A stretch of DNA of 64,000 nt from Desulfovibrio sp. (GTDB taxonomy: Bacteria; Desulfobacterota; Desulfovibrionia; Desulfovibrionales; Desulfovibrionaceae), in contig JACQYS010000031.1 of NCBI GenBank assembly GCA_016208105.1, positions 62,001 through 126,000 on the forward strand. The letters run 5' to 3'. Position 1 is the first letter of the stretch. The number at the start of each line of letters is the position of its first letter. This document shows positions 1 through 64,000 of the stretch, piece after piece. The notes under the pieces were generated by a model. That model was not told the DNA's origin, did no database searches, and was given only the letters and a program-made list of their open reading frames with translations. The translations under genes were made by a program, and so were the position numbers.

Positions 1-1
1 C

Positions 2-127
2 ACCAACCAGCTGTGGCCGCACGGCGAGTGGGTGGGGCCGGCCAAGGGGCATGCCCTGGCCGAAGAGCTCATGTCCATCTGCGGCACAGGTGAGCCGGGC
101 GGGCAGACCGGAGGCGAGACCTCATGA
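2..127 (+). CDS. C-terminal end of the gene before nuoD (probably nuoC), partial
   Basis: An open frame enters from the left edge and runs 41 codons to a TGA whose TG is shared with the ATG of nuoD (ATGA overlap), so the two are translationally coupled. The visible tail is Gly/Glu-rich and not diagnostic. By operon order in 11-subunit complex I clusters (nuoA-B-C-D-H) it should be nuoC, the 30-kDa peripheral-arm subunit, but that is inference from position only. Confidence 0.55.
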   Translation, partial: TNQLWPHGEWVGPAKGHALAEELMSICGTGEPGGQTGGETS

Positions 128-1299
128 CCCGCATGATCGCCGGCGATCCCTGCCGGGGCCTTGAAGGCGACTCCTACGCCCAGACCTTTGCCCTGGAGGC
201 CCGGGAAGAATCGCTCATACTCAACATGGGACCCCAGCATCCTTCCACCCATGGGGTCCTGCGCGTTCTTCTGGAAATGGACGGCGAATACGTGCTCAGG
301 GCCGAGCCGGTACTGGGCTACATCCACCGCATGCACGAGGCCATGGGGCAGAACAGGGCCTACCTCCAGTTCTTCCCCAACATGGGCCGGGTCGACTACC
401 TGCACGCCCTGGCCTGGAACTGGGCCTGGGCCGGGGCGGTGGAGCGTCTTGCCGAAATAGAGGTTCCTGAGCGAGCCGAATACATCCGGGTCATCACCAC
501 GGAACTCAACCGCATAAACTCCCATCTGTTGTGGTGGGGGGCCTATCTCCTCGATTTGGGCGCGGTCACCCCCATCATGTACGCCTTCGAGGACCGCGAG
601 ATCGTCATGGACATCCTCCAGGAGATCACCGGCTCGCGACTGACCTACGCCGCTTTCCGCTTCGGCGGGGTGGTGGCGGACATAAGCCCGGGCTTCGCCA
701 GCCGCACCCGTGAATTCCTGGACAGGATGCCCGGGCGTCTTGAGATGTACCGCGACCTGGTGACGGACAACGCCATTCTGCGCGGGCGCTTGAAGGACGT
801 GGGCGTCATCGACGAGATGATGGCCAGGCGCTACGGAGCCACAGGGCCGGTGCTGCGCGGCTCGGGCATCGCCTACGACGTGCGTCGGGCGGAACCATAT
901 GGTGTATACAACCGCTTCGAATTCCCCATCCCGACGTATTCCGAGGGGGACAGCTTGGCCCGCTACCAGGTCCGGATGGACGAGATCGAGACATCCCTTG
1001 CCATAATTCGGCAAGCCCTGGACGGCCTGCCTGAAGGCCATTTTATGCTGCCGGACGCCCCGCGCGGCAAATGGAAGCCTCCGGCGGGCGAGTCTTACTT
1101 CGCAGTCGAGGGAGCCAGGGGCAAGATCGGCATCTATCTGGCCAGCGACGGATCCGAGATTCCCTACCGGGTGAAGCTCAGGTCCCCCAGCTTCTCAAAC
1201 TTGAGCCTGTTCCCCGAACTGGCCGAAGGAACGCTTTTGTCCGACGCGGTGGCCATTCTCGGCAGCCTGGACCTTGTCATCCCGGAGATTGACAGATGA
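124..1299 (+). CDS. nuoD: NADH-quinone oxidoreductase subunit D (49-kDa)
   Basis: This 391-aa protein is the 49-kDa peripheral-arm subunit of complex I, which with NuoB forms the quinone-reducing site. The family signature GPQHPSTHG lies at residues 36-44 and is followed by GYIHRMHEAM at 65-74. The Ni-binding cysteines of the related hydrogenase large subunits are absent, as expected for NuoD. Length is normal for the family. It overlaps the upstream gene by ATGA and nuoH by another ATGA, so it sits inside a tightly coupled operon. No nuoE, nuoF or nuoG is present downstream, so the electron input module is either upstream of the window or absent, as in 11-subunit complexes. Confidence 0.95.
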   Translation: MTRMIAGDPCRGLEGDSYAQTFALEAREESLILNMGPQHPSTHGVLRVLLEMDGEYVLRAEPVLGYIHRMHEAMGQNRAYLQFFPNMGRVDYLHALAWNWAWAGAVERLAEIEVPERAEYIRVITTELNRINSHLLWWGAYLLDLGAVTPIMYAFEDREIVMDILQEITGSRLTYAAFRFGGVVADISPGFASRTREFLDRMPGRLEMYRDLVTDNAILRGRLKDVGVIDEMMARRYGATGPVLRGSGIAYDVRRAEPYGVYNRFEFPIPTYSEGDSLARYQVRMDEIETSLAIIRQALDGLPEGHFMLPDAPRGKWKPPAGESYFAVEGARGKIGIYLASDGSEIPYRVKLRSPSFSNLSLFPELAEGTLLSDAVAILGSLDLVIPEIDR

Positions 1300-2282
1300 A
1301 CATGGACGCCATTTCCGGCGAGCTGATCCGCCTGTTGGTGGCTCTTTTGGCGCTCATGGCCTTCATCGCGGGCAACGGCATGCTGCTTCTCTATGTGGAA
1401 CGCAAGGTGGCGGGCCATGTGCAGCGCCGGCCAGGACCCTACGAGGTTGGCCCCCACGGTCTTCTGCAGGCCCTGGCGGATGCGGGCAAGCTGGTGGGAA
1501 AACAGTTGGCTACCCCGGCCGGAGCCGACGCGCTGCTCTTCTGGGCCGCTCCGCTCATGGCCTTCATGCCCGTACCGCTCATGTTCATCGCCGTGCCATT
1601 CGGGGAGAATCTCTGGGGGCTTGGGACCAATCTTGGGCTGGTGCTCATCCTCTCCTTCGCCGGGTTCAACGTGCTGGCGCTGTGCCTGGCCGGATGGGCC
1701 TCCAACAACAAATGGTCACTTCTAGGAGCGGCCAGGGCCGTGTCCCAGGCCGTGGCCTACGAGATTCCACTCTTGCTTGCGGTGCTGGCCGTGGCACTCA
1801 TGACCGGCAGCCTCGACCTGCGCGCCGTGGTGGCCCACCAGGGAGGGTGGCCCTGGCAGTGGAACGTGTTCGTGCAGCCGCTGGCCTTCTTCATCTACTT
1901 CGTGTGCGCGGTGGCCGAGACCAACCGCGCTCCGTTCGACCTGCCCGAGGCCGAATCCGAACTCACGGCAGGGGTGCACACCGAGTATTCCGGCATGGGC
2001 AACGGCATCATCTTTCTGGCCGAGTACGCCAACATGCTGGTGGTGAGCTGCGTGGCCACGGTGCTGTTCCTGGGGGGCTCCCAGGGGCCGGTTCTGCCCG
2101 GGCCGTGGTGGTTTTTGGCCAAGATGTACGCCCTGGTGGCGCTCATCATCTTCATGCGCTGGACGTATCCGCGCGTGCGTTTCGACCAGCTTCTGAACCT
2201 CAATTGGCGCTGGCTCATGCCCCTGGCCCTGGTGAACCTCGTGCTCACGGCGTTCTTCGTGAAATTGTGGGGAGGGGCGTGA
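1296..2282 (+). CDS. nuoH: NADH-quinone oxidoreductase subunit H
   Basis: This 328-aa polytopic membrane protein is the NuoH (ND1) subunit that links the quinone chamber to the membrane arm. Family motifs visible include YVERKVAGHVQRRPGP near residue 32 and AETNRAPFDLPEAESEL near residue 205, the acidic quinone-channel loop. The start overlaps the nuoD stop (ATGA). A 100-nt gap holding a palindromic repeat separates it from nuoI. Confidence 0.96.
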   Translation: MNMDAISGELIRLLVALLALMAFIAGNGMLLLYVERKVAGHVQRRPGPYEVGPHGLLQALADAGKLVGKQLATPAGADALLFWAAPLMAFMPVPLMFIAVPFGENLWGLGTNLGLVLILSFAGFNVLALCLAGWASNNKWSLLGAARAVSQAVAYEIPLLLAVLAVALMTGSLDLRAVVAHQGGWPWQWNVFVQPLAFFIYFVCAVAETNRAPFDLPEAESELTAGVHTEYSGMGNGIIFLAEYANMLVVSCVATVLFLGGSQGPVLPGPWWFLAKMYALVALIIFMRWTYPRVRFDQLLNLNWRWLMPLALVNLVLTAFFVKLWGGA

Positions 2283-2324
2283 TGCGAAGGTTTGATGGGC
2301 TTGGCGTAATCAACCGGGGGAGAA

Positions 2325-2356
2325 GCCTCCGGCGGCCAAAGGGCTGCGCCCTCTGG
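2325..2356. repeat. Palindromic intergenic element, copy 1 (inside the nuo operon)
   Basis: GCCTCCGGCGGCC is followed at once by a hairpin with arms CCAAAGGGC and GCCCTCTGG. Three other intergenic spots (5283-5348, 39700-39733, 52039-52070) have the same design: a CCA-GGG-type hairpin next to a GCCGCCGGAGGC-like box, here in inverted order. It lies in the 100-nt gap between nuoH and nuoI. It has no T-run, so it is unlikely to be an intrinsic terminator; REP-like element or mRNA processing/stability site is the better guess. Confidence 0.6.
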
Positions 2357-2388
2357 ACTCCCGTTTCCTTTAAGCGGTGGAGGAGATG

Positions 2389-2940
2389 ATGGGGTTTATA
2401 ACAGCCGTTGGTGGAGCCCTGCGCGATTTAAAAAGCATGTTCGTGGGGCTCCGGGTCACGGGTACGAATTTTTTCATGCCGCAGGAGACGGTCCACTATC
2501 CCAGGCAGGAAGTGGACACCCTGGCCACGTACCGCGGCCATGTGGAACTGGTCGCCTCTGACGAGGATCCGGCAGTGGCCCGGTGTGTGGGGTGCGGCCT
2601 GTGTGCCGAGCTGTGTCCCTCGAACTGCATCCGCGTGGAGGCAGAGGATCCTCCGGCGGATTCCGGCATATGTTATCCCTCCCAGGTGGGCACGGAAATG
2701 CTCATGCCCACGCCCAAATTCAGGGTCGCCCCCCCAAGCCAGGCTCCGGTGGCCAGAAAACTCCTGGGATATCATCTCACATATCATACGTGCAGCCTGT
2801 GCGGGCTTTGCGCCCAGAATTGCCCGGCCGGATCCCTGCGTTTTTCTTCCAACGTGTATTTTGCCGGACCCGGCCGGTCCACATTCGAGATCGACCTTCT
2901 GGCCAGGCTGCGCAAGCAGGCCGGAATCAAGGGGGAGTGA
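2389..2940 (+). CDS. nuoI: NADH-quinone oxidoreductase subunit I (2x[4Fe-4S] ferredoxin-like)
   Basis: NuoI carries two [4Fe-4S] clusters that pass electrons towards NuoB. Two C-x2-C-x2-C-x3-CP motifs are present, CVGCGLCAELCP at about residues 66-77 and CSLCGLCAQNCP at about 135-146. The stretch between them is longer than in E. coli NuoI, by roughly 30 residues judged from memory. The ATG at 2389 is chosen because GGAGG at 2379-2383 ends five bases before it; ATG 2386 or GTG 2377 in the same frame are alternatives. The gene is followed four bases later by nuoJ. Confidence 0.93.
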   Translation: MGFITAVGGALRDLKSMFVGLRVTGTNFFMPQETVHYPRQEVDTLATYRGHVELVASDEDPAVARCVGCGLCAELCPSNCIRVEAEDPPADSGICYPSQVGTEMLMPTPKFRVAPPSQAPVARKLLGYHLTYHTCSLCGLCAQNCPAGSLRFSSNVYFAGPGRSTFEIDLLARLRKQAGIKGE

Positions 2941-2943
2941 GCA

Positions 2944-3456
2944 GTGAAAGAACTTGTGGTCCAAGCGTCTTTCGCCCTTTACGCGGTCATCACTCTTGGT
3001 GGAGCGGTCTGGGCGGTCACGGCCAAAAGCCTCGTGCGGGCGCTGCTTGGCCTGACCATATCGCTCATGGGCGTTGCGGCGCTCTATGTGCTCATCGCCG
3101 CGCCGTTCGTGGCGCTCATGCAGATTCTTATCTACGTGGGCGCGGTGGTGGTGCTCATCTTCTTCGCCATCATGCTCACCAGGGCCCAGTCCGAGGATGA
3201 AGAGGCCGGGCCGCGCGACATCCGCAAACTCATGTGGTCCGGCGCAACGGGATTGGGCACGGCCGGGCTTCTGGCCGCAGCCTGCCTGCGCCACGGTCCT
3301 GCCATTTCGGAAACAGCTGGTGAGATATCCCCGGCCGAACTCGGGCAGGTGTTTCTGGGACCGTATGTGCTTGGTTTCGAGGTGATCTCGGTGGTGCTGT
3401 TCGCGGCCATGGCTGGCGCCGTGCTTCTTGCCTTCGAGAGGAGGAAAGAACGGTGA
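2944..3456 (+). CDS. nuoJ: NADH-quinone oxidoreductase subunit J
   Basis: A 170-aa protein with five predicted hydrophobic segments, typical of NuoJ (ND6) in the complex I membrane arm. The conserved segment LIYVGAVVVLIFFAIML, which holds the pi-bulge of TM3, is at about residues 61-77. It starts with GTG after a GGGGGAG ribosome site and its stop overlaps the GTG start of nuoK. Confidence 0.93.
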   Translation: MKELVVQASFALYAVITLGGAVWAVTAKSLVRALLGLTISLMGVAALYVLIAAPFVALMQILIYVGAVVVLIFFAIMLTRAQSEDEEAGPRDIRKLMWSGATGLGTAGLLAAACLRHGPAISETAGEISPAELGQVFLGPYVLGFEVISVVLFAAMAGAVLLAFERRKER

Positions 3457-3761
3457 GCGCATTGGCCCTGTATCAAATGGTCGCTTTCGGACTTCTGGCC
3501 GTGGGGCTTTTCGGGCTCTTTTCCCGGGCCAGCCTGGTGGGCATGCTCATAAGTGTGGAGCTCATGTTAAACGGCGCGGGCCTGGCCGTTGTTGCCGCGG
3601 GCCAGCTCACACCTATGCCAGGTGAACTGTCGCAAGCTACCGCTCTTTTCATAATGGGATTGGCCGCAGCTGAGTCCACTCTGGTGCTGGCCATCGTGTA
3701 CGTTGTGCGCAAACGTTTCGGCAGCGCCTCAAGCGTCACGCCATCGGAACTCAAGGGGTAG
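3453..3761 (+). CDS. nuoK: NADH-quinone oxidoreductase subunit K
   Basis: A 102-aa, three-TM protein of the NuoK (ND4L) family. The segment around LISVELMLNGAGLAVV (about 30-46) holds the conserved membrane glutamate of TM2, and the region around AAAESTLVLAIVYVV (about 70-84) holds the TM3 glutamate, both part of the proton path. It starts with GTG overlapping the nuoJ stop and ends two bases before the next gene. Confidence 0.94.
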   Translation: MSALALYQMVAFGLLAVGLFGLFSRASLVGMLISVELMLNGAGLAVVAAGQLTPMPGELSQATALFIMGLAAAESTLVLAIVYVVRKRFGSASSVTPSELKG

Positions 3762-3763
3762 CA

Positions 3764-5245
3764 ATGGCAGACATCATCGAAAGTCCGAGGCTCCTTCTGC
3801 CCCTTGCCGTGACCATGCTCGCCCCGCTTCTCATCTGGCGGGCCGGGGCTCGGCCCAATCTGCGCGAGGGAGTGAGCTTCGTAGCCGGGCTCTTGGCGTT
3901 CGCGTCAGTAGTTTCCCTGGCCCCGGCGGTGCTTGCGGGCAAGGTTTGGATGTGGCGGATGTTCACTCTGGTGCCCGGAGTGACAGTGACTTTCTGCGCG
4001 GACGGGCTCTCGCTCATCTTCGCCCTGGTGGCCTGTTTCCTCTGGATGTTCGCCACCAGCTACAACATCGGCTACATGCGAACGCTCAACGAGCACGCCC
4101 AGACCCGTTACTTCTTCTGCTTTGCCGTGGCCATCTTCGGGGCAGTGGGAGTGGCCTTCTCGGCCAACGTGTTCACCCTCTACCTGTTCTATGAGCTCAT
4201 CACCATCTTCACCTATCCGCTGGTGGCCCACCATCAGGACGAGGAGGGTTTTGCCGGGGCGCGCAAGTACATGGTGTACCTGATGGGCTCTTCCAAGCTG
4301 TTCCTGCTGCCGGCCATGGTGCTCACCTACGTGCTGGCCGGGACCCTGGAGTTCAACCTGACCGACATGGTCCACGGCATGTTCCCGGCGGATGCAAACC
4401 CGGTGCTGGTTTCGGTGACCTACTTTCTCTACCTGTTCGGCCTGGCCAAGGCGGCCATCATGCCCCTGCACAACTGGCTGCCCGGGGCCATGGTGGCCCC
4501 CACGCCGGTTTCGGCCCTGCTGCACGCCGTGGCCGTGGTCAAGGCCGGGGTGTTTTCCTTGAGCCGGGTGATGCTCTCTGGTTTCGGGGTGGAACTCCTG
4601 GACCGTCTGGGCCTGGGGCTGACCACGGCCTCATTGGCTGCCTTCACCATCGTGGCCGCATCGGTGATCGCGCTGACCAAGGACGACCTCAAGGCCAGGC
4701 TGGCTTATTCCACTGTAAGCCAGCTCTCGTACGTCATTCTGGGTGTGGCCTTGCTCACACCCATGGCCGTGTCCGGGGGGCTGGCCCACATAGCGCACCA
4801 TGCCTTTTCCAAAATCACGCTCTTTTTCGCTGCCGGAGCCATCTACGTGGCGGCGCACACCAAGAAGATTAGCCTCATGGACGGGCTTGGGCGGAAAATG
4901 CCGTTCACCTTCGCGGCCTTCGCCTTGGCCAGCCTGTCCATGATCGGGGTGCCGCCGTCGTGCGGGTTCGCCACCAAGTGGCTTCTGGCTGGCGGAGCGC
5001 TCCAGGCGGACCGGCTCATCATTCTGCTGGCCCTTGGCGCCTCTACAATACTGAACGCAGCCTACTTTACTCCGGTTGTCTACCGGGCCTTTTTCAAGCC
5101 CGCACCTGAAGGAGGGGAACACCACGGCGGCGAGGCCCCCCTGACCATGGTGGTGCCGTTGTCTCTTACCGCGCTCATTTCCATCTATCTCGGGTTGTTT
5201 CCGGAAACCTTCCTGCGGTTTGTGAACGCTTTTGGAGGATTCTGA
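3764..5245 (+). CDS. Mrp/NuoM-like proton-translocating antiporter subunit (first of two)
   Basis: A 493-aa polytopic membrane protein of the proton-conducting transporter family. Key residues can be read by alignment with NuoM of the same operon: the TM5 glutamate in LFYELITIF (E144), the TM7 lysine before PLHNWLP (K229, H236) and the TM8 lysine in AVVKAGVF (K260). It resembles MrpD/MnhD-type subunits more than NuoL: it is short and lacks the long C-terminal lateral helix. It occupies the place where nuoL is expected. An extra membrane-arm pump module is the simplest role; whether Na+ or H+ is moved cannot be told. Confidence 0.85.
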   Translation: MADIIESPRLLLPLAVTMLAPLLIWRAGARPNLREGVSFVAGLLAFASVVSLAPAVLAGKVWMWRMFTLVPGVTVTFCADGLSLIFALVACFLWMFATSYNIGYMRTLNEHAQTRYFFCFAVAIFGAVGVAFSANVFTLYLFYELITIFTYPLVAHHQDEEGFAGARKYMVYLMGSSKLFLLPAMVLTYVLAGTLEFNLTDMVHGMFPADANPVLVSVTYFLYLFGLAKAAIMPLHNWLPGAMVAPTPVSALLHAVAVVKAGVFSLSRVMLSGFGVELLDRLGLGLTTASLAAFTIVAASVIALTKDDLKARLAYSTVSQLSYVILGVALLTPMAVSGGLAHIAHHAFSKITLFFAAGAIYVAAHTKKISLMDGLGRKMPFTFAAFALASLSMIGVPPSCGFATKWLLAGGALQADRLIILLALGASTILNAAYFTPVVYRAFFKPAPEGGEHHGGEAPLTMVVPLSLTALISIYLGLFPETFLRFVNAFGGF

Positions 5246-5282
5246 CATGCCTCTTCGCAAAACCCTCAAAACGAAAATGGGT

Positions 5283-5348
5283 CCAGGGAACGAAGTTCCC
5301 TGGCGGGAGAGTGCAGAGAGGGCGGCGTCCTCTCTGTCTGCCGGAGGC
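5283..5348. repeat. Palindromic intergenic element, copy 2 (inside the nuo operon)
   Basis: A perfect hairpin with arms CCAGGGAAC and GTTCCCTGG is followed by a second, weaker hairpin (GAGAGGGC and GTCCTCTC region) and by GCCGGAGGC. The end box matches the other three copies in the window. It fills most of the 108-nt gap between the first antiporter gene and the 73-aa gene. Confidence 0.55.
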
Positions 5349-5353
5349 ACAAA

Positions 5354-5575
5354 ATGTTGACTCACACTGCCACACGCGCATTCTTTTTGTTCTTGGCCGT
5401 TCTTCTTGTCCTGAATCTTTTCATGGCTCCGGCGCATCCGCACTTCGCGGCCGAAACCCTGCCCTGGTTCTGGGCTGGCTTTGGCCTGATCGGCGGTTAC
5501 GCACTGGTGATTGCCGGCGGGGGCATCCTGGCGCCTCTTCTGCGCAAAAAGGAGGAGGGCGGCGATGACCGCTAG
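5354..5575 (+). CDS. Small two-TM membrane protein in the complex I operon
   Basis: A 73-aa protein with two hydrophobic helices, about residues 9-26 and 38-62, and a basic-acidic tail (RKKEEGGDDR). I do not recognise a named family. Its place between two antiporter-like subunits suggests an accessory membrane subunit of the complex, comparable in position to the small subunits of Mrp antiporters. No strong ribosome site is seen (GGAGG at 5343-5347, six bases upstream, is usable). A 22-codon frame overlaps its 3' end. Confidence 0.7.
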   Translation: MLTHTATRAFFLFLAVLLVLNLFMAPAHPHFAAETLPWFWAGFGLIGGYALVIAGGGILAPLLRKKEEGGDDR

Positions 5576-5633
5576 CATCTATATTGCCCACATCTTCCTG
5601 CACCTGCCGCACTGCAAGGAGGCCAACGGATGA
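5565..5633 (+). CDS. Possible 22-codon mini-ORF linking two antiporter genes
   Basis: ATG at 5565 lies six bases after a strong GGAGGAGG (5551-5558), and the 22-codon frame (MTASIYIAHIFLHL...) ends at a TGA whose TG is shared with the ATG of the next gene. It therefore bridges the 73-aa gene and the 600-aa antiporter gene with overlaps at both ends. It may be a translational coupling device or a tiny membrane peptide. Its shortness means chance cannot be excluded. Confidence 0.35.
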   Translation: MTASIYIAHIFLHLPHCKEANG

Positions 5634-7432
5634 GCCCTGAATCCGTCACCTTCTTGAATCCGGCGTACGGGTTCATCATTCTGGCAGCGGTGCTGCCCTT
5701 GCTTGGCCGCTTCCCGGGCTGGAGGCTGCTTACGCTTTTCGCGCCTGTTTTGGCCCTGGCCACTGCCGCGGCGCTCACTGCCGCGTCCCTGCAGGGACCG
5801 CTGGTCTTTACTCAGGCGACGTGGCTTGGAATGCCGCTGACTTTAGCGCGGGTGGACAGGCTGTGCCTGGTTTTCGTGTGGGTGTTCGCCATCCAGTCCC
5901 TGTTGGCTGCGGTCTATTCGTTCACGGCCAAGACGCCCGGCGAACCAGCGGCTGCGGCCCTGCATGTGGGCGGCGCCTTCGGGTGCCTCTTTGCGGGTGA
6001 CTTCATCACCCTGTTCATCTTCTGGGAGATAACCACACTGGGCTCAACCCTGCTCATATGGCTTCGGCGCACGCCAGAGGCCATCGGGGCGGGCTACAGG
6101 TATTTCCTGTTCCATATTTTCGGCGGGGTCCTGCTGCTCTTCGGGCTCATCCTTCGGGCCAAGGCCACAGGGAGCTTCGACTTCGGCCACTTCGACGTCT
6201 CGAGCTTGGCCTATTACGACTGGCTGATCCTGGGCGGCTTCGCGGTGAACGCGGCCGTGGTGCCGTTGCATGCCTGGCTGTCCGACGCCTACCCGGAGGC
6301 CTCGGCCATGGGCGCGGTGTATCTGTGCGCCTTCACCACCAAGACGGCGGTGTACGTGCTGGCCCGAGGGTTCGCCGGGCTTGAGATCCTGGCCCCTTTA
6401 GGGGCTGCCATGACCCTCTACGCAGGCGTATTCGCCCTGGTGGAGAACGACGCCAGGCGCGCCCTGGCCTACCAGACCATCGCCCAGGTTGGCTTCATGG
6501 TGGCGGGAGTGGGAGTTGGCACGGAGCTGGCTATCAATGGAGCCTTTGCCCACGCCTTTGCCCACGTGGTCTACAAGGGGCTCATGTTCATGACCGCCGG
6601 AGTGGTGCTCACAACTCTGGGAACCTGCCGCCTGGACCGCCTGGGCGGATTGGGCAGGAGCATGCCGTTGGTGGCCGTGTGCTATTTGGCTGCCGCGGCC
6701 AGCACCTCGGGGCTGCCACTCTTCTCGGGGTTCACCACCAAATCCATGACCATCACCGCGGCCTTCGAATATTCCCAATGGCTGGGCCTGGCCCTGGAGC
6801 TTGGTGCCCTGGCCGCGATTCTCGGGGTGGGCGTGCGCCTGCCCTACCTCCTCTTCTTTGCCAAACCCGCCGGGAGTTCTTCGCCGGATGAGGCGGTCTT
6901 CATCCCTTGGGCTCCCAAGGCGGCCATGCTTGCCGGGGCAGCGCTCTGCCTTGGAGTGGGCGTGTATCCGGGCGCGGTGTACGCGCTTTTGCCCTATCCC
7001 GTGGACTTTCACGCCTATTCGGGCTGGAGCGTGCTCCAGTCGCTCATGCTGACCGGGTTCGCCGGGCTGGCGTTCATGCTGGCAAGGCCGATCTTGGCTC
7101 CCGCGGCCGGGCGTCTGGCCGACTTCGACCTCATCTATCGGGCCGTCGGGCGGGTATTCTACGCTTTGGTATCCACTCCGCTGGCCTTTGTGGACGGCTT
7201 CTGGAGCGAGGTCTACCGCACCGGCGGGCTTCGCGGACTCATGCTCCAGGCCCGGGGCGCGGCCGTGTTCGACCGCAAGGGCATAGACACCATGGTGGAT
7301 GGCGCGGCCTATGCCACGGCGCATCTTGGAAGCGTGACCGCCTCGGCCCAGACCGGGCGTCTGCAGACGTACCTGACCGCCTCGGCCGTGATCGCGGTGC
7401 TGGTCTTCGCCATTATATGGATTGTGGCCTAG
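5630..7432 (+). CDS. Mrp/NuoL-like proton-translocating antiporter subunit (second of two)
   Basis: A 600-aa multi-TM protein of the proton-conducting transporter family, commonly named Na+/H+ antiporter subunit D. The TM5 glutamate is present (FWEIT, E133) and so is the TM8 lysine (TTKTA, K238). The TM7 lysine that precedes the P-x-H-x-W motif in NuoM and in the 493-aa paralogue is asparagine here (FAVNAAVVPLHAWL, N207). The C-terminal about 100 residues may include a lateral or amphipathic extension ending in one last TM helix, which would suit a distal NuoL-like place. The start overlaps the mini-ORF stop. Confidence 0.85.
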   Translation: MSPESVTFLNPAYGFIILAAVLPLLGRFPGWRLLTLFAPVLALATAAALTAASLQGPLVFTQATWLGMPLTLARVDRLCLVFVWVFAIQSLLAAVYSFTAKTPGEPAAAALHVGGAFGCLFAGDFITLFIFWEITTLGSTLLIWLRRTPEAIGAGYRYFLFHIFGGVLLLFGLILRAKATGSFDFGHFDVSSLAYYDWLILGGFAVNAAVVPLHAWLSDAYPEASAMGAVYLCAFTTKTAVYVLARGFAGLEILAPLGAAMTLYAGVFALVENDARRALAYQTIAQVGFMVAGVGVGTELAINGAFAHAFAHVVYKGLMFMTAGVVLTTLGTCRLDRLGGLGRSMPLVAVCYLAAAASTSGLPLFSGFTTKSMTITAAFEYSQWLGLALELGALAAILGVGVRLPYLLFFAKPAGSSSPDEAVFIPWAPKAAMLAGAALCLGVGVYPGAVYALLPYPVDFHAYSGWSVLQSLMLTGFAGLAFMLARPILAPAAGRLADFDLIYRAVGRVFYALVSTPLAFVDGFWSEVYRTGGLRGLMLQARGAAVFDRKGIDTMVDGAAYATAHLGSVTASAQTGRLQTYLTASAVIAVLVFAIIWIVA

Positions 7433-7437
7433 GAGGC

Positions 7438-7548
7438 ATGGTGCATCTTAAGAGATGGAATCGGACCGTTGGCCGCCAAGAGCGCCTCGGCTTTCACACT
7501 AAACGTCGGCGCCAGCATGCGCGCATGATTGGCGAGGAGAGTTCATGA
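7438..7548 (+). CDS. Possible 36-codon basic mini-ORF before nuoM
   Basis: The gap between the 600-aa antiporter gene and nuoM holds a 36-codon frame rich in Arg, Lys and His whose TGA overlaps the nuoM ATG (ATGA). AGGAGG at 7431-7436 is only one base from the ATG; the GTG at 7441 would be four bases away. The nuoM start has its own GAGGAGAG site. It could be a coupling ORF like the one at 5565, but may be chance open frame. Confidence 0.2.
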   Translation: MVHLKRWNRTVGRQERLGFHTKRRRQHARMIGEESS

Positions 7549-9149
7549 CCGCTCACAGCGGATTCCCCTTCCTGACGAGCCTCATGGTTCTGCCTGTGGC
7601 AGCGATTCTTGTGCTCCTTATTCTTCGGCGAGACAGTGCGGTCCGGTCCGTGACACTTGCGGTGGGCGTATTGGAAGTTCTCTTGAGCATTCCGCTGTAC
7701 AGCTTCGCGCCTTCGCTGCCGGGTTTTCAGTTCGTTGAGCTAAAACCCTGGGTGCCGCAGTGGGGCATGAACTACTATCTGGGTCTGGACGGGCTGAGCC
7801 TTTTCATGGTGCTTCTCTCCACACTTCTCTTGCCTCTGTGCGTGTTGTGCTCCTGGACCTACATCAAGGCCCGTGTGAAGGAATTCCACATCTGCCTCCT
7901 GGTTATGACCGCAGCCTGCGTGGGTGTTTTCTCGGCGCTTGATCTGGTGCTCTTCTATGTATTCTGGGAGGCCATGCTGGTCCCCATGTTCCTGTTGATC
8001 GCTGTGTGGGGCGGGCCGGAGAGGCGCTACGCCTCGCTCAAGTTCTTCCTGTACACCCTGGCCGGCAGCACGCTTTTGCTCGTGGCCATCATCGCGTTTC
8101 GGGCCATGGGCGGCAGCTTCGCCATTCCTGAACTTCTCGGCAGGGATTTCCCGGTGGCCTTCCAGCGTTGGACGTTTCTGGCCATGGCCCTGGCGTTCGC
8201 CATCAAGGTGCCCATGTTCCCCTTCCACACCTGGCTTCCGGCAGCCCACGTCCAGGCTCCGAGCGCTGGCAGCGTCATCCTGGCGGCGGTTCTTCTGAAA
8301 ATGGGCACCTACGGATTCATGCGCTTCTGTCTGGGGCTCACCCCCGAGGCCAGCCATTTTTTTGCCCCGCTCATGATCGCCCTGTCCGTGGCCTCGATCC
8401 TTTACGGCGGGCTTACGGCGCTCGGGCAGACCGATCTCAAGCGCATGGTGGCCTACTCGTCGGTAGGGCACATGGGCTTCGTGACTCTGGGGATCTTCAT
8501 GTTCAACATGCAGGGGCTCTCAGGGGCGCTTTTGCAAATGCTCAACCACGGCATCACCACGGGTGCGCTCTTCATGATGCTTGGCGCTGCCTACGAACGC
8601 AGCCACAGCCGGGAAATGGCGGATCACCTGGGCATGGGCAAGTATCTGCCCGCGTTCATGGGTATGTGGGGTCTTTTCGCCCTGTCTTCCCTGGCATTCC
8701 CGGGCACCAACAGCTTCGTGGGGGAACTTTTGGTGCTGACCGGGGCCTTCTCCGCCAACTTGTGGGCGGCGTTTCTTTCCGTTCCCGGAGCCATGCTGGC
8801 AGCGGCCTACATGCTGCGTGCCACCCGGAGTATGGCCTGGGGTTCGCCAACCACAGCCAAAGGCTGGGCGGATTTGAACGTGAGAGAATGGACTGCCCTG
8901 ACCCCGCTGGCTGTGCTGGTGCTGTATATTGGTTTTGCACCCGGCCTGGCCTTGAAGGCCGTGGAGCCCTCGCTTGAGAGGCTTCTGGTAGGGGTGAACA
9001 AACATGCCGGAACGGCCACTCTCACTACCGGCCCGGTTGCGGTTTCTTCTTCTGCAACCCTCAGTGGCAAGCCCGGAACGGTAACAGCGAAGACAGGGTC
9101 GCAAGTAAACGAAACGCCTACTACACGTCTGGCGGAGGTGGCCCGATGA
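7545..9149 (+). CDS. nuoM: NADH-quinone oxidoreductase subunit M
   Basis: A 534-aa antiporter-like subunit with clear NuoM (ND4) hallmarks: LGLDGLSLFMVLL near residue 79, TM5 glutamate in FWEAMLVPM (E142), TM7 lysine in FAIKVPMFPFHTWLPAAH (K221, H228) and TM8 lysine in LLKMGTYG (K252). The C-terminal about 60 residues are Thr/Ser/Ala-rich and longer than in E. coli, a poorly structured tail of unknown use. A good GAGGAGAG site precedes the ATG, and the stop overlaps nuoN. Confidence 0.95.
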   Translation: MTAHSGFPFLTSLMVLPVAAILVLLILRRDSAVRSVTLAVGVLEVLLSIPLYSFAPSLPGFQFVELKPWVPQWGMNYYLGLDGLSLFMVLLSTLLLPLCVLCSWTYIKARVKEFHICLLVMTAACVGVFSALDLVLFYVFWEAMLVPMFLLIAVWGGPERRYASLKFFLYTLAGSTLLLVAIIAFRAMGGSFAIPELLGRDFPVAFQRWTFLAMALAFAIKVPMFPFHTWLPAAHVQAPSAGSVILAAVLLKMGTYGFMRFCLGLTPEASHFFAPLMIALSVASILYGGLTALGQTDLKRMVAYSSVGHMGFVTLGIFMFNMQGLSGALLQMLNHGITTGALFMMLGAAYERSHSREMADHLGMGKYLPAFMGMWGLFALSSLAFPGTNSFVGELLVLTGAFSANLWAAFLSVPGAMLAAAYMLRATRSMAWGSPTTAKGWADLNVREWTALTPLAVLVLYIGFAPGLALKAVEPSLERLLVGVNKHAGTATLTTGPVAVSSSATLSGKPGTVTAKTGSQVNETPTTRLAEVAR

Positions 9150-10558
9150 TCCCCCGGCTGCTGGCTCCCGAAATCGGTATGGCCGCGCTGGCCCTGGTGT
9201 TCTTTCTGCAAGGCCTGGGGTTTGAGTCCTTGAAACGCCTGGGCGGTCTTTCAGTCTGGCTGGCCGCCGCAGTGACTGTTCTGGCCGCCGCGAGCCTTGA
9301 CGCGCGGGGCAGCCTGTTCTGGGATTGTTACGCGGTGGATTCCCTCTCGCAGTTTTTCAAGCTGGCCATAGCCTTCGGATTCGCGGTGGTCACGGCCATC
9401 GGGCCAAGGCCCGTGGACGTGGAGGAAGGGAAACGGCCCGATTACTTCATGCTCCTGGCCATCTCCTCCCTCGGGCTCATGCTCTTGGCTTCGGCCAAGG
9501 AACTGACCACCATGTACCTGGCCCTGGAACTGGCCTCCTTGAGCCTTTACGCCGTGGCCCCCCTGCGCGCCGAGAGCCGTCCAGCGGCAGAAGCCGCTGT
9601 GAAGTACATCCTTTACGGGGCCATGGTCACGGCACTATCTCTGTACGGTCTGTCGCTCATCATGGCCTCGCAGCACACCACCTATCTGCCGCAGCTTGCG
9701 GCCAAGCCCTGGAGCGTGGCCCAGTCTCCGCTGGCGGTGCTGGGGCTTGCGCTCTATCTGTGCGGGTTTCTCTTCAAACTGGCCCTGTTCCCGTTTCATT
9801 TCTGGTGCCCTGACGTCTATCAGGGCGTTGGCAACGAGACAGCAGCGTTCGTTTCCACCCTGCCCAAGCTTGGCGCGGTGGCGGTGCTCGTTCGCCTTGT
9901 GGGCGAACTGGGCATGAACTCTCAGACCGGTTCAGCCCTTGCTGTGCTGGCCGCGCTATCCATGACCGCGGGAAATCTCTCAGCCCTGGCTCAGAAGGAT
10001 TTGAAGCGTCTGCTCGGCTTTTCCAGCGTGTCCCATGCCGGCTACGCCGTGATGGGCCTGGTGGCGGCCGGACCCGAGGGGCTTGCGTCGGCCGCGTTTT
10101 ACGGGGTGTGCTATCTGCTAATGAATCTTGCGGCCTTTTTCGTGGTCTGCCGGATAGGCGCGGACGGATCCAATCCGACTCTTGCGAGTCTGGACGGCCT
10201 GTACAAACGGTCGCCGGGCCTGGCCTTTGTTCTTCTCGCGGCGGCCTTTTCCCTGGTGGGGTTGCCTCCCACGGCCGGGTTCGTGGGGAAGTTTTTCCTG
10301 CTGGGTTCGCTCTGGGGCAAGGGGCATGATTGGCTGGTGGTGGTGGCCGTGCTGAACACGGCAATCGCCATCTACTATTATCTCAACATGGTCAGGCACG
10401 CATACACAGTGGAACCCGGAGAGGCTACGCCGCTGGCGCTCAAATCCTTGAGGGGTATCCTAGGTGGCGGTTTGGCCGTGGCGCTTCTGCTGGTGGGCCT
10501 CCTGCCTGGATTTCTCTTCGGGTTGGCCCAGGCCGCAGCGGGTTTCGCGATCAGATAG
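9146..10558 (+). CDS. nuoN: NADH-quinone oxidoreductase subunit N
   Basis: A 470-aa antiporter-like subunit of the NuoN (ND2) type, which lies next to NuoK in the membrane arm. Visible residues are the TM5 glutamate (LALELASL, E129), the TM7 lysine before LFPFHFWCPDVYQG (K211, H218) and the TM8 lysine (TLPKLGAV, K241). The ATGA overlap with nuoM shows coupling. It is the last gene of the operon; no T-run terminator is obvious after it, although the following 300 bases are non-coding. Confidence 0.95.
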   Translation: MIPRLLAPEIGMAALALVFFLQGLGFESLKRLGGLSVWLAAAVTVLAAASLDARGSLFWDCYAVDSLSQFFKLAIAFGFAVVTAIGPRPVDVEEGKRPDYFMLLAISSLGLMLLASAKELTTMYLALELASLSLYAVAPLRAESRPAAEAAVKYILYGAMVTALSLYGLSLIMASQHTTYLPQLAAKPWSVAQSPLAVLGLALYLCGFLFKLALFPFHFWCPDVYQGVGNETAAFVSTLPKLGAVAVLVRLVGELGMNSQTGSALAVLAALSMTAGNLSALAQKDLKRLLGFSSVSHAGYAVMGLVAAGPEGLASAAFYGVCYLLMNLAAFFVVCRIGADGSNPTLASLDGLYKRSPGLAFVLLAAAFSLVGLPPTAGFVGKFFLLGSLWGKGHDWLVVVAVLNTAIAIYYYLNMVRHAYTVEPGEATPLALKSLRGILGGGLAVALLLVGLLPGFLFGLAQAAAGFAIR

Positions 10559-10862
10559 GCCCTCCGTGGTTGTCGCCACTTGATAGGGCTTTTATAATTT
10601 GCAGGCTGCGAAGCTCTGTTGATTCCGTACCTCTTTTTCCTTCCCAAATTCTTTCTGGGGTCGTCGCTCCTCTCTTTTTCTTTGTGAATTCATTGGAATT
10701 GCAGCTGCCTTAGGGCCTTTCCGTTGTGCTTGGTCCTGGAATAGAATAAATGGCACTGAGAACAAATGGGGTGACGCACTGCCGGCCACGGCAACCGTGC
10801 ACCAAGCGTAAGGCTTCGTGACGGTCTAACCTGACAGCCCTGCCAGGAACGAAGGCTCTCCC
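10559..10862 (+). other. 304-nt intergenic region with a structured 5' leader before the EAL-HDOD gene
   Basis: The first half is T- and C-rich without clear signals. The last about 90 bases (10772-10855) are rich in short complementary arms: CACGG-CAA-CCGTG (10787-10799) and AAGC-GTAAG-GCTT (10804-10816), followed by GACGGTCTAACC and a GACAGCCCTGCC box. ACGGTCTA plus a late AGCC is faintly like the class I c-di-GMP riboswitch, but the GNRA hairpin P2 and the GGCAAACC/GGTTGCC pairing are missing. A GAAGG ribosome site lies seven bases before the ATG. Confidence 0.4.
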
Positions 10863-12125
10863 ATGTCCGAACATACCTCGCCCGCACAAGATCAGGTCTT
10901 TTTTACCAAGCATCCAATCCTGGATGCCAAACGCAAACTCTGGGGCTATGAGCTCATTTCCAGCGATGCTGGCGCTGGAGCACGCCTTCTCTCGGACGCC
11001 CAGCGCCAAGCCTCGGAAAACCTGGCCTCAAGCACATTCATTGGTATCCAGCAGGCCATGGAGAGAGGCAAGCGAATCCTGCTCTCCTTCGACGAGCAGG
11101 GACTCTTGGAAAAGGCGCCTTACGCCTTTTCCCCTTCGCAATGCGTGGTGAAGTTCCAAGGGCAGGCACAAGACAAGGCCGCCCTGATCCAGGCGCTGGA
11201 TGCTTTAAGAAAGGACGGCTACACCCTGGCGGTGGACATTCTGGCCGATGCCGCCGTGATAAAGGAAATATTGCACCAGATAGACATCATCACCATAGAT
11301 CTGGGAGGCGGGGTGGACCCCAAGACCCTGCGCGACAAGACGAAATCTTTGGGCGCGATGCTCTTGTCCGCGCGGGTGCAGCGCCTCGAGCAGTTCGAAT
11401 CATTGAAGGAAGTGGGATACGCTCTTTTTCAGGGTGCCTTCTTCAAGGAGCCGGAAATCATTTCCGACCGCAAGCTCACTTCCCATGAGATATCGCGCAT
11501 CAATATCCTGAAGGCCATCGAGGCTGAGGACCCGGATCTGGACGCCCTGTCCGAGGCCATCTCCTCCGACGTTTCAGTGAGCTTCAGGCTGCTGACCTAT
11601 CTCAACAGCGCGGCCTTCAGCTTCCCCCAGAAGATTCAGTCCATCCGCCAGGCCATCAACATGTTGGGCGTGGTCAAGATGAAGAACTGGCTGCGGGCCG
11701 TGCTCCTGGCGGACATGGCCCATCAGGGGGACAATCCGCAGGAACTGGTGCTTTTGTCTCTTCAGAGAGGGAGATTTCTGGAAAACATCGCCAAGGAGTA
11801 CGATTTCTGGGGGTTTGATCCCGGAAGCCTGTTCCTTCTGGGGCTTTTTTCCCTCATAGACGCCATTCTTGGAATGCCGACGGCCAAGGTGGTGGAATAC
11901 CTCCCCCTGGACGAGAAACTTAAAAACGCCCTCTGCCGGGATCCCAATAACGAGTATCAGCCCCTTATGGACCTGATGGTCTGCATCGAAGATACGGACT
12001 GGGCCAAGCTTGAGGCATTGACCCAGAAGCTCTCCTTCGACCTGGACGTGGTCAAGGCTTGCTATTCCGATGCCATGACCTGGGCCGGAGGCTTCTTCAG
12101 CCTCAAGGAGAAAATTCAGGACTAA
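10863..12125 (+). CDS. EAL-HDOD (YuxH-like) signalling protein
   Basis: A 420-aa protein with an EAL-type domain (about 10-200) followed by an HDOD domain (about 205-400). The EAL signature is degenerate: the first motif reads GYELISS and the metal-binding DD motif is replaced by IDLGGG, so c-di-GMP hydrolysis is unlikely. The HDOD part has the typical helical pattern (SDVSVSFRLLTYLNSAAFS, then INMLGVVKMKNWLRAVLLADM). Such proteins usually act as adaptors in c-di-GMP or stress signalling, often in motility control. It is monocistronic and converges with glgP, with only nine bases between the stops. Confidence 0.85.
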   Translation: MSEHTSPAQDQVFFTKHPILDAKRKLWGYELISSDAGAGARLLSDAQRQASENLASSTFIGIQQAMERGKRILLSFDEQGLLEKAPYAFSPSQCVVKFQGQAQDKAALIQALDALRKDGYTLAVDILADAAVIKEILHQIDIITIDLGGGVDPKTLRDKTKSLGAMLLSARVQRLEQFESLKEVGYALFQGAFFKEPEIISDRKLTSHEISRINILKAIEAEDPDLDALSEAISSDVSVSFRLLTYLNSAAFSFPQKIQSIRQAINMLGVVKMKNWLRAVLLADMAHQGDNPQELVLLSLQRGRFLENIAKEYDFWGFDPGSLFLLGLFSLIDAILGMPTAKVVEYLPLDEKLKNALCRDPNNEYQPLMDLMVCIEDTDWAKLEALTQKLSFDLDVVKACYSDAMTWAGGFFSLKEKIQD

Positions 12126-12134
12126 GAGCGTGCA

Positions 12135-14603
12135 TCAATCCCCCAGCGGCGGGATGTTCCAGATGTTCTTGGCATATTCCAATACGGCCCGGTCGCTGGA
12201 AAATTTGCCCATGGTGGCTGTGTTGAGGATGGATTTCTTCGTCCATTCCTCCTTGTCCATATAGAGCCTGCCCACGCGGTCCTGGGTCCGGACATAGGCC
12301 CGGTAGTCTGCCAGCACCAGATAGTGGTCGCCTTTGTGGAGCAGACTGTCGATCAATGGGGCGAAAAGATGTGGCTCGCCTGGGGAGAATGCCCCGGAAG
12401 CGATCATGTCCAAAGCCCGCTTCAACTCCGCGTCACCCTCGTACCAGAGTTTCGGGTCGTTCCCTCCTGCCCGGAGCGCGTCCACTTCATGGGCCTTGAG
12501 GCCGAAGATGAAGATGTTCTCCTCGCCCACTTCCTCCATTATCTCCACATTTGCTCCGTCCAGGGTGCCTATGGTCAGAGCCCCGTTGATGGCGAACTTC
12601 ATGTTGCCGGTGCCGGATGCCTCCATCCCGGCCGTGGAAATCTGTTCGGAGAGGTCAGTGGCCGGGATGACCTTTTCGGCCTGGGAGATGCAGTAGTTGG
12701 GCAGGAAGATGAGCTTGAGCTTGCCCTTGATGCGCGCGTCGTTGTTCACCGTTTCGCCTACGGCATTGATGAGTCTGATCACCAGCTTGGCCATGTGGTA
12801 GCTGGGTGCGGCCTTGCCGCCGATCATCACCGTGCGTGCGGGGCAGTCGTGCCCCGGGTTGTCGACCAGGCGGTTGTAGAGGGTGATGACGTGCAGCACG
12901 TTCAGAAGCTGGCGTTTGTATTCGTGCATGCGCTTGACCTGGACGTCGAAGAGGGTGTCCGGGTTTATGCCCATTCCCACCTTGCGCAAGACGTACCGGG
13001 CCAGCCGCTTTTTGTTTTCGCGCTTGGACTCGCGCCAGGCGGCTCTAAAGGACGCATCCTCGGCCAGGGGAATGAGCTCCCTCAGTTTGTTCAGGTCCGT
13101 GACCCACTCAGGCCCGATGGTCCGGGTGATGAGTCCGGCCAGGGACGGGTTGGCCTGGAGGAGCCAGCGTCTGGGCGTAACCCCGTTGGTGATGTTTCCA
13201 ATCTTGCCGGGGTAGAACTCGTCGAAGTCCTTGAACAGGCCGTTTTTCAGGATGGTGGAGTGCAGCATGGCCACCCCATTGACCGCATGGCTGCCCACGA
13301 TGGCCAGGTGGGCCATGCGCACCCGCCGGCCCCACCCCTCGTCGATGATGGACATCCGGGCCATGCGCTCGAAGTCTCCGGGATAGCGACGCGCAACCTC
13401 GCCCATGAACCGGCTGTTGATCTCCATGATTATTTCAAGGTGCCTGGGTAGAACGCGCCCCATGAGGTCCACAGGCCATGTTTCCAAAGCCTCGGGCAGG
13501 ACGGTGTGGTTGGTGTAGGCGAATGTCTTGACGCAGATGTCCCAGGCATCGTCCCAGGGCAGGGATTCCAGGTCCAGCAGGATGCGCATGAGTTCTGCGA
13601 TGGCGATGGACGGGTGGGTGTCGTTGAGCTGGACAGCCACGAAGTCCGGGAAGCTGGCGAATGAGCTGTGTTGTTTCTTGTGGCGCCGCACGATGTCCTG
13701 GAAGGTGGCCGCCACCAGGAAGTACTGCTGTTTGAGGCGCAGTTCCTTGCCCACCAGGGGCTCGTCGTTGGGATAGAGAACCTTGGAGATGTTCTCCGAG
13801 AGGACCTTTTCCTCCATTGCCCGGACAAAGTCGCCCTTGTTGAAATCCTTCAGGCTGAAGTCCTGGCTGGACTTGGCCGCCCACAAGCGCATGTTGGTGA
13901 CATGGTCGCATCCAAAGCCCGGCACCAGGATGTCGCAGGCCATGGCTCTTACCGTTTCGGTGTCCACCCAGCGATAGCGAAGATTGCCGGCATCGTCCTG
14001 GTATGCCTCGGAACGGCCGTGGAAGTGCACCTCGTAGAGATCCTCGGCGCGGTCGATCACCCAGGGGCTGCCGTGGCTGCGCCAGTTGTCGGCCCGCTCC
14101 TCCTGGGCTCCGTCCACGATCATCTGGTGAAAGAGCCCGTAGTCGTAGAGGATACCGTATCCGTAGCCGGGGATTTTCATGGAGGCCATGGAGTCCATGT
14201 AGCAGGAGGCCAGCCGCCCCAGGCCCCCGTTGCCAAGCCCGGCGTCGCGTTCTTCCTCCTCGATGTCTTCCAGCTTGAAGCCCATATCCTGAATGGTTTG
14301 GCGGCAACCCTCCTCCATGCGCATGTTGGTGAGGTAGTTCATGAGGAAACGTCCGGGGAGGAACTCCATGGAGAGGTAGTACACCCGCTTGGTCATGGCG
14401 TCGTAGTAGGAGCGCTGGGTGCCAAGCCACATGTTGATGAGCCTGTTGCGGACGCTGTAGGCCAGCCCGTTGAACAAGCGGAACTTACGGGTCGGATAGA
14501 AATCGTTGCCTAGAATGGTGAGTATGTTTCGGCGGATATCGTCCGCCAAGGTGTCTAGTTGGTAGAAGGATTCCAGCTTTTTGGGGGCAGGGGCTTTATC
14601 CAT
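12135..14603 (-). CDS. glgP: Glycogen/starch/alpha-glucan phosphorylase
   Basis: An enzyme of about 822 aa that releases glucose-1-phosphate from glycogen using pyridoxal phosphate. The start is set at the ATG at 14603 (MDKAPAPKK), six bases after an AGGTG site; the frame stays open 49 codons further upstream but that part is unlike the family. Seen motifs: GLGNGGLGRLASCYMDSMA in the N-terminal half, the region RMHEYKRQLLN before the cofactor site, and EASGTGNMKFAINGALTIG, which contains the PLP-lysine region. Length fits the family. No other glycogen gene is in the window. Confidence 0.95.
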   Translation of the reverse strand: MDKAPAPKKLESFYQLDTLADDIRRNILTILGNDFYPTRKFRLFNGLAYSVRNRLINMWLGTQRSYYDAMTKRVYYLSMEFLPGRFLMNYLTNMRMEEGCRQTIQDMGFKLEDIEEEERDAGLGNGGLGRLASCYMDSMASMKIPGYGYGILYDYGLFHQMIVDGAQEERADNWRSHGSPWVIDRAEDLYEVHFHGRSEAYQDDAGNLRYRWVDTETVRAMACDILVPGFGCDHVTNMRLWAAKSSQDFSLKDFNKGDFVRAMEEKVLSENISKVLYPNDEPLVGKELRLKQQYFLVAATFQDIVRRHKKQHSSFASFPDFVAVQLNDTHPSIAIAELMRILLDLESLPWDDAWDICVKTFAYTNHTVLPEALETWPVDLMGRVLPRHLEIIMEINSRFMGEVARRYPGDFERMARMSIIDEGWGRRVRMAHLAIVGSHAVNGVAMLHSTILKNGLFKDFDEFYPGKIGNITNGVTPRRWLLQANPSLAGLITRTIGPEWVTDLNKLRELIPLAEDASFRAAWRESKRENKKRLARYVLRKVGMGINPDTLFDVQVKRMHEYKRQLLNVLHVITLYNRLVDNPGHDCPARTVMIGGKAAPSYHMAKLVIRLINAVGETVNNDARIKGKLKLIFLPNYCISQAEKVIPATDLSEQISTAGMEASGTGNMKFAINGALTIGTLDGANVEIMEEVGEENIFIFGLKAHEVDALRAGGNDPKLWYEGDAELKRALDMIASGAFSPGEPHLFAPLIDSLLHKGDHYLVLADYRAYVRTQDRVGRLYMDKEEWTKKSILNTATMGKFSSDRAVLEYAKNIWNIPPLGD

Positions 14604-15003
14604 ATTGGTCACCTGGGTGTCTGGTGTGTCGCACTTGAGGAGTGCGTTGTCATTGTACGACTGCCAACTACACGGTGATTCTTCGCAAGGGGGAAAGAAG
14701 ATCTGGCGAAGCTGGAGAGCCTCTTCATGCGAGCTCTCTGGCCGGGCCAAGTCGATTTGGTACTCCCCGCTCGTGCCCCCTCCGCCGGCTGCCGGATGTG
14801 GTGCAATCTAACTGCTTGCATTCCTAGTACATAGAACTAGCACGACAGGGAAGAAGAATGAAACCTGATTTTATACGTCAGGAAGCGGAAAGAGCACAAA
14901 GCTCGGCGTGCACTTTCGACGGGGCCATCCCTGGAAGGAGTAGGGAGTGAAGGCGATGATACAGAGAGCAAACCGCTTATTTGCTGAGCTGGGAAGCCTG
15001 TTG
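14604..15003. other. 400-nt non-coding stretch between glgP and the hybrid kinase
   Basis: It should hold the glgP promoter and the end of the kinase transcript, both on the minus strand. I see no convincing intrinsic terminator. One short inverted repeat, CTAGT at 14824-14828 and ACTAG at 14836-14840, lies about 220 bases before the glgP start. Nothing else stands out. Confidence 0.4.
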
Positions 15004-17292
15004 CTATCCGTTTCTTCCAGTATCTAGCGACGGGTCGTCCAACACACTGGCCAGGGTTTTTCGTAGTTCTTCCATGTCCACAGGCTTGGCCAGGTAGCCG
15101 TCCATACCGGCATCGAGGCACGTATCCCGGTCACCGTCCATTGCATGGGCTGTGAGGGCGATCATGGGGACTTTGGCCGACAGCCCATTCGATTGGCGCA
15201 GGAGTTTTACCGCGGTCAGTCCATCCATGACGGGCATCTGAACGTCCATGAGGACGCAATCAAACCGTTCGTTTGATAAAATGTCCAAGGCCTGTTTGCC
15301 GTTTTCTGCGGTCAGCACTGTGCATCCTTGCTTTTCCAAAAGCCGGGTGAGGGCGACGCGATTTGTTCTTTCGTCCTCCACCAGAAGAATGCGCAAATTT
15401 TTGGTGCCGGAAATTTTCGGAGGAGGGGTGGTCTTTTTCGAGGTGACGATCTTCAAAGCAGGACCTGGAATGCGCAAGGCAAGGGTAAAGGCCATGGTGG
15501 TTCCCCGGCCCGTTTCGGTATCCACAGCCAAAGAAGCGTCCAGGACTTCCACCAGCCGCTTGACGATGTTCAAGCCAAGACCGGCACCCTCGTATTTGCG
15601 AGTGCTCGAATCGTCCACCTGGGTGAATGGATCAAAAATGAAGGCGAGCATGTCGTCAGGGATGCCCGTCCCTGTATCCGAGACCATGAACAGAACCCCG
15701 CATTCGCCCCCGGTGGGAGGAGAGATGGCCCATGCCTCAAGCGCAACGGTCCCCTTGTCAGTGAACTTCACGGAGTTTCCGATCAAATTGTAGAGAACCT
15801 GACGAATCTTGTTCATGTCCCCCAGGACACGGGAGGGAAGAGCCGGGTCCAGCGTAAGGTGCAAGTCGATACCCTTTTCCACGCAGGAAGGCTTGAATGT
15901 GTCCTGCACCTCGGCAAAAAGCTCTTGGAGCGAGAAGATCGACTCGCAGATGAAGAGCTTGCCCGCCTCCATGCGGGCCAGGTCGAGAATGTCGCTTATA
16001 AGCGACGTCAGGCGCGTTCCGGACCGGACGGCCATGTCCACGCACTCCTGCTGTTCCCCGTCCAGTGGGGTGGTTTGCAAAAGCTGGAGCATGCCCAGCA
16101 TGCCGTTTAGCGGGGTGCGGATTTCATGGCTCATGTTGGCAACGAGGAAACTTTTGGCCCTGCTTGCCCTCTCGGCGATGTCCTTGGCCATTTGCATCGA
16201 GGCCTCGGCCTTTTCCCGTTCTGCCAGTTCACGCAGAAGCTTTGCCTGGACTCTGCGCAGCCGGCCGGAGAGGCTGAGGAAATAGATGGTGGCCAGGAAG
16301 AGTCCGATTAAGGCAAGCCCGGCCAGGGTCACTTCGATCCTGTGCTGGAATAGGAACTCGCGGAGCTCGACTTTTGGCGGCGTGTCGTAGGGTTTTACCT
16401 TGAGCTCGCGCAAAAGATCGTCCACGGGCTGGTAGTTCAAGGGGACTGTAAAACTTCGGATATGGGTGTCCGAGCCGCCAAGGAAATTGTCCGAAGCGAT
16501 GAGCAGGGCCGCGGCTACCCTCCTGGCCTGATCGTCGGACACGTGGGCCAACCTGGCCACGGCCCATTCCGGGTAGAGCCTTGTGCTCAGCAGAAAGGGG
16601 AACGCATCATACTCTGGGCCGTGCTCCTGGTGTGGAATAACTTTTACATCGGAAAGGGAGATGGTTCCGGCTTCAGCCATCTGTTCCAGCGTGTCGGTTC
16701 GTGCGGTGCCCGCATCGGCCTCTCCCGCGAGCACGGCCTTCACGGAAGCGTCCTGAGTTCCCACAAAGACCAGGCTCTGAAAATCCTTGATGGGATTGAT
16801 CCCTTTCCGGAAAAACTCGCCGTACGCCACCAGCCAGCCGCCCATGGAATAAGGATGCACCGCCGCAACCCGTTTGCCCTTGAGATCCTCGAGGGAGTTG
16901 ATCTGCTGGTTCGAGGCCCTGGTGAAGACCACTCCCCCGAAGCGCATGCTCGTGCGACCCCCGGCCTGGTTGTTCATGGTGGCGATACGCATGACCCCGT
17001 GCCGCCGCTCAAGTTGCACATAGAGGGCGGGGTTCACAATGATGAAGTCCACTTCCGTTGAAGCGACAGCCTTGTCGATGTCGGTGAAAGGTATGGGTAT
17101 GACCGAAAACTCGAGGCCTGGCAGCACACCCGTGAGGTAAGTTGCCAGAGGCTGGTACTCCTGCAGGGCGAGTTCATCTCCCCGGTTGGCCAGGACACCA
17201 AGCCGAACGGAGCCGGCAGATGCATCTGGAGCGCCCTGCAAGAGGAGAGGCAGGAGCAGAAAAAGGGATACGCTGAGTACTTTCTGGAGCAT
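15004..17292 (-). CDS. Hybrid sensor histidine kinase with PhnD-like periplasmic domain
   Basis: Domains in order: signal-anchor (MLQKVLSVSLFLLLPLLL), a PhnD/ABC-type periplasmic-binding domain (about 25-300), one TM helix (about 320-343), a short coiled linker, HisKA with the phospho-His in VANMSHEIRTPLNG (about H389), HATPase and a C-terminal receiver with ILLVEDERTN and LMDVQMPVMDG. This is the layout of TtrS-like anion sensors, so a small periplasmic ligand is likely; identity unknown. The frame opens upstream to GTG 17373, but that start lies in a perfect inverted repeat (CACCCTG-gta-CAGGGTG, 17371-17387) and would put 27 residues before the signal peptide. No response-regulator partner gene is adjacent. 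Confidence 0.85.
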   Translation of the reverse strand: MLQKVLSVSLFLLLPLLLQGAPDASAGSVRLGVLANRGDELALQEYQPLATYLTGVLPGLEFSVIPIPFTDIDKAVASTEVDFIIVNPALYVQLERRHGVMRIATMNNQAGGRTSMRFGGVVFTRASNQQINSLEDLKGKRVAAVHPYSMGGWLVAYGEFFRKGINPIKDFQSLVFVGTQDASVKAVLAGEADAGTARTDTLEQMAEAGTISLSDVKVIPHQEHGPEYDAFPFLLSTRLYPEWAVARLAHVSDDQARRVAAALLIASDNFLGGSDTHIRSFTVPLNYQPVDDLLRELKVKPYDTPPKVELREFLFQHRIEVTLAGLALIGLFLATIYFLSLSGRLRRVQAKLLRELAEREKAEASMQMAKDIAERASRAKSFLVANMSHEIRTPLNGMLGMLQLLQTTPLDGEQQECVDMAVRSGTRLTSLISDILDLARMEAGKLFICESIFSLQELFAEVQDTFKPSCVEKGIDLHLTLDPALPSRVLGDMNKIRQVLYNLIGNSVKFTDKGTVALEAWAISPPTGGECGVLFMVSDTGTGIPDDMLAFIFDPFTQVDDSSTRKYEGAGLGLNIVKRLVEVLDASLAVDTETGRGTTMAFTLALRIPGPALKIVTSKKTTPPPKISGTKNLRILLVEDERTNRVALTRLLEKQGCTVLTAENGKQALDILSNERFDCVLMDVQMPVMDGLTAVKLLRQSNGLSAKVPMIALTAHAMDGDRDTCLDAGMDGYLAKPVDMEELRKTLASVLDDPSLDTGRNG

Positions 17293-17653
17293 GCAATCTA
17301 ACCAATGAGTGTACGTGTCGTGCCGACTGTTACGAAGCATATCGTCCGGAAAATTGGGGTATGTTTGGCTCACCCTGGTACAGGGTGGAGCATGCCCGTG
17401 AAGGGTGTCAAATTCCAGTGTAGAGTGTCATCCACAGAAATCGCCCTCGCATGAAATAGGCTACTGCCCACAAAAAACACTTCAAGACATACCATATTCA
17501 GCGAAGGCTGCAAGCCGGAGAAGTGCGTTCCATGTGGCGCCCGCCTTACCGGAAAGCCGCGTCGGGGCATGCACGGCGTGAAAAGTGTCGTACGGCCTGG
17601 GAGGCGAGTTGGCGCCTTTCCACGAGGAGTGATGAACAATCCTGAAGCGACTG

Positions 17654-17682
17654 TTGACAATTGAGCGTTACAAATTCATTCT
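17654..17682 (+). promoter_or_regulatory. Candidate promoter for the glycerol operon
   Basis: A perfect TTGACA (17654-17659) is followed 17 bases later by CATTCT, a weak -10. The next 70 bases are unusually AT-rich for this genome (several A-runs) and hold GTTCA at 17696-17700 and TGAAC near 17725, a possible widely spaced operator half-site pair for the SorC-type regulator. The remaining sequence from 17293 shows only the CACCCTG/CAGGGTG repeat at 17371-17387 and a doubled GTGTCA near 17400 and 17427. Confidence 0.4.
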
Positions 17683-17747
17683 AAAAAAATAAAAGTTCAT
17701 AAAAATTGGGATAAACCAAAACTTTTGAACAATTGGGAGGCACCTGT

Positions 17748-18695
17748 ATGGTTGGCGTCGACGACAGCGAAAGCCAGCTTCTTTCCCGGGTCGCCTGGCT
17801 GTATTTCAACGAGGAACTTACTCAGGCCGAGATCGGCGAACGTCTGGGCATCACCCGTCTCAAGGTGAACCGGCTGTTGCAGGTGGGGCGAGAGACCGGA
17901 CTTATCCAGGTCATCATCAACACGCCGTTCAAGGAGTGCGTGTCCCTGGAGGGGCGGTTGGTGAGAGAGTTCGGGCTGGTGCGGGCTATCGTGGTCCCTG
18001 CGCCGGAACGGGGCGACCGCCACCTCTTCGACGCCATCGGACGGCCTGCGGGGGAATACGTCTCCCAGGTACTTGAGGATGGGCAATCCCTGGGTGTGGG
18101 GTGGGGCAACACGATCCGTGCAGCCATCAACGGCATCACTGTCCGCAATTTTCGGGATATCTCCGTGACCTCGCTCTACGGTGGAGTCCCCCGCAGCCCT
18201 GTCAATCCGTTCGACTCAACCGCCATGTTCGCCCGCCAGCTCCGGGCGGAGGTATGCAATCATCTGGCGGCGCCCATGTTCGTCTCCTCTCCGGAAGTGA
18301 GAGAGACCATCGCCAGTCAGGACATCTTCCGCACATACTACCAGGAAGCGCTCCAGGTGGACATGCTTCTCACCGCCGTGGGCGACCTGACCGCTCAGGC
18401 CACCAACATCACCCTCGGGGCGATCACCCACGAGCAGCGCAGGGATTTGGCCAAAGCCGGAGCTGTGGGTGAATTCTTCGGGCGTTTTCTGGCCGGGGAC
18501 GGAAGCGTGCTGGACCATACTGTCAACGCCTGCAGCATGTCCCCGGATTTTGACGGCCTGTGCAAGGTGCCCCACATCGTGCTGGTGTCGGGCGGTATGG
18601 CCAAGGTCCCCATACTTCGGACCGTTCTCAAGCGCGGATACGTGCACGTCTTCGTGACCGACGCAACCACCGCTTCGGATCTGCTCAAAAACTAG
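17748..18695 (+). CDS. SorC/DeoR-family sugar-binding transcriptional regulator
   Basis: A 315-aa regulator with an N-terminal helix-turn-helix (LTQAEIGERLGITRLKVNRLLQ, about 23-44) and a C-terminal sugar-phosphate-binding domain of the SorC type (GWGNTIRAA, VSGGMAKVPILRTVLK). The ATG at 17748 is chosen for its GGGAGG site seven bases upstream; an earlier in-frame start at 17733 lies inside that site. It is twelve bases from glpD and almost certainly controls glpD-glpK, with glycerol-3-phosphate or a related phosphate as effector (inference). Most bacteria use DeoR-type GlpR here, so the SorC type is unusual. Confidence 0.88.
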   Translation: MVGVDDSESQLLSRVAWLYFNEELTQAEIGERLGITRLKVNRLLQVGRETGLIQVIINTPFKECVSLEGRLVREFGLVRAIVVPAPERGDRHLFDAIGRPAGEYVSQVLEDGQSLGVGWGNTIRAAINGITVRNFRDISVTSLYGGVPRSPVNPFDSTAMFARQLRAEVCNHLAAPMFVSSPEVRETIASQDIFRTYYQEALQVDMLLTAVGDLTAQATNITLGAITHEQRRDLAKAGAVGEFFGRFLAGDGSVLDHTVNACSMSPDFDGLCKVPHIVLVSGGMAKVPILRTVLKRGYVHVFVTDATTASDLLKN

Positions 18696-18707
18696 AAAGG
18701 CCTCACT

Positions 18708-20342
18708 ATGGACAGAGAGCATCTTCTTGGCCGCCAAAAAAGCGGCGGTGAATTCGACCTTCTCGTAATCGGCGGCGGGGCCACTGGTTGTGGCGTGGCC
18801 CTGGACGCGGCCACCCGGGGCCTGGATGTGGCCCTGGTGGAACAGGGGGACTTCTCCCAAGGCACCAGCAGCAAGAGCACTAAATTGGTTCACGGCGGGG
18901 TGCGGTACTTGGAAAAGGCCGTCCTGAAGCTCGATCGCGAGCAGTTCGGCCTGGTGTGCGAGGGACTTCGCGAACGGGGTTATCTCTTGCGAAACGCGCC
19001 CCATCTGGCCCACCCAATCCAGCTCATGACCCCGGTGAAGACCTGGTTCCAGGCGGCCTACATCTTCGCGGGCCTGGTGCTCTACGATCTTTTGGCCGGG
19101 CGGCTGTCGCTGGGACGCAGCAGGCTTGTAACCAGCTCAAAGGCCCAGCGAATGTTTCCTCAGCTGAACCTGGACGGCTACGTGGCCGCGGTAATCTACT
19201 TTGACGGGCAGTTCAACGACGCTCGAATGGCCGTCACTCTGGCGCGTACAGCCAACGCACATGGGGCGGCCTGCCTGAACCATGTGGAAGTGGTGGAACT
19301 GGTCAAGGAGGGGGGACGGGTGCGGGGGGCCGTTGTCCGCGACGTCATCACCGGCGAAAGCTGGACCATTCGGGCCAAGGGAGTGGTCAACGCCACCGGC
19401 CCATTTGCCGATGCCGTGCGGCGTATGGACGACCCCCAGGCCAAAGACATGCTCAAGGTAAGCTCCGGCATCCACATACTGCTCGACGCCAAGCACACCC
19501 CGAAAGACATGTCGCTTATGATCCCCAGCACCGAGGATGGACGCGTGCTCTTCATGATTCCCTGGATGGGGCACGTGCTGTTCGGCACCACCGACGAGCC
19601 AGCCCGGGTGGAGCACGACCCCGTGCCTGAGGAAAAGGACGTCGACTACCTTTTGCGTTACGCCAGCAAATACCTTCGCCAGCCCTTGACCCGCACAGAC
19701 GTGCTGGCCGTCTGGAGCGGCCTGCGCCCCCTGGTGTATGCTTCCGGAAAGGCCAGCACCCAGGAGTTGGCCCGTAGCCATGTGATCGACGTGAGCGCTT
19801 CGGGGCTTCTCACCATTACCGGCGGCAAGTGGACCAGCTACCGGAGCATGGCCGAGGACGCCGTGGACGTGGCCTGCGCCAGATTCGGCCTTGGCGGGAA
19901 TCGCAAGAGCGCCACCCGCACCATGAGGCTTCTGGGCTCCTGCGGGCATGTGGCCGGTTCATGGGATGAGCTTGCCCGGCGCGAGGGTCTCGAACCCGAC
20001 TTGGCCAGGTCGCTCGTCTCCCTCTACGGCGACGAGGCCAAGCGCGTGTTGGCCGAGGGCCGCGAAACCGGGCTCATGGACCGTCTCCATCCGGCGCATC
20101 CTTACATCGGGGCCGAAGTGGTCTACGCAGTGCGCAAGGAAATGGCCGCCCATGTGTCGGATGTGCTTCTGCGGCGCTTGCCCTTGGGGCTTTTGGACAT
20201 GGTACACGCCCAGGAAGCCGCTCCGGCAGTGGCTGACATTATGGCTCGCGAGCTCGGCTGGGACGATGCCCGCCGCGAAAGAGAGATCGAATCCGCGAAA
20301 GCACTGCTTACATCCTGGTATTCCGGGCGTGCCGCAGCCTGA
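18708..20342 (+). CDS. glpD: Glycerol-3-phosphate dehydrogenase (FAD, quinone-linked)
   Basis: A 544-aa flavoprotein that oxidises glycerol-3-phosphate to dihydroxyacetone phosphate and passes electrons to quinone at the membrane. The FAD motif VIGGGATGCGVALDAATRG is at about residues 20-38, followed by TSSKSTKLVHGGVRYLE, both typical of GlpD. Length and the C-terminal helical domain fit the aerobic-type single-subunit enzyme. It lies between the SorC-type regulator and glpK, so the three form a glycerol utilisation operon. A glycerol facilitator gene is not in the window. Confidence 0.95.
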   Translation: MDREHLLGRQKSGGEFDLLVIGGGATGCGVALDAATRGLDVALVEQGDFSQGTSSKSTKLVHGGVRYLEKAVLKLDREQFGLVCEGLRERGYLLRNAPHLAHPIQLMTPVKTWFQAAYIFAGLVLYDLLAGRLSLGRSRLVTSSKAQRMFPQLNLDGYVAAVIYFDGQFNDARMAVTLARTANAHGAACLNHVEVVELVKEGGRVRGAVVRDVITGESWTIRAKGVVNATGPFADAVRRMDDPQAKDMLKVSSGIHILLDAKHTPKDMSLMIPSTEDGRVLFMIPWMGHVLFGTTDEPARVEHDPVPEEKDVDYLLRYASKYLRQPLTRTDVLAVWSGLRPLVYASGKASTQELARSHVIDVSASGLLTITGGKWTSYRSMAEDAVDVACARFGLGGNRKSATRTMRLLGSCGHVAGSWDELARREGLEPDLARSLVSLYGDEAKRVLAEGRETGLMDRLHPAHPYIGAEVVYAVRKEMAAHVSDVLLRRLPLGLLDMVHAQEAAPAVADIMARELGWDDARREREIESAKALLTSWYSGRAAA

Positions 20343-20410
20343 TACGGTGTTTGGCTCCGAGGACATGCCAAAAACGCCATAACAGCTCTTATTTGAGCCG
20401 GGAGGCCTGA

Positions 20411-21904
20411 ATGAGCGGGTACATACTGTCCCTGGATCAGGGAACCACCAGTTCCCGCGCTGTCCTGTTCAGCCGTCACGGTGAGATCAAGCACTTGGCC
20501 CAGAAGGAGCTCACCCAGATCTATCCCCGGCCGGGATGGGTGGAGCATGACGCCAGCGAGATATTGAGCTCTCAGGCTTGGGTCATGCGCGAATGCCTGG
20601 CCCAGGCCAAGGTGGACGCCTCCGAAGTGGCGGCCGCGGGCATCACCAACCAGCGCGAAACCACCGTGGTGTGGGACAAACACACCGGCGAGCCCGTCCA
20701 CAACGCCATTGTCTGGCAAGACCGGCGAACCGCCGGATTCTGCGACGAGCTCAAGGCGCGCGGGCTGGCCGACACCTTCCGTAAGAAAACCGGCCTGGTG
20801 CTGGATGCGTATTTCTCCGGCACCAAGGTCCGCTGGATTCTGGAGAACGTCCCCGGGGCCAGGGCCAGGGCCGAGAAGGGCGAGCTGCTGTTCGGCACTG
20901 TGGATACATGGCTTATCTGGAACCTCACCAAAGGCGCAGCCCACGTCACCGACGAGTCCAATGCCAGCCGTACCCTGATGCTTAACATCAACACCGGCCA
21001 GTGGGACGACGAACTGCTCTCCATCCTTCAGGTGCCCAGGTGCATGCTGCCCAGGGTGACCAAGTCCTCCGAGGTGGTGGGTGAAATCCACCCTGAGTTT
21101 CTGGGCAAGGCCATTGCCATAGCGGGAAACGCGGGCGACCAGCAGGCCGCCACCTATGGCAACGCCTGCCTGAGAGAAGGCATGGCCAAGAACACTTACG
21201 GGACAGGCTGTTTCATGCTCATGAACACCGGCAAACAGCCGCGAGCAAGTAGCCACAGCCTGCTCACCACCACCGCCTGGGCCACGCCGAAAGGGCGAGT
21301 TTTCGCCCTGGAGGGCAGCGTGTTCGTTGCGGGTGCTGTGGTGCAGTGGCAGCGTGACGGGCTGGGGATAATTCGGCACGCCCATGAGGTGGAGCAGCTG
21401 GCCCTCTCCGTACCGGACAACGGAGGGGTCTACCTTGTGCCCGCTTTCGCGGGCCTTGGCGCTCCCCAGTGGGACCAGTACGCGCGCGGCGCCATGGTCG
21501 GCCTCACCCGGGGAACCACAAAGGCCCACATTGCCCGAGCCGCGGTGGAATCCATCGCCCTGCAGACCTTGGATATAATGGACTGCATGCAAAAAGACTC
21601 CGGCATCACGTTGGCCGCGTTGCGCGCCGACGGGGGGGCGGCCCGCAACAATCTGCTCATGCAGTTCCAGGCGGATGTGCTGGGGGTCGCTGTCGAGCGC
21701 CCCAAGGTGACGGAGACCACGGCCCTGGGAGCGGCCTATCTGGCCGGGCTGGCCGTGGGGTTCTGGGAAAGCGAAGAGGAAATCGCGGCCATGTGGCAGA
21801 TGGACCGGCGTTTCGAGCCAGGCATGGCCGCGGATGTGCGCGAGAGTTTGCTGCACGGGTGGCAGCGCGCTGTGGAGCGGTCCAAGGCCTGGGCGCAGGC
21901 TTAG
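20411..21904 (+). CDS. glpK: Glycerol kinase
   Basis: A 497-aa FGGY-family kinase that phosphorylates glycerol with ATP. Motifs seen: [13 protein letters not shown] at the N-terminus, the substrate region ITNQRET and [18 protein letters not shown], and the C-terminal [15 protein letters not shown]. Length is normal. GGGAGG lies five bases before the ATG; the 68-nt gap after glpD shows no promoter. It converges with the iron-ADH gene. Confidence 0.97.
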
Positions 21905-21964
21905 GGGGCCCGGGGAAATGGGCTTCGGATCAGTTTGTTTCCAATCTTTTGTTGGTACTCTCGA

Positions 21965-23122
21965 TCATCCCAGGGCCGCTTCCAGGATGGCGGTAAGCTC
22001 CGCGTGAGTCAGCTCTATGGGGTTACCCTTCATGCTGCTTGCTTTGGCCGCCATTTCAACGATCACTGGAAAATCCTTTCTGGCCACGCCCAACTTGGCA
22101 AGCGTGGGAGCCTTGAGGTGCGAGCACAAGTCCACAATCCAGGATACACAGTCTTTGGGTGTGGCTGAAGGATTTCCCTTGAGTATCCTTGAAGCCTCGC
22201 CGTAGGCGGCCAGAGATGGCGAGTCCGGGTCGCGATCGTGTAACGCCGCGATATTGGCCTGGACCACGGCAGGCAAGAGGCTGGCGCAAACCTGCCCGTG
22301 AGGAGCTCCCAAAAATCCCCCCAGCGGAGCCGCGAACCCGTGTACCGCCCCCAGCTTGGCGTTTGCCAGAGCCAGGCCGGAGAGCAGGCTCGCCAGGGCC
22401 ATGTCTTCCCGGGCGGATGCGTTCGACCCGTTGTCGTAGGCCTGGCGAAGCGAACGGGCCGCAAGGCCAAGACCTTCCCTGCACAAGGCGTTGGTCATGG
22501 GATTGGCCTTGCCCGAAACGAAGGCCTCCAAAAGCTGGGTCACTGCGTCCAGGCCCGTGGCCGCGGTCAGTTCACGCGGCATGGACGCCGAAAGCTCCGG
22601 GTCCACCAAGGCCACGCTCGGCAGCATCATGGGCGAGCGCAGACTCACCTTCACTCTCTGGGCCTTGGCAGTGAGCACCGCGTTGGCCGTGGCTTCGGCA
22701 CCTGTCCCGGCCGTAGTGGGCACTGCGATGTGCGCAACAGGCCGATTGGTCAAGGGCCTGCCCCTGCCGACCACCTCCAGATATTCGTAGATATCACCCG
22801 GGTTGGTCATAAGCGCGGCCACGGCCTTTCCGGCATCCAGAACGCCTCCCCCGCCTATGCTCACCACCATGTCGCATCCGTTTTCACAGGCGAGCGCGGC
22901 ACCGGTCAGGACCAGTTCCACAGTGGGTTCGCCAGCGACCGGGAACACGGTAGTCTCCAATCGATTGGAGGCGAGAGCTTCAAGAATCCCCCTGTGGCGG
23001 TTCGGGTTGGCCCCGGTCACCACGAAGGGTTTCGAACCGAGTCCCGCGGCCAGCTCCGGCAGCCTCACGACCACGCCGGGACCGAAGATGATTTTTGCCG
23101 GAGAGGCGAATTCGAAGAGCAT
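21965..23122 (-). CDS. Iron-containing alcohol dehydrogenase family protein
   Basis: A 385-aa member of the group III (iron-type) alcohol dehydrogenases with NAD-binding GGGGVLDAGKA (about 91-101). Compared with FucO from memory, metal ligands D192, H261 and H275 are kept but the second ligand is glutamine (TGLDAVTQLLEA, Q196) and the conserved histidine of the AHPLG motif is alanine (HGFAAPLGG, A265). The altered set may define a subfamily with a different metal or reaction. Substrate unknown; convergent position next to glpK hints at, but does not prove, use of a three-carbon alcohol or aldehyde. Confidence 0.85.
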   Translation of the reverse strand: MLFEFASPAKIIFGPGVVVRLPELAAGLGSKPFVVTGANPNRHRGILEALASNRLETTVFPVAGEPTVELVLTGAALACENGCDMVVSIGGGGVLDAGKAVAALMTNPGDIYEYLEVVGRGRPLTNRPVAHIAVPTTAGTGAEATANAVLTAKAQRVKVSLRSPMMLPSVALVDPELSASMPRELTAATGLDAVTQLLEAFVSGKANPMTNALCREGLGLAARSLRQAYDNGSNASAREDMALASLLSGLALANAKLGAVHGFAAPLGGFLGAPHGQVCASLLPAVVQANIAALHDRDPDSPSLAAYGEASRILKGNPSATPKDCVSWIVDLCSHLKAPTLAKLGVARKDFPVIVEMAAKASSMKGNPIELTHAELTAILEAALG

Positions 23123-23520
23123 GTGGAGCCTCGTGCCAAAAGCTTAAGCCGCAGAGCGGTAAGAGTGTGCAGGTTATGGTATTTCGTTGCCCGAATACCC
23201 CGTGGCCAGCAAACAGTGCAAGGCGGGTATGGAGGCATATCTGGATCGACTTTGCGGTGGGCGATATTTCGGCAAGTTCCAAGTGGCCCGGACGAGAGTT
23301 CTCCATGGTGTGCGCCGAAGTACACCCTGGGCGTAACCGAATCTGGCAAGGGACCGACAGTACCTTGTCCGGCTTTGTGTCCCAGCCGGCTCAAAACACA
23401 TGGACAGTTTGCAGCGCAAGCGCTGCGGCATGAGCACTTCTTGTTATGGCTGGTGTTAGCAGGTAGGGTCGCAACGTATATTCCATCGGCGTGAACAGTT
23501 CTACTCCAACAGGTAATCCC
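23123..23520. other. 398-nt divergent region between the Fe-ADH gene and the efflux operon
   Basis: It must hold both divergent promoters, but I see no clear -35/-10 pair. A weak inverted repeat, GGTGT and ACACC around 23309-23328, is the only structure noted. An in-frame GTG at 23491 would extend the membrane fusion gene by ten codons. Confidence 0.3.
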
Positions 23521-24708
23521 ATGACCCTCGTCCCCTTTGATACACTTCTCAACAGGCCCCGGCGCCCGGCTCGGGCGATCGCGGTTGTTGTTGTTTTGTT
23601 GGCCATTGCGGGAGTTGTCTATCTCTTCTGGGGCGGATCAGCCCAGCAGCAACGCCAGGGCGGTCCAGGCAAGAATTTAAAGATCCCCGTGACCGTGGCC
23701 GCGGTCGTGAAAAAAGACGTGCCTTTGTATTTGTCCGGGCTGGGGTCGGTGGTGCCTCTTAATACGGTTACCGTCAAAAGCCGCGTGGAAGGCCACCTGA
23801 TGGAGGTGCTCTTCAAGGAAGGGCAGATGGTGCAGGCCGGGGATTTGTTGGCTCTTATCGACTCGCGGCCGTTCCAGGCCCAGCTTGCCCAAGCCCAGGG
23901 GCAGATGGCTCGCGACAAGGCCCAGCTGGAGAATGCGCGCAAGGATCTCAAACGCTACCAGGACCTCATCTCCACAGGCGCCATCGCCAAGCAGCAGCTG
24001 GACACCCAGGAGGCACTGGTACGCCAGTATGAGGGTGCGACCATGACCGACCAGGGGCAGATGGACAACGCCAAGCTCCAGATCGCATACAGCCGCATCA
24101 CCGCTCCCATATCTGGAAGGGTGGGTCTGCGCCAAATTGATCCCGGCAATATGATACAATCCTCCAACCAGGCTCTGTTGGTCATCACTCAGATGCAGCC
24201 CGTCTCCGTGGTTTTCACACTTCCTGAGGACAACCTGCCCGTGGTTCTCTCGCGCATGAAAAAGGGCGGCAACGTGCCTGTTGAAGCTTATGACCGCGAG
24301 CAGAAACGCAAGCTGGCCCAGGGTGAACTCATCACCGTGGACAACCAGATAGACGCAACCACGGGTACGGTGAAGCTCAAGGCCATGTTTTCAAATGACG
24401 GTTGGGAGCTTTTCCCCAACCAGTTCGTCAACGCCCGTCTCCTGGTGGACACCCTGGCCGGGGCGCTGGTGGTGCCCGCACAAGCTGTGCAGCGCGGACC
24501 GCAAGGGGCCACGGCCTTCGTGGTGAACCAGGGAGGGACGGTGGAGGCCAGGCGGGTTGAGCCAGGCGAGACAGTCGAGGGAATGACCGTTGTCCGCTCG
24601 GGGCTCTCAGTTGGTGAACAGGTCGTGGTGGAGGGAACCGAACGGCTGCGTGATGGGACTCCTGTGGAAGTGCGCGGGCAAGCCGGCGGGGGGCGCCAGG
24701 GCGGCTGA
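23521..24708 (+). CDS. RND efflux periplasmic adaptor (MdtA-like)
   Basis: A 395-aa membrane fusion protein. N-terminal signal-anchor ([19 protein letters not shown]), lipoyl/barrel-sandwich halves ([32 protein letters not shown] and later [13 protein letters not shown]) flanking a coiled-coil hairpin of about 70 residues, then beta-barrel and membrane-proximal domains. MdtA/AcrA-type adaptors join the inner-membrane pump to an outer-membrane channel. The ATG at 23521 is preferred for an AGGT six bases away; GTG 23491 is the alternative. The stop overlaps the next start (TGATG). Confidence 0.9.
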
Positions 24709-27700
24709 TGAACATCTCAAGCCCATTCATCAGGCGGCCCGTGGCCACCACGCTCATCATGGTGGCGGTATTGCTTGCCGGAGCCATGGCCTACAAGCAG
24801 CTCCCGGTGGCCGCGCTGCCCCAGGTGGACTACCCCACCATTCAGGTGCGCACCTTCTATCCCGGGGCCAGCCCGGAGGTGATGGCCTCGTCCGTCACAG
24901 CGCCCCTGGAGCGCCAGTTCGGCCAGATGCCGGGTCTGACCCAGATGACCTCCAACAGCTCCAGCGGCTGCAGCGTGGTCACGCTGCAGTTCACCCTGGA
25001 CTTGAGCCTTGATGTGGCCGAGCAACAGGTTCAGGCCGCCATCAATGCCTCCTTCAATTTTCTGCCCAAGGACCTGCCCAATCCTCCGATCTACAGCAAG
25101 GTGAACCCGGCCGATGCGCCCATTCTGACCCTGGCCCTGACCTCGGCCACGGTGCCTCTGCCCAAGGTGGAGGACCTGGCCGACACCCGCTTCGCCCAGA
25201 AGATATCCCAACTGCCGGGGGTTGGTCTGGTGAGCCTTTCAGGCGGACAGCGTCCGGCCGTGCGGGTGCACGCCAACCCGGCCGCGCTTGCCTCCTACGG
25301 GCTTACTCTGGAGGACCTCCGCGCGGCCATCGGCGCGGCCAACGTGGACCTGGCAAAGGGCGGTTTCGACGGGCCCAAGCAGGCTTCCATCATCGGGGCC
25401 AACGACCAACTCTACACCAGCGAGGAATACCGGCCGCTCATCATCGCCTACCGCAACGGCGCTCCGGTGAAGCTCTCCGACGTGGCCACGGTGGAGGACG
25501 GTGCCGAGGATGAGCGTCTGGCCGCCTGGGCAGATACCTCGCCGGCCGTTATCGTCAACATCCAGCGCCAGCCCGGAGCCAACGTCATCGAGGTGGTGGA
25601 CCGGGTCAAGCGCCTGATGCCCCAGCTCAAGGCGAGCCTGCCGTCCGGAGTGGACGTGGCCGTGCTCACGGACCGGACAACAACCATCAGGGCATCGGTC
25701 GAGGACGTCCAGTATGAGCTTTTGCTGGCCGTGGCCCTGGTGGTGATGGTCATCTATCTGTTTCTGCGAAATCTTCCGGCCACCGCCATTCCCAGCGTGG
25801 CCGTGCCCCTGTCCCTGGTGGGCACGTTCGGGGCCATGTACCTCATGGGTTTCAGCCTGAACAACCTTTCGCTCATGGCGCTCACCATCTCCACGGGCTT
25901 CGTGGTGGACGATGCCATCGTCATGATCGAGAACGTGGCCCGCTATGTGGAAAAGGGCGAGGATCCCTTCGAGGCCGCGCTCAAAGGTTCGAAACAGATA
26001 GGCTTCACCATCTTGTCGCTCACGGTGTCGCTCATCGCGGTGCTTATCCCTCTCTTGTTCATGAGGGACGTGGTGGGCAGGCTGTTCAGGGAATTCGCAA
26101 TCACTCTGGGGGTGTCCATCCTGATATCCGCTGTGGTGTCGCTCACGCTCACCCCCATGATGTGCGCCAGACTCCTGCGTCACATCCCCCCCGAGAAGGA
26201 GGGGCGCATCCACAAATCCACCCAGCGCGGCTTCGACTGGGTAATCGAGCGCTATGCCGTAAGTCTGCGCTGGGTGTTCAAATTCCAGGGTTTAACACTG
26301 GCGGTGGCCGTGGGAACCCTGGTGCTCACGGTGGCCCTCTACGTGTGGGCCCCCAAGGGATTCTTTCCTGTGCAGGATACCGGCCTCATCGTGGGCGTGT
26401 CCGAGGCTCCGCAGTCCATATCCTTCCCTGCCATGGCCGAGCGTCAGCGGGAGCTGGCCTCCGTTATTTTGAAGGACCCGGCTGTGGAGAGCCTGTCCTC
26501 TTTTATCGGCGTGGACGGCACCAACGCCTCCTTGAACAGCGGGCGCATCCAGATAAACTTGAAGCCCCTGGACGTTCGCAAGGTGAGCGCTTCCCGGGTC
26601 ATCGAACGGCTGCGGCCCGAGCTGGCCCGAGTGGGGGGCATCATGCTGCACCTTCAGCCCTCCCAGGACCTCACCGTGGACGTGCGCGTGAGCCGCACCC
26701 AGTTTCAGTACACCCTGGAGACTCCGGATTCAGCGGACTTAAGCCTGTGGGTGCCCAGGCTGGTGGACGCCCTGCGTCTGCGCCCGGAACTTTCGAACGT
26801 GTCCGCTGATTTGCAGGACCAAGCTCCCCGAACGATGGTAACAATCGACCGGGCCACGGCGTCCAGATTTGGCATCACCCCCCAGCAGATCGACGACACC
26901 CTCTACGACGCCTTTGGCCAGCGCCAGGTGTCCACCATCTATACCGAACTCAATCAGTACCGGGTGGTGCTGGCCGCCAAACCGGAAATGCGTCGCGACG
27001 CCTCCGCCCTGGGCGCCATCTACCTGCGTTCCCAGGACGGCAAGCAGGTGCCGCTCATGGCCGTCTCCCGGGTGAGCCAGACCACCGGCCCCCTGGTGAT
27101 CAACCGCCTGGCCCAGTTCCCGGTAACCACGGTGTCTTTCGATGCTTCCCGGGGCCATTCCCTGGGCGACGCCGTGGAGGCCGTGGAAGAAACCGCCGTC
27201 GGGCTTGGCATGCCCGCCAACATCCAGCGTGAATTCCAGGGAACGGCCAAGGCCTTCATGGCATCGCTTTCCAACGAGGCCCTGCTCATCCTGGCCGCCC
27301 TGATAACCGTCTACATCGTGCTGGGCGTACTCTATGAGAGCTACATACACCCCGTGACCATCCTTTCCACCCTGCCCTCGGCCGGGGTCGGGGCGCTTTT
27401 GGCGCTTATGGTATTCGGCATGGACCTGGACGTCCTGGCCATCATCGGCATCATCCTGCTCATAGGGATAGTGAAGAAGAACGGCATCATGATGGTGGAT
27501 TTCGCTCTGGAGGCCGAACGCGAGGAAGGCATGGAACCGGAGGAGGCCATTTACCAGGCCTGCCTGCTTCGTTTTCGGCCCATCATGATGACCACCATGG
27601 CCGCGCTTCTTGGCGCGTTGCCTCTGGCCATCGGCGGAGGGGTGGGGTCGGAGCTGCGCAGGCCGCTTGGCATCTGCATCATAGGCGGTCTGATCATCAG

Positions 27701-27791
27701 CCAGCTTCTGACCCTTTACACAACGCCGGTGATTTATTTGGCCTTTGACAGGCTTTCCCGGCGCGTGCGGGGCGCGCGGGCCGAGGCGTAG
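24708..27791 (+). CDS. RND multidrug efflux transporter (MdtB-like)
   Basis: A 1027-aa inner-membrane RND pump subunit: twelve TM helices in two repeats with two large periplasmic loops. The TM4 proton relay is visible in [13 protein letters not shown] (about 402-414) and the repeat-2 motif in [16 protein letters not shown]. The N-terminus [19 protein letters not shown] is typical. It is followed five bases later by a second RND gene of similar length, the MdtBC heteromultimer arrangement. Both likely export hydrophobic drugs or bile-acid-like compounds; substrate inferred only from the family. No TolC-type gene is nearby. Confidence 0.92.
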
Positions 27792-27795
27792 TGCC

Positions 27796-30700
27796 ATGAA
27801 TTTCCCCGGAGTGTTCATCAAACGGCCGGTGGCCACCACGCTCCTTACCCTGGGACTGGTGCTGGCCGGGATAATAAGCTTTACGCTGCTGCCGGTATCT
27901 CCCTTGCCCAGGGTGGATTTCCCCACCATCTCCGTGAACGCGGGTTTGCCCGGAGCCGATCCGGAGACCATGGCCACCTCGGTGGCCGCGCCCCTGGAAC
28001 GGCAGTTCGGGCGCATAGCCGGGGTCACGGAAATGACCTCCACCTGCTACCGGGGATCGGCCAGCATCACCCTGCAGTTCGACTTGAACCGCAACATCGA
28101 CGGCGCGGCTCGCGAAGTCCAGGCCGCCATCAATGCGGCCCGAAGCCAGCTGCCTCCGAACCTCCCCAACAACCCCACCTATCGCAAGATCAACCCGGCC
28201 GACGCGCCCATCCTCATCTTATCGCTCACCTCGGACACCGTGAGCCGTTCACGCATGTACGACGTGGCTACCACTATCCTGCAGCAGAAGCTCTCCCAGG
28301 TGGATGGGGTGGGGCAGGTGTTCGTGGGGGGCGGCGCGCTGCCGGCGGTGCGGGTGGAACTGAACCCGGCCGCCCTGTCGCGGTACGGGATCAGCATGGA
28401 GACCGTGCGCGGAGTGTTGGCCACCACCAACGCCAACCGGCCCAAGGGCCAGCTGGCCGATGAGGAGACCTCGCGCGAGATAGACACCAACGACCAGCTA
28501 CGAAAGGCCGCCGAATACGAACCGGTGGTCGTGGCCTACCGTTCGGGCGCGGCAGTCAAGCTCGCGGACGTGGCCGAGGTGAAGGATTCCGTGGAGGACG
28601 TGCGCACCCTGGGCCTGGTGAACTCCACTCCGGCGGTGATGATCATCGTTTCGCGCCAGCCCGGGGCGAACATCATCGAGACGGTGGACAATGTACGGGC
28701 CCTCATGCCTCAGTTGGAGGCCAATCTGCCCGAGGGAGTGAAGTTCTCCGTGGTGATGGACCGCAGCCCGCCGATTCGGGCTTCACTGGCCGAGGTGGAG
28801 ATCTCTTTGGTAGTATCGTGCCTTTTGGTGGTCCTGGTGGTGTTCGTGTTCCTGCGTACCCTCCGGGCCACGGTTATCCCCGGAGTGGCCGTGGTGGCCT
28901 CGCTTATCGGCACGTTCGGGGTCATGTATCTTCTGAACTACAGCCTGGACAACCTCTCGCTCATGGCGCTTACCATCGCCACAGGGTTTGTGGTGGACGA
29001 CGCCATCGTGGTGCTGGAGAACATCACAAGCCACCTGGAGCGCGGCCTTTCGCCCTTTGATGCGGCCATGCGCGGTGCCAAGGAGATCGGTTTCACGGTG
29101 GTCTCCATGAGCCTGTCCCTGGTGGCGGTGTTCATCCCAATCCTGCTCATGGGGGGGGTGGTTGGAAGGCTGTTCCGTGAATTCGCCATGACCCTTTCGG
29201 CGGCCATCTTCATCTCTATGGTATTGTCGCTCACCACAACGCCCATGATGTGCGCGGCGCTCCTAAAAATCGGCCGTCAAGAAGGGCGGGGTGCCTTCCA
29301 ACGTGTGAGCGAAATTTTTTTTGACAAGGTCCTTGGTTTCTATGAGCGCAGCCTGCGCTGGGCAATCAGGCGGCGACGGTTGATGCTCGGGCTCACCGTG
29401 GTCGCTGTTGTCCTGAATGTCGTGCTGTACGGTATGGTCCCCAAGGGGTTCTTTCCCCAGCAGGATACCGGCAGGCTGGCTGGGTCCATCCAGGCAGCCC
29501 AGGACATCTCCTTCCAGGAGATGTCCAAGAAGCTCGCGGCGGTGGTGGAAATCATCAGGAAAGACCCCGACGTTGAATACGCCTTGGGTTTCACCGGCGG
29601 CGGGGGGGGAGGCGGCGCCACCACCAACACGGCACGCATGTTCGTGGCGCTCAAGCCTTTCGGCCAGCGCAAGAGTTCTGCGGAGCAGGTGGTGGGCAGG
29701 CTCCGGGGAAAGCTGTCCCAGATACCGGGAACCCCGGTGTTCCTCCAGCCGGTGCAGGAACTGCGCGTTGGAGGGCGGCAAAGCAACGCCCTCTACCAGT
29801 ATACTCTGCAAGGGGAGAGCTTCCAGGATGTGAACGCGAGCGCTCCGCTCATGATGGCCAGGATGCGCGAGCTGCCCCAGGTGACCGACGTCAACAGCGA
29901 CCAGCAGGACAAAGGCCTGCAGACAAAGCTGGTCATCGACCGGGCAACGGCTTCGCGCCTGGGCATCAACGTCCGTCTGGTGGACAACATCCTCTACGAC
30001 GCCTTCGGGCAGCGCCAGGTATCGGTCAACTACACACTGCTCAACCAGTACCATGTGGTCATGGAAGTGGACCCCAGATTCTGGCAGAGCCCGGAGAGCT
30101 TGAAAGACATTTATGTTCCTTCATCCAAGGGCGACATGGTGCCCCTTTCGGCCATCGCCCATTTCGAGCAAGCGTCCACGTCACTGGCCGTGAACCACCA
30201 GGGTCAATTCCCATCCAGCACGATAGCCTTCAACCTGGCGCCCGGAGTGTCCCTGGGGCAGGCGGTTGAAGCCATCCAAACTGCCGCCCGGCAGGTGGGG
30301 CTGCCTCCCGGTGTGCAGGGGACTTTCCGGGGCACGGCCCAGGCCTTCAAGGATTCGCTGAGCAACCAGCCTCTGCTCATCCTGGCGGCCTTGGTGGCGG
30401 TCTACATCGTCTTGGGCGTACTCTACGAAAGCTATGTACATCCGGTCACGATCCTCTCCACACTGCCCTCCGCGGGTGTGGGCGCGGTGACAGCGCTTCT
30501 CGTGACAGGTATCGACCTCTCGGTGATAGCCATTATTGGCATCATCCTGCTCATAGGGATAGTGAAGAAAAACGGCATCATGATGGTGGACTTTGCTTTG
30601 GATGCCCAGCGGGGAGAGGGCCTGCCCCCGGACGAGGCCATTTTTCAGGCCTGCCTGAAACGCTTCCGGCCCATCATGATGACCACCATGGCCGCGCTTC

Positions 30701-30909
30701 TTGGCGCCCTGCCCCTTGCCCTGTCCTCAGGCGCGGGCTCGGAGCTACGCAAGCCGCTCGGCGTTTCGATCATCGGTGGATTGATTGTGAGCCAGCTGCT
30801 CACTCTGTACACCACCCCGGTGGTGTACTTGTACTTAGACCGCTTCAGGGTCTGGGTTGCACGCCGCAAAGAAGAAAAACAGATGTTGGGCAGTGGAGGG
30901 GTCGTCTGA
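27796..30909 (+). CDS. RND multidrug efflux transporter (MdtC-like)
   Basis: A 1037-aa RND pump paralogous to the preceding one. The start is placed at ATG 27796 (MNFPGVFIKRPVATTLL), five bases after the previous stop; the open frame further upstream lies inside the mdtB-like gene. TM4 relay [13 protein letters not shown] and C-terminal [16 protein letters not shown] are present. A run of glycines (FTGGGGGGGATT) in the second periplasmic loop is characteristic of this copy. Together with the adaptor and the first pump it forms a three-gene mdtABC-like operon. Confidence 0.92.
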   Translation: MNFPGVFIKRPVATTLLTLGLVLAGIISFTLLPVSPLPRVDFPTISVNAGLPGADPETMATSVAAPLERQFGRIAGVTEMTSTCYRGSASITLQFDLNRNIDGAAREVQAAINAARSQLPPNLPNNPTYRKINPADAPILILSLTSDTVSRSRMYDVATTILQQKLSQVDGVGQVFVGGGALPAVRVELNPAALSRYGISMETVRGVLATTNANRPKGQLADEETSREIDTNDQLRKAAEYEPVVVAYRSGAAVKLADVAEVKDSVEDVRTLGLVNSTPAVMIIVSRQPGANIIETVDNVRALMPQLEANLPEGVKFSVVMDRSPPIRASLAEVEISLVVSCLLVVLVVFVFLRTLRATVIPGVAVVASLIGTFGVMYLLNYSLDNLSLMALTIATGFVVDDAIVVLENITSHLERGLSPFDAAMRGAKEIGFTVVSMSLSLVAVFIPILLMGGVVGRLFREFAMTLSAAIFISMVLSLTTTPMMCAALLKIGRQEGRGAFQRVSEIFFDKVLGFYERSLRWAIRRRRLMLGLTVVAVVLNVVLYGMVPKGFFPQQDTGRLAGSIQAAQDISFQEMSKKLAAVVEIIRKDPDVEYALGFTGGGGGGGATTNTARMFVALKPFGQRKSSAEQVVGRLRGKLSQIPGTPVFLQPVQELRVGGRQSNALYQYTLQGESFQDVNASAPLMMARMRELPQVTDVNSDQQDKGLQTKLVIDRATASRLGINVRLVDNILYDAFGQRQVSVNYTLLNQYHVVMEVDPRFWQSPESLKDIYVPSSKGDMVPLSAIAHFEQASTSLAVNHQGQFPSSTIAFNLAPGVSLGQAVEAIQTAARQVGLPPGVQGTFRGTAQAFKDSLSNQPLLILAALVAVYIVLGVLYESYVHPVTILSTLPSAGVGAVTALLVTGIDLSVIAIIGIILLIGIVKKNGIMMVDFALDAQRGEGLPPDEAIFQACLKRFRPIMMTTMAALLGALPLALSSGAGSELRKPLGVSIIGGLIVSQLLTLYTTPVVYLYLDRFRVWVARRKEEKQMLGSGGVV

Positions 30910-30985
30910 AGCGTAAAGGCTTTGCGGACACTGGCTAGAGTATTTCCGGTGGGGATGAAAACAGCCGGGATGGTTCTGTCCCGCG

Positions 30986-31732
30986 CTACCCTGACGCACC
31001 TCCGGCAGCCACCTGATTGCAGTAGTTCAGGAACTTTCTCGCTTCCAAAAAATCTGGATTCAACTCCAAGGCTTCAGTAAGCCGCTTCTTGCAATTCTCG
31101 TAGTCTTTCTTGTCGAAATGGACCCTGGCCAGGTTGAACATGATGTGGTCGTCGTCCTGGTTGATTTCAAGGGCCTTTTCGAGAAACGAGGCCGCCTGGT
31201 CGTAATGGCCGTTCTTACGCAGCTTGACGCCGAAAGAGTTCAGCCGCTCCCTGTTCTCGAGGTTGAAGGCGTCCTCGAGGCCCATCAGGACCTTCAACAC
31301 CTTGAGGAGTTTCTCGAATTCGTTTTTTTCCGTGTAGACCTCGCCCAGACCGTAGTTGGCCTGGACGTTCAGGTCGTCGATCATGAGGGCCTTGATGAAT
31401 TCTTTCTCAGCTGCATCTAAGTCCCCGTCCTTGAGGTACTCTTCGCCCTTGGTGACTTTTTCATACAAGGACTTGAGCGCCGGGACCGTGTTTACCTGGT
31501 AGTAGCTCGGTTCTGGCGTGTACTCGGCCAGGAATTTCTCGCTGGGCACACTCTCTCGCAGTCCTGATGGAACATGGTATATGTTGAGAGGCTGAACGTC
31601 GAAATTGTCCTGCTCCAGCTGACGGGCGAACCAGTAGGTGACCTTCGTGTGTTGGGCCTTTGTTGTGCCGGTTCCGACTCGTATTCCCCTGCGGTGGGAG
31701 TACACTCCAAGAATGATCGGGTATTCAGCCAT
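30986..31732 (-). CDS. TPR-repeat protein
   Basis: A 248-aa protein with an N-terminal domain I do not recognise (about 1-85, starting MAEYPIILGVYSHRRGIRVG) and tetratricopeptide repeats from about 95 to 240, e.g. YLKDGDLDAAEKEFIKAL and HYDQAASFLEKALEIN. The ATG at 31732 follows a GGAGG about ten bases away. It lies 98 bases downstream of a PAS kinase on the same strand. Likely a protein-protein scaffold in the same signalling route; no enzyme motif is visible. Confidence 0.8.
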   Translation of the reverse strand: MAEYPIILGVYSHRRGIRVGTGTTKAQHTKVTYWFARQLEQDNFDVQPLNIYHVPSGLRESVPSEKFLAEYTPEPSYYQVNTVPALKSLYEKVTKGEEYLKDGDLDAAEKEFIKALMIDDLNVQANYGLGEVYTEKNEFEKLLKVLKVLMGLEDAFNLENRERLNSFGVKLRKNGHYDQAASFLEKALEINQDDDHIMFNLARVHFDKKDYENCKKRLTEALELNPDFLEARKFLNYCNQVAAGGASG

Positions 31733-31830
31733 GGTCGAACAATCCTCCGGTTCAGCAAACAAGCCCGATGGAGCAGAGGTATCTTCCGAATATGGCAATG
31801 TCCAGCACACCGTGGGTCTGCGATGGCGCG

Positions 31831-34761
31831 TTATGTCTGCGAAGCGGCGCGGTCTCCGAGGGAGGTTGGTTGCTGGAACAGGGGCAGGCGGATGGTGAAG
31901 GTGGTTCCTTCACCTGGTTCGGAGTCCACGTGGATGGTGCCTTTGTGGTTGGAGGTGATGATGAAGAAGGACACCGAAAGGCCAAGGCCCGTTCCTTCTC
32001 CGGGAGGCTTGGTGCTGAAGAAGGGTTCAAAGACCCTGCGCCTTACTTCTTCGGGCATTCCTGGGCCGTTGTCTGAAATATCGATCCTGGCAAAGCCGTC
32101 TTCGCGTCTGGTGCGCAGGATGATTCGTGGGGAAGGGCTGCCCTGTAGGCGTTCGCGCATGGCCTGGGCTGCGTTGCGCAACAGGTTCATGAAAACCTGT
32201 TCGATCTGAGTGGCTGTGCAGGGAACGGGCGGGAGGTTGGGGTCATAGTCCGTGGTGATCTCGATCTTGCGGAAATCGTAGCTTTTTTTGAGGTCATAGT
32301 CCGTGGAACAGAGCTCAACGGATTTGTCGAGCAGCTTGTCCACGGCTACGGGAGCCCGGCGTGATTCGCTCTTGCGGCTGAATTCAAGCATGCTGGCCAC
32401 GATATGAGCGGCCCTGATGGCCGATTCGCGAACGTTTCTCATCAAAGTAAGAATTTCGCGCTTGCTCAGGTATTCGCGTAAGCTTTCAAGCGTACAGCCG
32501 GCTTGGGCCGCAGCGGTCTGGTTGGCTTGCGAGTCGGCTTCCAGCCGGCCCAGGATCACCTGAGTGCTCTGGACGATGCCGCCAAGAGGATTGTTGATCT
32601 CGTGGGCCATGCCGGCGGCCAGGCCGCCCACGCTCATCATTTTTTCCGTCTGGACCATCATGTCCTCGATCCTGGTCCTCTCTGTTACGTCTTCAATGAT
32701 GATGGCCGTCTGGCCAAGCTCACCCGCATTGAGCGGGTAGATGTGGATGTCTGTGAGCAGGGTGGTATCCAAGGAGGGAAAACTGGCTTTCTCCAAGAAG
32801 AGCGTCCGGTTCTCCTGGCGAACACATTCAAGTTCTTCCTCGGTGACTGGCAACAGGGGGAGCACTCTGGACAGAGGTGAACCGAGGGCTTCTTGCGCGG
32901 CTTTGCCGCTCAGAGATTGCGCACTCCGGTTGAATAAAGTGATGTTGCCCTGGGCATCCAGGGCAATCACCGCTGAAGGCATGGAATCCAGGATGTCTTT
33001 GGTGAGCCTATGAGAGGCCTGGAGGGCGGCCTCCATGCGCTTGCGATCGGTTATGTCGCTTACAATGCCGACCAAGCCTTCCACGATCCCGTGAGGGCCC
33101 TGCAGTCTTCTGGTTCCCAAATGTCCCCAGAACACGGTTCCATCAGCCCGCAGGTATTGTCGCTCGATGAACAAGGAGTCTCGTTCACCCTGGATGAGCG
33201 CTTGCATTCGGGCCATTCCCACTTCACGTTCGTCAGGCGGGAGCAGCTCAAGGTAGTTCATCCCGGCAAGTTGTTCCGGCGGATAGCCGAACAGCTCCGA
33301 CATCTTGGTGTTAGCCATGACCATCTGGCCTGCTATGTCCACCAAGAATATGGATGACGGGGATGTATCGAAGATGACCCGAAGACGCTCCTCGTTTCTG
33401 CGCAGAGCCTCTTCGGCGCGTTTTCGTTCGGAGATGTCCCGGAATATCCCCTCAACACCAAGGACTTTCCCCCCCGGGTCGCGATAGAGCGCGCTGCTGG
33501 TGGAAACAACCACTGTGGAACCGTCTTTTCGTTTAAGCTCCACTTCGTAGTCGCTCACTTTGCCGTCAAGCTGGAGCAATTCCAGAAAGGCAGCCCTCTT
33601 TTCCGGTTGAGCCCAGTACTGCTCGTTGGGACGGCCAAGAAGCTCGGTATCGGATTCATAGCCCAAGAGCCGTGCGCCAGAAGGGCTGACCATGATGAGC
33701 CTGCCATGGTCGTCGGTTCTGTACAGGACATCCGAAATGTTTTCGATGGCTGAGCGATAGCGTTCTTCGCTTTCCCGTAGGGCTATCTCAGCCCTCTTTC
33801 TCTCCGTGATATCGATGCCAATGCCCGTGAAATAGTTTTTCCCTTCAATCGAAAGAGGCACGGCCGTGAAATAGAACAGGACTTTCGTGCCGTCCTTGCG
33901 TTGGAGATGCCCTTCCGACTCGGAGTAGCCGTCCGTGGCGATCCGGGCCACCGCGTTGCTTATCTTTTCAATTTCCTCGGGGTCGTCCTTGTACCAATCG
34001 AGCAGGTGCATGCGGGAGAGCTCTTCGCTGGTGTAACCGGTAAGTTCTTCATGTTTCTTGTTCCAGCGGATAAGCTTCCCCTGGTCATCGTAGAGGTAGA
34101 AAAGCCCTGGGATGCTATCCATGACGGCATCGGTGAAAGCTTTTTCTCGCAGGACTTCCTCTTGGATTCTCTTCCGGTCGTCTATGTCATGGATGGAAAC
34201 AATGACTACGTCCTGCGAACCGATGCGAGCGAACCGGATGTTTACATCCACCCAAAACTCTCTGCCTTCACGGTTTTTTGACAGCCACTCGAAGCGTTGG
34301 GGACCTTCTTCCATGGCCCGGCGCATCCAAAATTCGCCATCGGCCTGACTGTAGGGCGGTCGTCCGGAACTCAGGGCGCCTACGTCCAAGCGGGTAATCT
34401 CTTCGCGGGTATAGCCGAAAATCTCGCAGGCTCGCTGGCTTACGTCCAGAATAGTCCCGTTTTTGACGTCATGGATGAAGACGGCATCGCTGACGGAGTC
34501 GAAAATGGTACGGAAGCGGGTCTCGCTCTCTTCAAGAGCATGTATCTGGTTGGAAATTTTGGCATCGTGGCGGCTTAGCGCCAAGAGCAGAAGAAGAGAC
34601 GTGACAGCCACGAAGAACCAGCCTTTGAGAGTGCTGACCCAGAGCAACACATCAGGCTGGCTCGAGAAGAGTCCGCTCGCGGCTCTGTCGGAAAAGAGTA
34701 TCCAGCATGCGCTGAAAAACGCATACGAAAGCACGATGAACGTGGGTCTGGGCTTCTTCAA
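31831..34761 (-). CDS. Membrane-bound PAS-sensor histidine kinase (five PAS domains)
   Basis: A 976-aa kinase. Two N-terminal TM helices (about 8-30 and 42-63) precede five PAS/PAC modules, each ending in a D-I-x-x-R-K-R linker (e.g. DIDDRKRI, DITERKRA, DISERKRA, DITDRKRM), then HisKA with GMAHEINNPLGGIVQ and an HATPase (NLLRNAAQAM, DNGPGMPEE, GTGLGLSV). There is no receiver domain. The start is TTG, well supported by AGGAG six bases upstream and no other start for more than 100 codons. Signal and partner unknown. Confidence 0.9.
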   Translation of the reverse strand: MKKPRPTFIVLSYAFFSACWILFSDRAASGLFSSQPDVLLWVSTLKGWFFVAVTSLLLLLALSRHDAKISNQIHALEESETRFRTIFDSVSDAVFIHDVKNGTILDVSQRACEIFGYTREEITRLDVGALSSGRPPYSQADGEFWMRRAMEEGPQRFEWLSKNREGREFWVDVNIRFARIGSQDVVIVSIHDIDDRKRIQEEVLREKAFTDAVMDSIPGLFYLYDDQGKLIRWNKKHEELTGYTSEELSRMHLLDWYKDDPEEIEKISNAVARIATDGYSESEGHLQRKDGTKVLFYFTAVPLSIEGKNYFTGIGIDITERKRAEIALRESEERYRSAIENISDVLYRTDDHGRLIMVSPSGARLLGYESDTELLGRPNEQYWAQPEKRAAFLELLQLDGKVSDYEVELKRKDGSTVVVSTSSALYRDPGGKVLGVEGIFRDISERKRAEEALRRNEERLRVIFDTSPSSIFLVDIAGQMVMANTKMSELFGYPPEQLAGMNYLELLPPDEREVGMARMQALIQGERDSLFIERQYLRADGTVFWGHLGTRRLQGPHGIVEGLVGIVSDITDRKRMEAALQASHRLTKDILDSMPSAVIALDAQGNITLFNRSAQSLSGKAAQEALGSPLSRVLPLLPVTEEELECVRQENRTLFLEKASFPSLDTTLLTDIHIYPLNAGELGQTAIIIEDVTERTRIEDMMVQTEKMMSVGGLAAGMAHEINNPLGGIVQSTQVILGRLEADSQANQTAAAQAGCTLESLREYLSKREILTLMRNVRESAIRAAHIVASMLEFSRKSESRRAPVAVDKLLDKSVELCSTDYDLKKSYDFRKIEITTDYDPNLPPVPCTATQIEQVFMNLLRNAAQAMRERLQGSPSPRIILRTRREDGFARIDISDNGPGMPEEVRRRVFEPFFSTKPPGEGTGLGLSVSFFIITSNHKGTIHVDSEPGEGTTFTIRLPLFQQPTSLGDRAASQT

Positions 34762-34894
34762 GTTCCTCTCCTGGGAGATTCCATACAGGTAGCTGCAGGG
34801 AATGCTTTTTACAAGTGGGAGACCTCGAAAAAGGGGAATCCATTGTCATGCGAACTCGCACAACAAAAGCAAAAGGCACAGAGAAGATGGCTGG

Positions 34895-34923
34895 TTGACA
34901 GCTCACGGCGGATGTGGGTAAGC
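34895..34923 (+). promoter_or_regulatory. Candidate leuA promoter
   Basis: A perfect TTGACA (34895-34900) stands 17 bases before a poor -10 (GTAAGC at 34918-34923, with TGG just before it). If used, transcription would start at about 34930, almost at the ATG of the leucine-rich leader peptide (34931), which would then be leaderless or nearly so. Confidence 0.35.
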
Positions 34924-34930
34924 AAACCCC

Positions 34931-34996
34931 ATGGCCTGGAACACCCATTCCCTGTCCTCCTGCCTTCTTCTGCTACTGCCCCCCGCGGGCAAATAA
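34931..34996 (+). CDS. Leucine-rich leader peptide upstream of leuA
   Basis: A 21-codon frame starts with ATG at 34931 and ends with TAA at 34994-34996. Codons 12-16 are five Leu codons in a row (CTT CTT CTG CTA CTG, 34964-34978) and codon 8 is a sixth Leu. It lies 85 bases before leuA, the classic place for an attenuation peptide. CTCCTGC (34957-34963) just before the Leu run is fully complementary to GCAGGAG (35067-35073), the leuA ribosome site. Two exclusive hairpins can form between them (35031-35045; 35010-35018 with 35042-35050). No hairpin with a T-run is seen, so control may act on translation. Confidence 0.65.
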   Translation: MAWNTHSLSSCLLLLLPPAGK

Positions 34997-35081
34997 ACAG
35001 TTTTTCATTCTTCCCCCGTATTCGTGTCCACCCGCCAAAGGCGGGGAAAGTTATTGATTCAGCAACGCAGGAGAAAGGCTC

Positions 35082-36779
35082 ATGCAGCCCACCACCCCAG
35101 GAAAATACCGTCCTTTTCCCCAGGTTCCACTTTCCAAGAGGACTTGGCCGGACAAGATCACGTCGCATGCTCCGGCCTGGCTTTCCACCGATCTGCGAGA
35201 CGGCAATCAGGCGCTGTTCGAACCGTTGGACCCGGCCAGCAAAATGCGCCTCTTCGAACTGCTGGTGAAGGTGGGGTTCAAGGAGATCGAGGTGGCCTTC
35301 CCGTCCGCCTCCCAGACCGACTTCGACTTCGTTCGCGCCCTGATAGAGGGAAACAAAATCCCGGGAGACGTTACCATCTCCGTGCTCAGTCAGTGCCGTG
35401 AGCATCTGATCAGGCGGACCATGGAGTCCCTGGTGGGAGCCCGCAGGGCCATCGTCCACATCTATGCCGCCACGGCCCCGGTATTCATGAAAACGGTGTT
35501 TGCCAAGACGCCGGAGGAAGTGGTTGAGATGGCTGTTTCCTCCGTGAAACTGGTGAAGGAACTCGCCGGCGAACAGCCTGGGACCGAATGGGTTCTCGAA
35601 TTCAGCCCCGAAAACTTTTCTTCCTCCGAACTCGGCTTCGCCCGCGACATCTGCGACGCTGTGGCCGAAGCCTGGGGAGCGTCCCCGGCCAACAAGCTCA
35701 TCGTGAACCTTCCGGCTACCGTGGAGCTGGCCACGCCCAATGTGTTCGCGGACCAGATCGAGTGGATGTGCGGGCAGCTCAAGCATAGAGAGAGCATGAT
35801 CGTCAGCGTGCACACGCATAACGACAGGGGGACGGCTGTCGCTGCCGCGGAGTTGGCCCTGTTGGCTGGGGCCGACCGTGTCGAGGGCTGTCTCTTCGGC
35901 AACGGCGAGCGCACCGGGAATGCGGATCTCGTGACCATGGCCCTCAACCTCTACACCCAGGGGATCGATCCCGGGTTGGACTTCTCGGAGCTGGAAAAGA
36001 TTGCCAGGGCCGCAGAGGAACTCACAGGCCTGCCTATCCATGCCCGGCATCCCTATGCGGGTGACCTTGTCTTCACGGCCTTTTCCGGCTCCCACCAGGA
36101 CGCAATCAAAAAAGGCATGGAGGCCCGCAAGCAGGGAGATGTCTGGGAGGTGCCGTACCTCCCAGTTGATCCGGAAGATCTCGGGCGCGGTTACGACTCC
36201 ATCGTCAGGGTGAACAGCCAGTCAGGCAAGGGCGGAGTTGCTTACCTGATGGAGACTGCCCACGGGATGGTGATGCCCAGGCGGCTTCAGGTTGAGTTCT
36301 CTGGCGCGGTGCAGCGCCATGCCGATTCCAAGGGCGGCGAGATTACGTCTCAGGAGCTCTGGGTCCTTTTCGAGAGCGAGTATCTGAAGCTCAAAAAACC
36401 TATCCTCTACGCCGGGCATCATCTTTTCGAGCGCGGCAAGGGACAGGGCATCAGCCTGACTGTTGGAGTGGACAAGAAGACCTTCGGCCTTTCCGGCAAG
36501 GGCAACGGCCCGATCGACGCCGCGGTGCATGCCCTCGGGTTGCCCATCACCCTGCACTCCTACGAGGAGAGGGCCATAAGCCAGGGCGCGGACGCCAAGG
36601 CGGTCGCCTTTGTGGAAGTGTCCATGGAGGGAGTCAAGGGCATGACCTTTGGCGTGGGAATCCACGAGAATATCGTCACCGCCTCCATCAAGGCGGTGAT
36701 GAGCGCGGTGAACCGCGTTTTGGGAATGGGCTCCAAGGAACTGCGGACGGCTCTGCTCGCAAAGCTGCAAGAAGAGTAA
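35082..36779 (+). CDS. leuA: 2-isopropylmalate synthase (LeuA type 2)
   Basis: A 565-aa enzyme that condenses acetyl-CoA with 2-oxoisovalerate, the committed step to leucine. STDLRDGNQALFEP at about residues 35-48 and HTHNDRGTAVAAAELALLAGADRVEGCLFGNGERTGN-type region at about 245-282 (metal and catalytic residues) are as in the family. The last about 120 residues (VAFVEVSMEGVKGMTFGVGIHENIV) form the LeuA dimer domain where leucine binds. Length matches the type 2 (yeast/Actinobacteria-like) enzyme, not the shorter E. coli type. AGGAG lies eight bases upstream of the ATG. It appears monocistronic. Confidence 0.95.
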   Translation: MQPTTPGKYRPFPQVPLSKRTWPDKITSHAPAWLSTDLRDGNQALFEPLDPASKMRLFELLVKVGFKEIEVAFPSASQTDFDFVRALIEGNKIPGDVTISVLSQCREHLIRRTMESLVGARRAIVHIYAATAPVFMKTVFAKTPEEVVEMAVSSVKLVKELAGEQPGTEWVLEFSPENFSSSELGFARDICDAVAEAWGASPANKLIVNLPATVELATPNVFADQIEWMCGQLKHRESMIVSVHTHNDRGTAVAAAELALLAGADRVEGCLFGNGERTGNADLVTMALNLYTQGIDPGLDFSELEKIARAAEELTGLPIHARHPYAGDLVFTAFSGSHQDAIKKGMEARKQGDVWEVPYLPVDPEDLGRGYDSIVRVNSQSGKGGVAYLMETAHGMVMPRRLQVEFSGAVQRHADSKGGEITSQELWVLFESEYLKLKKPILYAGHHLFERGKGQGISLTVGVDKKTFGLSGKGNGPIDAAVHALGLPITLHSYEERAISQGADAKAVAFVEVSMEGVKGMTFGVGIHENIVTASIKAVMSAVNRVLGMGSKELRTALLAKLQEE

Positions 36780-36814
36780 GCAGGTCTGGCCTGCTAAGAA
36801 TGAGTGAGCATCGC

Positions 36815-36836
36815 GGGCCGCCTTTCGGGGCGGCCC
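36815..36836. terminator. GC hairpin after leuA
   Basis: Arms GGGCCGCC (36815-36822) and GGCGGCCC (36829-36836) form a perfect 8-bp stem with a six-base loop between the convergent leuA and an 81-aa gene. Only a short T-rich tail (GTCTGGTTT) follows, so it is a weak but likely bidirectional terminator. Confidence 0.6.
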
Positions 36837-36843
36837 GTCTGGT

Positions 36844-37089
36844 TTAGTTCAGCCAGGGTTCGAAAAGTTTGTGAACCTCGCGCATTTCAGCTTCCATCTC
36901 TGCGAAAGAAGGCTTCTGCACAGGGTGACGAGTGATGATGGTCTGGCGGACGATCATGGCGAACTCGTCCCAGCGGGCTGAGCCATAGAGCTCCGAGAGC
37001 AGGAAGAAAGCTTCCTTGCGGATTTCCGGGTCGTTCAAATCCTTCTTTTCTCCAGCGAAAAAGCTTTTGACCTTTTCAACCCATTCCAT
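36844..37089 (-). CDS. Hypothetical protein (81 aa)
   Basis: A small soluble, mostly helical acidic protein (MEWVEKVKSFFAGEKKD..., ending HKLFEPWLN). It has a strong AGGAGG site six bases before its ATG, which makes it a real gene. I recognise no domain. It is divergent from the DUF2092 gene and convergent with leuA. Confidence 0.75.
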   Translation of the reverse strand: MEWVEKVKSFFAGEKKDLNDPEIRKEAFFLLSELYGSARWDEFAMIVRQTIITRHPVQKPSFAEMEAEMREVHKLFEPWLN

Positions 37090-37343
37090 TGCAAACCTCC
37101 TGGGAAGTCAGTCCCGTTCCAATCCGCCGGAAAGGGCGGCGGAACAACTCCCCGCTATTTGGGGTACACCGTCCGGCAGTATCTCTGGCACCAATCCCGG
37201 TCCGCATGCGCTGGCCGGGGCAACCAGTGTCAGTATTATTCCATACCTGATCACCGAACCCGCCGGGAAAATCGGGTCCGGGCAGAGTTGATAAATACAT
37301 GGTAGCAGCGAGAAATCAATACGCTTCCCGCGCCTTTCCAGGC

Positions 37344-37373
37344 TTGACGGGAGGCGCGTATGGAAAGCATATA
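37344..37373 (+). promoter_or_regulatory. Candidate promoter for the DUF2092 gene
   Basis: TTGACG (37344-37349) is followed after 18 bases by CATATA (37368-37373), in an AT-rich patch 50 bases before the ATG at 37426. The rest of the 336-nt divergent stretch from 37090 shows no further clear signal. Confidence 0.35.
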
Positions 37374-37425
37374 TTTCCAATACCCCGCAGATCCAACCGG
37401 ATATCCATGCCACGAGGAGGCACAC

Positions 37426-38187
37426 ATGCGTATGAAAGGGGCACTTGCCGCGGGTTTGCTGTTGGCGCTCACGGTTGTCCTGCCTGTAAGGAACTCTCAC
37501 GCCGGCGAAGGGACGGACGTCCAAGCTGAAATCGTTCTGAAGGTTTGTTGTGATCGGCTCGCAACCCTCAAATCGTATTCTTTCTTGGCGGAGGTGGACA
37601 GGGACTTCGCATTTCCCACAGGAGACTCCATACGTCTGTCCCAGGCAATTACCACCCGCGTGCAGCGGCCGAACCGTTTCCGTTGCGACATAATTGGAGA
37701 CGACAGGGACGGGGCGTATGTCTACGACGGCAAGACCCTCGTGTCCTACGACGCCGACGCCAATGTCTATGGCACGGTGGAAGGCAGGGGAAGCACAGAC
37801 GCGACCGTCCAGCATGTGATCGACCAGTACGGTCTGCAGGCGCCCTTGGCCAATCTCCTGTATTCCGCCCCGTGCGCCTCTTTCGATTTGGACAAAGTAA
37901 CAGGCCGCTATCTTGGGCTTCATTCTGCAGCAGGGAGACCATGCCACCATCTGGTTTTCTTCGGGCAAGACATGAACTGGCAGATTTGGATAGACGAAGC
38001 CGACGGCCTGCCGCGAAAGATCGTTGTTACAGACAAAAGTCTGCCAGGCTGGCCGCAATATACGGCTGTGTTGAGCAAGTGGAATACCGAGGCGAAATTC
38101 GCGTCTTCCATCTTCGTTTTCACCCCACCCAAGGGAGCCCGGGAAATTCCGGTTCTTCCCCTGGGGCAGGGCAACACCGGAAATTAA
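37426..38187 (+). CDS. DUF2092 family secreted protein
   Basis: A 253-aa protein with a signal peptide (MRMKGALAAGLLLALTVVLP, cleavage probably after SHA). The body matches my memory of DUF2092, periplasmic proteins with a LolA/LppX-like beta fold (e.g. RFRCDIIGDDRDGAYVYDGKTLVSY). The role of the family is unknown; a lipid or hydrophobic-ligand carrier is only a guess from the fold. ATG 37426 is preferred because GAGGAGG ends five bases before it; the frame is open to 37360. It is twelve bases from the next gene, so they are co-transcribed. Confidence 0.8.
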   Translation: MRMKGALAAGLLLALTVVLPVRNSHAGEGTDVQAEIVLKVCCDRLATLKSYSFLAEVDRDFAFPTGDSIRLSQAITTRVQRPNRFRCDIIGDDRDGAYVYDGKTLVSYDADANVYGTVEGRGSTDATVQHVIDQYGLQAPLANLLYSAPCASFDLDKVTGRYLGLHSAAGRPCHHLVFFGQDMNWQIWIDEADGLPRKIVVTDKSLPGWPQYTAVLSKWNTEAKFASSIFVFTPPKGAREIPVLPLGQGNTGN

Positions 38188-38199
38188 AGGGAGGCTGGC

Positions 38200-38811
38200 A
38201 TGAACACTACGGACTCTCGCTCCGGATGCATTGCAGGGGGGCTTAAACCCTTTGGAATGATACTTCTCGCAGCGGTGTTTTTGGGGGTCTTCGGTCTGGG
38301 AGACGCATACGCTCGAGGTGGGGGCGGCCGCGGCGGAGGAGGGTTCAACCGATCCCAGAGCTTTGGGGGAGGGGGAAACCGGCAGGCCGATTTCAACCGT
38401 CAGGGGCAGGTCAATCGGAGCGCCCAGTTCGAGGGGGCTCAGCCTGCTCGTGGAAATATCGGGCAGGTGAACAGAAACGTCGCCGCAGGAAACACGAACA
38501 TCAACAGAACGGTCAACAATACCACCGTGGTCAACAACACCGCCATTGCCAACCGTCCCGGGTACCCGCCTCCACCCATGCCTGTTCCGGTCCCCGTGCC
38601 CGTGCCCGCGTACGGCTATTCCGGTGGATACGGCGCGGGAGTCGCGGCGGGCGTCGCAGCGGGCGCGATGCTCACGGTTCTGCCGGCAACAGCAATCGCC
38701 CTGTCAAATTCATCTTCATCAAAGGGCAACGTCTACGTGGTGGACCAGAAATGCTACCGGGAGGTTTACAGCCAGGGGAGCGTGGCCTACCAACCCATAC
38801 CGTGCCCGTAA
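38200..38811 (+). CDS. Gly/Asn-rich secreted protein of unknown function
   Basis: A 203-aa protein with an N-terminal hydrophobic segment (about 18-38, ending AYA), a Gly-rich stretch (RGGGGRGGGGFN), an Asn/Thr-rich low-complexity region, a proline block (PVPVPVPVPAYGY), a second hydrophobic Gly/Ala segment (about 147-168) and a compact C-terminus with two cysteines (QKCYREV...PIPCP). GGGAGG lies five bases before the ATG. Pairing with a DUF2092 gene suggests a shared cell-envelope role. Confidence 0.75.
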   Translation: MNTTDSRSGCIAGGLKPFGMILLAAVFLGVFGLGDAYARGGGGRGGGGFNRSQSFGGGGNRQADFNRQGQVNRSAQFEGAQPARGNIGQVNRNVAAGNTNINRTVNNTTVVNNTAIANRPGYPPPPMPVPVPVPVPAYGYSGGYGAGVAAGVAAGAMLTVLPATAIALSNSSSSKGNVYVVDQKCYREVYSQGSVAYQPIPCP

Positions 38812-38851
38812 ATTTGAAACTTAAGCCCCGGTCTTGTTTCCAGTCTGTTTC

Positions 38852-38887
38852 GTGCTCGCGTCCCGCCACATTGGGTGGGACGCGAGC
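38852..38887. terminator. 15-bp hairpin after the DUF2092 operon
   Basis: Arms TGCTCGCGTCCCGCC (38852-38866) and GGTGGGACGCGAGCA (38873-38887) give a 15-bp stem with one G-T wobble and a six-base loop. No T-run follows, so it may be a transcript-end stabiliser rather than an intrinsic terminator. Confidence 0.55.
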
Positions 38888-39069
38888 AAGCAAAGAGTTC
38901 ACTGTGCGGGCAGCGCCCGGTCCCTGAAGCAGTTCCACACTCCATCATGACCTCCTTCCCGCTATGTAAGAAATAGCTCGGTTGTACCGCATTACTTGTA
39001 ACGGAGCTGGGGCAAACTCCCACATACTCCTTGAGCGCGCTCAAGCAACGTGAGCAAGGAGACAACACA

Positions 39070-39585
39070 ATGAAACGATTCGCAGCCGTCATGGTATTGG
39101 TGGCGGCGCTGGCCGCAACGGCCATGGCCGCCCAGGAAAAGGGCCCTGGCGGTCCCGGAGGCTCGGGCGGACCCGATGGCTTCGGTCCGGGACATGGGAA
39201 AGGCATTGTTAAACTGCTCGAGGACCTTGGGCTCACCCCGGACCAGAAGGGCACAATAGCCAAGATCCTCAAGGAAAACCGTGAACAGTCGAAGGCTGTG
39301 CACGAGGCCATGAAGAAGGCGCATGAAAGCATGCGCGAGGTGATGGAAAAGACCCCGGGCGACGAGTCGCTGGTGCGCAAGGCCGCCCAGGCCATGGCCA
39401 AGGCCGGTGAAGAACTTGCCGTGAACATGGGCAAGGTCAAGGCTAAGATCGATTCGGTGCTCACCCCGGAACAACGGGCCAAGGCCTCTGAGAAGAAGGC
39501 CGAGTTCAAGGGCCGCTTCAAGGACAGGTTTGAGAAGGGGCAGAAGGAACTGGACGATTGGATTGAAAAGAACCTGAAAAGCTGA
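39070..39585 (+). CDS. Spy/CpxP-like periplasmic protein
   Basis: A 171-aa protein with a signal peptide (MKRFAAVMVLVAALAATAMA) followed by a Gly/Pro spacer and a long helical domain. Two LTxxQ motifs (LTPDQK, LTPEQR) are the signature of Spy/CpxP periplasmic chaperones. These bind unfolded proteins or metals under envelope stress. AAGGAG lies nine bases before the ATG; an in-frame start at 39031 would add thirteen charged residues before the signal peptide and is less likely. Confidence 0.85.
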   Translation: MKRFAAVMVLVAALAATAMAAQEKGPGGPGGSGGPDGFGPGHGKGIVKLLEDLGLTPDQKGTIAKILKENREQSKAVHEAMKKAHESMREVMEKTPGDESLVRKAAQAMAKAGEELAVNMGKVKAKIDSVLTPEQRAKASEKKAEFKGRFKDRFEKGQKELDDWIEKNLKS

Positions 39586-39611
39586 AGACAGGTTGCCCTC
39601 CTCCCGAGAAA

Positions 39612-39645
39612 AAGCCCCGGCCGGACTTTCGTCTGGCCGGGGCTT
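39612..39645. terminator. Bidirectional terminator between the Spy-like gene and ileS
   Basis: Arms AAGCCCCGGCCGGA (39612-39625) and TCTGGCCGGGGCTT (39632-39645) form a long GC-rich stem with a six-base loop, flanked by A-rich sequence on the left and TTCAATT on the right. It serves the convergent Spy-like gene and ileS. Confidence 0.8.
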
Positions 39646-39699
39646 CAATTCCCATCGTGAATATTATCGGCAATGAGAGACGCGACGCTGAAAAGGATT

Positions 39700-39733
39700 C
39701 CAAAGGAAAGAAGTTCCTTTGGCCGCCGGATGC
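39700..39733. repeat. Palindromic intergenic element, copy 3
   Basis: A perfect hairpin (arms CCAAAGGAA and TTCCTTTGG) is followed by GGCCGCCGGATGC. The order is the same as in copies 2 and 4. It lies just after the ileS stop, next to the terminator above. Confidence 0.6.
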
Positions 39734-39739
39734 GTCCTG

Positions 39740-42823
<3,084 letters not shown>

Positions 42824-42904
42824 GATTCTCTCCGCGGAAGCGAAATTGAGGAGCGAAGGACTTTTGATGAAAACGCCCTTCAAGTCAAGGAAGGGGAGGT
42901 GGGC

Positions 42905-42931
42905 TAAAGTTCGTCGGCTAAAATCCGATAA
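42905..42931 (+). promoter_or_regulatory. Sigma-28 (FliA) promoter of flaG
   Basis: TAAAGTTC (42905-42912), 11 bases, then TCCGATAA (42924-42931). The consensus is TAAAGTTT-N11-GCCGATAA, so 14 of 16 positions match with exact spacing. It stands about 55 bases before the flaG ATG, which fits late flagellar gene control. Confidence 0.85.
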
Positions 42932-42985
42932 GAGCTGCGACGAAACCGAAAGAGAGAAAAGGTTTCATCCAGGGAGGGGTGAACC

Positions 42986-43369
42986 ATGAACATTCAGCAA
43001 ACAGAGTTCCCACGGGATGCCGCGGCATTGGCGCTTGAAGTGGAGAGAGCCATAGCCGCCACCAAGCACGAGGACGAAAGGGTTCAGGAGACTTCAGACG
43101 GGCATGAAGGCAACGGGTCCGGGCAACCAGGAGGATCCTTCAGCCGCGAGGAGGCGGAAAAGCTCTCCAAGCAGGCTGAACAGTACTTCGGGGACAAGGG
43201 CGTAAAGCTGCACTTCAAGGTGCTCGACGACGCTGGGGGGAATGTTCAGGTGGAGATGGTTGACGCCAGCAGCCAAAAGGTCATCCGCAAAATCCCTCAG
43301 GATGAACTGGTCACATTGTCGGAGAGCATCAAACGCATGGCCAAGGGAGTTCTTGACAAGGCTGTGTAG
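42986..43369 (+). CDS. flaG: FlaG-family flagellar protein
   Basis: A 127-aa protein whose C-terminal half has the FlaG pattern: LHFKVLDDAGGNVQVEMVDA followed by VIRKIPQDELVTLSESIKRMAKG. The N-terminal half is charged and low in complexity. FlaG proteins affect flagellar filament length in several bacteria. GGAGG lies eight bases upstream of the ATG. The sigma-28 promoter in front supports a late-class flagellar gene; no other flagellar structural gene is in the window. Confidence 0.85.
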   Translation: MNIQQTEFPRDAAALALEVERAIAATKHEDERVQETSDGHEGNGSGQPGGSFSREEAEKLSKQAEQYFGDKGVKLHFKVLDDAGGNVQVEMVDASSQKVIRKIPQDELVTLSESIKRMAKGVLDKAV

Positions 43370-43484
43370 GTTCCCCGGCTATGAAACGGGTCCGGCCAAG
43401 ACTTCGCATGATCCATTGGCTGGACACGGGAAGCGGGCAACCGCCCTCCCTTTGAAGGTTTTTTGCTCAAATCGATTTTTTTTT

Positions 43485-43518
43485 AAAGCCCGGACCGCTT
43501 GATGCGGAGCCGGGCTTT
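43485..43518 (+). terminator. Terminator after flaG
   Basis: Arms AAAGCCCGG (43485-43493) and CCGGGCTTT (43510-43518) form a 9-bp stem, preceded by nine Ts and followed by TTACTATCC. The T-run on the left suggests it also works in the minus direction. Confidence 0.7.
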
Positions 43519-43533
43519 TACTATCCCACGGGC

Positions 43534-44139
43534 ATGAAAACATGCATTCGAATGATTTGCCTGGGCCTGTGTCTGGTCCTGAGCTCTCCTGTCGCCTGGG
43601 CTCAGACCGAAAACTCCGCGAAGAAGACGAGCCAAACCAAGTCCAAATCGAAACAGTCCTCGAAATCCAAGAAAGGGTCGGGACAACAGAAGGGCAAGGC
43701 CAAGCAAAAAAGTCCGCAGCTTCAGTCCTCTGAAGGTTTCAAGGGGATCGCCTGGGGGGCGTCCCTTTCAGTGCTGACGGAGCCGGATCTTCGAGAGGAG
43801 GATGGGGATCTGAAATACTACACACTACCCGGGGACGACATGGATGTGCTGGGCGTGCGCATGCGCGAGGTCGTCTACGTCTTTTGCAAAGGAAAATTCG
43901 CCGGAGCTCTCACTCGTTACGACGGACAGGTCAACCATTTGCTTTTGCTAGGCAAACTCAAGGATACTTACGGGACTCCCCTGGAGAGCCAGCCCAATCT
44001 GCGCGGCGACCGTTCCTGGCGTTTCGACGCGGATGACCAGACGGCCATCATGATGGAGTATTCCGAGAACCCCGCCACAGGTGCGCTGGCCTGGATGAAC
44101 AAGGGCCAGCTTGCCGCCTGCCAGCAGGTTGCGCCGTAG
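43534..44139 (+). CDS. Secreted Lys/Ser-rich hypothetical protein
   Basis: A 201-aa protein with a signal peptide (MICLGLCLVLSSPVAWA, cleaved after WAQ or WA), a Lys/Ser-rich linker (about 28-60) and a globular domain (about 68-195) starting GFKGIAWGASL, a pattern shared with periplasmic proteins of unknown function. No strong ribosome site precedes the ATG. It sits 15 bases after the flaG terminator and likely has its own promoter or depends on read-through. Confidence 0.7.
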   Translation: MKTCIRMICLGLCLVLSSPVAWAQTENSAKKTSQTKSKSKQSSKSKKGSGQQKGKAKQKSPQLQSSEGFKGIAWGASLSVLTEPDLREEDGDLKYYTLPGDDMDVLGVRMREVVYVFCKGKFAGALTRYDGQVNHLLLLGKLKDTYGTPLESQPNLRGDRSWRFDADDQTAIMMEYSENPATGALAWMNKGQLAACQQVAP

Positions 44140-44304
44140 CCCCGTGCGTCCTTGAGGACGTGGGCGGCGCACAAATGTGCACCATGATGTCTGGGAGCAT
44201 CTTGGCCTCCGGCATGTGACGCGTATTTCTGGAAACATTTTGGGGTTAGCCCAGCCCGCGTTCGGGCCTGCCTGAGGACTTTGCGGCTCGAACGTGTGCT
44301 TGTC

Positions 44305-44994
44305 CTAGTCGCCCTTCAATTTGTCCGCTTCGGTCCTGGCCTGTCTGGGGTTGACCCCTTCCGGGTCCAAGCCGCGTCCTGAGTCGTACGTACCGACCAC
44401 ATCGTCCAGGAACAGGTGACTGCGGGCTCTTTGGAAGTATCTGCGGATGTTCAGAAAGTCCGATTCGTACCCGCCTTCTCCGCTCCAGCCTCTCCCTCGT
44501 CCGATGACCAGCTCTCTGGAAACACACAGGCACAGGGGGTCAATATTCCCTTGGCGTATGGGTTCCCCAGGACCTGGCCTGGGGAGGAGGGAGATGTCGA
44601 AGGCGAGACTCACGTCGATGCGGGCGGCAATGAATTCGACGTCAAGGTGGGGTAAGAAACTTGTCAGGGATGTCTCGGCCAGGGAGTTGTCATCGTCGAG
44701 AAACATCAGGTGCGAGCCCTTGGCCAGGTTGATAAGCCTTTCGCGGATGAGATTGCCGAAATTGCCGGACTTTGGAAAATCCACGAACGTGGTCGGCAGT
44801 GAAATCGCTGGGCGAAGCCCTTTGCATCCGTCAAACCCTACCAGCCATTCCACCTGCCCCGGGGCCAGAAGCCCCGCGTCCATTGCATGCGTGGCGGCAG
44901 CTTCCAGACTACGGGCTGCCTGAGCCAGCGCCAAGGGCCTGTCACCCCTGGTCGGGGTGACAACGCTTATGAGCACATGGCGTGAATCCTTCAA
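44305..44994 (-). CDS. GT-A type glycosyltransferase (short)
   Basis: A 229-aa protein starting ISVVTPTRGDRP, the typical family 2-like GT-A opening, with the metal-binding motif FLDDDNS near residue 100. It is short for the family and lacks TM segments. The best start is TTG 44994, five bases after GGAGG; an in-frame TTG at 45006 lies inside the same site. It is divergent from the gene at 45191. A role in surface or flagellar glycan assembly is inferred from its neighbours. Confidence 0.7.
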   Translation of the reverse strand: MKDSRHVLISVVTPTRGDRPLALAQAARSLEAAATHAMDAGLLAPGQVEWLVGFDGCKGLRPAISLPTTFVDFPKSGNFGNLIRERLINLAKGSHLMFLDDDNSLAETSLTSFLPHLDVEFIAARIDVSLAFDISLLPRPGPGEPIRQGNIDPLCLCVSRELVIGRGRGWSGEGGYESDFLNIRRYFQRARSHLFLDDVVGTYDSGRGLDPEGVNPRQARTEADKLKGD

Positions 44995-45056
44995 CTTGCC
45001 CTCCAAAAGTCATTATCACCCTTTACCCCTAGCCCAAGCCAGAGTATACAGGCTAA

Positions 45057-45068
45057 TCTCTTAAGAGA
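45057..45068. promoter_or_regulatory. 12-bp perfect palindrome in a divergent region
   Basis: TCTCTTAAGAGA is a perfect palindrome in the 196-nt gap between the divergent glycosyltransferase and the 149-aa gene. It could be an operator for both. No obvious promoter pair is seen around it. Confidence 0.35.
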
Positions 45069-45190
45069 AAACCGCGTATGTGCTTAGGTTTGTCGTGAAG
45101 CAGCGGAATCGACCCGGAACCTCCCCGATCCAGCCTGGCGGGCAAACCGGCCTGGCGCTTCTGAGACAGCCGAGCCGTGGGGCCTGACGT

Positions 45191-45640
45191 ATGATTACCC
45201 GCCGGTTACTTGAAAGCGCACGGTCTATACCCAGTCCGTCCCAGGACGCTGCCAAGGCCTTTGCCGAACGGGCCGATGCCATGGCCGCGGCGGTGAGTGC
45301 CAGGATGCTCGCTCGAGGAGACATACATGATCTGGTGGGACCTGACAGCTTAGGCCTCTTGCTCGAGACCCACCGCAACCACAGCCGCTTCGTGACGGCG
45401 TTGCTCGAAGAGTTCGATGCCTCCGTGTTGGTGCGCACAGTTTCTTGGGTGCTCCACACCTACCGGGCGCACGGTTTCAAACCGCAGTACTGGAAACACC
45501 AGTTGGAATCATGGATGGCGGTGCTTCGAGTCCACCTTCCCACACACCTTCAGGAGGAAATCTTGAGGATATATGAGTGGCTGGAAGAGCATTTCGAGGA
45601 ATTCATTCTGATAAGCGACCGTAAGCTTTCCGGTAATTAG
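45191..45640 (+). CDS. Helical protein of unknown function (149 aa)
   Basis: An all-helical soluble protein with no recognised domain. The core, from LETHRNHSRFVTALLEEFDASVL to HLQEEILRIYEWLEEHFEEF, has the heptad-like spacing of a four-helix sensor bundle, as in the helical parts of RsbR or B12-binding regulators, but this is only a resemblance. It is 33 bases before the 86-aa gene and probably in one operon with it and tag. Confidence 0.65.
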   Translation: MITRRLLESARSIPSPSQDAAKAFAERADAMAAAVSARMLARGDIHDLVGPDSLGLLLETHRNHSRFVTALLEEFDASVLVRTVSWVLHTYRAHGFKPQYWKHQLESWMAVLRVHLPTHLQEEILRIYEWLEEHFEEFILISDRKLSGN

Positions 45641-45673
45641 ACAACCGTTTCCATCTAGAATAAGGACACAATC

Positions 45674-45934
45674 ATGAAGGGAGTATGGGACGGGCTCGAC
45701 AAGGAGCGCGTGAGCCGCGCTGTTGTCACGGCCTTTTCATCCGACGAGTACCTGGGGCTTCTCGCACGTATCAACAATGCCGAGTCCGCTGCTGAGCTGG
45801 AAGCCGCCCGCCAGGACCTCAAGGAGGTGATGGCGTTGTGGCGTCAGGAATGCCCCGAGTATTCCTTCATGGTGGATTGCCTCTACCTGTTCTCGGAAAA
45901 AATGGCAGTGTACCTGTCGCAGGAAGCCCAATGA
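45674..45934 (+). CDS. Small helical protein of unknown function (86 aa)
   Basis: A soluble, mainly helical protein (MKGVWDGLDKERVSRAVV...), no family recognised. AAGGA precedes the ATG by seven bases. Its TGA overlaps the ATG of tag, so the two are translationally coupled. Confidence 0.65.
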   Translation: MKGVWDGLDKERVSRAVVTAFSSDEYLGLLARINNAESAAELEAARQDLKEVMALWRQECPEYSFMVDCLYLFSEKMAVYLSQEAQ

Positions 45935-46530
45935 GCCTGCTGGTAGGGCCGGACGGGAACAGACGTTGTCCCTGGCCCGGCAGCGATCCCGTGTATGTGG
46001 ACTATCACGACAGGGAATGGGGAACCCCTCTGCGAGACGACAGAGGGCTCTTCGAGTTGCTGGTGCTGGAAGGCTTCCAGGCGGGGTTGTCCTGGCTCAC
46101 CATCCTCAAGCGGCGCGAAGGCTTTCGCCTAGCGTTCCAGGGGTTCGATCCGAGTGTAATAGTAGCATACGGTCCCAGGGAGCACGAACGCCTCTTGGCC
46201 GACCCGGGTATCATCCGCAACAGGTTGAAGGTGGAAGCGGCCTCGGCCAATGCCAAGGCTTTTCTGGCGGTGCAGCACCGGCACGGCAGCTTCTCCGACT
46301 ATCTCTGGGGATTTGTGGACGGCAAGCCGGTGGTCAACGCTTGGGAACGAATTGATCAGGTTCCGGCGTCGACGCCGCTTTCGGATGCGGTCAGCCGCGA
46401 CCTCAAATCCCTGGGATTTAAATTCGTGGGAACCACCATCGCCTATGCATTTCTCCAATCCTGCGGTCTGGTGAACGACCACCTGCTGGGTTGTTTCAGA
46501 CGCGCGGAACTCGTTTCTCCCCGAACATGA
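45931..46530 (+). CDS. tag: DNA-3-methyladenine glycosylase I
   Basis: A 199-aa HhH-family glycosylase that removes 3-methyladenine from alkylated DNA. Zinc-binding and active-site motifs match E. coli Tag as remembered: RCPWPGSDPVYVDYHDREWG near the N-terminus (Cys and His ligands), LEGFQAGLSWLTIL, GFKFVGTTIAYAFLQSCGLVNDHLLGC (His and Cys ligands). The start at 45931 overlaps the stop of the 86-aa gene, and the stop overlaps the next glycosyltransferase start. Confidence 0.95.
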   Translation: MSLLVGPDGNRRCPWPGSDPVYVDYHDREWGTPLRDDRGLFELLVLEGFQAGLSWLTILKRREGFRLAFQGFDPSVIVAYGPREHERLLADPGIIRNRLKVEAASANAKAFLAVQHRHGSFSDYLWGFVDGKPVVNAWERIDQVPASTPLSDAVSRDLKSLGFKFVGTTIAYAFLQSCGLVNDHLLGCFRRAELVSPRT

Positions 46531-48152
46531 ACGTAAAACCCAGGGCGGTCTACATCACGCCGAGCCTCGGCCCATGGCTCGAGCATCTTCCCGCGGAAGT
46601 GACGGTGCTGAACGCTCCTCCGGGGCTATTGGATCTTCCGGCTGAATTGGCAAAGAGCGAAATAGTGCCTGATGTCATTTTTCAGGACGAGTTGCTCACT
46701 CCGCGTACACTCGTGAAAGGTCTGGAACAGTTCGACTGCCCCAAGGTGTTTTGGACCCAGGACCCCCATCTCAACCACTATTGGCAGGCTCCCTACGCGA
46801 GTCTTTTCGGGGCCGTAGCCTGCACCCAGAAGGCTTGGCTCGAACCCTTCCGTCAGGCCGGTGCGGGCAAGGTGGGATGGGTAACCTGGTGCGAGAGGTT
46901 CGGCCCTTGTATTGCGCACTCTCAGAGGGGGCATCCCGTGGCGTTTGTGGGGCGGGTGACTCAGTTCAGGCCAGTGAGACGGCTTTTCGTGGAGTATCTT
47001 CAGTCTCTTTTCCCCATCCGAGTGGAAACGGAGATCCCCTATGGAGAGGTACAATCCGTGTATTCACAGACGCGGTTGGCCCCCAATGAATCCATCCAGG
47101 GCGAGATAACCCAGCGGTTGTTCGCGGCGGCAGCGGTGGGGTGCCTTGTCCTGGAGCCACATGCCGAAAACGGGCTCGAAGAGCTTTTTGAGCCGGGCAG
47201 GGAAGTGGTCACGTACAGCGAAGCGCTCGAGCTGGGTGAGGTGGTTCGATATTATTTGAAAAACCCGGAGCTGGCCGAGAAGATCGGCCGGGCCGCCTGG
47301 GAGCGGACCGAACGGGAGCACAGGCCGGAGAACAGGGTGCAAGCCCTTTGGCAACTGGCCATGGAGGCACCACCAGCTGCATGCGGTTTAGATGGGAAGC
47401 GCCAATTCTGGCTGGCGGCGGCGCGCTGCCTGGAATCGTCCCTCTTGCCCGTAACCCTCGAGGAAGTCCTTGCCGGGCTCCAGCCGTATCAAGACGAGGC
47501 GGAGTGCTTCACGGCAATATTACGTTTGCTGGTCCTGGCGGGACAATCGGCTCAGGCTCTGGCTCTGGCGGCCCGGAATGCCCTGGCTGGATTCGCGCCA
47601 ACCGATGTTTCCTTTCGGACCAGCGCATGCGCCCTTGCCTTGCGACAGGGAGAGCTCGGGCTTGCCCGGAGCCTCTTCACAACATTCCAAGCCGCCACCG
47701 GCTCCCCGGTTCAGGATGTGGACAGTCCCGCGTCCCTGTACGCGGCCATGGCCGAGACCCTGGCTCGAAACGGCCTGCCCTGGAGGCCGGGGTTTCCTTT
47801 TGACAGCGAACGCCATCTCCCGGCCACAGCCAGCGAATGCTATACGATGAGCTTGTCGATGGATGCGGAGAACCCAGCGGTGATGCGCAAGGCGGAAGCT
47901 TTGCTCAAAGGCATTCCGGGCAGCGAGCTGGCCCGCATGGGGTATTTAAGCCAGTTGTCCCTTCGAAACCGTGAGGACTTTCTGTTGAGTTTTTCATTGG
48001 GCCTTGTCGATTTGAAAACCTTCCGCGTGCCCGAGGGGCTCGAAGAACTACGGTTGGCGCGCGCTCAGGCAGCTGCTCAGGGGAAGTCAGCACGATTTGA
48101 GAGGATGCTGGCCGCCCAGGACCCCAAAGGCCTTATCCGGGCATCCCTCTAA
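46527..48152 (+). CDS. CgeB-like glycosyltransferase
   Basis: A 541-aa protein with a GT-B fold. The segment from EITQRLFAAAAVGCLVLEP through GREVVTYSEALELGEVVRYYL (about 195-255) is the CgeB/Glyco_trans_1_2 nucleotide-sugar-binding C-lobe. The last about 270 residues look like a helical repeat extension (TPR-like) that may bind a protein acceptor. It overlaps tag by ATGA. A possible role is transfer of sugars to flagellin or another surface protein; acceptor and sugar unknown. Confidence 0.8.
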   Translation: MNVKPRAVYITPSLGPWLEHLPAEVTVLNAPPGLLDLPAELAKSEIVPDVIFQDELLTPRTLVKGLEQFDCPKVFWTQDPHLNHYWQAPYASLFGAVACTQKAWLEPFRQAGAGKVGWVTWCERFGPCIAHSQRGHPVAFVGRVTQFRPVRRLFVEYLQSLFPIRVETEIPYGEVQSVYSQTRLAPNESIQGEITQRLFAAAAVGCLVLEPHAENGLEELFEPGREVVTYSEALELGEVVRYYLKNPELAEKIGRAAWERTEREHRPENRVQALWQLAMEAPPAACGLDGKRQFWLAAARCLESSLLPVTLEEVLAGLQPYQDEAECFTAILRLLVLAGQSAQALALAARNALAGFAPTDVSFRTSACALALRQGELGLARSLFTTFQAATGSPVQDVDSPASLYAAMAETLARNGLPWRPGFPFDSERHLPATASECYTMSLSMDAENPAVMRKAEALLKGIPGSELARMGYLSQLSLRNREDFLLSFSLGLVDLKTFRVPEGLEELRLARAQAAAQGKSARFERMLAAQDPKGLIRASL

Positions 48153-48198
48153 TTAATCTTACGCTCACAGAGCCCTTCCAAAACATCATTGCTTCCCA

Positions 48199-48214
48199 GG
48201 CACGTTCCTTGCTT
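48199..48214 (+). promoter_or_regulatory. Sigma-54 promoter of the methyltransferase/radical SAM operon
   Basis: AGGCACGTTCCTTGCT matches the -24/-12 consensus TGGCACG-N4-TTGCW at every fixed position but the first. It lies 59 bases before the methyltransferase ATG in an otherwise empty 120-nt gap. Sigma-54 promoters need an enhancer-binding activator, whose site I cannot identify. Confidence 0.75.
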
Positions 48215-48272
48215 GTTTGTTGGCGCGTATCTCTTCGGCGCATGGAGAGATCGTAAGCGAGGAGCAAGCACG

Positions 48273-49712
48273 ATGGCGGGAACACACAGGGTATTCATCC
48301 CGGCGGCTCAAATCGGGCCGCTCTATGAGCGCATTCGCGAAGCATTCAAAACTGAGGCGGTTTCGCCCAGGCTTGAAAAACCCATGCCGGTGCTAAACCT
48401 GTCCGGTCTTGCCTGCTACGAATTAGCGGTAGTGGGGTCATCCTGGCGCTGCCGGACTCCCTTCATCTATCCCCTCCTAAGCACGCGCCCCAACCTCGCC
48501 TATCCGGAATGGCGGGGACGCCCCCTGGAACACATCCCCGGAGCAGACTGGGTGATCCTGGGCGGTAATCCGGAACACTTTGCCGACGTCTTGCTCGATG
48601 CAACCAAAAATTGCGATTGGGAGTCAGTGAGCCTGATCCCCTACCTGAAAGTGGGTGGACAACTCCAAAGAAAGCGTCAAGAGACCGACGTTCCGGTGCG
48701 GTTGAAAAAGGTTTGGCACTTCGTCAACCACGTGGCCGTGGCCAGGATCATGGCAGAACTGATCGATCTTCCGGAAGATCGCTGGCACGAGACGGGCTAC
48801 GTGGCGGTTCAGGATCACTACGGGAAGTTCAGTCCATATATTGAAGCGCGCTTGGCCAATGCCCCAAAACTGGTAATCGAGCTTGGCTGTGGCTTGGGCC
48901 AGACGACAAGGTCCCTGGCTGCCAGGTTCCCCGACGCGAAGGTGATCGGGCTAGACGTGAGCCGCGAATCGCTCACCGTTGCCCGCGAAAAATTCAGGCT
49001 ACCGAATCTGGAATACCGGGAATTCGACTTCGCCAACCGCTTCGCCTTCGAGGACGGCTCGGTGGACCTCATAGTCTCCTCTTCGGCGCTGAACATATCA
49101 GACAATCAAATGCGGACGGCTGCCGAGACATTCCGCATACTGTCTCAGGACGGGCTTCTGGTGAATGGGTGCATATTCGAACCGTTTCACACCTATTGGG
49201 ATTTCCCGCAGAGCGCGTTCAGGCTTTCCAGGTCCAACCTGCTCTTGGACGATTGGCTCGCCGCGGCCACAAAGCATGGAAACGGCATGGAACTCTATCA
49301 TTGGACCCAGGCTCAGTCCGACCACTATTTCGCAGCCTCAAAGCTGGATTCCTTCAAGACCCTTTACGGAGCTTGGGTACAAAACATCGAGCACACGCCA
49401 TTCGTTCCCTACGACTACCCTCAATGCACGGGTTACATGGTTGTGGGCGGCAAGGCCGTCACCGGAGCTTCCATCCGCGTGCCCGCCTCCAATCACATGG
49501 ACGCATTGGAGGAGATCCTTGGTTCCTATGAGCGTTCCCCGGAACCCATGAAGGAGCTTGCGGGGATGAACTGGATCACCGTTGCGGCCAGTCAGGACCT
49601 TTATCCCGAGGCGGGCGAGTACTTATCCGCCTGCCTGCCAGGTGCTGCTGACATTATCGGCCAAGTCCTCGATCCAGGGGTATTGAACCATCTCCGCCAT
49701 CTGGCGGCATAG
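48273..49712 (+). CDS. SAM-dependent methyltransferase with a novel N-terminal domain
   Basis: A 479-aa protein. Residues about 190-330 are a class I methyltransferase: VIELGCGLGQTTRSLA (motif I), KVIGLDVSRESL, then DLIVSSSALNISDN. The first about 180 residues and the last about 130 match nothing I know. The ATG at 48273 follows GAGGAG nine bases upstream; the frame is open to 48189 but would run through the sigma-54 promoter region. First gene of a three-gene operon with two radical SAM enzymes. Confidence 0.82.
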   Translation: MAGTHRVFIPAAQIGPLYERIREAFKTEAVSPRLEKPMPVLNLSGLACYELAVVGSSWRCRTPFIYPLLSTRPNLAYPEWRGRPLEHIPGADWVILGGNPEHFADVLLDATKNCDWESVSLIPYLKVGGQLQRKRQETDVPVRLKKVWHFVNHVAVARIMAELIDLPEDRWHETGYVAVQDHYGKFSPYIEARLANAPKLVIELGCGLGQTTRSLAARFPDAKVIGLDVSRESLTVAREKFRLPNLEYREFDFANRFAFEDGSVDLIVSSSALNISDNQMRTAAETFRILSQDGLLVNGCIFEPFHTYWDFPQSAFRLSRSNLLLDDWLAAATKHGNGMELYHWTQAQSDHYFAASKLDSFKTLYGAWVQNIEHTPFVPYDYPQCTGYMVVGGKAVTGASIRVPASNHMDALEEILGSYERSPEPMKELAGMNWITVAASQDLYPEAGEYLSACLPGAADIIGQVLDPGVLNHLRHLAA

Positions 49713-49723
49713 GAGGCCTTTTC

Positions 49724-50800
49724 ATGCGCTATCCGCAACATGCCACAATAATGAACAATACGTTGTTCCCGGTCATGGCCGGGAATGCCGTGGCTGAGAC
49801 CCCCACCTTCCCCCAGGAAATCATGTTCACCACCACAGTAAAATGCAACTACCGTTGCCGGATGTGTTATCAGGAGCAATTCGACAAACCGGAGATGGCT
49901 TGGGACGTGGTGGAGAAAATGAGGGACGCCATGTACTTCGCCGACATCATGCAGATAATCGGCGGGGAACCGATGGTGTACAAACATTTCAAAGAGATGG
50001 TGGCGTTGGCCAACCAAACCTCCACCAAGGTGCGCATCACCACCAACGGCTCACTCATGGACGAGGAGATGCGCCGTTTCATCGTCGAGAACCAGGTGTT
50101 CAACATCAAACTGAGCGCGGATGCCGGAACAGCCAAGACCTACAAGTACATCCGGGGCGGGAATTTCATGCGCTTCGTGAACAACGTGTTGGAGCTCTCC
50201 AAGCTCAAGGTTAGGACAGGCTCAGCCTTGCCGATACTCGAGTTCAACTTCGTGGCCCAGAAATCCAATGTGGCAGAACTGCCGAAGCTCCTGGCCTTGG
50301 CTGATTCCATCGGCATACACCAGGTGAATGTCTATTATATGAACTGCACCCGTGAGGATTGGATCGAAGAATCCCTCTATTTCCACCAGGAGTATTCTGA
50401 CGAGTGCATGCTCAAGGCAGCGGCGGCCGCAAAGTCGATAGGTATCCCCATCAACCTTCCTATCCTTTTTAACTCAACTGCCCCGGCGGAAACCCGCGTG
50501 TTTACGAGCTGCAACGAACCTTGGCGGCTTTTCATGGTGAACATGGATGGCGATGTCAACATCTGTTGCGGAGGGGCACCCTCGATGGGCAACTTGGCCA
50601 AGTCGGAACTCATGGACATCTGGAACGGGCCTTTGCTTACCAACCTGCGCCGCACCGTGAACAGTTCGGACAAACCGGACTATTGCAAAAAATGTGTGGG
50701 TAAGATGCAGAAAGTGGACGCGATCTACACTCACTTTTCCACCGCCCTGGCCGACAAGCTGCTGGCCGGAGAGCTTATGCCCATAAAGGCAGCCTCTTAA
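49724..50800 (+). CDS. Radical SAM/SPASM protein (first of a tandem pair)
   Basis: A 358-aa radical SAM enzyme. CxxxCxxC is CNYRCRMC (C41, C45, C48), with GGEP following (IIGGEPMVY). The C-terminal third carries a SPASM-like set of cysteines (FTSCNEPWR, INICCGG, YCKKCVGK), which would hold extra [4Fe-4S] clusters. The family modifies peptides, proteins or sugars by hydrogen abstraction. Substrate unknown; no precursor peptide gene is evident. It sits eleven bases after the methyltransferase. Confidence 0.88.
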   Translation: MRYPQHATIMNNTLFPVMAGNAVAETPTFPQEIMFTTTVKCNYRCRMCYQEQFDKPEMAWDVVEKMRDAMYFADIMQIIGGEPMVYKHFKEMVALANQTSTKVRITTNGSLMDEEMRRFIVENQVFNIKLSADAGTAKTYKYIRGGNFMRFVNNVLELSKLKVRTGSALPILEFNFVAQKSNVAELPKLLALADSIGIHQVNVYYMNCTREDWIEESLYFHQEYSDECMLKAAAAAKSIGIPINLPILFNSTAPAETRVFTSCNEPWRLFMVNMDGDVNICCGGAPSMGNLAKSELMDIWNGPLLTNLRRTVNSSDKPDYCKKCVGKMQKVDAIYTHFSTALADKLLAGELMPIKAAS

Positions 50801-50818
50801 AGGGCAGGGAGAATATAC

Positions 50819-51925
50819 ATGGAATATACCCAAAACCTTAAAGACCTAAACGAGCTGGCCAACAGCGTGTACATGACCAACCATGTGGGCCAGGTGAACT
50901 CCTTCCCCGAGTTCATCACCGTGATGCCGCTGGTCAAATGCAACTACAACTGCATCATGTGCGCAGAATCCGAGCGTGATTCGGACAAGGAACTCTCGGA
51001 GCTGGCCCTGTCCAGGCTCGAGCCGATCCTTCCTTTCGCAAGGACCTTGTTCATTACAGGCGGCGAGCCACTGATGTATTCGCATTTGGAAAGGATGTTG
51101 CAATCCGGAGCCAAAGCCGGATGCAACTTGTGGATGGTGAGCAACGGATCGTTGCTCACTGAGCGCAAGAGAGAAATGCTGCTCGATGCGGGCCTTTCGC
51201 AAATCAAGATCAGCCTGGATGCGGCCACGCCCAAGACCTACAAGAAGATACGCGGAGGTAACTTCTTCAAGGTTCTCTCCAACATCGGGGCTCTGTCCGA
51301 ACTCAAGCTCAAGCATGGGGTACAGCTCCCGTCCATTCAGCTCGGCTTCGTGGCCATGCGCTCCAATATCGCTGAACTCGGAAAGCTGGCCGTGATAGCG
51401 GGCAACCTGGGAGTGGACTCCATCTATGTCTCAACCTGCACCATCCATCACGAGCACATGCTGGAGGAATCTCTCTATTTCCACCAGGAGTATGCCGACC
51501 ATCACATGCTCAAGGCCATAGAAATGGCCAGGTCGGCCGGGGTGTACCTGGAAAGGCCGCCCTTGTTCTCGGAGCTGGCCGCGAAAAGTCTGGAGTCGCT
51601 CCATCAGGACCGTACCGGGAACATGTGTCGCGAACCCTGGAAAACCATCTTCATCCGCTACGACGGGTCGGTGAACCTGTGCTGCGGAGGAGGCGGAAGC
51701 TGCGGGAACTTGAACGACTCAACCTTCTTCGAAGTGTGGAACCATCCGGCCAGGGTGAAGGCCCGGGAAAGGGTGAACACCCCTGATCCGCTTCCGGCCT
51801 GCAAGGCCTGCCACACAGTGAAGCAGACGGCCACGAACATTTCGAGCCACATACCCGATGCGAATCTGGCTAAGCTCGGCATTGAACGTCATGGGCAGAC
51901 CGAAGAGGTGAAAGAGGCGGTGTGA
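50819..51925 (+). CDS. Radical SAM/SPASM protein (second of a tandem pair)
   Basis: A 368-aa enzyme closely related in layout to the previous one: CNYNCIMC at the same positions (C41, C45, C48), ITGGEPLMY, the shared EESLYFHQEY segment, then SPASM cysteines (MCREPWK, LCCGGGGSCGN, ACKACH). The pair looks like a tandem duplication that diverged. It ends the operon, 62 bases before a strong terminator. Confidence 0.88.
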   Translation: MEYTQNLKDLNELANSVYMTNHVGQVNSFPEFITVMPLVKCNYNCIMCAESERDSDKELSELALSRLEPILPFARTLFITGGEPLMYSHLERMLQSGAKAGCNLWMVSNGSLLTERKREMLLDAGLSQIKISLDAATPKTYKKIRGGNFFKVLSNIGALSELKLKHGVQLPSIQLGFVAMRSNIAELGKLAVIAGNLGVDSIYVSTCTIHHEHMLEESLYFHQEYADHHMLKAIEMARSAGVYLERPPLFSELAAKSLESLHQDRTGNMCREPWKTIFIRYDGSVNLCCGGGGSCGNLNDSTFFEVWNHPARVKARERVNTPDPLPACKACHTVKQTATNISSHIPDANLAKLGIERHGQTEEVKEAV

Positions 51926-51987
51926 CGAACTGCCTGAGCTCAGGCAGCCACGCAATAGGAGTCCATAACACCTAAAGAAAGTGTAAC

Positions 51988-52029
51988 GTCCCCTGTTTCC
52001 TTGTCGGACACAGGGGACTTTCTTTTTAT
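51988..52029 (+). terminator. Strong intrinsic terminator of the radical SAM operon
   Basis: Arms GTCCCCTGT (51988-51996) and ACAGGGGAC (52010-52018) are followed by TTTCTTTTTAT. This is the clearest plus-strand intrinsic terminator in the window and marks the operon end. Confidence 0.88.
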
Positions 52030-52038
52030 CTAGGGATA

Positions 52039-52070
52039 CCAAAGGGCGTAGCCCTTTGGCCGCCGGAGGC
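52039..52070. repeat. Palindromic intergenic element, copy 4
   Basis: A perfect hairpin with arms CCAAAGGGC and GCCCTTTGG, directly followed by CCGCCGGAGGC. It is the best-preserved copy and nearly the reverse complement of copy 1. It lies between the radical SAM terminator and a convergent glycosyltransferase. Confidence 0.65.
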
Positions 52071-52075
52071 CTCAC

Positions 52076-53116
52076 TCAAACCGTCGAACCGTTCCCATCC
52101 GGAAGATGCTTTTCCAGATTTCTTCTCGCATCCCGTAAATATGCCATCTTCATGGCCGGTTCAGCCGAAGAGTCGGCCCAGTGCAGATGCAGGGGTTTCA
52201 GAACGCTTTGATGGATGTCGCCGGCCAGAGCAAGGCGTTTGCCATTGCCCTGAGAGAGCAGCGAGGCAAAAAAAGCCACGCAGGCATCGGCGCGGTGGGT
52301 CCCCCTGTGCGCCGAGTCCACCTTTGCCAGCCCGGATCGGGCCATTTGTTCCGCCTGAGCAGGGTGGTCCAACAGCCAGCGTGCTTTGGCCGCGCAGTCG
52401 GCCGCGTCATCCGCGGCGTAGGTCAGAAGATCGCGTCCGTCCTCGAAGAGTTCCAGGAGGCCATTGCCCGTCAGCGGAGTGAGCAGGGGTTTCTTCATGG
52501 CCAAAGCTTCAAACACCCTGAAATTCAGGTCTCCGCGCTCGGCCACGTTGAGAACGACGCGGGCCTTGGGGAAGAGATACTTGAATTCTCCCTGGCGTAC
52601 ATGAAGCCCTGGCAAGGCCGATTTCAGCCGCTCCAGAAACTCGGCACGAAGCGGCGTGGTTTCGGGGTTTACGGTCCCCGCGAAGAGAACGTCCCATTCA
52701 GGCTCTTCCGGTGTCCAGAGCAGGTACTCCTGGTTCGGGGCGTAGGCCGGGCTCCAGAGCACCTGCTTGGCGGTAAGGCGACCAACGGCGAAACGGTCCA
52801 GGTCGTCCTTGAGGCCAGCCAGGCAGGCGTCGAAGGCCTGGGCGTACAGGGGGTGCCAGGAGTGGATGTGGCTGTCCACGCTGTAAAAAACGGTCAGGCA
52901 GGGGTAACTCTCCAGGCCAAGAAACGGAGGCGGGTGGCTGCGGTCGCCGAGAACCAGAACATCCGGTGCCTGTCCGCACAGCGAAACGATGTCATTCCAG
53001 GTGAAGAGTTGCGGGTCATGGTAGGAGTGTACGAATACCCTCCAGCCCGGACGCGCTATGGATGCAGCGAAATACTCCCGGCCAAACCAGGCCACCAGCC
53101 GGTCAGGGTCGTTCAC
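52076..53116 (-). CDS. CgeB-like glycosyltransferase downstream of ftsX
   Basis: A protein of 346 aa whose second half (LNVAERGDLNFRVFEALAMKKPLLTPLTGNGLLELFEDG) is the CgeB/Glyco_trans_1_2 C-lobe. The start is placed at GTG 53116 (MNDPDRLVAWFGREY), two bases after the ftsX stop with AGGG upstream; the frame is open to 53347 but that part overlaps ftsX and reads as low-quality Arg-rich sequence. Same subfamily as the gene at 46527. It appears to be the last gene of the nrdJ-ftsE-ftsX set. Confidence 0.8.
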   Translation of the reverse strand: MNDPDRLVAWFGREYFAASIARPGWRVFVHSYHDPQLFTWNDIVSLCGQAPDVLVLGDRSHPPPFLGLESYPCLTVFYSVDSHIHSWHPLYAQAFDACLAGLKDDLDRFAVGRLTAKQVLWSPAYAPNQEYLLWTPEEPEWDVLFAGTVNPETTPLRAEFLERLKSALPGLHVRQGEFKYLFPKARVVLNVAERGDLNFRVFEALAMKKPLLTPLTGNGLLELFEDGRDLLTYAADDAADCAAKARWLLDHPAQAEQMARSGLAKVDSAHRGTHRADACVAFFASLLSQGNGKRLALAGDIHQSVLKPLHLHWADSSAEPAMKMAYLRDARRNLEKHLPDGNGSTV

Positions 53117-53118
53117 GG

Positions 53119-53988
53119 TTATTCCCTGGCGGCCAGCCAGCCGCCCAGAGCGGACATGACGAGGGCCATGACGGCCATGGCTGCACCCTCTTCCACGGGA
53201 AGCGGCCCGAGCTTGATCCAGAGCGGCGCGGTGTAGAGCGCATCGGCCAGGAAGAGCTGGACCATATGCAAAAAGACAAGCCCTGCCAGGGCTCCGCCAA
53301 AACCGGTCATCGCCGCGCTCACGGCCCAGGGCAAACGGACGAACCACTCCTGGGCGCCTACCAGTCTCATGATTTCAACCTCGGCCCTGCGGCCTTCCAG
53401 GCATAGCCGCGCCGCTAAATACGCCACAACGGCGATGACCAGCGACAAGGAGACCGAAAGGGGGATGAGGGCGCGGGCGGAGAGCGCGCGAAGTGCCGCG
53501 GACAAGTCGAGCTGCATGGGGCTTAAGCGCACTTTGTCCACCCCGGGCAGAGCCTTCAGGCTCTCAAGAAAGATTTGGGCGGGCCGCGGGTCCTCGCTTG
53601 ACACCATGAACGTGGCCAGCCCCGTGGGAGGCAGCGGATTGGTGCCTCCAAGCCAGGAAAGGTCGAGCCCGTCGCCGAGGGCCTTCCTGAGATTTTCAAG
53701 GGCGTGGTCGGGGGTGAAGCCCGTGAACTCCTGAACGCCGGGCATGGCTTTGATGGCGTCCCACTGTGGATGTATCTGAGTCATATCCAAGCCCGGTTTC
53801 CAGTATATCTGAAATTGGGCGTGGCCTTTGCGCTGGAGCAGGTACTCGTCAAGGTTGGCCAGGAAAAGTCCGAAAGCTCCGGCCAGAAAACAGGTGAGAG
53901 CCAACGCCAGGGCGGCCATGGCGTGCAGACCGGGAGAGTGTCCAATCTGGGCGAAAGCCCGGGCAAAGGCCCGGCCCAAGAGGATCAT
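53119..53988 (-). CDS. ftsX: Cell division protein FtsX
   Basis: A 289-aa membrane protein with one N-terminal TM helix, an extracytoplasmic domain (about 45-165) and three C-terminal TM helices, the FtsX topology. The cytoplasmic loop CLEGRRAEVEIMRLVGAQEWFVRLPW is characteristic. FtsEX activates peptidoglycan hydrolases at the septum. The start directly follows the ftsE stop (TAA-ATG). Confidence 0.92.
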   Translation of the reverse strand: MILLGRAFARAFAQIGHSPGLHAMAALALALTCFLAGAFGLFLANLDEYLLQRKGHAQFQIYWKPGLDMTQIHPQWDAIKAMPGVQEFTGFTPDHALENLRKALGDGLDLSWLGGTNPLPPTGLATFMVSSEDPRPAQIFLESLKALPGVDKVRLSPMQLDLSAALRALSARALIPLSVSLSLVIAVVAYLAARLCLEGRRAEVEIMRLVGAQEWFVRLPWAVSAAMTGFGGALAGLVFLHMVQLFLADALYTAPLWIKLGPLPVEEGAAMAVMALVMSALGGWLAARE

Positions 53989-54669
53989 TTACTCATCCTC
54001 CTGGATATCGTCGCCCCCGTTCAGAAGAAGGCCGCTCTCCAGGCTCAGCACCCTGGCTTGGGGGGTTGACCTGACCAGGTCCTGGTTGTGGGTGGCCATG
54101 AGAATGGTTGAGCCGTGCGCATGAAACTGCTTGAACACCTCCAGGAGGCGTTGAGCCATATCCCAGTCCAGGTTGCCGGTGGGTTCGTCCGCGAGAATGA
54201 CCTTGGGGCCGCTTGCCATGGCTCGTGCGGTGGCCACGAGCTGCTGTTCACCCCCGGACAGGCTGGCGCAGGCCAGATTCGCGATGCGTCCGAGATTAAG
54301 CGAAGCCAGCACCGAATCCACCCTGCGTTTGATTTGGTCCCGGGGCATGCCGGCAACTTCAAGAGGGAGGCTGATGTTATCAGTAGCCGAGCGGTCCATC
54401 AGGATTTTGAAGTCCTGGAAGATCAAAGCCACCTCACGGCGCAGAAAGGGAAGCTGGTTTTTTCTGAGGGCCGCCAGATCGTAGCCCGCGATGCGGGCCT
54501 TGCCACGCTGCACGGGCAGTTCGCCGTGCAGGATGCGCATGAGCGTGGTCTTGCCCGCGCCGGAATGTCCGGTGATGAAAGCGAATTCTCCCTTGGCCAC
54601 ACGAAAGCTCACCGCGCGCAGGGCCTGGTGGTCCCCGAAAGCGTGGTGGAGCTGTACGGCCGAGATCAT
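53989..54669 (-). CDS. ftsE: Cell division ATP-binding protein FtsE
   Basis: A 226-aa ABC ATPase: Walker [10 protein letters not shown] (about 34-42), Q-loop region [10 protein letters not shown], signature LSGGEQQ and Walker [13 protein letters not shown], followed by the H-loop ATHNQ. Length and order with ftsX identify FtsE. It begins 15 bases after nrdJ, so it may be co-transcribed with it. Confidence 0.94.
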
Positions 54670-54684
54670 CGCGTCACCGGCGGA

Positions 54685-56919
54685 TTATCCGCACTTGGTG
54701 AAGCCGCAGGCCTTGCACACGTAGCAGCCCTCTTCGAAAACGAGCTCTTCGGCGCATTCGGGGCAGGTGGGAACGTTCAAGGACTTGAAGTCCTCAGGTT
54801 TACTGCGCCCCTGCATGTAGCGGTGCTCGAGCACCCAGGAAACGGCGTCTGGCAGGGACAAAAGCAGGCCCTTCTTCTGGAACACCGGGTTTTCGCCACC
54901 GATGCCCTTGAGCTGGCCGACAACTTCGGTCACATCCACCCCGGAGCGAAGGGCCAGGGAAACGAGACGGCCTATGGCCTCGGCCTTGGCCGTGATGGAG
55001 CGGCCGGATTTGCCGATGGTGGCGAACATCTCGAAAGGTTTGCCATCCACCTCGTTCACGGTGAGGTAGAGATCCCCGTATCCGGTTTTCACCTTCTGGG
55101 TGAAGCCGTAGCAGACGTCCGGGCGGTGGCGCACCTTGGACTCCGCGCGTTCATCTGGCTTCTCCTGCTTGGAGCCGTCGCCGGTGCAAAGCACCTGGCC
55201 GGCCTTGCAGCCGTCGCGGTACACGGTGACGCCCTTGCAGCCGAGTTCGTAGGCCAGCCAGTATATGCGCCAGATTTCATCCTGGGTGGAGGAAGTCGGC
55301 AGGTTCACGGTCTTGGAAACGGCGTTGTCCGTGTACTTCTGGAAGGCGGCCTGCATCTTGAGATGCCAGAGGGGCTCGATGTCCATGGCCGTAACGAAGA
55401 CGCGGCGGATGTCCTCTGGAATGTAGTCGATATGCGAAATGGAACCTTTGGCGGCCACCTCTTCCATGAGTTTGGGCGAGTGGCACTCGGCGGCCTTCAC
55501 CGCGGCCTCGAAGAAGGGATTGGACTCGACCAGCTTTTCGCCGTCCATGACGTGACGAGCGAAGGATAGGGCGAACAAAGGTTCGACGCCCGAGGAACAT
55601 CCGGCAAGGATGGAGAGCGTTCCTGTGGGCGCGATGGTGGTGGTGGTGGCGTTGCGATAGGGCCCCTGCTTGCGATCCACGAACACCGACTTGGTGTAGT
55701 TGGGGAAGGGGCCGCGTTCGTCGGCCAGTTCCTTGGAGGCGGCCTTGGACTCGACCTGGATGAAATCCATGATCTTTTCGGCCAGCTTGAGGGCTTCCTG
55801 GGAATCGTAGGGGACGTTCAGCTGGAAAAGCAGATCCGCGAAGCCCATGACCCCAAGGCCGATCTTCCGGTTGGAGTGCACCATGTCTGTTATGCGCTCC
55901 AAGGGATACACCGAGGCGTCGATGACGTTGTCCAAGAACCTGACCCCGAGGTGCACCACGCGCTTGAGCTCTTCCCAGTCGATCCCTTCACGGGAATCGT
56001 TGGTCATGAGCGCAAGGTTCAGCGACCCCAGATTGCAGGCTTCATACGGCAGCAGCGGCTGCTCGCCGCAGGGATTGGTGGATTCGATTTCGCCCAGGGC
56101 CGGAGTGGGATTGTCGCGGTTTATGCGGTCCAGGAAGATGATTCCCGGGTCTCCGGATTCCCAGGCCTTCTGCACCAGGATCGAGAATACTTCGCGGGCT
56201 TTGAGCTTTCCTGTGACTTCCTTGGTGTGCGGAGCGACCAGATCGTAGGATTCGTCGTTCTCCACCGCCTGCATGAAGGATTCGGTCAGAGCAACGGAAA
56301 TGTTGAAATTGTTGAGGTCTCCCTCACGCTCCTTGCAGCGGATAAAGTCCAGAATGTCCGGATGGTCCACGCGCAGGATGCCCATGTTGGCTCCGCGCCT
56401 GGTCCCGCCCTGCTTCACCTGCTCGGTGGCGGTGTTGAAAATGCGCATGAAGGATATCGGCCCGGAAGCCACACCGCCGGTGGAGCCCACCCGGGCGCTG
56501 GCGGGGCGGAGCCTGGAGAAGGAGAAACCCGTGCCGCCGCCGGATTTATGGATAAGGGCGGCATGTTTCACCGCGTCGAAGATCTCGTCCATGGAATCGC
56601 CCACAGGGATGACGAAACACGCTGCCAACTGTCCGAGGTCCGTGCCGGCGTTCATGAGGGTGGGCGAATTGGGAAGAAACTTGAAGGAGATCATCAGGTC
56701 GTAAAAAGCCCGGGCCAGTTCCTTGGCCTTCCAGGAAGACTTCTTGTACTTCGCCTCTTCCTTGGCGATGGCCTGGGCCACGCGCCAGAAAAGAGCCTGC
56801 TCGTTCTCCACGGGATCGCCTTCGGGGCCCTTGCGGAGGTAGCGCTTGGCAAGGACGAGTTTGGCGTTCTGGTTGAGCTGGGGAACGGGGAGGTCGGCTG
56901 GAACAGTGGCAGGGGGCAT
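54685..56919 (-). CDS. nrdJ: Vitamin B12-dependent ribonucleotide reductase (class II)
   Basis: A 744-aa enzyme that makes deoxyribonucleotides using adenosylcobalamin. Seen motifs: FLPNSPTLMNAGT near the N-terminus, NPCGEQPLLPYEACNLGSLNL (active-site cysteine loop), and PTGTLSILAGCSSGVEPLF. The C-terminus has a zinc-ribbon (CPECAEELVFEEGCYVCKACG) as in NrdJ of the Thermotoga type. A good GAAGGAG site precedes the ATG. No NrdR box or cobalamin riboswitch is visible upstream. Confidence 0.94.
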   Translation of the reverse strand: MPPATVPADLPVPQLNQNAKLVLAKRYLRKGPEGDPVENEQALFWRVAQAIAKEEAKYKKSSWKAKELARAFYDLMISFKFLPNSPTLMNAGTDLGQLAACFVIPVGDSMDEIFDAVKHAALIHKSGGGTGFSFSRLRPASARVGSTGGVASGPISFMRIFNTATEQVKQGGTRRGANMGILRVDHPDILDFIRCKEREGDLNNFNISVALTESFMQAVENDESYDLVAPHTKEVTGKLKAREVFSILVQKAWESGDPGIIFLDRINRDNPTPALGEIESTNPCGEQPLLPYEACNLGSLNLALMTNDSREGIDWEELKRVVHLGVRFLDNVIDASVYPLERITDMVHSNRKIGLGVMGFADLLFQLNVPYDSQEALKLAEKIMDFIQVESKAASKELADERGPFPNYTKSVFVDRKQGPYRNATTTTIAPTGTLSILAGCSSGVEPLFALSFARHVMDGEKLVESNPFFEAAVKAAECHSPKLMEEVAAKGSISHIDYIPEDIRRVFVTAMDIEPLWHLKMQAAFQKYTDNAVSKTVNLPTSSTQDEIWRIYWLAYELGCKGVTVYRDGCKAGQVLCTGDGSKQEKPDERAESKVRHRPDVCYGFTQKVKTGYGDLYLTVNEVDGKPFEMFATIGKSGRSITAKAEAIGRLVSLALRSGVDVTEVVGQLKGIGGENPVFQKKGLLLSLPDAVSWVLEHRYMQGRSKPEDFKSLNVPTCPECAEELVFEEGCYVCKACGFTKCG

Positions 56920-56960
56920 GAATTCTCCTTCGATGGGGCATCAGGCGCGGTTTTTACTGA

Positions 56961-56980
56961 CTGCACCCGAGCGGGTGCAG
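56961..56980. promoter_or_regulatory. Perfect inverted repeat between nrdJ and the DUF554 gene
   Basis: CTGCACCCG and CGGGTGCAG flank two bases (AG), a perfect 9-bp inverted repeat 42 bases before the nrdJ start in the divergent region 56920-57207. It could be an operator for nrdJ or an RNA hairpin. The rest of that region shows no further clear signal. Confidence 0.45.
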
Positions 56981-57207
56981 GAAGAACCCTTAATGCAAAT
57001 GTTTCGGAAAATCCACCCGGGAGGCATGGTTCCGGCTGGCAAAATGACTGTTTTGAAGAAAAGTGGATCTCGCGTTTCTCTGCTGAAGCCAGGGCCAGCA
57101 GGCAAACCCAAGTATTGCCCGAACGCGGACAGGGGAGTAATGCCACCCGCTTGCCTGAACGCGACGCCTTGCAGGCAGCGAGGCATTACAAGGAACAGGG
57201 TGGAAGA

Positions 57208-57921
57208 ATGGTTGGTCCATATGTGAATGCGGCGGCCGTGCTGGCTGGGACTCTTGCGGGGGCGTTGCTTGGAGACAGGTTGAGCAAAAACCTGCGCACC
57301 AGGATGCCTATGGTGTTCGGATGCGCGTCCATGGGGCTCGGCATAGCCATGGTCGTCAAGGTGAATTCATTGCCTCCCATGGTTCTGGCCCTTGTGCTCG
57401 GGGCCCTCGTGGGGGAGCTGGCGCATCTTGAAACCGGAATCCAGAGGCTTGCCGCGAAAACGAGGAAACTGATCGAGAAGTTTGCAAAGCCCGCTTCGGA
57501 CGTGAACCATGACGAATTTCTCGAGAAGTTTGTGGCCATCATGGTGCTTTTTTGCGTGAGCGGTACGGGAATATTTGGGGCCATGAGCGAAGGCATGACC
57601 GGGGACGCCACCCTGCTCATCGTGAAAGCCATTCTCGATCTGTTCACCTCGGCCATCTTTGCGGCATCACTCGGCTACACCGTGGCCACTCTGATGATCC
57701 CCCAGTTCATAATCCAAATCGGGCTCTATCTGGGTGCGTCCTTGATTCTTCCCCTGGTCACTCCCGGGATGACCGCCGATTTCTCCGCCTGCGGTGGTCT
57801 CATCATGCTGGCCACGGGATTTCGTATCTGCGGGATAAAGCAATTCCCCGTGGCCAATATGGTCCCTTCTCTGTTTATCGTCATGCCGCTCTCCGCTCTA
57901 TGGACTCGGTTTCTGGGCTGA
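57208..57921 (+). CDS. DUF554 family membrane protein
   Basis: A 237-aa protein with about seven TM helices, starting MVGPYVNAAAVLAGTLAGALLG, the usual DUF554 opening. Function unknown; some relatives are called YdfK-like. The ATG at 57208 is the family start; the reading frame is open far upstream across nrdJ on the other strand, which is a composition effect. It is monocistronic and ends before a terminator. Confidence 0.88.
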   Translation: MVGPYVNAAAVLAGTLAGALLGDRLSKNLRTRMPMVFGCASMGLGIAMVVKVNSLPPMVLALVLGALVGELAHLETGIQRLAAKTRKLIEKFAKPASDVNHDEFLEKFVAIMVLFCVSGTGIFGAMSEGMTGDATLLIVKAILDLFTSAIFAASLGYTVATLMIPQFIIQIGLYLGASLILPLVTPGMTADFSACGGLIMLATGFRICGIKQFPVANMVPSLFIVMPLSALWTRFLG

Positions 57922-57948
57922 ACTGGAGAAAAAAGGTTTGGCAAAAGA

Positions 57949-57980
57949 TGCGCCCGGAAAACCACAGGCTTCCGGGCGCA
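57949..57980. terminator. Bidirectional terminator between DUF554 and moeA-PBP genes
   Basis: Arms TGCGCCCGGAA (57949-57959) and TTCCGGGCGCA (57970-57980) form an 11-bp stem with T-rich TTGCATGTTTCTT to the right and A-rich sequence to the left. It suits the convergent gene ends on both sides. Confidence 0.75.
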
Positions 57981-58023
57981 TTGCATGTTTCTTAGGGAGA
58001 TCACACCAACGGGTCGAATCGGA

Positions 58024-59988
58024 TCAGTTCTCCACGTCCAGGTTGTCCGGGGGCAGTCCCTGTCCGGGCTGCATCCGCTGTCCGGTCCAGACGGTTTCAT
58101 AGCCCCCCAAAGCCTCAACCTTGGCCTTGAAACTGTCGCTTTGGATCACATGGAGAAGCGCCTGGACGCGCGGTTCCTCTAGGCTCGTCAAGGGTAGCGC
58201 CAAGTCGTAACGTTCGCGGGCCAGGGGTACGAAGTCCAGGTCCAGGGCCTTGGCCGCGGCAAAAACGCCAAGCCCGCAATCCGCTCCACCGTTCTGCACG
58301 TTGGCGGCCACGCCCATGTGGGTCATCTCTTCCTGGGTGTAGCCCGTGACCTTTGTCGGGTCGATCCCGGCAATCTTGAGGTGGTAGTCCAACAGGATGC
58401 GTGTGCCCGCTCCGCGCTGGCGGTTGACGAAGCGTACGTCGCCTCTGGCCAGGCTGGAGACGTCCTGAATGTCTTTGGGGTTTCCTGGGGACACAATGAA
58501 CCCCTGGTGGCGGATGGCCAGGTTGATCACGGCCACGGCCATTCCCGGCAGATGTTTGTCCAGGAACGAGAAATTGAAGTCGCCGGTATCCGTGTCCAGC
58601 AGATGCGTACCCGCGATAAGGGCTGAACCCTGTGCCAGTGCGGCAAGACCGCCCAGGCTTCCCACGTGGCTGGAAGCCAGACGCATGGGGTTGTCCAGGC
58701 GCATGAGTTCATCCGCCAGAAGGTCCAGGGTGATGTCGTGGCTGCCCACCACCACCAGAGTGCGCTCCAACTCCTCCGGGGAGACCAGGAGTTCGGCCGT
58801 TACTTCTTCGCCCTTGGCCAGGCCTTCCTTGTCCGGCGGTATCTTGGCCACAGCCTGGGCCCGGGTGAGGGTGGTGATGAGCCCCGCACCGCGCGACAGG
58901 GGCAAGGCCGAGTAACCGTCTCCAACGCGTCCCACGGAAAGGCGCAAGAACTCTGTAAGTCCGGGCCTGGACGGGGCGTCCTTGGCCAGACGGACCCTGG
59001 CTGTGGGGCGCCGGGCGGGCTCTGCCCTGGTGAGCCAGGCGGCCAGCGGGGCCAGAAGCTCCTCGAAGCAGACAACGGCTGATACAGGATACCCTGGCGC
59101 ACCCACCAGGAGCTTCCCCTGGGCCACGCCCAGAAGCGAGGGCTTGCCAGGCATGGCCTGAATGCCGTGGACAACCACCTCGCCGAAGCGTTCCATGACA
59201 GCCCGGGTGAAGTCCTTGCTCCCAGCGGACGATCCGGCCACCAGTGTGATGATGTGAGCTGGCGAGTTCAGGGCTTCCTCAACGGATCTGGCCAGCGCGT
59301 CAAGGTTGTCCGGAACGGGCGGACGTCTGCGGGCATCAAGCCCCCAGCTTTGCGCCAAGGCGCAAAGCATCACGGAATTTGATTCCACCACCTGGCCCGG
59401 GCCCGGAGTGGGGTGGGTGGTGTAGTCGAGCACCTCGTCTCCGGTTGGGATCACGGACATGCGCACCCGCTCGTAGACTTCGACCTCCCATACCCCGCAG
59501 GAGAGAAGCGCTCCCAGATCGTAGGCAGTGAGTTTGCGGCGCCTTGGCAGAACCAGTTCCGTGGCCACGATGTCCTCGCCGATACGGCGGACATGGGTCC
59601 AGGGGGCCACTGGAGTTTCCAGGGTGGCCCGGCCCTGGTCGTCGAATACCACGTGTTCGATCATGACCACTGCGTCGAATCCCATGGGCAGCGGCTGGCC
59701 GGTGTTGACCATGGCGAAGTCAGTGTCCGGAGACAAAACGACCGGGCTGCCCTCCCGCGCGGAAAAAGTGGATTCCCCTTTCACGGCAATGCCGTCCATG
59801 GCCGCGCAATGGAAGGTGGGAGAGCTCAAGCGGGCCATGACCGGCTTGGCCGTTATCCTGCCCAGGCATTCCTCCACCGGAACGGACTCGACTCCCACCA
59901 GGGAGATGCGGTCCAAGGCGGCCTTGGCCAAGGCCAAAGCCTCGGGGATGGGCACCGTGCGGAGAAAGATGTTGCGCTTTACGTTCAT
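58024..59988 (-). CDS. MoeA-like molybdopterin protein fused to a PBP-like domain
   Basis: A 654-aa protein. Residues about 1-410 are a MoeA/molybdenum insertion domain (AMDGIAVKGES, VNTGQPLPMGFDAVVMIEHV, SVIPTGDEVL, VAGSSAGSKDFT, GAPGYPVSAVVC). Residues about 420-640 form a periplasmic-binding-like (LysR substrate/ModA-like) domain (VVVGSHDITLDLLADEL, GDVRFVNRQRGAGTRILLDYHL). Such fusions occur in Desulfovibrio and Clostridia and may sense or load molybdate or tungstate. It overlaps moeA by four bases. Confidence 0.88.
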   Translation of the reverse strand: MNVKRNIFLRTVPIPEALALAKAALDRISLVGVESVPVEECLGRITAKPVMARLSSPTFHCAAMDGIAVKGESTFSAREGSPVVLSPDTDFAMVNTGQPLPMGFDAVVMIEHVVFDDQGRATLETPVAPWTHVRRIGEDIVATELVLPRRRKLTAYDLGALLSCGVWEVEVYERVRMSVIPTGDEVLDYTTHPTPGPGQVVESNSVMLCALAQSWGLDARRRPPVPDNLDALARSVEEALNSPAHIITLVAGSSAGSKDFTRAVMERFGEVVVHGIQAMPGKPSLLGVAQGKLLVGAPGYPVSAVVCFEELLAPLAAWLTRAEPARRPTARVRLAKDAPSRPGLTEFLRLSVGRVGDGYSALPLSRGAGLITTLTRAQAVAKIPPDKEGLAKGEEVTAELLVSPEELERTLVVVGSHDITLDLLADELMRLDNPMRLASSHVGSLGGLAALAQGSALIAGTHLLDTDTGDFNFSFLDKHLPGMAVAVINLAIRHQGFIVSPGNPKDIQDVSSLARGDVRFVNRQRGAGTRILLDYHLKIAGIDPTKVTGYTQEEMTHMGVAANVQNGGADCGLGVFAAAKALDLDFVPLARERYDLALPLTSLEEPRVQALLHVIQSDSFKAKVEALGGYETVWTGQRMQPGQGLPPDNLDVEN

Positions 59989-61223
59989 AACAGCATCACC
60001 TGGATGGTTGTTCCGGCTTCCAGACCTTCCAGGTCGGCCGGAATTCTGGCCAGCCCCTGGGCCTGCACCAGGGTTTTTACGAGCCCCGATTTGCCGAGCA
60101 CCGGCACGGCTTCAGGGAGTCCGTTCCCGCTTGGGCGAAGGCTTACGCGCACGAAATCCTCCCGGCCTTGCCTGGACGCCACGTTTCGGGCGAGTCTGGC
60201 CTGGATCTGTGGGCGGGGACGGGAAAAGGCGGAGCCGTCTCCCGCCAGATGGGAAAGAAAGGGGCAGCCGAACACGAACATCACCACCTGGGCCGAGGCC
60301 ACCTGCCCGGGCAGGCCCCACACGGCCTTTCCGCCCGAACGGGCCAGGATGGTCGGTTTGCCGGGGCTTACGGCCAAGCCGTGAACCAGCACCTGGGTGT
60401 CGGGAAGCTGTGCGAGCGCCTCTATGGTCAGGTCGCGCACGCCCACCGAACTGCCGCCAGAGAGAAAAACCACGTCGGACACCGCCAGGGAGCGAGAAAG
60501 TGCGTCGGCAATGGCGGAAACATCGTCTCGGACAATGCCGAACTGCACCGGTTCTGCCCCGCACTGGGCGCACATGGCCGCCAGGGCCGGAGCGTTGGCG
60601 TCTCGTATCTGGCCTGGTTCCGGAGCATGCGAAACAGGCACCAGTTCGTCGCCGGTGGAGAGAATGGCGGCCACAGGGCGAACACCGACACGCACCTCCT
60701 GGATTCCCAGGGCGGCCAGAAGGCCGGTTTCAGCAGGACGAATGAGCGCGCCAGCGGCAAGAACCGGCTGTCCGGCGGTGGCGTCCTCGCCGGCGAGCAT
60801 CATGTTCTCGCCGGGTGCCACGGCCTTTCTGATCTCGATGGTGTCCGCCCCCAGGTCCTGGGTATGCTCAACCATGACGACAGCGTCCGCTCCCGGAGGC
60901 AGGCTGGACCCCGTAACCACCCTGAGGCATGTGCCAGGAGCCAGGGCGCTCTTGGAGACGGCGGTGATGTCCAAATCGCCGGCCATGTCCAGATAGGTGG
61001 GGTTGGTTTCGGTGGCACCGAAGCAGTCCGCTGCGCGCACGGCGAATCCGTCCATGCTGGAACGGGGCAGCTGGGGGAGGTTCTCGGGTGATGCCACGGC
61101 TTGGGCCAGAAAACGGCCAGACGCCGCGTGCAGAGGGACGGCTTCACTTCCAAGGGGTGGGAAACCCTGAAGAACGGTTTGGAAGGCCTGCGGGGAAATC
61201 AGTTCGAGATAGTCTTTTTCCAT
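59985..61223 (-). CDS. moeA: Molybdopterin molybdenumtransferase MoeA
   Basis: A 412-aa MoeA that inserts molybdenum (or tungsten) into adenylylated molybdopterin. Motifs: SSMDGFAVRAAD (about 55-66), TGSSLPPGADAVVMVEHTQ, ILSTGDELVPV, FLSGGSSVGVRDLT and WGLPGQVASAQ. It is three bases downstream of moaA and overlaps the fusion gene. The presence of two MoeA-type genes in tandem suggests metal-selective (Mo versus W) versions, an inference from known MoeA duplications. Confidence 0.94.
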   Translation of the reverse strand: MEKDYLELISPQAFQTVLQGFPPLGSEAVPLHAASGRFLAQAVASPENLPQLPRSSMDGFAVRAADCFGATETNPTYLDMAGDLDITAVSKSALAPGTCLRVVTGSSLPPGADAVVMVEHTQDLGADTIEIRKAVAPGENMMLAGEDATAGQPVLAAGALIRPAETGLLAALGIQEVRVGVRPVAAILSTGDELVPVSHAPEPGQIRDANAPALAAMCAQCGAEPVQFGIVRDDVSAIADALSRSLAVSDVVFLSGGSSVGVRDLTIEALAQLPDTQVLVHGLAVSPGKPTILARSGGKAVWGLPGQVASAQVVMFVFGCPFLSHLAGDGSAFSRPRPQIQARLARNVASRQGREDFVRVSLRPSGNGLPEAVPVLGKSGLVKTLVQAQGLARIPADLEGLEAGTTIQVMLL

Positions 61224-61226
61224 TGT

Positions 61227-62249
61227 CTATCCGCCAATGGCCGTCATGGGTTTGGCGCAGACCCCCCGGTTGCGTCGTTCCTGAAGGAGCTTGTGTCCCA
61301 TGGGTTTTCTGGCCAGGGCTCTTCTGAGCACCTCGAGGATCCGTTCGTCGGAGGTCTTGGCGGAGCGCAGCAGCGGGCGCAGCCGGTATTCTGTGTCGGA
61401 GTAGAGGCAGGTTCTCAGCCTGCCGTCGCAGGTCAGGCGAAGGCGGTTGCAGCTAAAGCAATAGTGCCCGGAAAGCCCGGAGATCACTCCCAGGCGGCCG
61501 TGACCGCCTGCGATGTTCCACATGCGGGCCGGGCCGTGCCCTTCGTCGCCGGGGACCACCGGGGTGAGTTCGGCCATTTGCTGCGCCTTCTCCAGTATGT
61601 CCGAGGCAGGCCAGTAGAGGCCGTCGTCCCAGAGGGTGTCGCCTCCGATGGGCATGAACTCGATGAAGCGCATGTCCAGGGGGTGTGTCCTGGCCAGGTC
61701 CAGGAATGCTGGAAGTTCGCTGTCGTTTAGTCCGCGCAGGGCAACGGCGTTCACCTTTACCCGAAGCCCGGCGTCCAGGCATTCGTCTATGGATTTACGG
61801 ACATCTCTGAAGAGGTCCGCGCCGGTTATGCGGAAAAACGTGGCGGGATCAAGCGAGTCCAGGGAGATGTTCACCGCCGTGAGCCCAAGGGCAGCCAGAG
61901 TTTTGGCTTGTCCCGGCAGCAGAGTGCCATTTGTTGTCAGGCGGACGTCCATGCCGGGCGCGATGCGCATCACCTCTTCGAGAAAGCGGTGGAAACCCCT
62001 GCGGGTCAAGGGTTCGCCACCCGTGAGGCGGAGTTTTGTCAGTCCTAGAGGGGCCGCCAGTCGGATCATCCGGAGGTATTCCTCGTAGGAGAGGATGTCC
62101 GAATGGGGGATGGCCTGGAAGTCCTTGATCGGGCGGCAGTAGAGGCAGCGCAGGTTGCACCTGTCGGTCACGCTCACCCTGAGGTAGTTGACCACGCGCC
62201 CGAACCCGTCGGCAAGGCGGCTTGAAAGTGGGTCAATATCCAAAGACAT
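61227..62249 (-). CDS. moaA: GTP 3',8-cyclase MoaA
   Basis: A 340-aa radical SAM enzyme that starts molybdopterin synthesis from GTP. N-terminal cluster CNLRCLYC (C31-C38 region), GGEPLTRRG, second cluster YCFSCNRLRLTCDGRLRTCL, and a C-terminal Gly-Gly (TAIGG) needed for activity in MoaA. No ribosome site precedes the ATG at 62249, though an AGGTTGAACCT inverted repeat lies in the 40-nt gap after moaD. Confidence 0.96.
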   Translation of the reverse strand: MSLDIDPLSSRLADGFGRVVNYLRVSVTDRCNLRCLYCRPIKDFQAIPHSDILSYEEYLRMIRLAAPLGLTKLRLTGGEPLTRRGFHRFLEEVMRIAPGMDVRLTTNGTLLPGQAKTLAALGLTAVNISLDSLDPATFFRITGADLFRDVRKSIDECLDAGLRVKVNAVALRGLNDSELPAFLDLARTHPLDMRFIEFMPIGGDTLWDDGLYWPASDILEKAQQMAELTPVVPGDEGHGPARMWNIAGGHGRLGVISGLSGHYCFSCNRLRLTCDGRLRTCLYSDTEYRLRPLLRSAKTSDERILEVLRRALARKPMGHKLLQERRNRGVCAKPMTAIGG

Positions 62250-62289
62250 GGGCTTATATTATGTCAAAACAACCATGATGGAAAGAGGT

Positions 62290-62514
62290 TCAACCTCCCT
62301 CGACTATTGGCAGCAGTTCCAGGGTGGAACCGTGGCGTAGAGGAGAGTCCATACCGGCCGGACCTTTGTTCAGGAGAAGCATGAATTCGGCACCGTCCGG
62401 AATGCCTAGCCGGGCGATCACGTCGGCCACTTGGGCGTTCTCGGGAAGGGTCATCTCAGGCGGGTCCGGCTGAAAGGCGACAAGGGAGGCAAGGCAACGC
62501 ACTGTAACGAGCAT
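62290..62514 (-). CDS. MoaD/ThiS-family sulfur carrier
   Basis: A 74-aa beta-grasp protein ending in LPIVEGG, the C-terminal Gly-Gly that is thiocarboxylated in MoaD. Placement directly before moaA supports a MoaD role rather than ThiS. It starts six bases after the small lipoprotein gene and has no ribosome site of its own, so it depends on coupled translation. Confidence 0.85.
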   Translation of the reverse strand: MLVTVRCLASLVAFQPDPPEMTLPENAQVADVIARLGIPDGAEFMLLLNKGPAGMDSPLRHGSTLELLPIVEGG

Positions 62515-62520
62515 GACCGG

Positions 62521-62751
62521 CTACTTTACGACGTAACCCTTGGCTTTCATGCACTCGTCCAGGGCTTTTTGGCGGATGTCGTCGATGCTTTTTCCTTTGG
62601 GCGTTAGGGCCGCAGCCATTGCCGCCTGCCCCTGGCAGTCGTCGTAGTCGGCCCGGGTTTCGGCCGGGGATTTGTTGGTGTTCACCAACGTGGGCTGCCC
62701 GGAACAGGCGGCAAGCATGGAAACAAGCACCATCACGCTGACAACTCGCAT
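62521..62751 (-). CDS. Small predicted lipoprotein
   Basis: A 76-aa protein with a lipoprotein signal (MRVVSVMVLVSMLAAC, lipobox LAAC) and a short mature part with two further cysteines (YDDCQGQ, LDECMKAKGY). The ATG at 62751 is chosen because GGAGG ends five bases upstream. It is the first gene before moaD, probably in the same transcript. No function is recognised. Confidence 0.75.
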   Translation of the reverse strand: MRVVSVMVLVSMLAACSGQPTLVNTNKSPAETRADYDDCQGQAAMAAALTPKGKSIDDIRQKALDECMKAKGYVVK

Positions 62752-62801
62752 ACATCCCTCCGTCTTGACAGGTGAAGCCCACAATGACTAAACCCTAAGC
62801 C

Positions 62802-62891
62802 ATGCGCAAGCCCCAAGCCCGTCCCTTTTCCTGCTATTATTATTCCTACGGATTCCGCATTCGCGGGACGTGGCCGGGCGAACAATCGTAG
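62802..62891 (+). CDS. Tyrosine-rich attenuator leader peptide
   Basis: A 29-codon frame starts with ATG at 62802 and ends with TAG at 62889-62891. Codons 12-16 read Tyr-Tyr-Tyr-Ser-Tyr, flanked by Phe at codons 9 and 18 and a Trp at codon 24. It lies 27 bases before a strong intrinsic terminator and 106 bases before the ADTH synthase gene, an aromatic pathway gene. This is the layout of a ribosome-mediated attenuator sensing mainly tyrosine. Its own ribosome site is weak. Confidence 0.78.
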
Positions 62892-62918
62892 GAACAAACC
62901 GCAAAGCGCCCTTTCCAC

Positions 62919-62952
62919 GGGGCCGCGAACCAGGCGTTCGCGGCCCCTTTTT
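62919..62952 (+). promoter_or_regulatory. Attenuator terminator upstream of ADTH synthase
   Basis: Arms GGGGCCGCGAAC (62919-62930) and GTTCGCGGCCCC (62936-62947) form a perfect 12-bp stem followed by TTTTTC. TTCGCGG (62860-62866), inside the leader peptide just after the Tyr codons, can pair with CCGCGAA (62923-62929) and so destroy the terminator stem. A ribosome stalled on the Tyr codons would leave TTCGCGG free (antitermination); one that reaches the stop codon would hide it. Confidence 0.82.
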
Positions 62953-62997
62953 CATGCCGGGAGCGCCATCACCCCGGGAAGGAGCAAGGAGGACCCC

Positions 62998-63795
62998 ATG
63001 CACATCGGAAAGACCATCCGCCTCGAGCGCATCGTCAACAGAGACACGGGCCGTGCCATCATTGTCCCCCTGGATCACGGAGTGACGGTGGGCCCCATCG
63101 ACGGCATCATCGACATGCGCGACACCGTCACGCGAATCGTGGAGGGCGGGGCCAACGCCGTACTCATGCACAAGGGGGTTGTGCCCTGCGGACACAGGGC
63201 CAGAGGCCGGGACATCGGCCTTATTGTTCATCTTTCGGCTTCCACGGTGCTTTCGCCATTCCCGGGAGTGAAAACTCTGGTCTGCGAGGTGGAAGAGGCT
63301 ATCCAATTGGGAGCGGACGCAGTGAGCTTGCATCTCAACCTGGGCGACGAGTCCGAGCGGACAATGCTTGCGGACATGGGACGCATCACCCGCGAAGCCG
63401 CCCGGTGGGGTGTCCCTGTACTGGCAATGGTCTACGGGCGCGGCCCAAAGATATCCAGCGAGTTCGACCCGGCCGTGGTGGCCCATTGCGCACGCGTGGG
63501 CATGGAGCTGGGAGCGGACATCGTGAAAGTTCCCTACACGGGGGACCCCGAGTCCTTTGCTACAGTGGTGGCCGGAGCCAGGGTGCCGGTGGTCATTGCC
63601 GGTGGGCCTAAAACCCCCACAACGAGGGATTTTCTGCGCATGGTGTTCGATTCTGTCCAGGCCGGTGGCTCAGGGCTTTCTGTCGGGCGCAACATCTTCC
63701 AGCACAAGGACCCCACCAGGCTCCTGCAGGCCTTGGGCAAGGTGGTCCACGACGGCTGGAGCGTGGACGAGGCCATGGAAGGTTTGGGAGAGTAG
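62998..63795 (+). CDS. 2-amino-3,7-dideoxy-D-threo-hept-6-ulosonate (ADTH) synthase
   Basis: A 265-aa class I aldolase of the DeoC/LacD-like superfamily. [19 protein letters not shown] near residues 21-39, the Schiff-base region VKVPYTGDP (about 180) and [13 protein letters not shown] match archaeal-type ADTH synthase (AroA'). It makes the precursor of 3-dehydroquinate in the alternative route used by methanogens and Desulfovibrio. Fructose-bisphosphate aldolase class I is the alternative. The usual partner (3-dehydroquinate synthase II) is not adjacent. AAGGAGG lies five bases before the ATG. The leader attenuator supports the aromatic pathway. Confidence 0.85.
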
Positions 63796-63817
63796 GGTTG
63801 TGGAGCGTGCAAAGAGA

Positions 63818-63837
63818 GCGGGGGCTTTCGCCCCCGC
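63818..63837. terminator. Hairpin between ADTH synthase and the LysM gene
   Basis: Arms GCGGGGGC (63818-63825) and GCCCCCGC (63830-63837) with a four-base loop lie between convergent gene ends. T-rich sequence follows only on the minus strand, so it most likely ends the LysM gene transcript. Confidence 0.65.
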
Positions 63838-63845
63838 CTGATGAT

Positions 63846-64000
63846 CTACTGCACGTTTATTTTCAGTTTGTCCCCGGGCTTTAAGTGCACGGATTTGTCC
63901 AGGTTGTTCCAGGCAAGTAGGGCGTTGGGGTCAACCTTGAACTTGCGGGCGATGCTCCAGACGGTTTCGCCGTTCTCCACGCTGTAGTGGACCGGGCCGC
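63846..64000 (-). CDS. C-terminal LysM domain of a partial protein
   Basis: About 51 codons enter from the right edge and end with TAG at 63846-63848. They encode one full LysM motif: YSVENGETVWSIARKF, then LLAWNNLD and HLKPGDKLKI. LysM binds peptidoglycan. A membrane-bound lytic transglycosylase (MltD type) or a peptidase with C-terminal LysM is likely, but the catalytic part is outside the window. Confidence 0.85.
   Translation of the reverse strand, partial: GPVHYSVENGETVWSIARKFKVDPNALLAWNNLDKSVHLKPGDKLKINVQ

Follow-up and report, generated by a model that had tools for sequence, protein, structure and literature searches.

The region 62765–62952 of the window (the whole 64-kb stretch of DNA analysed here) appears to be a ribosome-mediated attenuator through which charged tRNA-Tyr governs expression of the stand-alone ADTH synthase isozyme encoded directly behind it (62998–63795), a reading to which we give a probability of about 0.87. 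From its anatomy, conservation, covariation and codon partition, as shown by the sequence and by comparison with homologues, the element would work as follows. Transcription would begin at, or within about a base of, the AUG of a short leader frame. With ample Tyr-tRNA, the translating ribosome would reach the stop codon and cover segment 2 of the leader RNA, the terminator would form and transcription would end before the gene. With scarce Tyr-tRNA, the ribosome would stall at the Tyr codons 12–16, and the free segment 2 would pair with segment 3 in a 17-bp antiterminator, so that the gene is transcribed. The codons Phe-18 and Trp-24 would come too late to free the whole arm, and if the leader is not translated at all, a protector hairpin between segments 1 and 2 may favour termination. 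Ribosome-mediated attenuation is itself a known mechanism.

As the original prediction held, the downstream gene encodes ADTH (2-amino-3,7-dideoxy-D-threo-hept-6-ulosonate) synthase, the first enzyme of the alternative (non-DAHP) aromatic route, and its match to the TIGR01949 family lies well above the cut-off (see the table). A solved relative of the enzyme is MJ0400 (E 2.7e-92), and the nearest named relative by the window protein is Fundidesulfovibrio agrisoli SG106, at 91%, which makes Fundidesulfovibrio the probable genus of the window. Both neighbours of the gene are on the minus strand, namely a frame at 62521–62784 without any family match before it and a LysM frame after it. The same genome possesses a second ADTH synthase, 70% identical to the window copy, that heads an aromatic operon and is followed by frames which we take to be 3-dehydroquinate synthase II and chorismate mutase/prephenate dehydratase (pheA-like). 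This operon copy has an attenuator of its own, with the leader MQSPNFTAGFYFWFYFWFSRASGIGRGAR, which carries Phe, Tyr and Trp codons, and a terminator.

Table 1. Features of the putative attenuator and of the gene behind it (positions in the window)
Feature	Position	Strand	Basis and remarks
-35 box TTGACA of the attenuator promoter	62765..62770	+	37 nt before the leader ATG; conserved
Weak -10 element TAAACC, 18-nt spacer	62789..62794	+	conserved TA; start predicted at or near 62801/62802
Leader peptide frame (ATG...TAG, 29 codons)	62802..62891	+	sequence; Tyr leaders in the same clade
Segment 1 (possible protector)	62810..62825	+	minimum-energy fold of the whole leader; shuffle p = 0.06
Regulatory Tyr-Tyr-Tyr-Ser-Tyr codons	62835..62849	+	sole site of the window with at least 4 Tyr in 5 codons
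Segment 2, antiterminator 5' side (helices I, II, III)	62860..62880	+	predicted fold
Segment 3, antiterminator 3' side	62907..62929	+	predicted fold; overlaps the terminator 5' arm
Intrinsic terminator, 12-bp stem 62919–62930/62936–62947 and T-run	62919..62952	+	sequence, scan
Shine-Dalgarno AGGAGG of the ADTH synthase gene	62987..62992	+	sequence
Stand-alone ADTH synthase	62998..63795	+	TIGR01949, 372.5 bits, cut-off 299.45

A 29-codon frame with a Tyr-Tyr-Tyr-Ser-Tyr run, two Phe codons and one Trp codon, followed by a perfect 12-bp terminator with a T-run, had been described for this site, and all of these parts are present. The Tyr codons occupy 62835–62843 and 62847–62849, the Phe codons begin at 62826 and 62853, and the Trp codon at 62871; the terminator (62919–62947) consists of 12 Watson-Crick pairs around a 5-nt loop and is followed by TTTTT at 62948–62952. 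The same description included a 7-nt segment behind the Tyr codons that matches the 5' arm of the terminator. The match is indeed an exact complement (TTCGCGG at 62860–62866 against CCGCGAA at 62923–62929) but understates the antiterminator, of which it is the outer helix: the predicted fold comprises 17 pairs in three helices (helix I, 62860–62866 with 62923–62929; helix II, 62869–62873 with 62915–62919; helix III, 62876–62880 with 62907–62911).

The position of the Tyr codons fits this fold. If the ribosome is taken to cover 13 nt counted from the first base of the A-site codon, with Tyr-16 in the A-site the uncovered RNA starts at 62860, precisely where the arm begins. The arm is likewise exposed when any of the other three Tyr codons, or Phe-9, occupies the A-site; a stall at Phe-18 masks its first six bases, and one at Trp-24 all three 5' sides. 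The modelled geometry agrees with the proposal that stalling at the Tyr codons frees the antiterminator segment, with a predicted fold energy, before the terminator 3' arm exists, of −29.4 kcal/mol for the Tyr-16 stall versus −10.2 kcal/mol with the ribosome at the stop codon. Throughout the clade of the window copy, the mean paired probability of the terminator 5' arm differs little between the two states (in the window, 0.69 stalled versus 0.62 at the stop), since the arm can also be sequestered by a small local hairpin once the ribosome has reached the stop codon; this measure was therefore dropped as a marker of state in the clade, in which the states are told apart by energy and pairing partner only. 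Family-wide, the paired probability reaches 0.6 or more in 116 of 118 stalled states versus 14 of 118 stop states. With no ribosome on the leader, the predicted fold pairs 62817–62825 and 62810–62813 with 62865–62874 and 62876–62879, which suggests a protector pairing of segments 1 and 2; in the shuffle test this pairing reaches p ≤ 0.05 in 62 of 118 leaders of the family, and 0.06 in the window.

The same geometry bears on the possibility that the attenuator senses the general aromatic pool (Phe and Tyr, or slow translation as such) and not Tyr specifically. A stall at Phe-9 would also free the arm, more Phe and Trp codons follow downstream, and five of the eight scored leaders of the clade have a usable Phe codon (two each in L054 and L055); moreover, the Phe-Tyr-Phe leader of Corynebacterium glutamicum aroF responds to Phe and not to Tyr, according to the accessible text of PMC11802643. 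However, Tyr accounts for 29 of the 36 stall-competent codons of those eight leaders and Trp for none, and three leaders (L048, L049 and L052) lack the upstream Phe codon but keep the Tyr run, so that we regard general aromatic sensing as unlikely and retain charged tRNA-Tyr as the proposed signal. Searches with Rfam covariance models, T-box and amino-acid leaders included, returned 0 matches at the gathering score over the window and only four weak matches, each below that score, on seven loci bearing such leaders; identity with a T-box, a riboswitch or a known leader was rejected on these grounds.

By pattern and conservation, a promoter appears to be present upstream of the leader. Of 120 called leaders, 93 have a TTGACA box (at least five of six letters) situated 28–49 nt upstream of their ATG, with 91 of these boxes falling at 35–40 nt and 84 being perfect, versus 13 of 120 when the search is anchored on the enzyme start instead; the 120 include one probably spurious leader (L100), which is among the 93. 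Within the anchored set (90 leaders), conservation resumes after TTGACA with TA at +24/+25 (T in 70/90, A in 76/90). A C immediately precedes the start codon of 74 of the 90 leaders that have the promoter versus 13 of the 29 that do not, and Shine-Dalgarno-like letters are found before 12 of the 90 promoter leaders, 13 of the 29 other leaders and 106 of 119 ADTH synthase genes. The spacing of TTGACA, the conserved TA and the C before the ATG together point to a transcript start at or near the leader AUG, and the scarcity of Shine-Dalgarno-like letters before these leaders agrees with leaderless initiation. We infer that the Tyr-run leader is translated, probably from a leaderless mRNA whose start is placed by promoter spacing. 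A generic promoter scan of the window found none. Transcription starting downstream of 62950 would have told against attenuation, and the upstream TTGACA argues, if not conclusively, against such a start.

A start at or near the AUG would yield a separate leaderless RNA, about 150 nt long, with its 3' end at the terminator, and the trp leader RNA of Sinorhizobium provides a precedent for action in trans. That the short terminated transcript additionally works in trans in this case, as a small RNA or as a peptide, seems to us distinctly improbable, the conservation being accounted for by pairing in cis.

This cis pairing was followed through an alignment of 119 homologous leaders, chosen independently of the pairing between segments 2 and 3. 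The original prediction looked to aligned relatives for conserved Tyr/Phe codons and covarying stems; the Tyr run occurs in 10 of 10 collected clade members, and the competing pairing is kept and covaries across the 119 homologues. A loss of both from related genomes, which would have told against attenuation, is thus not seen at the level of sequence. In the helix between segments 2 and 3, 88.5% of cells are paired versus 33–46% when the segments are slid against each other, and two-sided changes number 64 versus 26.1 in shuffles. At its variable position, the terminator 5' arm makes a standard pair with the leader arm (T-A, C-G, A-T or T-G) in 113 of 119 homologues, against only 39 of 119 in which it so pairs with the 3' arm of the terminator itself. 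The 5' arm is therefore matched to the leader, which is the behaviour expected of an antiterminator. Among six same-genus sequences, the 17 antiterminator pairs hold in 93% of cells versus 37–54% when slid; these close sequences contain three two-sided changes, a covariation equalled by two of the slid controls.

The fit between leader and terminator was also tested for individual homologues. In a swap test, binding to the own 5' arm was stronger than the average over the other 5' arms for 112 of 119 leader arms; the own arm ranked in the best quarter for 78 leaders and in the worse half for 20 of 119, which include both Tyr leaders of clade T2. In a duplex test against shuffled leaders, 91 of 119 homologues family-wide reached p 0.01; the window gave p = 0.04 and four same-genus relatives gave 0.055–0.285. 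As a separate observation, the inner terminator pair at columns 239/258 of alignment A2 is mismatched in 80 of 119 homologues, mostly as A-G or G-G. The need for the 5' arm to fit the leader apparently maintains this mismatch, which may weaken the terminator.

Outside this setting, terminators and aromatic leaders seldom occur together. The Tyr-Tyr-Tyr-Ser-Tyr run is unique at its density in all six frames of the window (Table 1), and only 3 of 848 window slices of 450 nt contain a terminator with an upstream frame in which 10 codons include five or more Phe, Tyr or Trp. Two of these three slices overlap the attenuator; the third, at 10051, falls within a 470-codon frame, presumably nuoN, and was rejected as a second attenuator because it lies inside that long coding frame. 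For the wider comparison we collected 174 matches to ADTH synthase (identity of 53% or more, over 200 residues) from the same genome, its relatives and named contigs, with 162 distinct upstream regions. A terminator was found by scan in 126 of these 162 regions, and in 116 of them together with an aromatic frame as defined above, versus 0 of 324 two-letter-block shuffles; the shuffles of upstream regions and the window slices rule out a chance leader. The codons of the leaders are also distinctive, TTT and TAT making up 55 of 74 Phe and Tyr codons in 12 same-genus leaders versus 4 of 102 in their ADTH synthase genes. Although similar terminators exist elsewhere in the genome, it is hardly credible that 62919–62952 is the ordinary terminator of another transcript beside a chance, untranslated frame, since the long upstream frames (58024–62249) and the frame at 62521–62784 are on the opposite, minus strand, for which reason a terminator of the upstream gene was rejected, while both parts recur together in homologous upstream regions as counted above, their pairing covaries and the leader codons are unlike those of the genes.

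Attenuators sensing different amino acids appear to be distributed among the copies of ADTH synthase. In a tree of 161 enzymes, the window copy belongs to a clade of 10 rows (SH-aLRT 96), none of which is followed by operon genes. All 10 collected rows have a Tyr run (at least three Tyr within six codons), to which the outer L054 and L055 add Phe; the terminator was found by scan in nine and by eye in the tenth (L053). In a second stand-alone clade, of eight rows (SH-aLRT 97), the leaders carry Phe runs and lack usable codons for Tyr and Trp. Three further rows are Phe-rich (SH-aLRT 93), and the leaders of a five-row clade (SH-aLRT 94) are of the Tyr or Tyr/Phe type, apart from one row (L056) for which none was called. 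Among the upstream regions lacking one of the two parts are those of an entire clade of nine rows, in which no aromatic leader is present, and those of seven stand-alone f5 copies, in which the scan gave no terminator.

Operon and stand-alone leaders differ in tryptophan. Among 24 genomes with both kinds of leader called (G049, whose stand-alone leader was not called, is left out), Trp occurs in the 14-codon core of 24/24 operon leaders versus 3/24 stand-alone leaders of the same genomes, and by stall geometry none of the 22 stand-alone leaders scored in these clades offers a usable Trp codon; taking all contexts together, 81 of 90 operon leaders have Trp in their core, versus 5 of 25 stand-alone leaders. 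Since the operon copy has its own Phe/Tyr/Trp attenuator, the ADTH synthase copies would answer to different amino acids. Where the stand-alone copy is a Tyr copy from the window clade (n = 10), the operon core has a median share of Tyr among Phe and Tyr of 0.21; the median is 0.40 with a copy from the five-row clade (n = 5), 0.55 with a Phe copy (n = 10) and 0.43 in 65 others. The Mann-Whitney value of 0.00055 for window-clade neighbours versus neighbours of Phe copies is too small because the rows are related by descent, and we judge that only about three independent groups stand behind the shift. We consider it rather probable that these elements form a leaderless attenuator family which, in the class of this genome, governs entry into the non-DAHP aromatic route, with codons split among duplicated ADTH synthases (Tyr-run, Phe-run and mixed), in which the operon leader loses the codons that are sensed by the stand-alone copy.

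Several further arrangements were seen among the collected matches. Tandem ADTH synthase pairs head the aromatic operon in L124, L137, L109, L141, L127 and L019, with leader and terminator called for the first copy only. In a Spirochaetota contig (L030), an extreme aromatic frame, LYYFYYFFFFYFWFYYYG, lies about 285–140 nt upstream of an ADTH synthase together with hairpin arms and a T-run, the hairpin not being scored by the terminator scan. A Sumerlaeota contig (L013), outside the phylum, encodes an ADTH synthase 65% identical to that of the window, with an aromatic leader and CCTGCGG/CCGCAGG arms; this is either a transfer or a misbinned contig.

The element extends beyond ADTH synthase. Of 149 genomes in a sample of the class, 144 contain a match (E ≤ 1e-9) to a covariance model built from 91 rows; in a sample of the phylum, 22 of 99 genomes contain one at E ≤ 1e-6, three of which belong to the class. 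We inspected 20 further model matches, picked from the matches listed. Phe-run leaders with the same type of terminator precede genes of the sodium/solute symporter family in L186–L188, L190 and L193, with a Phe/Tyr leader in L189. Trp leaders precede trpE-like genes (L191, L194) and, weakly, a TrpB-like gene (L197), and these Trp leaders at trp-like genes provide an independent check on the codon reading. Trp-rich leaders, NWWRFW and CWWLW, stand before DctP-type TRAP solute-binding genes (L196, L198), and a Phe/Tyr leader precedes a prephenate dehydratase-like (pheA-like) gene in a genome without any ADTH synthase match (L195); the genes behind the Trp leaders of L192 and L200 were not assigned. 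No aromatic leader was found at the model matches L199 and L201–L205; two of these, the weaker matches L203 and L204 of the genome under study, were rejected as attenuators, being terminators without an aromatic leader, and GGGCCGC-type terminators without aromatic leaders occur elsewhere in that genome. NCBIfam models were applied to six of the downstream genes: the symporter of L187, the TRAP gene of L196 and the TrpB-like gene of L197 pass the curated cut-off, the two trpE-like and the prephenate dehydratase-like genes are best matches below the cut-offs, and the remaining downstream genes were named by likeness. The Phe-run leaders suggest that the symporter family member is an aromatic amino acid importer, and the Trp-rich leaders suggest TRAP uptake of Trp or a related compound.

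In the phylum sample, six of 15 inspected matches have aromatic leaders: two before DAHP synthase-like genes (L213, and L216 with Trp), one before an ADTH synthase-like gene (L217) and three before genes that were not assigned (L208, L209, L214). The other nine have no aromatic leader, but at least two of them have frames rich in other amino acids. A Leu-rich frame precedes a leuA-like gene at L210 312–446 (reverse complement), and VISLVLIVV, rich in Ile, Leu and Val, precedes an acetolactate synthase-like gene at L212 338–454, the genes of this sample being named by likeness. These two are probably attenuators of branched-chain pathways, and since their frames are rich in other amino acids, the model also catches, outside the class, attenuators of other pathways.

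Like the window element, the enterobacterial attenuators trpL and pheL (described in PMC11802643, accessible text) combine a leader peptide that carries cognate codons with an antiterminator and a terminator that exclude each other, and with a possible protector; unlike them, the window element has Tyr codons, an ADTH synthase target, no Shine-Dalgarno sequence before the leader and no Rfam match. The aroR-aroF (DAHP synthase) system of C. glutamicum likewise places an attenuator with Phe and Tyr codons before the first aromatic enzyme but differs in its response to Phe, in the enzyme and in the phylum (same source and extent). Leaderless leader peptides of Actinobacteria, such as trpL1 and leuL2 of Streptomyces lividans, start at the 5' end of the transcript, as is predicted for the window leader, as far as the accessible text of PMC8079986 goes. 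They differ in lineage and in the amino acids, and the start in the window is placed by promoter spacing only. Tyrosine T-box leaders would likewise sense the charging of tRNA-Tyr, whereas in the window a translated leader would be the sensor and no T-box match is found. T-boxes for Tyr are named in the accessible part of a 2005 survey by Seliverstov (PMC1262725). The E. coli DAHP synthases AroF, AroG and AroH are copies of a first enzyme that answer to different aromatic amino acids, as is proposed for the ADTH synthases. They are also under allosteric control. E. coli aroF and aroH are repressed by TyrR and TrpR, respectively (PMC11802643, accessible text); unlike that of the E. coli isozymes, the partition among ADTH synthases would be written in leader codons.

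The accessible text of Rodionov 2004 (PMC545781) and Naville 2010 (PMC2965389) lists no aromatic attenuator for Desulfovibrio, and none of the papers listed by the literature searches, PMC1262725, PMC11802643, PMC8079986 and PMC4046766 among them, deals with Desulfovibrio leaders to judge by its title or the opening of its abstract. In that literature, from which subscription papers were mostly absent, we found no printed Tyr-sensing leader-peptide attenuator, the closest being aroR-aroF of C. glutamicum, in line with the original prediction, which knew of no described Tyr attenuator for the ADTH route in Desulfobacterota. Nor did the search turn up a counterpart for subfunctionalisation of a feedback signal through re-coding of leader peptides with a Tyr-sensing member.

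If the proposed reading is true, the element would be the first Tyr-specific ribosome-mediated attenuator known to us, and it would offer an explanation of how the first step of aromatic biosynthesis may be adjusted in bacteria that use the ADTH route. Similar elements before sodium/solute symporter and TRAP genes suggest substrates for these transporters. In the ADTH synthase family, it would show how gene duplication can lead to the division of a feedback signal by means of leader codons.
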